From the IMG/VR virus record IMGVR_UViG_3300034198_000925, positions 1 through 25,140 of that record: a stretch of 25,140 nucleotides of DNA; one strand, given 5' to 3'. The stretch comes from a virus. The number at the start of each line of letters is the position of its first letter. The stretch's first letter is position 1. Shown here in pieces: positions 1 through 25,140 of the stretch. The notes below the pieces were generated by a model. That model had not been told where the DNA came from, did not search any database, and worked only from the letters and a program-made list of their open reading frames with translations. The position numbers were made by a program, and so were the translations under genes.

Positions 1-720
1 GACTCTTCGAACCCGATGTATGATCGCAACGGTCAGATGTTCATTCCAGGCACAGATGAGAATGGCAACCCGTTCTTCTACAATACGAAAACGCATGAGA
101 AGTCCTTATCCGCTGATGGTCTCGTTCGTGCCACAGATTCCGATATGTCAGCACTCAATAAGAAGTTGGGTACTGAAACTGGTAAACAGATTTCTTCGTT
201 TGCCCTTGGCGCTCAGACGGCCCCAAATAAGATCACACAGTACAATACAATTCTTAGTGGTCTTAATGGCTCTGGCGTATCTACTGATGTCCTCACTCAG
301 TCACTTGGTAAACTATCCGAACTGACAGGATTTAATATGGGAGGCATCAACCTCCAAGATCGCGGTGTCGTAAAGAATCAGATCGCTTCGTTGTCGGTAA
401 CAGCCGCACAGGCACTCCAAGGTCAGGGTCAGATTTCCGACAAAGAACGTCAGCTCCTCGCAGATTCACTTCCGAAGATGGATATGAATGAAGACGCAGC
501 CCGTACGGTCATTGGTATTCTGAAGAAGGCCGAAGAGCGCAAGATTGATCAGTACCGTAAGTGGGTAGCTGTTCGTCAAGCAAACCCTAACGCAGACTTT
601 ACGTCCTTCCTCATGGATTACGGACAGGGACTAAACAACGGCTCCGATGCTTCGTCAGGTTCCCAAAGTGGGAACGGAAGTTCCGTAAAGCAATCACTGG
701 ATCAGATATTCAGTAACTAA
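1..720 (+). CDS. Virion-associated protein, 5' partial
   Basis: The reading frame is open from the first base of the window, so this is the C-terminal 239 residues of a longer protein; the Met at 16 is probably internal. The sequence is hydrophilic, rich in Gln, Ser, Asn and Gly, with no membrane segment, and ends in a Ser/Gly-rich tail. I do not recognise a family. It lies 12 bases upstream of another large protein of the same flavour and just before the terminase and portal genes, which fits an internal or ejection protein of the virion. That role is inferred from position and composition only. Confidence 0.6.
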   Translation, partial: DSSNPMYDRNGQMFIPGTDENGNPFFYNTKTHEKSLSADGLVRATDSDMSALNKKLGTETGKQISSFALGAQTAPNKITQYNTILSGLNGSGVSTDVLTQSLGKLSELTGFNMGGINLQDRGVVKNQIASLSVTAAQALQGQGQISDKERQLLADSLPKMDMNEDAARTVIGILKKAEERKIDQYRKWVAVRQANPNADFTSFLMDYGQGLNNGSDASSGSQSGNGSSVKQSLDQIFSN

Positions 721-732
721 TAGGACAAATCA

Positions 733-2793
733 ATGGCTGACACGATGGACAATATAGCCACGGCCCGCGCCCAAGGCTATTCAGACGATGAGATCGTCAA
801 CTTCTTGTCAGCCAAAGACCCTACGATGGGTCCGAAAATCAAACAGGCTCAAGATAGCGGGTACGCTTCGACAGACATCGTAAGTCACCTTGTCTCGAAG
901 CTACCTGCGGCCTCTAAAGCTCCCAAAGACGCCACTGAGATCGAAAACAATCCTACGTGGGCGCAGCGCGGCAAGATTCTCTACAAAGAAGCAAATGGTG
1001 AAGACTTCAAAGGTGATGACAAAGGGGCCGCTAAGTGGCTCGGTGATTACGTTTATGACTTCAACCATCGTCTGATCAACGTAGGCTCCAACAAAGATGG
1101 TGGTCGTGGTACATTAGACATTGGATACAACGTCCAGAGGTTTAGCCCAGAGGCCAAGAAGGCGTTCGTCGATTCACAGCACGACTATGAGAACATGGGT
1201 TTATCATGGAAGGGCGCTGGTAAGACTGTAGAACGCATTCTGACCGATCCGTTCACCTACGCAACGCTGGGTGTCGGTAAGTTAGCCTCTAAACTATTCC
1301 AAAAGGGTGCAACGGAGACTGTCGAACAACTCGCTCAACGCGGTATTGCTCAGGGTGCCAAACAGGGCCTTGTGACAGGTGCGGGCGAAGGCGCAGTGTA
1401 CGGCGGAGGTCTCGACGCAGCCAATCAGACCGGAATGATCAACGCAGGTGGTCAGGACTCTTACGACCCTGTTCGTGGCGCAGAAGCCGCAGGCATGGGC
1501 GCACTGGCAGGTGGTGCCTTAGGTGGCACTGCGGGTGCTGTAGGCGGAGCCATGGAAGGCCGCGCTCCTAGAGTGCAGGCTGCTCGTCAACTCGTAGACA
1601 ACCCTGAGGACGCAAAGCTCGGCGCAGAGGTAACTCAGCGTCTTAAGGACGTACAGGACACCCGTGGATCGACAATCGGTCTTGCGGATGCCAATGCGTC
1701 ACTTAACGCTCAGAAGGAAGACCTTCTTGCGAACGTGCGTAACCTTGATCTCCCTAAAGATCAGGTCCGGCGGATCACAAGTAACCTGACGAATGCCAAA
1801 GGTCTCACAGAGTCCGATATGACGGCACTTCAGGGTGTCAAAGGTGGTCAGGAGATCATCGACAACATTGGGTACATGAAGAAGTTCCGTGACATGACGG
1901 CTCCTCTTCCATCGTCAAGCAACTTTGCGATGAAGGCCCTTCGTGTTGGCGCTGACCAACTCCCATTCGCACCTTTACGCCTTGCGGCTCGTTCGCTCCT
2001 TAAGGGCGGAAAGACCGGAACTGAAGTCATTCAGGACGCGATCTCTCCTAAGAAGCTCGACATCGCTCAGAACGTATTGGACCTCGGTGGACGCTCACAG
2101 GCATCCATTGGTCGTGATAGCCTCTCTTCGATGGCAAGCGACACCATACGGGCGCAGAAGTCCCTTAAGGATGCCGCAGAGCAGGCTAAGGGTGAACGTA
2201 TCGCTGCAAAGCGTGACCGTGCGCTTCAGGCAGTTCAAAACAACGATCCTCCGGTTCCTGATAGCCCACAAGGTGTTATGGAGTCGGCAACAGGCTTTGA
2301 TCGCAATCAGACCGCACGTGCGCTTCGTATCATTGAGCGTACCCGTCCAGCCTTACAGTCTCAGGTCGATCAGTACCGCGAGAGTGTAGCTACAGGTGGT
2401 CGTATTGAAGACCTCAACGCCCTCATCAGAGCAGTGCGTAAGTTGTCTAACGATGGGACTCTCGTTCCTAAGAACGTAGCCAATAGTGGCGATCAGGTCA
2501 TGGCGACTGCGATGGGTCAACCCACGTATAGCCCAGCACACATCCAAGGCACCGCTAATCAAGCCCGCGTTACTGCGGTGATTGATAGGGTCGCCAAGTC
2601 GGGACTTCCAGACGCACAGGTTGAAGCGATCAACTCAGCAGCCTCGAAGATCGGCACAACGAACAATCAGCAAGAAGCAATGCAGCACGTATTGGACCTC
2701 ATGGGTAACCTGAGTGATCCGAAGGCTCGTGCAGTTGCTTCACGCGAACTGAAGCCACTTGTGGATCAGATCAGACATAAGACACCGAAATAA
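733..2793 (+). CDS. Large internal/ejection virion protein candidate (686 aa)
   Basis: The ATG at 733 follows AGGA at a normal distance, and the frame runs 686 codons without interruption. The N-terminus carries two similar segments, around residues 14-28 (core QGYSDDEIVNFLSAK) and 42-56 (core SGYASTDIVSHLVSK). About residues 210-280 form a Gly/Ala-rich stretch (repeated GAGEGA, GGALGG-type runs) that could be amphipathic or membrane-active. The C-terminal half is helical, charged and rich in Gln and Ala. No enzymatic motif is visible. Large Ala/Gly/Gln-rich proteins beside the terminase and portal genes of podophages are often DNA-ejection proteins, and this is my best guess. A tail-associated structural protein is the alternative. 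Confidence 0.7.
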   Translation: MADTMDNIATARAQGYSDDEIVNFLSAKDPTMGPKIKQAQDSGYASTDIVSHLVSKLPAASKAPKDATEIENNPTWAQRGKILYKEANGEDFKGDDKGAAKWLGDYVYDFNHRLINVGSNKDGGRGTLDIGYNVQRFSPEAKKAFVDSQHDYENMGLSWKGAGKTVERILTDPFTYATLGVGKLASKLFQKGATETVEQLAQRGIAQGAKQGLVTGAGEGAVYGGGLDAANQTGMINAGGQDSYDPVRGAEAAGMGALAGGALGGTAGAVGGAMEGRAPRVQAARQLVDNPEDAKLGAEVTQRLKDVQDTRGSTIGLADANASLNAQKEDLLANVRNLDLPKDQVRRITSNLTNAKGLTESDMTALQGVKGGQEIIDNIGYMKKFRDMTAPLPSSSNFAMKALRVGADQLPFAPLRLAARSLLKGGKTGTEVIQDAISPKKLDIAQNVLDLGGRSQASIGRDSLSSMASDTIRAQKSLKDAAEQAKGERIAAKRDRALQAVQNNDPPVPDSPQGVMESATGFDRNQTARALRIIERTRPALQSQVDQYRESVATGGRIEDLNALIRAVRKLSNDGTLVPKNVANSGDQVMATAMGQPTYSPAHIQGTANQARVTAVIDRVAKSGLPDAQVEAINSAASKIGTTNNQQEAMQHVLDLMGNLSDPKARAVASRELKPLVDQIRHKTPK

Positions 2794-2805
2794 GGAGAGC
2801 ATTTC

Positions 2806-3168
2806 GTGTCATCACCATTACTTGATGTCCTCGCAGTTTATAAAGAGTTCGAGGGCCTAATGGAGCGGCGAGACCTACAGCACACCGAAAAGGTGGAAAT
2901 TGTACGGGAACTCGCCGCTTCTCTCCCTGCCGAGATCGTATTCCCGCAGGGGTCAAAGACAGTTGCAATTATCAAATCAAAGCTAAGGGGATTCATTGAT
3001 GGGTTACCCACCGAAAGTCCCCCGCAAGAAACGCGAGAAAGACCTATCGAAAGTCCCGAAGTCGGAGTGCATCTTCAAGACGCTGTGGCAAGACCCAGTG
3101 TGGCGAGAGAACCACCTAAAGCTGCTCCGAAGCAAAATCGAGGGCAGGGGAAGACCCCTCGGCCTTAA
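2806..3168 (+). CDS. Small protein overlapping terS (GTG start)
   Basis: A GTG start at 2806 is preceded by AAGGAG at 2792-2797. The first ~65 residues look like an ordinary globular, helical protein (VYKEFEGLMERR, VEIVRELAASLP). After base 2999 the frame is shared with the next gene, and the product turns into a Pro/Arg/Glu-rich tail of about 55 residues, typical of a sequence constrained by another frame. Function unknown. Either the gene truly overlaps its neighbour by 170 bases, or the N-terminal part is joined to the next frame by a +1 shift. Confidence is good that 2806-2998 is translated and lower for the tail. Confidence 0.55.
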   Translation: MSSPLLDVLAVYKEFEGLMERRDLQHTEKVEIVRELAASLPAEIVFPQGSKTVAIIKSKLRGFIDGLPTESPPQETRERPIESPEVGVHLQDAVARPSVAREPPKAAPKQNRGQGKTPRP

Positions 3169-3469
3169 CGATGGCGTAGGTCTCAAGAAGCTACCGAAGG
3201 TCCAAGCAAAGGCCCGCGAAGAAGCAACCAAGATCACAGAGTACTTAAAGATGACCAAGCAATTTGAACCAGACAACGAACTCGCCGAAGAGTCGTTCAA
3301 GACACTTCTCGAAGTCCTTCGTCAGCCAGGTCAGACACGCGATAAGATCACGGCTGCTTCCAAGGTTCTAGAGTTCGTCCAGAAGAAACCTCAGACCGCA
3401 AGTGAAGTGACACTCAATAAAGCAGAGTCATTCCTTGAGGCTGTACTTGCGGATACCGCAAAAGAGTAA
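2999..3469 (+). CDS. terS: Terminase small subunit candidate
   Basis: The ATG at 2999 is preceded by AAGGGG at 2985-2990 and gives 156 residues; a TTG one codon upstream is an alternative. The N-terminus is strongly basic (PRKKREKDLSK), followed by a segment with WQDPVWRENHLK, a basic helical middle and an acidic helical C-terminus (LTEYLK-like helix, EFVQKKPQTASEVTLNKAE). The gene directly precedes the large terminase with 11 bases between them, the classic terS position. Small terminases bind the packaging site and regulate the motor. They are poorly conserved, so the call rests mainly on position, size and general character. Confidence 0.6.
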   Translation: MGYPPKVPRKKREKDLSKVPKSECIFKTLWQDPVWRENHLKLLRSKIEGRGRPLGLNDGVGLKKLPKVQAKAREEATKITEYLKMTKQFEPDNELAEESFKTLLEVLRQPGQTRDKITAASKVLEFVQKKPQTASEVTLNKAESFLEAVLADTAKE

Positions 3470-3480
3470 AAGAGAGACGC

Positions 3481-5052
3481 ATGAAGCCTGAGTTAATTGA
3501 GGTACGAAAGCGTCTCTACAATGACTTCCCATTCTACGCAAAACACGCTCTTAAGATTAGAACTAAGGACGGGGAGATCGTTCCATTCAAATTAAACCAC
3601 GCGCAGGCGATCCTTCAGAAAGCAGTTGAAGAAGAGGTTGAGGCGCGTGGCTACTGTCGCATCATAGTTCTTAAAGCCCGACAGTTGGGACTCTCCACGC
3701 ACATAGGGGCCTATTTGTATTCCCGTGTGTCTCAGGAGAAAGCACGTAAGGCACTTGTGGTCACCCACGCAGCCGATAGTACACGTGCGCTTTTCGATAT
3801 GACTAAGCGTTATCACGATAACTGCCCTGATGGCCTCAAGCCCTCAACGAAGTACTCTTCGAGGCGAGAGTTATCGTTCGACATCCTAGACTCCTCATAC
3901 ATCGTTGCGACCGCAGGTGGCGAAAGTATCGCCCGTGGTGAAACGATCTCACATTCTCACCTGTCGGAGTTGGCCTTCTGGCCTACACATAACGCACGTG
4001 AGAACTTCAACGCTATCATGCAGGCCGTTCCGTCTGCCAAAGGAACAGCAGTCTTCATCGAGTCCACCGCAAATGGTGTCTCAGGTCTATTCTACGAGTT
4101 GTGGAAGGGTGCCGTTGATGGGACTAATGGCTTCAGGGCCGTGTTTATCCCTTGGTACACTGATCCGCTGTATCGTGAAGAAATCACTGCTCCTTTCGAC
4201 CTCACTCCAGACGAGAAGTCTCTCGCAGCGAAGTATGGTCTTGATGAAGGACAGCTTGCCTTCCGTCGCAGAAAGATCGCACAGAACGGTATCGACCTCT
4301 GGAACCAAGAGTATCCCACGGAACCAGAAGACGCATTCCTCACTACGGGTCGCCCTGTGTTCAACCCAGAGCAACTCACGAAGCGTCTCACCGAGACTCA
4401 GGAACCTCTCGCACGTTTAGCCCTCGAAGGTAACGAGTGGCAGAACAACGTACGCGGTGAACTGACACAATACTACAAGCACGATCCTAAAGAGACTTAT
4501 TACATCGGAGCAGACGTAGCCATGGGTATCCGTGGAGGCGACTGGTCGGTAGCGCAGGTCTTCGATAGCGAACGTCGTCAGGTCGCCACATGGCGTGGTC
4601 AGGTACATCCAGATTACTTCTCGGACGTTCTGTACAACTTAGGCAACTATTACAACACCGCAAGGTTGATCGTCGAGAACAACTCGCACGGCATCCTTAC
4701 GTGTACACGGCTCGGTAAGGATTACTCCTACGAGAACCTTTATATGACCACTGAGGTCGATAAGGTCACCGAACGTGAGAATACGACATTCGGATTCAGG
4801 ACGACCGTCAAGACGAAGCCACTGATCATTGATCAACTACGTGCTGCGCTTCGAGACGGCATCATTGAACTCAACGATAAAACTACGATCCGCGAGATGC
4901 TGACCTATGTGGTCACTGAGAGCGGTGCGATGGAGGCCGAACAAGGCTGCTTTGACGATTGCGTCATGGCTCTTGCGATGGTGAACCACATCCACGAAGG
5001 CAAATTCACACCTGTCGAAGTAACAGATGAATATTACATAGAGGCGTTATAA
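3481..5052 (+). CDS. terL: Terminase large subunit (packaging ATPase/nuclease)
   Basis: This is the DNA-packaging motor, which hydrolyses ATP to pump DNA into the prohead and cuts the DNA. The 523-residue length is normal. A deviant Walker A lies at residues 65-73 (KARQLGLST). The Walker B/catalytic Glu region is SHLSELAFW near 159-167, and the coupling motif FIESTANG is near 192-199. The C-terminal RNase H-like nuclease shows its three acidic positions: Asp345 in YIGADVAMG, Glu399 in LIVENNSHG, and Asp492/493 in FDDCVMALAM. The gene follows terS and its stop overlaps the portal start (TAATG at 5050-5054), so the two are probably coupled. In T7 the terminase lies at the far end of the late region, unlike here. 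Confidence 0.95.
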   Translation: MKPELIEVRKRLYNDFPFYAKHALKIRTKDGEIVPFKLNHAQAILQKAVEEEVEARGYCRIIVLKARQLGLSTHIGAYLYSRVSQEKARKALVVTHAADSTRALFDMTKRYHDNCPDGLKPSTKYSSRRELSFDILDSSYIVATAGGESIARGETISHSHLSELAFWPTHNARENFNAIMQAVPSAKGTAVFIESTANGVSGLFYELWKGAVDGTNGFRAVFIPWYTDPLYREEITAPFDLTPDEKSLAAKYGLDEGQLAFRRRKIAQNGIDLWNQEYPTEPEDAFLTTGRPVFNPEQLTKRLTETQEPLARLALEGNEWQNNVRGELTQYYKHDPKETYYIGADVAMGIRGGDWSVAQVFDSERRQVATWRGQVHPDYFSDVLYNLGNYYNTARLIVENNSHGILTCTRLGKDYSYENLYMTTEVDKVTERENTTFGFRTTVKTKPLIIDQLRAALRDGIIELNDKTTIREMLTYVVTESGAMEAEQGCFDDCVMALAMVNHIHEGKFTPVEVTDEYYIEAL

Positions 5053-7079
5053 TGGCTAAGAAGAAAAAGGGGATGTCAGATGATGAAATCCTCGTCGTCG
5101 TTGATAAGGCCGTTAGTGACTCAGTAGGTTACTTCGACAGCCAGTTGTCTCGTGAACGCGAGAAAGTACTCAACTACTACAATGGCGTCCTTCCGAAGCC
5201 TGTTCACGCAGGTAACTCGAAGTACATCTCGATGGATGTCTATGACACCGTTGAGTCGGCCAAAGCAGTTCTACTTGAGACCTTCGCAGCCGGAAACAAG
5301 CTCGTCGAGTTCACTCCAGTAGGCCCTGAAGACGTTCAAGCGGCTAAGATCGCTACGGACTACACGGACTACGTGATCTTTCGTCAGAACAACGGCTACC
5401 AAGTGTTCTCTGATGCCCTTACGGACGGAATGTTAGCCCGTGTTGGCATCGCAAAGGTCTATTGGGACAAACGTGAGGTCGAAACGACCGAAGAGTTCGC
5501 AGACCTTTCAGCCGACCAGTTTGATCAGCTACTTTCGCAGCCAGATGTTGAACTTGAAGACTACACACAGGACGATGCGACGCTTCTCATTAGCGGTTCG
5601 ATCATCCGTAGTGCCAATGAGTCTCAGGTTGTCATCGAAAACATCCCTCCAGAAGAGTTCTTGATCTCATCACGCGCTAAGTCCCTTACACAGGCAGACT
5701 TTGTAGGACAGCGTGTGCGTAAGTCCAAGAGTGATCTCATCAAGGATGGCTACGATAAGGACATTGTAGATCGCATCTCGTTCGATGAACACGTAGGTCT
5801 CAACGAAGAGAACGCACGTTTCACTGAAATCGACGCTACGTCTGCCTTTAACCGTCAAGCATACCAAGATGCCGTCTCGAAAGTGACCGTCTACGAATGT
5901 TATATGCAAATCGACGTTGAGGGCGATGGCGAAGCCTGTCTCTATAAGATCATCAAGGCTGGTAACGAGATACTCCATAAGGAAGAAGTCGATAGGGTAC
6001 CATTCATCACGAATGTCCCCCTTCCGATTCCGCACAGTTTCTTTGGGTCGAACTTCGCTTCGAAGGTCATCCCGATTCAGAACGCTCGTACGGTCCTCAT
6101 GCGAGGCATTCTCGACCATACGGTCATTACGAACAACCCGCGCTATCAAGTTGTCAAAGGTGCTCTCGTCAATCCGAGGGAACTTCTCGATAACCGTATC
6201 GGCGGTGTGGTCAACGTAACGAGACCTGATGGCATCATGCCCCTTCAGCAAGCCTCATTGAACCCGTTCGTCTTCCAGACGATCCAGTTGCTCGATGAGG
6301 ACAAGGAGGACACCACTGGTATCTCGAAGTTGTCGCAGGGTCTCAATAAGGACGCTGTGAGCCAACAGAACAGTGGAGCGATGGTTGAACAACTCGTCAG
6401 CCTTTCGCAGCAACGTCAGAAGATCATGGCGCGTAACTTCGCCAATAACTTCCTGATCCCTCTGTACCTCGAAGTCTACCGCCTTGTAATCGAAAACGAA
6501 GACAAAAAGAAGGTCGTAGAGATCGCTGGTAACTGGGTGGAAGTTGAGCCTCAGCGTTGGCGTGAACGGAGAGACGTACAGGCATCGTTGCGCCTTGGTT
6601 ACGGTGAGCAGGAGAAGGACGCACAGAAGTATCTGGCGATCCATCAGTTGCTTACATCTGATCCAGGCTTACAGCCACTCTACACGATCAAGAACCGCTA
6701 TACGAACATCTGTAATTTCCTTGAGGCGTCAGGCTTCAAGAACACAGAGGAAATCATCACAGCACCAGATCACGTACCGCCACCACAGCCAGACCCGATG
6801 CAGGTTGTTCAACTTGAAGCAGCCAAGAAGCAAATCGAAGTCGCTGATCGTCAGGTCGCAGTACAGGAAGTCAAGGCGAAAGCCGAAGCGGAACTCGATC
6901 ACATGAAGGTCGAGATGGAACGCATGAAGACCATGATCGACGTTATGATGAAGCAGCGTGATGCAGAGCGTAAGGAGTTCGACTCCAAGGAACGCGCTAA
7001 GATCGCTGAAGCGGAACTGTCGCTAATGCAGAATACACCAACAGAGGTCAAGCAGACACAGATTGTCAGCCCCTCATAA
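5052..7079 (+). CDS. Portal (head-tail connector) protein
   Basis: The 675-residue protein is the right size and position for a podophage portal, the dodecameric ring at one capsid vertex through which DNA enters and leaves. It starts within the terL stop codon. The N-terminal third resembles the phiEco32/SU10/P22-like portal group from memory (KYISMDVYDTVESAKAVLLETF, then a hydrophilic insert). The middle has GSNFASKVIPIQNARTVLMR, likely the clip/stem region. The last ~110 residues (from about 565) are an uninterrupted charged helix rich in Glu, Lys, Met and Gln, as expected of a barrel or coiled-coil extension. The family assignment is by recollection. Confidence 0.88.
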   Translation: MAKKKKGMSDDEILVVVDKAVSDSVGYFDSQLSREREKVLNYYNGVLPKPVHAGNSKYISMDVYDTVESAKAVLLETFAAGNKLVEFTPVGPEDVQAAKIATDYTDYVIFRQNNGYQVFSDALTDGMLARVGIAKVYWDKREVETTEEFADLSADQFDQLLSQPDVELEDYTQDDATLLISGSIIRSANESQVVIENIPPEEFLISSRAKSLTQADFVGQRVRKSKSDLIKDGYDKDIVDRISFDEHVGLNEENARFTEIDATSAFNRQAYQDAVSKVTVYECYMQIDVEGDGEACLYKIIKAGNEILHKEEVDRVPFITNVPLPIPHSFFGSNFASKVIPIQNARTVLMRGILDHTVITNNPRYQVVKGALVNPRELLDNRIGGVVNVTRPDGIMPLQQASLNPFVFQTIQLLDEDKEDTTGISKLSQGLNKDAVSQQNSGAMVEQLVSLSQQRQKIMARNFANNFLIPLYLEVYRLVIENEDKKKVVEIAGNWVEVEPQRWRERRDVQASLRLGYGEQEKDAQKYLAIHQLLTSDPGLQPLYTIKNRYTNICNFLEASGFKNTEEIITAPDHVPPPQPDPMQVVQLEAAKKQIEVADRQVAVQEVKAKAEAELDHMKVEMERMKTMIDVMMKQRDAERKEFDSKERAKIAEAELSLMQNTPTEVKQTQIVSPS

Positions 7080-7097
7080 GGTCATTGAAGGAGAGCC

Positions 7098-7394
7098 ATG
7101 ACCATACATACACTTTCAGAGGAGGAGGCGCGTCTTGTCAACGACGGTATCGCTGCGGAGCGCCTTCTCAACGATGACACATTCCAGAGCGCAGTAAACG
7201 CACTCAGCGAGCAACTATCAGGAGCGATCATCAACACATCGCTTGAAGATGCCGCGAAGCGTGAGCGCCTCTATTTCATGCACTCGTCATTGGTAGAACT
7301 GGTCAACATCCTGAAGAGCAGGATGCTTACCAAGATCAATATCGAGAAATCCCTTAACACCGACGAAGATGATTACGTCGAAACCGAGAATTGA
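7098..7394 (+). CDS. Small acidic helical protein between portal and scaffold
   Basis: This gives 98 residues from an ATG with an excellent AAGGAG at 7089-7094. The product is mostly helical and acidic, with the tail TDEDDYVETEN; it has no membrane segment and no recognisable motif. Many podophages carry a short protein of unknown role between portal and scaffold, and this fits that slot. Its stop codon lies just before the scaffold start. Function not assigned; an accessory assembly factor is possible by position. Confidence 0.75.
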   Translation: MTIHTLSEEEARLVNDGIAAERLLNDDTFQSAVNALSEQLSGAIINTSLEDAAKRERLYFMHSSLVELVNILKSRMLTKINIEKSLNTDEDDYVETEN

Positions 7395-7399
7395 ATTTT

Positions 7400-8407
7400 A
7401 TGACAACTATCCCTATGGACGTTGAGAAGACAGAAGAACTAGGCGCTCTCACCCCAAGTGAAGCCGCCGACGCATTCCTTAGTCGTTGGAAAGTAGACGC
7501 TAAAGAGCCATCTACAGACGATGAAGGGGCAAAGGAAGAAGAAGTCGATGAGACCGACGACGCTTCCGAAACTGAAGAGCCTGATGCAACCGAAGAAGTC
7601 GAAGAGGGCGAAGAGGACCAACAAGAAGAAGCCGCTGAAGATAAGTACGTTGATGATGATAACGTCAAGGTAAAGGTCAAAGTAGGCGATGAAGAACTTG
7701 TTGTATCTGTCAAAGACCTTAAGCGTCTTTACGGTCAAGAAGCATCACTCACACGTAAGTCTCAAGAAGTCGCGCAGAAGCGGAAAGAAGTTGAGGAGCA
7801 AGGCTCTCTTCACATCACTGGTCTACAGAAGCTCTATGAACGCGCTGTAGAACGCTACAAACCTTTCGCCAATATCGACATGCTCGTTGCGTCCAAACAG
7901 ATGGACACTGAAGAGCTTCAGATATTGCGACAGGAAGCCAACAAGGCTTACGAAGACGTTAGGTTCATGGAAAGTGAACTTCAGGTCTTCGCTAAGACTG
8001 TTGATGCACAGCGTCAGAAGATGATCGTTGAGCAAGCCAAGATTGCCGTCGAGGTCTTAAAGAACCCTGAGACAGGCATCCCGAATTTCTCTCCAGAGAC
8101 CTACAAGAGCATTCTAGATTACGCTGTAAGCAACGGAATGCCCGCTGATGTCGCAGGAAAAATCGTCGATCCATTGATCATCAAGACCATTTGGAAAGCG
8201 ATGAACTACGACAACACAAAGCAGGTTGCGACCGTAAAGAAGGTCAAAGCACCTACTAAGGTTCTCAAGTCCAAATCAAACGTAGCTACATCAGGTTTCG
8301 CATCTGACTCGGCAGCTAAAGCGATGAGTACGCTACGCAAGACTGGATCGCGTGATGACGCAGCGGCCGCGTTCCTCCAAAGGTGGAATGTGGGTAGCGA
8401 TGATTAA
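7400..8407 (+). CDS. Capsid scaffolding protein
   Basis: I chose the ATG at 7400 (335 aa); a TTG at 7391 overlapping the previous stop, and an ATG at 7415, are alternatives, and the RBS is weak (GAGAA). After a short N-terminus comes an extremely acidic stretch (about residues 40-85, dominated by Glu and Asp). A long charged helical region follows, and then a basic C-terminal segment (KKVKAPTKVLKSKS) and a short terminal helix. This acidic-helical-basic layout directly before the major capsid gene is typical of podophage scaffolds, which fill the prohead and leave before maturation. The motif AAxAFLxRW occurs twice, at residues 21-30 and 320-329. Confidence 0.85.
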   Translation: MTTIPMDVEKTEELGALTPSEAADAFLSRWKVDAKEPSTDDEGAKEEEVDETDDASETEEPDATEEVEEGEEDQQEEAAEDKYVDDDNVKVKVKVGDEELVVSVKDLKRLYGQEASLTRKSQEVAQKRKEVEEQGSLHITGLQKLYERAVERYKPFANIDMLVASKQMDTEELQILRQEANKAYEDVRFMESELQVFAKTVDAQRQKMIVEQAKIAVEVLKNPETGIPNFSPETYKSILDYAVSNGMPADVAGKIVDPLIIKTIWKAMNYDNTKQVATVKKVKAPTKVLKSKSNVATSGFASDSAAKAMSTLRKTGSRDDAAAAFLQRWNVGSDD

Positions 8408-8427
8408 CTTATAGCCCCAACATTGTT

Positions 8428-8438
8428 TATAGGATTAC
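8428..8438 (+). promoter_or_regulatory. Promoter-like TATAG(G)ATTAC element before capsid gene
   Basis: The 37-base gap before the capsid gene holds ACATTG (8420-8425) then TATAGGATTAC (8428-8438). A closely similar pair, ACATTG and TATAGATTAC, occurs at 15835-15854 upstream of the RNA polymerase gene. A phage-polymerase or host promoter here would match the strong capsid promoter of T7, but the spacing differs by two bases between copies, so this is only suggestive. AGGA at 8431-8434 probably also serves as the capsid ribosome-binding site. Confidence 0.25.
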
Positions 8439-8444
8439 ACTAAT

Positions 8445-9359
8445 ATGGCTACTTATACCTCGTATGATATGGTAGGTCGCGCAGAGGATGTCAGTGACAT
8501 CATCACAAATCTGTCCCCTACTAAAACGCCTTTTTCAAGCTCGTTGAAGAGCGAGAAAGTTTCTCAGCGCAATTTTGACTGGCAGGAAGATTCACTCCGT
8601 GCCGTTCAGACGAATGCCAAGGTCGAAGGCTTCACAGCTTCCGACGCGACACTCAGCGCAACGACCTTGCGTTCGAACTACACTCAGATTCTCGAAAAGA
8701 CCATTAAGGTCTCGGCGACATCTGATGTAATTCAGAAATATGGCCGTGCGAAGGAAACCGCCTATCAACTCTCGAAGGCCGGTGAAGAACTTAATCGTGA
8801 CCTTGAGAACGCAATGGTCGGTATGGATCAGGCAGCAGTCGCAGGCGATAACTCGTCTACTGCTCGTCAAATGGCTTCGGCTATCTATCAGATCAGCGCA
8901 ACGACCACGATCACGACCGACTCGGACACTGGTACCGTTGGTAACCAGGCTGGTCCGTTGACGGAAGCAAACGTGCTTACGCTCCATCAGACACTTTACA
9001 ATCAGGGTTCCGATCCTTCGATCCTTATGGTGAAGCCCGCTGACTCGCAGTTGATTGCTGCGTTCACTGGCGCATCGGGTCGTTACCGTGAGGTTGGTGC
9101 TGACTCGCAGAAGCTCGTTAATTCCGTCAATATTTATGTGAGTCCGTTTGGTGAACTCAAGGTCGTCATAAATCGGTTCGTGAAGACGGACCATGCGATC
9201 ATGTACGATCCTGATATGTGGCGTAAGATTACGCTTCGTCCTTGGACACGTACGACACTCGCTAAGAATGGCGATAACGAAATGAATATGCTTGTCGGCG
9301 AATTTTCGCTCAAGCACATGAACCAGCTTGCGTCGGGTAAGATTAAGAACCTCACGTAA
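8445..9359 (+). CDS. Major capsid protein (DUF5309/SU10-like)
   Basis: The 304-residue shell protein lies immediately after the scaffold. The opening TYTSYDMVGRAEDVSDIIT and the following NLSPTKTPF match my memory of the DUF5309 / phage SU10 major capsid group (HK97 fold), along with ILEKTIKVSATSD and the C-terminal EFSLKHMNQLASGKIKNL. It would form the icosahedral capsid lattice. Codon use is slightly different from its neighbours, with many TCG and GCG codons, as is common in a highly expressed gene. It is preceded by a possible promoter and followed by a hairpin region at 9382-9442. This capsid type is not the T7 gp10 type, although the replication genes are T7-like. Confidence 0.88.
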   Translation: MATYTSYDMVGRAEDVSDIITNLSPTKTPFSSSLKSEKVSQRNFDWQEDSLRAVQTNAKVEGFTASDATLSATTLRSNYTQILEKTIKVSATSDVIQKYGRAKETAYQLSKAGEELNRDLENAMVGMDQAAVAGDNSSTARQMASAIYQISATTTITTDSDTGTVGNQAGPLTEANVLTLHQTLYNQGSDPSILMVKPADSQLIAAFTGASGRYREVGADSQKLVNSVNIYVSPFGELKVVINRFVKTDHAIMYDPDMWRKITLRPWTRTTLAKNGDNEMNMLVGEFSLKHMNQLASGKIKNLT

Positions 9360-9381
9360 GTCTTCTGAATTGACGGAAGGA

Positions 9382-9442
9382 CTGCTTTAAGCAGCGTAAG
9401 GACATGGGGGGCTGTGCGCTCTCCCGATGCCTAGCCCATGTC
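9382..9442 (+). terminator. Two hairpins after the capsid gene, possible terminator
   Basis: A small hairpin CTGCT-TTA-AGCAG lies at 9382-9394. It is followed by a larger one whose arms GACATGGG (9401-9408) and CCCATGTC (9435-9442) pair perfectly across a 26-base loop. A pyrimidine-rich stretch follows, but no run of T. T7 has a terminator (T-phi) at the same point, just after its capsid gene, so reduced transcription of downstream genes or an mRNA-processing site is plausible. The lack of a T-run keeps this tentative. Confidence 0.35.
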
Positions 9443-9473
9443 TCCTTCCTGTCTTTCTCTATCGGAGAGCCTA

Positions 9474-9764
9474 ATGACTAAACTAATTGATCCTACCGTA
9501 TCGTTTGATGACGTTGATGACAAATTGTTGATCCGTAAAGATCAGACGATCACTAGCGAATTTCTTGATGATCTTAAAGAGGATCGCCACGCATCGAAAG
9601 ATCGCGCAGGTGAATACCATAAGATCGCATCCGTCCCCACTGTCGTAGTCGAGAAGTGGCTACGTGAGGGTTTTGATATTTGGCGTGAGACGCCGCAGTC
9701 AATCCTTAAGAAGTTACGAGACGAAAACCTTCAGGCATTTATTGCTACAGAAAAGAGAATCTAA
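9474..9764 (+). CDS. Small acidic/basic hypothetical protein, head-region
   Basis: The ATG at 9474 is chosen because GGAG (9464-9467) stands in front of it; an upstream in-frame ATG at 9438 lies inside the hairpin and has no ribosome site. The product is 96 residues, soluble, with an acidic N-terminal half and a helical C-terminal half (TVVVEKWLREGFDIW, SILKKLRDENLQAFI). The pattern of a short helical protein just after the capsid gene is common among phages, but I do not recognise a named family. A head-completion or capsid-associated role is possible by position only. Confidence 0.7.
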   Translation: MTKLIDPTVSFDDVDDKLLIRKDQTITSEFLDDLKEDRHASKDRAGEYHKIASVPTVVVEKWLREGFDIWRETPQSILKKLRDENLQAFIATEKRI

Positions 9765-9766
9765 AA

Positions 9767-10270
9767 ATGTTTCCAATGACCGTCGGTAACCTCATTCAGA
9801 TGGCGATTGCACAGTTCACTCGTCCAGCCGATACCACTGCATATGCCTCTGGCGATCTCGTGGCGAACTCGACGACCGCTGGTTCCGTCGTTCCCATGAC
9901 CTTCAATACAGCACGTGATACAGGTGCAGGTGGTGTCATCAGTCGCGTACGTCTCCGTAAGTCCGGTACGTCGATTACCTCAGCATCCTTCCGTCTTCAT
10001 CTTTACAACGTCTCACCAACAGTCTCGAATGGTGACAATGGTGCATGGCTTACGACAGGCGCAGGTACATATATTGGTTCCTTCGACATCACGATGGATA
10101 AGGCTTTCTCTGATGGTGCTGTGGGCGTCGGTATTCCGACTGTAGGTACAGACATCCGTTTCCGCCTGAGGTCCGGTTCGACACATTACGGTGTCCTTGA
10201 GGCACGTGCCGCATACACACCCGCGAACGCTGAAGTCTTCACAGTAGAGCTTGAAGTCGTACAGAGCTAA
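9767..10270 (+). CDS. Beta-rich minor structural protein
   Basis: This gives 167 residues from an ATG two bases after the previous stop, with a weak ribosome site. The sequence is rich in Thr, Ser, Gly and Val and alternates hydrophobic and polar residues (SRVRLRKSGTSI, ASFRLHLYNVSPTV, YIGSFDITMDKAF), predicting a beta-sandwich. It has no signal peptide or membrane segment. Such proteins between capsid and adaptor genes are often capsid decoration or head-fibre proteins. Function is inferred from fold type and place. Confidence 0.7.
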   Translation: MFPMTVGNLIQMAIAQFTRPADTTAYASGDLVANSTTAGSVVPMTFNTARDTGAGGVISRVRLRKSGTSITSASFRLHLYNVSPTVSNGDNGAWLTTGAGTYIGSFDITMDKAFSDGAVGVGIPTVGTDIRFRLRSGSTHYGVLEARAAYTPANAEVFTVELEVVQS

Positions 10271-10278
10271 AGGATTTC

Positions 10279-10899
10279 ATGATGAATTACGGTCAGATCA
10301 GAACGCAGTTTAAGAGCGTCTTAAATCGGTCGGACTGCACAGACGCACTGGCCGATACATTTATCTCCCAAGGTCTCGCACGTTCTCAGCGCATCCTCCG
10401 TTCCCCATTGAACGAGAAGTCTGTCATAGTGACTACGGACGAAACATTTGTTTCCTTCCCAGTCCCTTCAGACCTCATCGCCGTTATCAACTTCTCGGCG
10501 GGCGGCAAGTTCGTACAGTTCATTCCGACTGGTCGGTTCTATGAGATCGACATGACGGTCAATGACATCCCTCAGGCTGGTCGCCCGATCTACTGGACAC
10601 GAGTAGGCTCTTCGATTCTCGTTAAGCCTCTCCCTCCGGCAGACCTTGATCTACAACTCGACTACTATGGTGAGTTCGAACAGTTCGTCAGTGATGCCAC
10701 AGAGACAACTCTTGGTATTGTAGCGCCGGACTTGATTGTCTATGGGGGTCTTTCGTTCGCCGCTGATTACTTCATTGATGATCGCCGTGACTCCTTCGAG
10801 TCTCGTTGGCAGAGCGCCATGGCCGAACTTCAAGATCAGGCCACAGGTGTCGAAGGTCCCGCTCAGATCATGCCGACTACGTTCTACGGGGAATACTAA
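10279..10899 (+). CDS. Head-tail adaptor-like protein
   Basis: The product is 206 residues. AAGGA lies just upstream, and either of two adjacent ATGs (10279 or 10282) could be the start; the second has the better spacing. The N-terminus (MNYGQIRTQFKSVLNRSDCTD, then ALADTFISQGLARSQRILR) is helical. The middle is beta-rich, and the C-terminus is helical (FESRWQSAMAELQDQ). From memory this resembles adaptor or head-completion proteins of SU10-like podophages, which form the ring joining portal to tail. The capsid type supports that reading. The stop overlaps the next start (TAATG). Confidence 0.6.
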   Translation: MMNYGQIRTQFKSVLNRSDCTDALADTFISQGLARSQRILRSPLNEKSVIVTTDETFVSFPVPSDLIAVINFSAGGKFVQFIPTGRFYEIDMTVNDIPQAGRPIYWTRVGSSILVKPLPPADLDLQLDYYGEFEQFVSDATETTLGIVAPDLIVYGGLSFAADYFIDDRRDSFESRWQSAMAELQDQATGVEGPAQIMPTTFYGEY

Positions 10900-11333
10900 T
10901 GGCTAACTCCAGTTTCTTTGCGCAAGACGGTTATTCACCGACAGTCATCCCTACGTTCCAACAGATCGTCAATGATAGTATCGACAATGCGGGTGCGATT
11001 GCTCCAAAGACACTGACGATTGTCAATCCATCAGGAAGTAACCTCCCAGAGGTCACACTGTTCTACCTCAAGAACGCTGTAACGATTTCACGAATTGACG
11101 CTGTTCTTCGTGGTACCACCCCGTCTGTTTCCTATAGTCTCCGCTACGGTCCAGATAGATCGGCAGCAGGAACCGAAGTCGTCAGCGGAGGTCTAACTTG
11201 CTCGAATACAAACACCGGAACGACCACTACGACGTTCAATAACCCCACGGTCCCCTTAGGTAACTATGTGTGGGTAAAGGTCACAGCGATCTCCGGTCTT
11301 GTAGACGAATTTAGTGTCACCCTTTCATTCTAA
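10899..11333 (+). CDS. Beta-rich minor structural protein
   Basis: The ATG at 10899 overlaps the preceding stop and has GGGGA at 10888-10892, giving 144 residues; a longer version starting at 10806 inside the adaptor gene is rejected. The sequence is rich in Thr, Ser, Asn and Val with a Thr run (TGTTTTTFNNPTVP), and predicts an all-beta domain. It is similar in character to the protein encoded at 9767-10270. It may be a decoration or tail-associated protein; I cannot assign a family. Confidence 0.7.
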   Translation: MANSSFFAQDGYSPTVIPTFQQIVNDSIDNAGAIAPKTLTIVNPSGSNLPEVTLFYLKNAVTISRIDAVLRGTTPSVSYSLRYGPDRSAAGTEVVSGGLTCSNTNTGTTTTTFNNPTVPLGNYVWVKVTAISGLVDEFSVTLSF

Positions 11334-11342
11334 GAGATTCAG

Positions 11343-11759
11343 ATGGCTTCTTTTAATAAATTTAATTCGTTCGTTGAGGACGTTGCGGAGAAGGTGCATA
11401 ACCTTGGTTCCGATGTCCTCAAGGTCATGTTGACCAATACGGCCCCTGTCGCAACCAATACGATCAAGACGAACATCACGGAAATCACGGCGGGTACTGG
11501 TTACACCGCAGGTGGCGGTACAGTGACCGTTACGGCCTCTGCGCAGACCTCAGGCGTCTACAAGCTCGTAGGCAACGCATTGGTCTTCACGGCTACAGGT
11601 TCCATGGGTCCGTTCCGCTATGCAGTCCTTTACAACTCTACGGCTGCTTCCGGTAACTTGATCGGCTGGTACGACTACGGTTCCTCAGTGACCCTCGCGT
11701 CAGGTGAAACCTTCACGGTCTCCTTCGATGGAACGAACGGTATCCTTCAGTTAACCTAA
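11343..11759 (+). CDS. Conserved phage structural protein (MASFNKFNSFVED type)
   Basis: This 138-residue protein begins MASFNKFNSFVEDVAEKVHN, continues through VLKVMLTNTAPVATNTI, and ends with a Gly/Thr-rich beta region containing GPFRYAVLYN and LIGWYDYGSSVTL. From memory this arrangement recurs widely in phages and prophages as an uncharacterised virion protein near head or tail genes. No enzyme motif is present. It sits between the adaptor candidate and the repeat protein, so it is most likely a decoration or tail component. Confidence 0.7.
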   Translation: MASFNKFNSFVEDVAEKVHNLGSDVLKVMLTNTAPVATNTIKTNITEITAGTGYTAGGGTVTVTASAQTSGVYKLVGNALVFTATGSMGPFRYAVLYNSTAASGNLIGWYDYGSSVTLASGETFTVSFDGTNGILQLT

Positions 11760-11771
11760 TAGGGGTCTCCG

Positions 11772-12596
11772 ATGCCTAGTTATACACTCACCGCTGAATC
11801 GGTGGGCTATGGCCTCGGACCTTATTGGGACCAAACGACGACCGCGTGGGACTCATCGACTCTCACGTGGTCCGAACTTGGCTTTGCAGCAGGCCTCGTC
11901 CACAACTTCCCTCTCACAGCTGCACAGTCGTCCTTCAGTCTCACTGGTAACACTGCCAATCTTCTAGTTGGTCGAGTGATGACCGCTACTCAGGTATCGT
12001 TCAGTGAAACAGGGAACGACTCAGGCCTTCTCTATGGTCGTACGGTCATTGCGACCCAAGCGTCCTTCACTGAGACTGGTAATGCCGCTACGCTATCACG
12101 TGGCTACAGTATAGATGCGACCCAAGCGTCCTTTAGTGAGACAGGTGTAGCTACAAACCTTCTCTTTGGTCGCGTTATTCCGATTACGTACGGAGCGTTC
12201 ACCGAGTCAGGTTATGCCGCAACGCTCTCTCGTGGCTATCAGGTCACTGCGAACCAAGCGTCCTTCACTGAGACTGGCTATGATGCTGGTCTTGTGTACG
12301 GTCGAGGCGTTATCGCCAACCAAGCGTCCTTCAGTCTCACTGGGAACGCGGCAGGCTTCGTTTCTGGACGTGTCCTTACCACCAACCCTGCGAGCTTTGT
12401 GGTTAGCGTCTACAACGCAGGCACCTTGGTTAGTCATGTATCTCAAGCAGACGTAACGGCCTTCAGTCACACAGGACAATCCGTCGAATTTATACGTGGT
12501 GTCGGCCTTACGGTAGACCATGGTTCATTTGCGGTCAGCGGATCAGTTGCAACTGTTTCAGCAAGAGCTCCACAACAGATTTATCTTATTACATAA
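11772..12596 (+). CDS. 22-residue-repeat tail/fibre-like protein
   Basis: This gives 274 residues from an ATG with AGGGG upstream. After a 45-residue head containing Trp-rich YWDQTTTAWDSSTLTW, the protein consists of ten repeats of exactly 22 residues (46-265). In each, a conserved Phe of the ASF motif falls at positions 55, 77, 99, 121, 143, 165, 187, 209, 231 and 253, mostly followed by ETG or LTG and later a Gly. The last three copies are diverged. Regular Gly/Phe repeats of this kind predict an elongated beta structure and occur in tail or fibre-like proteins of proteobacterial prophages. A receptor-binding or decoration role is inferred. Confidence 0.7.
   Translation: MPSYTLTAESVGYGLGPYWDQTTTAWDSSTLTWSELGFAAGLVHNFPLTAAQSSFSLTGNTANLLVGRVMTATQVSFSETGNDSGLLYGRTVIATQASFTETGNAATLSRGYSIDATQASFSETGVATNLLFGRVIPITYGAFTESGYAATLSRGYQVTANQASFTETGYDAGLVYGRGVIANQASFSLTGNAAGFVSGRVLTTNPASFVVSVYNAGTLVSHVSQADVTAFSHTGQSVEFIRGVGLTVDHGSFAVSGSVATVSARAPQQIYLIT
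11907..12566 (+). repeat. Ten tandem 66-bp coding repeats
   Basis: These are the DNA counterpart of the ten 22-codon repeats. Some copies share long identical stretches, such as CAAGCGTCCTTCACTGAGAC in the units near 12060 and 12258, while outer units are diverged. The period is exactly 66 bases throughout, so copy number could change by recombination without a frameshift. Confidence 0.8.
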
Positions 12597-12609
12597 AGAG
12601 GTGCAGTAA

Positions 12610-12840
12610 ATGCCTCCGACGAGCCAAATGTTCCTTCAAGAGATTGGTGAGATGAGAGCAAGGATTAGCCAGCTTGAGAAGGCGGTAGACTCGATGAGCG
12701 GAGACCTCAGAGAGATTAGAGATACAATTATTAAAGCAAAGGGTGGATGGCGAGGCCTGGTCTGGGTCGTTGGTATCGCTACGTTTGCGTTCGAAATGCT
12801 CCTACGCCTCACGTTACCCTTACTCAATATGGTGAAGTAA
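12610..12840 (+). CDS. Small C-terminally anchored membrane protein, holin candidate
   Basis: This gives 76 residues with a very good GAGGTG at 12598-12603. Residues 10-45 form a charged, coiled-coil-like helix (MRARISQLEKAVDSM, LREIRDTIIKAKG). One hydrophobic segment follows at about 48-73 (LVWVVGIATFAFEMLLRL). It directly precedes the endolysin, the usual holin place, and resembles XhlA-type proteins in layout. With a single membrane segment it could be the holin itself or an accessory to one. The next gene starts two bases after its stop. Confidence 0.6.
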   Translation: MPPTSQMFLQEIGEMRARISQLEKAVDSMSGDLREIRDTIIKAKGGWRGLVWVVGIATFAFEMLLRLTLPLLNMVK

Positions 12841-12842
12841 CA

Positions 12843-13556
12843 ATGAAACTTACTCAGGAGGGCCTCGACCTCATCAAGAGCTTCGAGGGGTTTTCTGCGC
12901 ATTGGTACAAATGTCCTGCTAATGTATGGACTGTAGGCTTTGGACACACCGCAGCAGCGGGTCCACCATCTTACGAACCAAATGTCGCCTTTACGAAAAC
13001 TAAAGCACTAAAGATTCTATGTGATGATCTAAAGCAATACGAAGACGCTGTGCGGCAGTCCGTTCGGGTTGAACTTAACGACAGTCAGTTCTCAGCTCTT
13101 GTTTCCTTCTGTTACAATGTGGGACCTAATGCCTTTAAGAACTCCAGTGTCCTCAGGGCAGTCAATGAGGGTCGTGACGATCTCGTCCCGTCTCGATTAA
13201 TGCTCTACACCAAAGCAGGCGGTAAGGTCCTCTCAGGGCTCGTCAGGCGGCGACAGGCTGAAGGTCAGATGTTTACTGAAGGTGTGGAAGATGAAGTGGT
13301 CTTTCCGTCCACTGAAATCGCACCGACTTACGGTAAGGTCTCCTACCAGTCCTCAACGAACATCGCAGCGGGTGTCTCTACGGTCGCTATGACCACCGCA
13401 GGTATCAACGAGGTCGTAGGAAACGTACAAGAGACTGTTACGATCTTCGGTATCGATACAAAGGTGATCGTCACAGCACTCCTCGTCGCAGGGGTCTGTG
13501 CAGCTCTTTGGATTATCAAGGAGCGTTTCTATAAATCCAAATATGAAGGTGTCTGA
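12843..13556 (+). CDS. Endolysin, GH24 lysozyme with C-terminal membrane segment
   Basis: This is a muramidase that cuts the peptidoglycan glycan strand. The ATG at 12843 is used; a longer frame begins in the holin gene but lacks a ribosome site. The catalytic triad spacing of T4-type lysozymes is present: Glu in KSFEGF, eight residues, Cys, five residues, Thr in TVGFGHT. Typical later motifs are QFSALVSFCYNVG and GLVRRRQAE. The enzyme domain occupies about residues 1-145. A Thr/Val-rich linker follows, then a hydrophobic helix near 209-226 (VIVTALLVAGVCAALWII) and a basic end. The N-terminus has no signal peptide or SAR segment, so export or anchoring via the C-terminal helix is unusual. Confidence 0.92.
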   Translation: MKLTQEGLDLIKSFEGFSAHWYKCPANVWTVGFGHTAAAGPPSYEPNVAFTKTKALKILCDDLKQYEDAVRQSVRVELNDSQFSALVSFCYNVGPNAFKNSSVLRAVNEGRDDLVPSRLMLYTKAGGKVLSGLVRRRQAEGQMFTEGVEDEVVFPSTEIAPTYGKVSYQSSTNIAAGVSTVAMTTAGINEVVGNVQETVTIFGIDTKVIVTALLVAGVCAALWIIKERFYKSKYEGV

Positions 13557-13642
13557 TGATTATTACGCTTTTTCTTATTGCCGTTGCGTTCGTGGTAGTT
13601 GCCAATTGGCACATCGTCTCAATACTCTTTAACAAAGATTAA
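13556..13642 (+). CDS. 28-residue membrane peptide in lysis cassette
   Basis: The ATG at 13556 overlaps the endolysin stop (TGATG) and has AAGGTG at 13546-13551. The product is almost entirely one hydrophobic helix (ITLFLIAVAFVVVANW) ending in the charged NKD. The next gene follows within a few bases to a few tens of bases. It is too short for routine gene calling. Position and composition suggest a small holin, pinholin or antiholin, but no family can be assigned from sequence alone. Confidence 0.5.
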   Translation: MIITLFLIAVAFVVVANWHIVSILFNKD

Positions 13643-13683
13643 TCATGTTCCCTCTAATCCTCACGCGCATCACAGGGTACCTT

Positions 13684-13905
13684 ATGTCCCCGATGATCCG
13701 CTTAGCTATTATGGTTGCACTAGGCGCAGGAGGACTTGGCTTCATTTACTTAAAAGGTCGTTCCGATGCGTCTTCCGCGATTGAGCTTAAGGCTCTTAAG
13801 GCACAGCAGGCGGCTGTGGAGAAAAGTATTAATATTCGCCGCAATGCCAGGCTTCCTTCTGCTGATAGCAGGCTGCTCGACAGTGACGGGTTTAGGCGGG
13901 ACTGA
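13684..13905 (+). CDS. Rz: Inner-membrane spanin (Rz-like)
   Basis: The ATG at 13684 has AGGG six bases upstream and gives 73 residues; an in-frame ATG at 13645 would add 13 residues but has no clear ribosome site. A single N-terminal membrane helix (IRLAIMVALGAGGLGFIYL) is followed by a short charged periplasmic helix (AIELKALKAQQAAVEKS) and the ending LLDSDGFRRD, a motif I recall from small phage spanins. The i-spanin joins Rz1 to fuse inner and outer membranes at lysis. It is shorter than lambda Rz (153 aa). The last 140 bases overlap the next gene in another frame. Confidence 0.7.
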   Translation: MSPMIRLAIMVALGAGGLGFIYLKGRSDASSAIELKALKAQQAAVEKSINIRRNARLPSADSRLLDSDGFRRD

Positions 13906-14017
13906 AACCGCCTGCTCGGTCTTTGGACCTATTACGTGGTCTAAACGAGATACTCAGATAACAATCCGCGAAGTCAAAGAACATAACGCGGTGTATAAGG
14001 GCCTTTGCAAGCCCTAA
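13766..14017 (+). CDS. Rz1: Outer-membrane spanin lipoprotein (Rz1-like)
   Basis: The reading frame starts inside the Rz-like gene and has a lipobox LIAGC, where Cys37 would be lipidated after signal peptidase II cleavage. The ATG at 13766 is chosen because AAAAGG stands eight bases before it and it supplies an Arg-rich n-region followed by the hydrophobic VLIFAAMPGFLLLIAG. The ATG at 13844 would leave only ten residues before the Cys and no ribosome site. The mature part is about 47 residues with two further Cys. Embedded or overlapping Rz1 genes are well known in lambda and T7. This is the last gene before the late terminator. Confidence 0.75.
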   Translation: MRLPRLSLRLLRHSRRLWRKVLIFAAMPGFLLLIAGCSTVTGLGGTETACSVFGPITWSKRDTQITIREVKEHNAVYKGLCKP

Positions 14018-14023
14018 GAACTC

Positions 14024-14057
14024 GCCGATCCTCTGCAAAATGGGGATCGGTGTTTTT
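14024..14057 (+). terminator. Rho-independent terminator ending the late region
   Basis: The arms CCGATCC (14025-14031) and GGATCGG (14044-14050) enclose a 12-base loop and are followed by TGTTTTT. It lies seven bases after the Rz1 stop and separates the virion/lysis genes from the lysogeny module. Confidence 0.85.
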
Positions 14058-14102
14058 GGAACCCTAGAAATTAGATGGAGTCATATCATTAATAAAACAA
14101 AT

Positions 14103-14116
14103 TAACCTTTTGGTTA
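14103..14116. promoter_or_regulatory. Inverted repeat, possible operator
   Basis: TAACC-TTTT-GGTTA is a perfect 5+5 inverted repeat 12 bases upstream of the first -35 box. It could be a binding site for the winged-helix protein encoded just downstream, or simply chance in AT-rich DNA. Confidence 0.35.
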
Positions 14117-14127
14117 CTTCATTTTAG

Positions 14128-14155
14128 TTGACTAAAGTCTAAGGTTCCCTATATG
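14128..14155 (+). promoter_or_regulatory. Sigma70-like promoter P1 for regulator-integrase
   Basis: TTGACT (14128-14133), a 16-base spacer, then TATATG (14150-14155) lie in an AT-rich gap following the late terminator. A near-palindrome ATTTTAG-TTGA-CTAAAGT (14121-14138, 6 of 7 arm bases) covers the -35 box and would be a natural operator. Transcription would run into the regulator and integrase genes using host RNA polymerase. Confidence 0.5.
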
Positions 14156-14162
14156 GGTCTTA

Positions 14163-14189
14163 TTGACAAAAGCAGTAAACCCCTATACA
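14163..14189 (+). promoter_or_regulatory. Sigma70-like promoter P2 for regulator-integrase
   Basis: A perfect TTGACA (14163-14168) is followed after 15 bases by TATACA (14184-14189). The spacer is short, and the start point would be only a few bases before the ATG at 14203, so an mRNA from here would be nearly leaderless. P1, 35 bases upstream, may be the main promoter. Confidence 0.4.
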
Positions 14190-14202
14190 CGAGGAACATC
14201 AG

Positions 14203-14562
14203 ATGACCACGAGATTAGAACGTAAGGCGCTTGACATGATCAAAGACCTGCTAGGCTCGATCATTGAGGTTTCCCCACATATGCCTGTCCAACAGGCCTC
14301 TGCAATCATACTTGTGGCTCTCAATGAAGGTTCTAGCATGAAGGAACTTACTGAGCTCGCAGGCGTGAAACAATCCACAATGAGCAGACATCTGATCGAC
14401 TTGGGTCGTCGGAATCGCCGCATGGAGCAGGGATATCAAGTGATCGAATGTCGCCAAGATGACTTCGATATGCGGAAGAACCGTTACAATCTAACGCCTA
14501 AAGGCCACACGGTCGTCAACAAGCTCTTAGATACGGTGAAGAACTATGCCGATATTCGCTGA
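14203..14562 (+). CDS. Winged-helix (MarR-like) regulator
   Basis: This gives 119 residues, with GAGG at 14191-14194 eight bases before the ATG. The centre has a helix-turn-helix (about 46-70: MKELTELAGVKQSTMSRHLI, then DLGRR), preceded by helices and followed by a wing-like segment (RKNRYNLTPKGHTVVN). This is the layout of MarR-type winged-helix proteins. It overlaps the integrase start by 17 bases and is the first gene after the late terminator, so it is the best candidate for the lysogeny regulator of this phage. Control of P1/P2 through the inverted repeats is an inference. It is not a lambda CI/Cro-type repressor, and no divergent partner gene exists. Confidence 0.75.
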   Translation: MTTRLERKALDMIKDLLGSIIEVSPHMPVQQASAIILVALNEGSSMKELTELAGVKQSTMSRHLIDLGRRNRRMEQGYQVIECRQDDFDMRKNRYNLTPKGHTVVNKLLDTVKNYADIR

Positions 14563-15727
14563 TAGAGACGCAAAGGGGAAGGTCACAGGTCGGTGGCGGG
14601 CGCAAGTCCGTACGAACGGTGTGACCACGAAGTCCCCTCGGTTCGAGACGTACCCAGAGGCGAAGGCGTGGGAAGAAGCCCAACGCACCACACCGCTCGT
14701 CAAGTTCGTCGCAGAGAAGAAGGCATCCTTCCGTGGCCCTGTGATGACCATTGGGGAATTGTTCCTAAAGGCTCAAGGGGTCATCTGGCGGGGCCTTCCG
14801 TCCGAAGAGACCAACGAAGCGCACCTTCGGATCGTCATCGAGATGCTTGGTCACGATCTGCCTCTGAGAGACCTCACGACCCCAGTGATCGATGAGTTAA
14901 TCGCCAAGCTCCTCAAGGGACGCAAGGGCGCAACGGTCAACCGTTACCTCTCGAACATCCGTCGCTTTATGGACTGGGGGCGCGAGCGGGGATACATCGA
15001 GAACCTTCCGACCTTTGATTGGCAGGAAGAGGCGCAAGGCCGCATTCGGTGGATCACCAAGGACGAAGAGGCTCAACTCTACGAACTCCTCGATGAACGG
15101 ATGGGCCGCCTGGTCCATGTGGCGATCCGTACAGGGATGCGTCGGGGCGAACTCCTGACGCTGACCTACGAGCAACTTCAGCCGACCAAAGTCCACCTGT
15201 GGAAGACCAAGAACAAGACGGGCCGCACGATCTCCATCAGCCCTACGACCCACGACAACCTGATGTGGCTCTTGGACCATGGGATGCCGAACGAGCATGA
15301 GTTGCGTTGGGCATGGGACCAAGCGAGAGCTGCGATGGGCCTGACGGACGATCCGTACTTCGTGTTCCATGTGTGTCGCCATACCTGCGCGACGCGCCTT
15401 GTTGAGGCCGGAGTGAACCTGAGGGTCATCCAGAAATGGTTAGGTCACCTGACCATCGAAACGACCATCCGGTATGCACAGGTCAAAGATACGATGCTTG
15501 AGGATGCCTTGACAAGACTGGATGAGCTAGAGCAAACGCAGGTAGATCAGGTGTCGGCGGGTTCAAAACGACATCTTAAAGTGTCGCAGCGGGGACATTA
15601 TCCAGTAGAGTTACTTCCGGTAGCGGTCGAAAAACATGAGGATAATCAATGCGGGCGTGGCGGAACTGGTAGACGCGCTAGGTTTAGGTTGCCTTCCGAA
15701 GACGAAGAACCCGAAGAAAATCAATGA
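14546..15727 (+). CDS. int: Tyrosine-recombinase integrase with attP core in its 3' end
   Basis: This 393-residue site-specific recombinase would insert the phage at a host tRNA-Leu gene. The ATG at 14546 has GGTGAA upstream and lies inside the regulator gene. The N-terminal arm-binding and core-binding domains occupy about residues 1-165. The catalytic residues are Arg199 in RTGMRRGE, a Lys in LWKTKNKTGR, His275 and Arg278 in FHVCRHTCATR, His301 in LGH, and nucleophile Tyr310 in TIRYAQV. Residues beyond ~330 are atypical: 369-381 are the translation of a tRNA-Leu half, followed by an acidic tail (SEDEEPEENQ). The stop overlaps a 41-codon ORF (ATGA). Confidence 0.95.
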   Translation: MPIFADRDAKGKVTGRWRAQVRTNGVTTKSPRFETYPEAKAWEEAQRTTPLVKFVAEKKASFRGPVMTIGELFLKAQGVIWRGLPSEETNEAHLRIVIEMLGHDLPLRDLTTPVIDELIAKLLKGRKGATVNRYLSNIRRFMDWGRERGYIENLPTFDWQEEAQGRIRWITKDEEAQLYELLDERMGRLVHVAIRTGMRRGELLTLTYEQLQPTKVHLWKTKNKTGRTISISPTTHDNLMWLLDHGMPNEHELRWAWDQARAAMGLTDDPYFVFHVCRHTCATRLVEAGVNLRVIQKWLGHLTIETTIRYAQVKDTMLEDALTRLDELEQTQVDQVSAGSKRHLKVSQRGHYPVELLPVAVEKHEDNQCGRGGTGRRARFRLPSEDEEPEENQ

Positions 15728-15745
15728 CATCGAAAGTTATCCTCA
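15637..15745. repeat. Inverted 9-bp arms around attP core
   Basis: TGAGGATAA (15637-15645) and TTATCCTCA (15737-15745) are perfect reverse complements. Their midpoint is 15691, two bases past the point where similarity to tRNA-Leu ends. This symmetry suggests integrase arm-type sites or another component of the recombination complex. Confidence 0.5.
15651..15689 (+). other. attP: Probable attP core: 5' half of tRNA-Leu(UAG)
   Basis: These 39 bases match the 5' half of a bacterial tRNA-Leu(UAG): acceptor strand GCGGGCG, TG, D-stem GCG/CGC enclosing GAACTGGTAGA, anticodon strand CTAGG and loop TTTAGGT with the TAG anticodon at 15685-15687. The next bases (TGCCT) cannot pair with CTAGG, so similarity stops exactly at the end of the anticodon loop and there is no 3' half. 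A tRNA fragment at the end of an integrase gene is the hallmark of an attachment core. The core lies inside the int reading frame. Confidence 0.85.
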
Positions 15746-15849
15746 ACAAGAATTTCGCACTTGTAATTAGTAGCGATCTGTGTAATATCGCATATAAAGA
15801 TTTAACCGATTGGTCAAAGAATCTTGATTTTGACACATTGGCTCTATAG
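15724..15849 (+). CDS. 41-residue ORF coupled to int
   Basis: An ATG overlaps the integrase stop (ATGA), as at several other gene junctions in this phage. It opens 41 codons ending at TAG 15847-15849 with a non-repetitive product (MTSKVILNKNFALVISSDLC, then NIAYKDLTDWSKN). No strong ribosome site and no motif are visible. After integration it would lie just inside the left prophage end. It may be a real small gene or a chance frame. Confidence 0.3.
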   Translation: MTSKVILNKNFALVISSDLCNIAYKDLTDWSKNLDFDTLAL

Positions 15850-15850
15850 A
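15824..15850 (+). promoter_or_regulatory. Possible promoter for RNA polymerase gene
   Basis: TTGATT (15824-15829) is followed after 15 bases by TATAGA (15845-15850). A perfect TTGACA (15830-15835) also occurs but without a convincing -10 at 17 bases. The same interval carries the ACATTG/TATAGATTAC pair that resembles the gap before the capsid gene, so it could be a host-type or a phage-type promoter. Confidence 0.35.
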
Positions 15851-15911
15851 TTACCTAACATTGGACCAAGACAGATTCGAAAGATTGAGGGGGTGACGGA
15901 CGGGAAGCCGA

Positions 15912-15981
15912 GGGGCCTAAGGGCCTGAAAATTAAAGACTAAACAGATTTGGTGACAACAAGAGGGCCCTTATTTGGCCCC
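15912..15981 (+). promoter_or_regulatory. Long potential stem-loop in RNA polymerase leader
   Basis: The segment at 15912-15926 can pair with 15964-15981: GGGGCC with GGCCCC, TAA with TTA, GGGCC with GGCCC plus a terminal G-U. That is 14-15 pairs broken only by a three-base TTT bulge (15973-15975), around a loop of about 37 bases. Local alternatives (GGGCC at 15964 with GGCCC at 15976) compete with it. It ends 13 bases before the ribosome site of the polymerase gene, suggesting attenuation, RNase III processing or mRNA protection. Confidence 0.45.
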
Positions 15982-16003
15982 ATCTACAGAAAACGGAGAG
16001 TCC

Positions 16004-18553
16004 ATGATGACATCCACAATCGAGCATCAAGCCAGACTTGAGGAACTATCGTTAACTGAAGGTCGTAATAGATACCTTAAGAGCCTTTCGAGAACTGAAG
16101 AAGACCAAGGTTTCTCTTCACGTTCAGACATCGAAAAGCTGATTAAAGGTGCTATCCCTTCAGTCTCTAAAGTCATCTTTAAGACCTTAGAGTCCTTCGA
16201 TAACCAAGGGTCTGGCCGAACCGCAGTATTCGTATCGTACCTCAACGAACTTGATCCAGACCTTCTGGCCCTTATTGGCCTTCAGGCGGTCTTCAACGGA
16301 ATTGGCTCAGAACGTCCATTGACCACTGTCTGCAACGTCGCAGGCAAAGCGGTCGAGACCGAACTCTGGGCGCTCCAATTAGAACGTAAGGACAAGGCGC
16401 TCCTCAAGCGTCTCGTCAAGAGAGCTACCGAAACTCATGGCTCGGTGGCCTATCGTAAGAAGGCCATTAAAGCGACAGCCGCTAAAGAGGGCCACAAGGT
16501 CGAGGAGTGGCCTCAGGAGCTTCGGGTGAAGGTTGGTAGCCCACTGATCTCTGCGGTCCTTCAAGGCTGTGCTGATGTCTTCGATCTCATCGAGGAACGT
16601 AGTCACGGAAAGACCACCAAGTTCATCGCACTGACACCTGCGGCCTCTGAGTATATCGCTTCGGTTAATGAGGTCGAGGGGTGGATGCACCCTATCTTTA
16701 AACCTATGGTTGTCCCCCCGCGCCCGTGGCGTTCGGTCAACACAGGGTGTTACATCTCCGAGAAGTTAAGCCGTGGTGTCAGTCTTATTCGGACCTTTGA
16801 CCGCGAGCATCGCAACCTCGTTCAGGCAGCAATCAAAGCAGGCAATATGCAGCTTTGCCTTCAGGCTGTGAACGCAATCCAGGCGACCGCTTGGAAGATC
16901 AATTCCAAGGTTCTTGAAGTCGTCCAATGGGCGCACGAGCAAGACCTTGAGATCGACTCGTTCCCTAAGCATAACCACATCTCGCGGCCCCCTCGCCCTG
17001 AGAACTGGGACAATCTTCCTACTAACGAAAAGAAGGCGTGGCGCATCAAGGTGTCCCAAGTTGCGAAGCGCAACCGTGGTATCGATGGTGAGAACGTAGT
17101 GTTCCGTCAGGACATTGCGACTGCTGAAGAACTGAAAGGACATGAAGCCTTCTGGCTCCCATGCTCCCTCGACTTCCGTGGTCGTGTCTACAGCGTCCCT
17201 CACTTCAACAATCAACGTGCAGACCACATCAAGGCATTGTTTACATTCGCAGACGGTCTCCCTTTGGGGACGGACGGAGCGGAGTGGTTAGCGATCCACC
17301 TTGCGAACTGTGGTGACTTCGGAAAGGTCTCTAAGCGGTCTTTGGACGAACGTTCCAAGTGGACCCGCGACAATCATGAGATGATCCAAAAGATCGCGGC
17401 AGACTTCAAGACTACCACCGACATCTGGATGAAGGCCGACAAGCCCTTCCAGTTCCTCGCGGCAGTCTTCGAGTACGCCGAGTACCTCAACGAAGGCGTG
17501 ACGTACGTAAGCCACCTTCCAATCGCCTTGGATGGTAGTAACTCCGGTCTCCAACATTACTCAGCGGCACTGCGGTCAACTGAGGGTGCTTTGGTCAACC
17601 TTGTTCCTACTGACAAGCCTTCTGATGTCTATCAGGCGGTCTGTGACAAGACGGTAGAAATCCTGACGAAGCAGTCCGAAGCACAGGATAACCTTTCGAC
17701 GCTCATCTTGAAGAACGGCGTTACTCGCTCGTTGGTCAAGAGGAACGTGATGACCTTTGCGTACTCTTCGGAGCAGTATGGCTTCGCAGAGCAGCACAGG
17801 GCAGACCTGATGGCTCCTTTGACCCTGAAGGTTCTCGAAGGGAAGCTCCCAAGCCATCCTTATGGTGTACCCAATGAGGACGGTTCGACGGACGAAGGCT
17901 TCAAGGCCTCGATGGTTCTCGCAAAGGCTGTGTGGACAGCCGTGAACGAGATCGTCAAGGACGCTTCTGAAGGCATGAAGTTCTTTCAGAAGTGCGCAGG
18001 GGCGCTTGCTCACGAACGTAAGCCACTGATGTGGGTGACCCCTCTCGGTCTCCCAGTCCTCCATAAGTACGTCGAATGGGACGTAAAGAAGGTGAGGCTC
18101 TTCATGTTCGACAAAAGCATCTCGGTAGACAAGGCCGCTAACGAAGACCTTGTGACGGAGGAGGGCGTGTTGAACCTCGTGAAGTCAAGTGTGCGTACAA
18201 AGCCTAACGGCCACATCAACAAGGATCGCGCTAAGTCTGCGGTGGCACCTAATGTCATCCACAGCCTCGACGCTTGTCACCTGATGATGACCATCAATGC
18301 GGCATGGGAAAAAGGGATGAACAACTTCTCACTCATCCATGACTCATTCGGTACTCATGCGGCAAATACCACTGAGTTCTTCTACACGATCCGCGAGCAG
18401 TTCGTCGATATGTATGAGAACTTCTGTCCATTCGAGGAAGTTGAATATCACACAAGAAAGCACCTCAAAGAGCAAGAGAAAGTCCCCGCGCTCCCGCAAA
18501 AAGGACAACTCGACCTCGCAGGAGTCATCGACTCCCTGTACGCCTTCGCCTGA
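16004..18553 (+). CDS. T7-type single-subunit RNA polymerase
   Basis: This DNA-dependent RNA polymerase would transcribe the phage genes from phage-specific promoters. The ATG at 16004 follows GGAGAG and gives 849 residues (T7: 883); a TTG at 15974 lies in the leader hairpin and is rejected. Catalytic signatures are Asp510 in IALDGSNSGLQHYS, Lys579 and Tyr587 in LVKRNVMTFAYSSEQYGF (same eight-residue spacing as T7 Lys631/Tyr639), and Asp780 in SLIHDSFGTHAAN. The C-terminus ends YAFA, like the FAFA end of T7 polymerase, so the enzyme looks complete. It is the first large gene after attP. Its 3' end overlaps another open frame. Confidence 0.96.
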   Translation: MMTSTIEHQARLEELSLTEGRNRYLKSLSRTEEDQGFSSRSDIEKLIKGAIPSVSKVIFKTLESFDNQGSGRTAVFVSYLNELDPDLLALIGLQAVFNGIGSERPLTTVCNVAGKAVETELWALQLERKDKALLKRLVKRATETHGSVAYRKKAIKATAAKEGHKVEEWPQELRVKVGSPLISAVLQGCADVFDLIEERSHGKTTKFIALTPAASEYIASVNEVEGWMHPIFKPMVVPPRPWRSVNTGCYISEKLSRGVSLIRTFDREHRNLVQAAIKAGNMQLCLQAVNAIQATAWKINSKVLEVVQWAHEQDLEIDSFPKHNHISRPPRPENWDNLPTNEKKAWRIKVSQVAKRNRGIDGENVVFRQDIATAEELKGHEAFWLPCSLDFRGRVYSVPHFNNQRADHIKALFTFADGLPLGTDGAEWLAIHLANCGDFGKVSKRSLDERSKWTRDNHEMIQKIAADFKTTTDIWMKADKPFQFLAAVFEYAEYLNEGVTYVSHLPIALDGSNSGLQHYSAALRSTEGALVNLVPTDKPSDVYQAVCDKTVEILTKQSEAQDNLSTLILKNGVTRSLVKRNVMTFAYSSEQYGFAEQHRADLMAPLTLKVLEGKLPSHPYGVPNEDGSTDEGFKASMVLAKAVWTAVNEIVKDASEGMKFFQKCAGALAHERKPLMWVTPLGLPVLHKYVEWDVKKVRLFMFDKSISVDKAANEDLVTEEGVLNLVKSSVRTKPNGHINKDRAKSAVAPNVIHSLDACHLMMTINAAWEKGMNNFSLIHDSFGTHAANTTEFFYTIREQFVDMYENFCPFEEVEYHTRKHLKEQEKVPALPQKGQLDLAGVIDSLYAFA

Positions 18554-18749
18554 ATTTATAGCGTTATGTCAGAACCCTGACCCTGTAATTCAGCAAGTAA
18601 TACTCGATCTCTTCACCTATGGGCTTCGCTACGGTTTCGTTAGCGAGGCCCTTTTAGTTCGTGCCGACAACTGCAACATCCCCGTCGATGTAGTCTTCGA
18701 GGAAGTGCGTCGTCAGTACGATGAAATGCCATCTAAGGAGTTCCATTAG
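18414..18749 (+). CDS. Small protein overlapping polymerase 3' end, start uncertain
   Basis: The last ~67 residues (from SPEFIALCQNPDP to RRQYDEMPSKEFH) look like a genuine helical protein. The region before them is Ser/Lys/Arg-rich because it shares bases with the polymerase. No ATG, GTG or TTG lies in this frame after the polymerase stop; the nearest candidates are a TTG near 18438 and the ATG at 18414, both inside that gene and without a good ribosome site. The stop overlaps the GTG of the next gene (TAGTG), suggesting ribosomes do reach it. A +1 shift near the polymerase stop is the alternative. Function unknown. Confidence 0.5.
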   Translation: MRTSVHSRKLNITQESTSKSKRKSPRSRKKDNSTSQESSTPCTPSPEFIALCQNPDPVIQQVILDLFTYGLRYGFVSEALLVRADNCNIPVDVVFEEVRRQYDEMPSKEFH

Positions 18750-19033
18750 TGACAAAAGATAGATCACGTTCCTACCGATCTCTCAATGACTTCGGTAACG
18801 GCTTTGAAATGACCGTCAGTAACATTCGAGATACTGCGGATATAGACATCGTTTGGATTTACGACGGTGAGCTAACTAATCATGGCGCAGGTTTCGTAGC
18901 GGATGCTTACGACCTGCTTGAAATGATCGAGCTTCTCTCGAAGGCACGAGACGAAGTGTTGGCTGTGGTTGACGAACAAGAAGAGTTCGATTTCGAGCCA
19001 GAGTTTGATATTGACGAAGAGGATTTCGTATGA
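18749..19033 (+). CDS. Small acidic protein (GTG start)
   Basis: The GTG at 18749 has AAGGAG at 18735-18740, which decides the start. The product is 94 residues. An N-terminal part with beta character (NGFEMTVSNIRDTADIDIVW) is followed by a helix (DLLEMIELLSKARDEVLAV) and a very acidic tail dominated by Glu, Asp and Phe. It has no recognisable motif. It lies between the polymerase and the ssDNA-binding protein and overlaps the latter by ATGA. Acidic small early proteins of T7-like phages often bind host proteins, but nothing here proves that. Confidence 0.7.
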   Translation: MTKDRSRSYRSLNDFGNGFEMTVSNIRDTADIDIVWIYDGELTNHGAGFVADAYDLLEMIELLSKARDEVLAVVDEQEEFDFEPEFDIDEEDFV

Positions 19034-19551
19034 GCAAAAAGATTCCGTTTGTCACCCCAGTGGGTGTAGCGAAGTACCCGTACCTCACGCAGCCAGATAT
19101 GACTGGTAAGTTCGCTGACGGTAAGTTCAAAACGCGACTTATCGTGAGTAAGAAGGACGCGAAGGGTTTCATCGACAACATCAAGAACACAGCGAAGGCT
19201 CTTGGTCTCAAGAAGCTCCCATACGCTGATGATCCTGATAACGAAGAGAACATCGTTATTACAGTGAAGAGCAAGTTCGCTCCGGTACTGTTCGACCCTA
19301 AGAAACAAGAAGTCAAAGGTGTTGTGGTCAAGGGTGGCTCCAAGATTCGCATCGCTGGCATCGTGTTCCCTTATGACACAGGCCTGTCGCTTCAGATGAA
19401 GCAGGTGCAGATCATTGATCTCGTCGCAGGCACAGAGGGCTCAATGTTTGATGAGATCGAAGGGTCGTTTGATGGCTCTGAGATTGAATCGGAAGAACCG
19501 ACTTTCGGTGAAGACCTCGGCGGAACAAATACAAATGAATTGGACATCTAA
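19030..19551 (+). CDS. Single-stranded DNA-binding protein (T7 gp2.5-like)
   Basis: This 173-residue protein has an OB-fold-like beta domain (FKTRLIVSKKDAKGF, NIVITVKSKFAPVLFD, GGSKIRIAGIVFPYDTG) followed by an acidic C-terminal tail of about 40 residues. That architecture and its place just before endonuclease I match T7 gp2.5, which coats single strands and uses its acidic tail to bind polymerase and helicase. The final residue is Ile, not the Phe of T7. The start overlaps the preceding stop (ATGA) and the end overlaps the endonuclease start by 17 bases. Confidence 0.8.
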   Translation: MSKKIPFVTPVGVAKYPYLTQPDMTGKFADGKFKTRLIVSKKDAKGFIDNIKNTAKALGLKKLPYADDPDNEENIVITVKSKFAPVLFDPKKQEVKGVVVKGGSKIRIAGIVFPYDTGLSLQMKQVQIIDLVAGTEGSMFDEIEGSFDGSEIESEEPTFGEDLGGTNTNELDI

Positions 19552-19948
19552 GCGACGCTCTGCGTCCTTGGATAACTCCACTTACAGATCAAGATTTGAA
19601 CAACGGGTAGCCGAAAAGCTCGAAGAGCAACGGGTTCCTTATGAGTACGAGAAGCACAAGATAGAATACCAGGTACCGAGTCGTACCTCCAAGTATCTCC
19701 CCGACTTCAAGCTACCTAATCAAATCTACATCGAAGCCAAGGGTCGCTTCGACGCTCCTGACAGAGCTAAACACATCCTCATCAAAGAACAGCACCCAGA
19801 GATCGACATTCGGTTCGTGTTTATGAACTCGAAGACGAAGCTCTACAAAGGTTCACCTACGACTTATGCGTCGTGGTGCAACAAGCATGGGTTCCAGTTC
19901 GCTGAGAAGTTTGTTCCACACGATTGGATCAAGGAAAAACCAAAATGA
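19535..19948 (+). CDS. Endonuclease I, Holliday-junction resolvase (T7 gp3-like)
   Basis: This gives 137 residues from the ATG at 19535; T7 gp3 has 149. The PD-(D/E)xK catalytic site is clear: a Glu in the first helix (YRSRFEQRVAEKLEEQ), Asp in SKYLPDFKLP, and Glu-Ala-Lys in YIEAKGRF. The enzyme cuts branched DNA and, in T7, helps break down host DNA and resolve replication intermediates. It overlaps the ssDNA-binding gene by 17 bases and the next small gene by ATGA. Longer readings starting at 19415 fall inside the previous gene and are rejected. Confidence 0.92.
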   Translation: MNWTSKRRSASLDNSTYRSRFEQRVAEKLEEQRVPYEYEKHKIEYQVPSRTSKYLPDFKLPNQIYIEAKGRFDAPDRAKHILIKEQHPEIDIRFVFMNSKTKLYKGSPTTYASWCNKHGFQFAEKFVPHDWIKEKPK

Positions 19949-20142
19949 CACCACAGGCACGTAAGGTCCTCAAGCACCTTGAGAAGCATAAGCACATCAC
20001 GCCTTTGGAAGCCATTGGCGTTTATGGCATCTACCGCCTCGCAGCACGTATCTGTGAGTTGCGACAGTCTGGTCATCGAGTCCTGACGCACATGCAGAAG
20101 GACGCAAACTACAAACCCTACGCCCGTTACGTTCTTAACTAA
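19945..20142 (+). CDS. Small helix-turn-helix protein (65 aa)
   Basis: The ATG at 19945 overlaps the endonuclease stop (ATGA), with AAGGA upstream. Residues 15-47 have the look of a compact winged helix (KHITPLEAIGVYGIYRLAAR, then ICELRQSGHRV), a type of small HTH protein I recall in many phage genomes, often near replication genes. The C-terminus is aromatic and basic (YKPYARYV). The role is unknown; it may bind DNA. A strong terminator follows ten bases later, so it ends a transcription unit. Confidence 0.75.
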   Translation: MTPQARKVLKHLEKHKHITPLEAIGVYGIYRLAARICELRQSGHRVLTHMQKDANYKPYARYVLN

Positions 20143-20152
20143 CCACAAGAAG

Positions 20153-20182
20153 CCCTCGGATCGAAATGGTCCGAGGGTTTTT
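20153..20182 (+). terminator. Rho-independent terminator before primase-helicase
   Basis: The arms CCCTCGGA (20153-20160) and TCCGAGGG (20170-20177) pair perfectly and are followed by TTTTT. It divides the polymerase-ssDNA binding-endonuclease block from the primase-DNA polymerase block. Confidence 0.88.
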
Positions 20183-20198
20183 CTTTAGGGGGTCAGTC

Positions 20199-21800
20199 TT
20201 GCAACTCACAGAACATGAAGGCTCGACCTGTGTCGGCCATGAACCATGCCCCGCATGTGGATCACGAGACAACCTCGGAAGGTTTTCAGATGGACACGCA
20301 TATTGCTTTGGATGCCAGCACTACGAAAGACCTGATGGTTCTGTTGAACGAAATTCGCAATCACCACGAGGAGGCAGAGTGGCACCTACAGACTTCACGC
20401 CTGTTCGAGGAACAGTTACGGCAATTCCTAACCGTCGGATCGACGAAGACACATGCAGACTGTTCGACTACCAAGTCGGAGGCGAAGGAGACGACAAGTA
20501 TCACATCGCAAATTACCGCGATGGAACTGGAAATGTCGTTGCTCAAAAAGTTAGACGAGCAGGCAAAAAGTTCTCATGGAATGGCGACGCAAAAGATGCG
20601 GGACTATTTGGAGACCACCTCTGGTCTAAGGGAAAGCGCATTGTTATTACAGAAGGCGAGCTTGATTGCCTATCTGTGTCTCAAGCAATGGGCAATAAGT
20701 GGCCTGTCGTCAGCATCAAAGATGGTGCAACAAGTGCAGTTAAAGCTATCCAGAAGTCTTATGACTATCTCGATGGCTTTGACGAAATCGTTCTCATGTT
20801 TGATCAGGACGAGCCAGGGCGCAAGGCAGCACATGCTGTCGCTGAGATTCTTCCTTCTGGCAAGGTAAAGATCGCAACGCTTCCTCTCAAGGACGCTAAC
20901 GAATGCCTTGTCGGTGGTAAGGTAGACTCAATCGTTCAAGCGATGTGGAACGCAAAGCCATTTCGCCCTGACGGAATCGTGATGGCAAACGATCTCCGCG
21001 AAAACGTATTGGCCCCTGATCCCTCGATCATGCAGGCCTATCCGTACGCAAAGCTAACTGAAGTCACTCATGGCATCCGTCCATCAGAACTCATCGTCGT
21101 TACGGCGGGCTCTGGTCTCGGTAAGTCAACTTTCATTCGTGAAGTTGCCTACAAGCTCCATCAAGACGGACACAAGGTAGGCATGTTGATGCTTGAGGAA
21201 AGCACCAAGAGAACCCTGCGGGGACTCATGGGCATTCACCTCAACAAGAACATCACGATCTTTCCAGAGGTGTCTAATGAAACTGAAATGGCTGCTGCGT
21301 TTGATGCTTTATTTAGTCATCATGATATCGCACTTTACGATCACTTTGGCTCTACTGATGTCGATAACGTTGTTAATCGCATCCGGTTCATGGCTAGAGC
21401 CTGCGGCTGTACTCACGTTATTGTTGACCACCTTTCTATCCTCATTTCTGGTCTTGCGACTGGAGATGAACGCAAGCTCATAGATATGGCAATGACGAAA
21501 CTGCGTACGCTTGTCCAAGAGACAGGCATTACGCTCTTTGTCATCAGTCACCTAAAGCGACCTGAAGGTAACAAAGGTCATGAGGATGGCGCTCAAGTCC
21601 ACCTCGGACAACTGCGTGGCTCACATGCCATCGCACAACTCTCAGACATCTGCATCGCACTTCAGAAATCCGATGATGAAGATTCCAAGGACACGACAGA
21701 ACTTCGTGTCTTGAAGAACCGATTCACAGGTGAAGTCGGCCATGCAGGTCTCGTTATGTACGACAGACAGACGGGACGCTTAACCGAAAGCATCTTCTAA
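20199..21800 (+). CDS. Primase-helicase (T7 gp4-like), TTG start
   Basis: This bifunctional replication enzyme makes primers and unwinds DNA as a hexamer. The TTG at 20199 is chosen because AGGGGG lies six bases before it; the in-frame ATG at 20166 sits in the terminator loop. The product is 533 residues (T7 gp4: 566). Zinc-binding Cys17, Cys20, Cys36 and Cys39 form the primase ribbon. TOPRIM motifs are EGELD (~152) and FDQDEPG (~201). The helicase domain has Walker A GSGLGKST (~304-311), an EE motif in MLEESTKR, Walker B HVIVDHLS, and FVISHLKRP. The stop overlaps the next start (TAATG). Confidence 0.95.
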   Translation: MQLTEHEGSTCVGHEPCPACGSRDNLGRFSDGHAYCFGCQHYERPDGSVERNSQSPRGGRVAPTDFTPVRGTVTAIPNRRIDEDTCRLFDYQVGGEGDDKYHIANYRDGTGNVVAQKVRRAGKKFSWNGDAKDAGLFGDHLWSKGKRIVITEGELDCLSVSQAMGNKWPVVSIKDGATSAVKAIQKSYDYLDGFDEIVLMFDQDEPGRKAAHAVAEILPSGKVKIATLPLKDANECLVGGKVDSIVQAMWNAKPFRPDGIVMANDLRENVLAPDPSIMQAYPYAKLTEVTHGIRPSELIVVTAGSGLGKSTFIREVAYKLHQDGHKVGMLMLEESTKRTLRGLMGIHLNKNITIFPEVSNETEMAAAFDALFSHHDIALYDHFGSTDVDNVVNRIRFMARACGCTHVIVDHLSILISGLATGDERKLIDMAMTKLRTLVQETGITLFVISHLKRPEGNKGHEDGAQVHLGQLRGSHAIAQLSDICIALQKSDDEDSKDTTELRVLKNRFTGEVGHAGLVMYDRQTGRLTESIF

Positions 21801-21985
21801 TGAACCCCACCCCAGACATGAGTGCAAAAATGGAACACCTTGAGAAACTCCTTGAGGCCACCGAACGCGCACGACAGCAGTTCGCTGCGGCCCCTACGAC
21901 TACGAATGCCGCAACGCTCTACGGGATGAAGCGGCAACTCGAAGCGTTCCGACGAACCCTCCCGAAGCCAAGGCTGGCCGCATGA
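21800..21985 (+). CDS. Small helical protein between primase and DNA polymerase
   Basis: This gives 61 residues. The ATG overlaps the primase stop, and its own stop overlaps the polymerase start (ATGA), so it is coupled on both sides. The product is a charged, Ala-rich helical protein (KMEHLEKLLEATERARQQFA, then KRQLEAFRRTLPKP). No motif is recognised. It could be an accessory to replication, by position only. Confidence 0.65.
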   Translation: MNPTPDMSAKMEHLEKLLEATERARQQFAAAPTTTNAATLYGMKRQLEAFRRTLPKPRLAA

Positions 21986-23754
21986 GACTCATATTTGACA
22001 TTGAAACTAACGGCCTGCTCGATACTGTCTCTAAAGTCTACTGCTTGGTCATCAAGAACACCGATGACAACATGGTCTGGTCCCTCGGTCCCGATAAGAT
22101 CAAACTGGGTCTCGACATTCTCGAAGTTGCTGACGAACTCATAGGCCATAACATTATCGGCTATGATATTCCGGCCCTTCAGAAACTCTATCCAGACTTC
22201 AAGCCTACTGCGAAACTAACGGACACTCTCGTCCTCGCACGGCTCATCCACTCTGACATCAAGGCGGAAGATACTGACCGCGTTGCTAAAGGCTTCCCAA
22301 AGGAACTCTTTGGGTCTCACAGCCTTGCTGCGTGGGGTCAACGTATTGGCTTCGATAAGATGGACTATCAGGGCGGGTGGGACGCATGGTCTCAGGAGAT
22401 GCAGACGTACTGTGAAATTGACGTTGAAGTCACTCACAAGCTCTGGCTGTACTTGAAGCCTTGGGACTACTCACAGACTGCTATCGACCTTGAGCATGAA
22501 GTCTATGCACTCACGCAACAGATGGAACGCAACGGGTGGCCATTCGATGTCCTGAACGGCATGAAGCTCTACAGTGAACTTGCGCAACGCAGGGACCGAC
22601 TGAAGGCAGAACTGCAAGACCTGTTCCCGTCTTGGGAAGCGGTTGATCGTGAAGTCACATACAAGCGTGACAACAAGAAGCTAGGTGTCAAAGCAGGGGA
22701 CACCAAGACCTTCATGAAGATCGTGCAGTTCAATCCAGGTAGTCGTCAGCACATCGAGAGATGTCTTGTCGAGAAATACAAATGGAAGCCTGCGGTCTAT
22801 ACGCCATCAGGACAAGCCAAGATCGACGATGAGGTCTTATCGAGACTCCCATATCCAGAAGCAAAAGCATTGGCTGAGTTCTTCTTGGTTGAGAAACGCA
22901 TCGGCCAATTGGCAGAAGGGGATCAAGCGTGGCTCAAGGTCGAACGAGGCGGAAAGATACACGGGCGCTACAACCCGAATGGCACGGTTACAGGCCGAGC
23001 GACACATTCTTCGCCGAATATCAGTCAAGTCCCAAGTGTGGCTGCTCTCTTGGGAAAGGAATGCCGGAGTCTGTTCCATGTGCCTTCGCACTGGCGGCTA
23101 GTGGGGAGCGACTATTCCGGTTTGGAATTACGTTGTCTTGCCCACTACATGGCACATTTCGATAACGGTGAATACGTAAAGGTAGTCACTGAAGGCGATG
23201 TGCATACAGTCAACCAAAAGGCCGCTGGTCTTCCTACCCGTAATAACGCCAAGACTTTCATCTACGCATTTCTCTATGGTGCAGGTGATGAAAAGATCGG
23301 TTCGATTATCGGTAAGGGACGTAAGGAAGGTAAGGCTCTTAAAGAGTCATTCCTGAATGCAACACCCGCACTGAAGCGACTTCGTTCAATGGTCGCTACG
23401 GCCTCCAAGAAAGGCTTCGTCAAAGCAATTGACGGTCGCCTCATTCCAGTTCGATCCGAACACGCTGCACTCAACTCGTTGCTCCAGGCAACGGGCGCAG
23501 TGCTTTGTAAGGACTGGATCGTCAACGTCAACAAAGAACTCCAGAAGTCCGGCCTGAAGCATGGGTGGGACGGTGAGTACGTTTTCTTAGGATGGGTCCA
23601 TGATGAAATCCAAATCGCCGTTAAAGAAGGCCTCGAAGATCAAGTCGGGGAAGTCTGCCTCTGGGCTGCCAAAGAAACTGGAAAACGGTACGGCTTTAGG
23701 TGTCCCCTTGCCGCAGAATTTAAGGTTGGTAGCAACTGGGCCGAAACTCATTGA
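21982..23754 (+). CDS. DNA polymerase (T7 gp5-like, family A) with 3'-5' exonuclease
   Basis: The 590-residue product is shorter than T7 gp5 (704). The exonuclease site is intact: FDIETNG (residues 5-11), IGHNIIGYDIPAL (~54-66) and YCEIDVEVTHK. Polymerase motif A is SDYSGLELR (~376), motif B RNNAKTFIYAFLYGAG (~420-435), and motif C GWVHDEIQIAV (~537-547). The end KVGSNWAETH parallels KMGPNWAICH of T7. The region matching the T7 thioredoxin-binding insertion, between PSW (~216) and FNPGSRQHI (~250), is only about 35 residues, roughly half the T7 length. Thioredoxin dependence is therefore doubtful. It lies between coupled replication genes. Confidence 0.95.
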   Translation: MRLIFDIETNGLLDTVSKVYCLVIKNTDDNMVWSLGPDKIKLGLDILEVADELIGHNIIGYDIPALQKLYPDFKPTAKLTDTLVLARLIHSDIKAEDTDRVAKGFPKELFGSHSLAAWGQRIGFDKMDYQGGWDAWSQEMQTYCEIDVEVTHKLWLYLKPWDYSQTAIDLEHEVYALTQQMERNGWPFDVLNGMKLYSELAQRRDRLKAELQDLFPSWEAVDREVTYKRDNKKLGVKAGDTKTFMKIVQFNPGSRQHIERCLVEKYKWKPAVYTPSGQAKIDDEVLSRLPYPEAKALAEFFLVEKRIGQLAEGDQAWLKVERGGKIHGRYNPNGTVTGRATHSSPNISQVPSVAALLGKECRSLFHVPSHWRLVGSDYSGLELRCLAHYMAHFDNGEYVKVVTEGDVHTVNQKAAGLPTRNNAKTFIYAFLYGAGDEKIGSIIGKGRKEGKALKESFLNATPALKRLRSMVATASKKGFVKAIDGRLIPVRSEHAALNSLLQATGAVLCKDWIVNVNKELQKSGLKHGWDGEYVFLGWVHDEIQIAVKEGLEDQVGEVCLWAAKETGKRYGFRCPLAAEFKVGSNWAETH

Positions 23755-23758
23755 TGGG

Positions 23759-23992
23759 ATGCTCTTCGAAACACTGAAGACCATCTGGCGTTACAATGTG
23801 ACGACCAAATCAGAGTTCGCTCGTGAACACGCAGACTACGTAGCGATGGCCGCTTCGATGGGGTTCGTCTCAACCCGCATCACTGAAGATGTCTACGGTC
23901 GCCAATGGCAAATCACATCACGCGGTCTCATGGCCCTCGAAGATAACTTTGGTCTTCGGGACGATGAAGACGAGCAAGAGGAAGTCGAATGA
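23759..23992 (+). CDS. Small wHTH-like protein between polymerase and exonuclease
   Basis: This gives 77 residues from an ATG four bases after the polymerase stop; the longer frame starting at 23600 inside the polymerase gene produces a Lys/Ser-rich, unlikely N-terminus. Helical N-terminal residues (MLFETLKTIWRYNVTTKSEF) and a strand-like ITEDVYGRQWQITSRGLMAL resemble a short winged helix, ending in the acidic tail DDEDEQEEVE. The ribosome site is weak; coupling to the polymerase is likely. The stop overlaps the exonuclease start (ATGA). Function unknown. Confidence 0.6.
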   Translation: MLFETLKTIWRYNVTTKSEFAREHADYVAMAASMGFVSTRITEDVYGRQWQITSRGLMALEDNFGLRDDEDEQEEVE

Positions 23993-24726
23993 TCAAGACT
24001 GACAAGCTACTCATCGACGGCGACTTGATACTCTACCGATGCTCTAGTGCCACTGAGTACACTGTACAGTGGGACGAAGATAACTTCGTTATGGCGTCCA
24101 GTCTCAGCGAGTCTCAAGAACTCGTAGTGCAAGCAGTCGCAGAGCTTCGCTCAGTCATTGATGCAGACCATGTGGTCGTATGCCTCTCGGACAAAGCGAA
24201 CTTCCGCAAAGACCTCACGCCTGACTACAAGGCTAACCGTAAGTCCATCCGCAAGCCCATGGTTTATCCAGAGCTTCGCGCATGGTTCGAGAAGACCTAC
24301 GATGTCGTTGTGTTTCCCAACATGGAAGCGGATGACGCCTTAGGCATCCTTGCGACACATCCAGACAACTTGGGTAAGACCATCATCGCGTCTGAGGACA
24401 AAGACCTCCAGACCATTATGGGCCTTCTGTATCGTCAAGGTGAACTCAAGACCATCAGCCCTAATGATGCTGATCGTTACTGGATGCAACAGACGCTCAC
24501 TGGCGATCCTACAGACGGATACAAAGGGTGCGCTGGTATCGGTGAGAAGAAGGCCGAGAGCATCTTAGGTGTCGCTCAGACCCTTGAGACCATGTGGTCG
24601 AACGTCGTCAACGCATACCGCAAGGCCGGAATGACATACGAGGACGCGCTGCTCAACGCTCGTCTCGCTCGTATCCTTCGGCATGAAGATTACATCGATC
24701 AGAAAATCAAACTCTGGGAGCCTTAA
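23989..24726 (+). CDS. 5'-3' exonuclease (T7 gp6/FEN-like)
   Basis: This gives 245 residues. The metal-binding acidic motifs of the flap-endonuclease family are present in order: LLIDGDLILYR at the N-terminus, CLSDKANFRKDLTPDYKANR (helical arch region), NMEADDALG, and IIASEDKDLQTI. They are followed by the helix-three-turn segment GDPTDGYKGCAGIGEKKAES. In T7 the equivalent enzyme degrades host DNA, removes primers and supports recombination. The start overlaps the previous stop, and the gene lies beside DNA polymerase as in T7. Confidence 0.93.
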   Translation: MIKTDKLLIDGDLILYRCSSATEYTVQWDEDNFVMASSLSESQELVVQAVAELRSVIDADHVVVCLSDKANFRKDLTPDYKANRKSIRKPMVYPELRAWFEKTYDVVVFPNMEADDALGILATHPDNLGKTIIASEDKDLQTIMGLLYRQGELKTISPNDADRYWMQQTLTGDPTDGYKGCAGIGEKKAESILGVAQTLETMWSNVVNAYRKAGMTYEDALLNARLARILRHEDYIDQKIKLWEP

Positions 24727-24728
24727 GC

Positions 24729-25082
24729 ATGTGGATGGATGCAGAAGACCATGCTGTACACCTCGATGACGAGGGGTTCTACAAGTCACTTGATGATTTC
24801 TATAAGAGCGAAGGTGGTCTACCTCGTACCAAGGTCGAACCATCGAAGTCAGATGAAGACGTAGTGGAAACTCCAAGCCACTACGCACGATGGGTCATTG
24901 AGCCCGCTACGTTCATCATGACGAATGCCTTCGAGTTCTGGCGTGGGAACATCGTCAAGTACGCCTGTCGCGCTGGTTATAAACAGTACGACGGTCAGGA
25001 CATGATCCAGTCGGAAATCACCGACCTCAAGAAGATCATCAGGTACGCAGAGATGCGCATCGAGCAATTGGAGTCGATGTGA
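24729..25082 (+). CDS. DUF3310-type protein (T7 gp1.7-like group)
   Basis: This gives 117 residues. The C-terminal half carries the DUF3310 pattern: HYARWVIEPATFIMTNAFEF, WRGNIVKYACRAGYK and ITDLKKIIRYAEMRIEQLE. T7 gp1.7, a nucleotide kinase, belongs to this group as I recall, but many members are uncharacterised. The N-terminal half is acidic and probably flexible. It follows the exonuclease by two bases and its stop overlaps the next start (TGATG). Confidence 0.75.
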   Translation: MWMDAEDHAVHLDDEGFYKSLDDFYKSEGGLPRTKVEPSKSDEDVVETPSHYARWVIEPATFIMTNAFEFWRGNIVKYACRAGYKQYDGQDMIQSEITDLKKIIRYAEMRIEQLESM

Positions 25083-25140
25083 TGATGATCCTGAGAGCTG
25101 TATCGGCTCTATCGGGCATAGAGCATGAAATGGAAATCCC
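25082..25140 (+). CDS. Start of next gene, 3' partial
   Basis: An ATG at 25082 overlaps the preceding stop (TGATG); a second ATG follows at 25085. The frame stays open to the window end, giving only MMILRAVSALSGIEHEMEIP, with the last codon incomplete. The coupled start is the only support, and nothing can be said about its function. Confidence 0.4.
   Translation, partial: MMILRAVSALSGIEHEMEI

Follow-up and report, generated by a model that had tools for sequence, protein, structure and literature searches.

The 25,140-base IMG/VR record analysed here, referred to in full as the window, very probably belongs to a T7-like temperate (or at least integration-capable) phage of marine Alphaproteobacteria, whose integrase recombines a 39-bp core with the 5' half of a host tRNA-Leu(UAG) gene, with exchange in the 7-base anticodon loop and rebuilding of the tRNA. 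In this best supported explanation, the identity of the core and the host tRNA are shown and the same layout is seen in related prophages; integration by the window phage itself, and the loop as the overlap region, are predictions. For an uncultured marine phage, the segment names both where it integrates and the group to which its hosts probably belong.

The core is found at 15651–15689 on the plus strand (GCGGGCGTGGCGGAACTGGTAGACGCGCTAGGTTTAGGT) and is identical to bases 1–39 of tRNA-Leu(UAG); it starts where the gene starts and ends with the anticodon loop, whose last base is base 39. An exact scan covering one genome for each of ~85,000 prokaryote species returned the core in four records, all Alphaproteobacteria, and each match lies in an 87-nt tRNA-Leu with the anticodon TAG at position 35 as determined by ARAGORN; the tRNA genes are uninterrupted in these four genomes. 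Directly after the core, all four hosts read CCTAG, the 3' strand of the anticodon stem, whereas the phage reads TGCCT; as the next base differs in four of four hosts, the boundary of the core is exact. Chance can be excluded on sequence grounds for an exact identity of 39 bases. An earlier note on this DNA had described the segment as the 5' half of tRNA-Leu(UAG) ending exactly at the end of the loop and had proposed a search for bacterial genes with full identity to it, and both the description and the search are borne out by these four genomes. Three of them belong to one small order, in which nine genomes were scanned; seven of these carry the core with at most one mismatch, and a T7-like RNAP was found in none of the nine. 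The six bases just upstream of the tRNA, ATCAAT, are common to the phage and the MarineAlpha9_Bin6 record. The exact core was absent from viral contigs in a scan of these, and no complete tRNA was found in the 25-kb window, although the record may be incomplete; end repeats were likewise not found in the 25-kb contig. There is hardly any doubt that the segment serves as the attP core for a tyrosine integrase with strand exchange in the anticodon loop, and its identity to the end of a host tRNA gene up to the crossover places it in the 5'-fragment class of tRNA-targeting sites with an anticodon-loop subsite.

The gene order around the core is that of a MarR-like regulator, tyrosine integrase, attP, T7-like RNA polymerase (RNAP), T7-like primase-helicase and family A DNA polymerase. 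The small winged-helix/MarR-like regulator (14203–14562, plus strand) is directly upstream of int with an ORF overlapping the int start; it is recognized through weak Pfam matches to MarR_2 and HVO_A0261_N, and the marR-int order is also present in LUZ100 and in the prophages G318 and G524. The integrase ORF (14546–15727, plus strand; 393 aa) has a catalytic domain at approximately residues 169–315 (Pfam Phage_integrase, 7e-21) and displays the R...HxxR...H...Y signature, with invariant R199, R278, H279, H301 and Y310 in alignment; the core lies in frame inside this ORF, as the earlier note stated. On the opposite side of attP is the single-subunit RNAP gene (16004–18553, plus strand; Pfam RNA_pol, 1e-94), the gene that adjoins the displaced 5' half in the prophage G525. 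ORFs, Pfam matches and comparison with LUZ100, P-SSP7 and HTVC019P identify the regulator, int, attP and RNAP as a T7-like temperate lysogeny cassette.

The earlier note had also proposed looking for a host–phage junction at the anticodon loop in relatives, and such junctions exist. G525 (47 kb) contains a prophage with both ends present, whose RNAP and integrase are 40% and 41% identical to those of the window. At its left end, host DNA is followed by the displaced 5' half, then a strong terminator and RNAP; at its right end, the integrase precedes a complete tRNA-Leu(UAG). An intact tRNA-Leu(UAG) results when the two flanks are joined at the loop, whereas the reconstructed attP contains none, and a single D-loop base that differs between the 5' halves places the strand exchange 3' of it. 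Contigs L214 and L226 share 97.6% identity over 4,018 bp and separate exactly after tRNA base 39, where one carries on into the 3' half of the tRNA and the other into phage DNA. In the T7-like prophage G221, with a terminase 66% identical to that of the window, the 50-bp bounding repeat contains the 5' half of tRNA-Lys(UUU). Rebuilding of the tRNA on integration, with displacement of the original fragment, is seen in G525 and supported by L214/L226; no prophage of the window phage itself was found.

Tyrosine integrases exchange strands across an overlap of 6–8 bp, and a loop of 7 bases between the inverted halves of the anticodon stem is consistent with this. The loop, TTTAGGT (15683–15689, plus strand), is the presumed 7-bp overlap, as the homology of L214 and L226 ends at the same base and a Rhizobium phage core has the same seven bases. 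The integrase would pair the phage core at 15651–15689 with its identical counterpart in the host tRNA-Leu(UAG) gene, the 5' half, and exchange strands inside the loop. Immediately after int, the 5' half brought by the phage would then continue into the host 3' half as an intact tRNA-Leu(UAG), and the host's own 5' half would come to lie at the RNAP end of the prophage. The predicted junctions are 15630–15689 followed by host CCTAGTGG, and the host upstream flank followed by the core and TGCCTTCCGAAG. With attP between int and RNAP, the whole prophage would then separate the two genes. The int ORF spans the core because the stop of the gene lies past it; in the prophage, the anticodon-stem TAG (in CCTAG) would shorten Int from 393 to 382 residues, with ...RARFRS as its end and the catalytic domain intact. 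Since the phage carries the 5' half, the rebuilt tRNA would lose its own promoter and may be transcribed from phage DNA, possibly by marR-int read-through; this loss raises the testable question of how a lysogen transcribes the rebuilt tRNA. Integration might further act as a genetic switch, in which the RNAP gene is cut off from the marR-int transcript, the host tRNA-Leu(UAG) is coupled to phage transcription and the Int C-terminus is swapped, such that the position of the att site locks lysogeny, but this extension is considered doubtful.

SSV-type suicidal integrases also carry attP inside int, and integration splits the gene and parts the catalytic domain. The window integrase does not belong to this type: its core lies past Tyr310, and the predicted prophage Int of 382 aa keeps all catalytic residues.

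A repeat search identified a perfect 9-bp inverted repeat around the core, with TGAGGATAA as the left arm (15637–15645) and TTATCCTCA as the right arm (15737–15745), both given on the plus strand, which are candidate arm-type integrase sites by their placement. The core is also surrounded by a 24-nt direct repeat (79%) with plus-strand copies at 15628–15651 and 15703–15726. No sigma70-like promoter was found in the window upstream of the core (p = 0.42), and a phage-supplied promoter upstream of the tRNA half is not claimed for the window, despite promoter-like sites at this position in P-SSP7, L222, L226 and L122 (p 0.01–0.035). The site in P-SSP7 (L006, ~815–840) reads TTGTTA-N16-TATAAT, is located 19 nt upstream of the tRNA half, and is of the kind that a lysogen would need to express the rebuilt tRNA. 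A terminator before RNAP is present in P-SSP7, S-CBP2, S-SRP01, L120, L205, L206, L210 and G525; none insulating RNAP was found in L118, L119, L198 or the window, where the interval between attP and RNAP is 15690–16003. In a prophage, the host tRNA promoter would face the phage RNAP gene.

The use of a 5' half had been considered unusual in the earlier note, which holds for tRNA islands overall, where 159 of 3,919 carry a 5' fragment versus 3,760 with a 3' fragment (~4%), and where an anticodon-centred crossover is one of two main subsites (Islander class, PMC4383910). As likened from the published description, the window phage resembles the Islander 5' tDNA class in its displaced 5' fragment and anticodon crossover, and differs in that the class consists mostly of genomic islands (PMC4383910). 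The rarity mostly fails for T7-like phages, many of which carry a 5' half, and judged by the genomes compared this is a normal form among them. P-SSP7 was correctly named as a precedent with a tRNA-Leu segment by its integrase gene: GGGAGTGTGGCGGAATTGGTAGACGCGCCGGACTTAAAA, bases 1–39 of tRNA-Leu(UAA), ends at the anticodon loop ~90 nt after the int stop, and integration of this phage into tRNA-Leu was shown experimentally (PMC8776855). The 5' half does not, however, set the window apart from P-SSP7, as was implied, since P-SSP7 has it too, and so do S-CBP2, S-SRP01 and at least nine IMG/VR relatives. These three Autographiviridae resemble the window in int, a tRNA-Leu 5' half ending at the anticodon loop and a T7-like RNAP, and differ in core type (Leu(UAA) in P-SSP7, Leu(CAG)-like in S-CBP2 and S-SRP01, UAG in the window), in the location of the core (~85–120 nt downstream of the int stop versus inside the ORF) and in their hosts, which are cyanobacterial where the putative hosts of the window phage are alphaproteobacterial.

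Integrase-family scans placed a tRNA-Leu 5' half between int and RNAP in the IMG/VR contigs L118/L119, L120/L218, L122, L155, L198, L205, L206, L210, L222 and others. It is the same tRNA-Leu(UAG) 5' half in L118/L119, L198, L205, L120, L122, L206, L210 and L155, as in the prophages L199 (G524) and L212 (G525), and the integrases of these IMG/VR relatives are roughly 40–50% identical to that of the window (L155 lower). Other T7-like relatives have a complete tRNA-Leu instead of the 5' half. In the temperate T7-like Rhizobium phages vTRX32-1 / RHEph01 (Paadamvirus), the att core CAGATTTAGGTT lies in the tRNA-Leu anticodon arm (PMC8631192); they are similar to the window phage in their alphaproteobacterial hosts, the anticodon arm used and the TTTAGGT contained in the core, but pair a 12-bp core with a complete replacement tRNA-Leu on the phage rather than a 5' half (PMC8631192). 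The window does not follow such tRNA-dependent lysogeny by a short core and complete phage tRNA, as its 39-bp core would itself rebuild the tRNA and no complete one was found in the window, which may be an incomplete record. The window phage joins the T7-like phages that integrate at the tRNA-Leu anticodon loop via a 5' half, a strategy already known, to which the ORF overlap adds a small twist. Together, these systems suggest that T7-like temperate phages use tRNA anticodon arms, mostly of tRNA-Leu, and that the tRNA is kept working by either a phage-carried 5' half or a whole replacement gene.

Two further loci were observed in this context. A T7-like alphaproteobacterial prophage (L023–L025; G318:C1 ~77,655–118,275) interrupts the tRNA-Leu(CAA) gene of its host in the anticodon stem-loop, at a 15-bp core, and brings a complete but different tRNA-Leu(CAA) located 40 nt after int; apart from these, the tRNA-Leu genes detected in G318 are UAA, UAG, CAG and GAG, with no CAA among them, and the arrangement resembles the tRNA-dependent lysogeny described in actinobacteriophages (PMC10865867). 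HTVC019P (L282) has the tRNA-Cys anticodon stem-loop GGATTTGCAATCC between int and RNAP at ~4720 and, at another place in the stretch fetched, a complete tRNA-Cys, a combination suggestive of a short core with a replacement tRNA.

Whether integration commonly leads to lysogeny is a separate matter, and a possible though less favoured alternative is that it seldom does so, the site serving transient integration during lytic infection as in T7-like cyanophages. Both S-TIP37 and P-SSP7 insert at tRNA-Leu but yield no stable lysogens (PMC8776855), and a T7-like RNAP was detected in only 3 of 385 alphaproteobacterial genomes. This is countered by the related contigs with host–phage junctions (G525, G318, G221) and by the upstream MarR-like regulator, as found in phages proposed to be temperate. 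This alternative bears on the outcome of integration and not on the att site.

Translation of the core is the remaining feature to be accounted for. Codons 369–382 make up the core, at least 59 residues past the catalytic Tyr310, within a C-terminal tail (residues 334–393; 15545–15727, plus strand) that has no homologues in isolated phages and overlaps the att site, as delimited by phage matches, GC3 and codon constraint. Among the phage matches listed, integrase homology stops at residue 339 or earlier, and were Int to end near residue 339, the core would be ~90 nt downstream, as in P-SSP7 and S-CBP2. It is very unlikely that the translated core and the following acidic residues (RLPSEDEEPEENQ) form a functional Int C-terminus of the free phage that is swapped off by integration as a switch of integration state. 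The window, L118 and L119 do share the frame of the core and end in acidic tails, and integration would swap the last 12 residues for one Ser, but the overlap, which recurs in at least four distinct relatives, uses two different reading frames: among the IMG/VR relatives and prophages it is limited to L118/L119, in the frame of the window, L198 and L205, in another frame with other endings, and the prophage L199, where a complete rebuilt tRNA lies inside the int ORF. In several relatives, int stops before the core. Moreover, the codon changes between L118 and L119 comprise 44 synonymous and 14 nonsynonymous in the body versus 3 and 8 in the tail (Fisher p = 0.003), GC3 is 0.37 in the pre-core tail compared to 0.72 in the int body, and the tail coding score is below that of the body. 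The tail appears to be free of visible protein-level constraint, at least in this one pair, and with the overlap in two frames, translation of the core is probably incidental. A functional tail was rejected as the main reading on account of the differing frames and missing codon constraint, and no meaning of the translated core is supported, given the two frames and the absence in the L118/L119 tail of the codon-level purifying selection seen in the body. A degraded or captured piece of a phage tRNA gene, without any part in integration, is a hardly credible reading of the segment and is largely refuted by the relatives, since, although phages do carry tRNA genes and fragments and a prophage of the exact window phage was not found, the identity to the host is exact, the boundary falls at the loop end, many relatives keep the position directly past the int catalytic domain, and related prophages end in such fragments.

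Compared with Autographiviridae, the RNAP, primase-helicase and DNA polymerase A are T7-like, whereas the terminase is closest to those of non-T7 phages such as CRP-7; by these matches, the genome is a mosaic of a T7-like replication module and a non-T7 terminase. The integrase and RNAP both have the T7-like Bordetella phage BB8 as their best isolated-phage match (34% and 33%), with Pseudomonas phage LUZ100 second for the integrase. A single-sequence scan of viral contigs returned no close integrase or RNAP relatives. Over all comparisons, the best integrase identity is 47%. Terminase large subunit relatives in IMG/VR were discarded as a guide, since a T7-like int and RNAP are missing from most of the stretches fetched for them. 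In the region 3481–13556 of the window, the terminase is unlike that of T7, with Roseobacter phage CRP-7 (38%) as the best isolated match and 66% identity to the G221 prophage. Related integrase ORFs in L121 (~6100–6200) and L123 (~6090–6191) run through the 3' half of tRNA-Cys, so neither the tRNA nor the half employed is constant across this one integrase subfamily.
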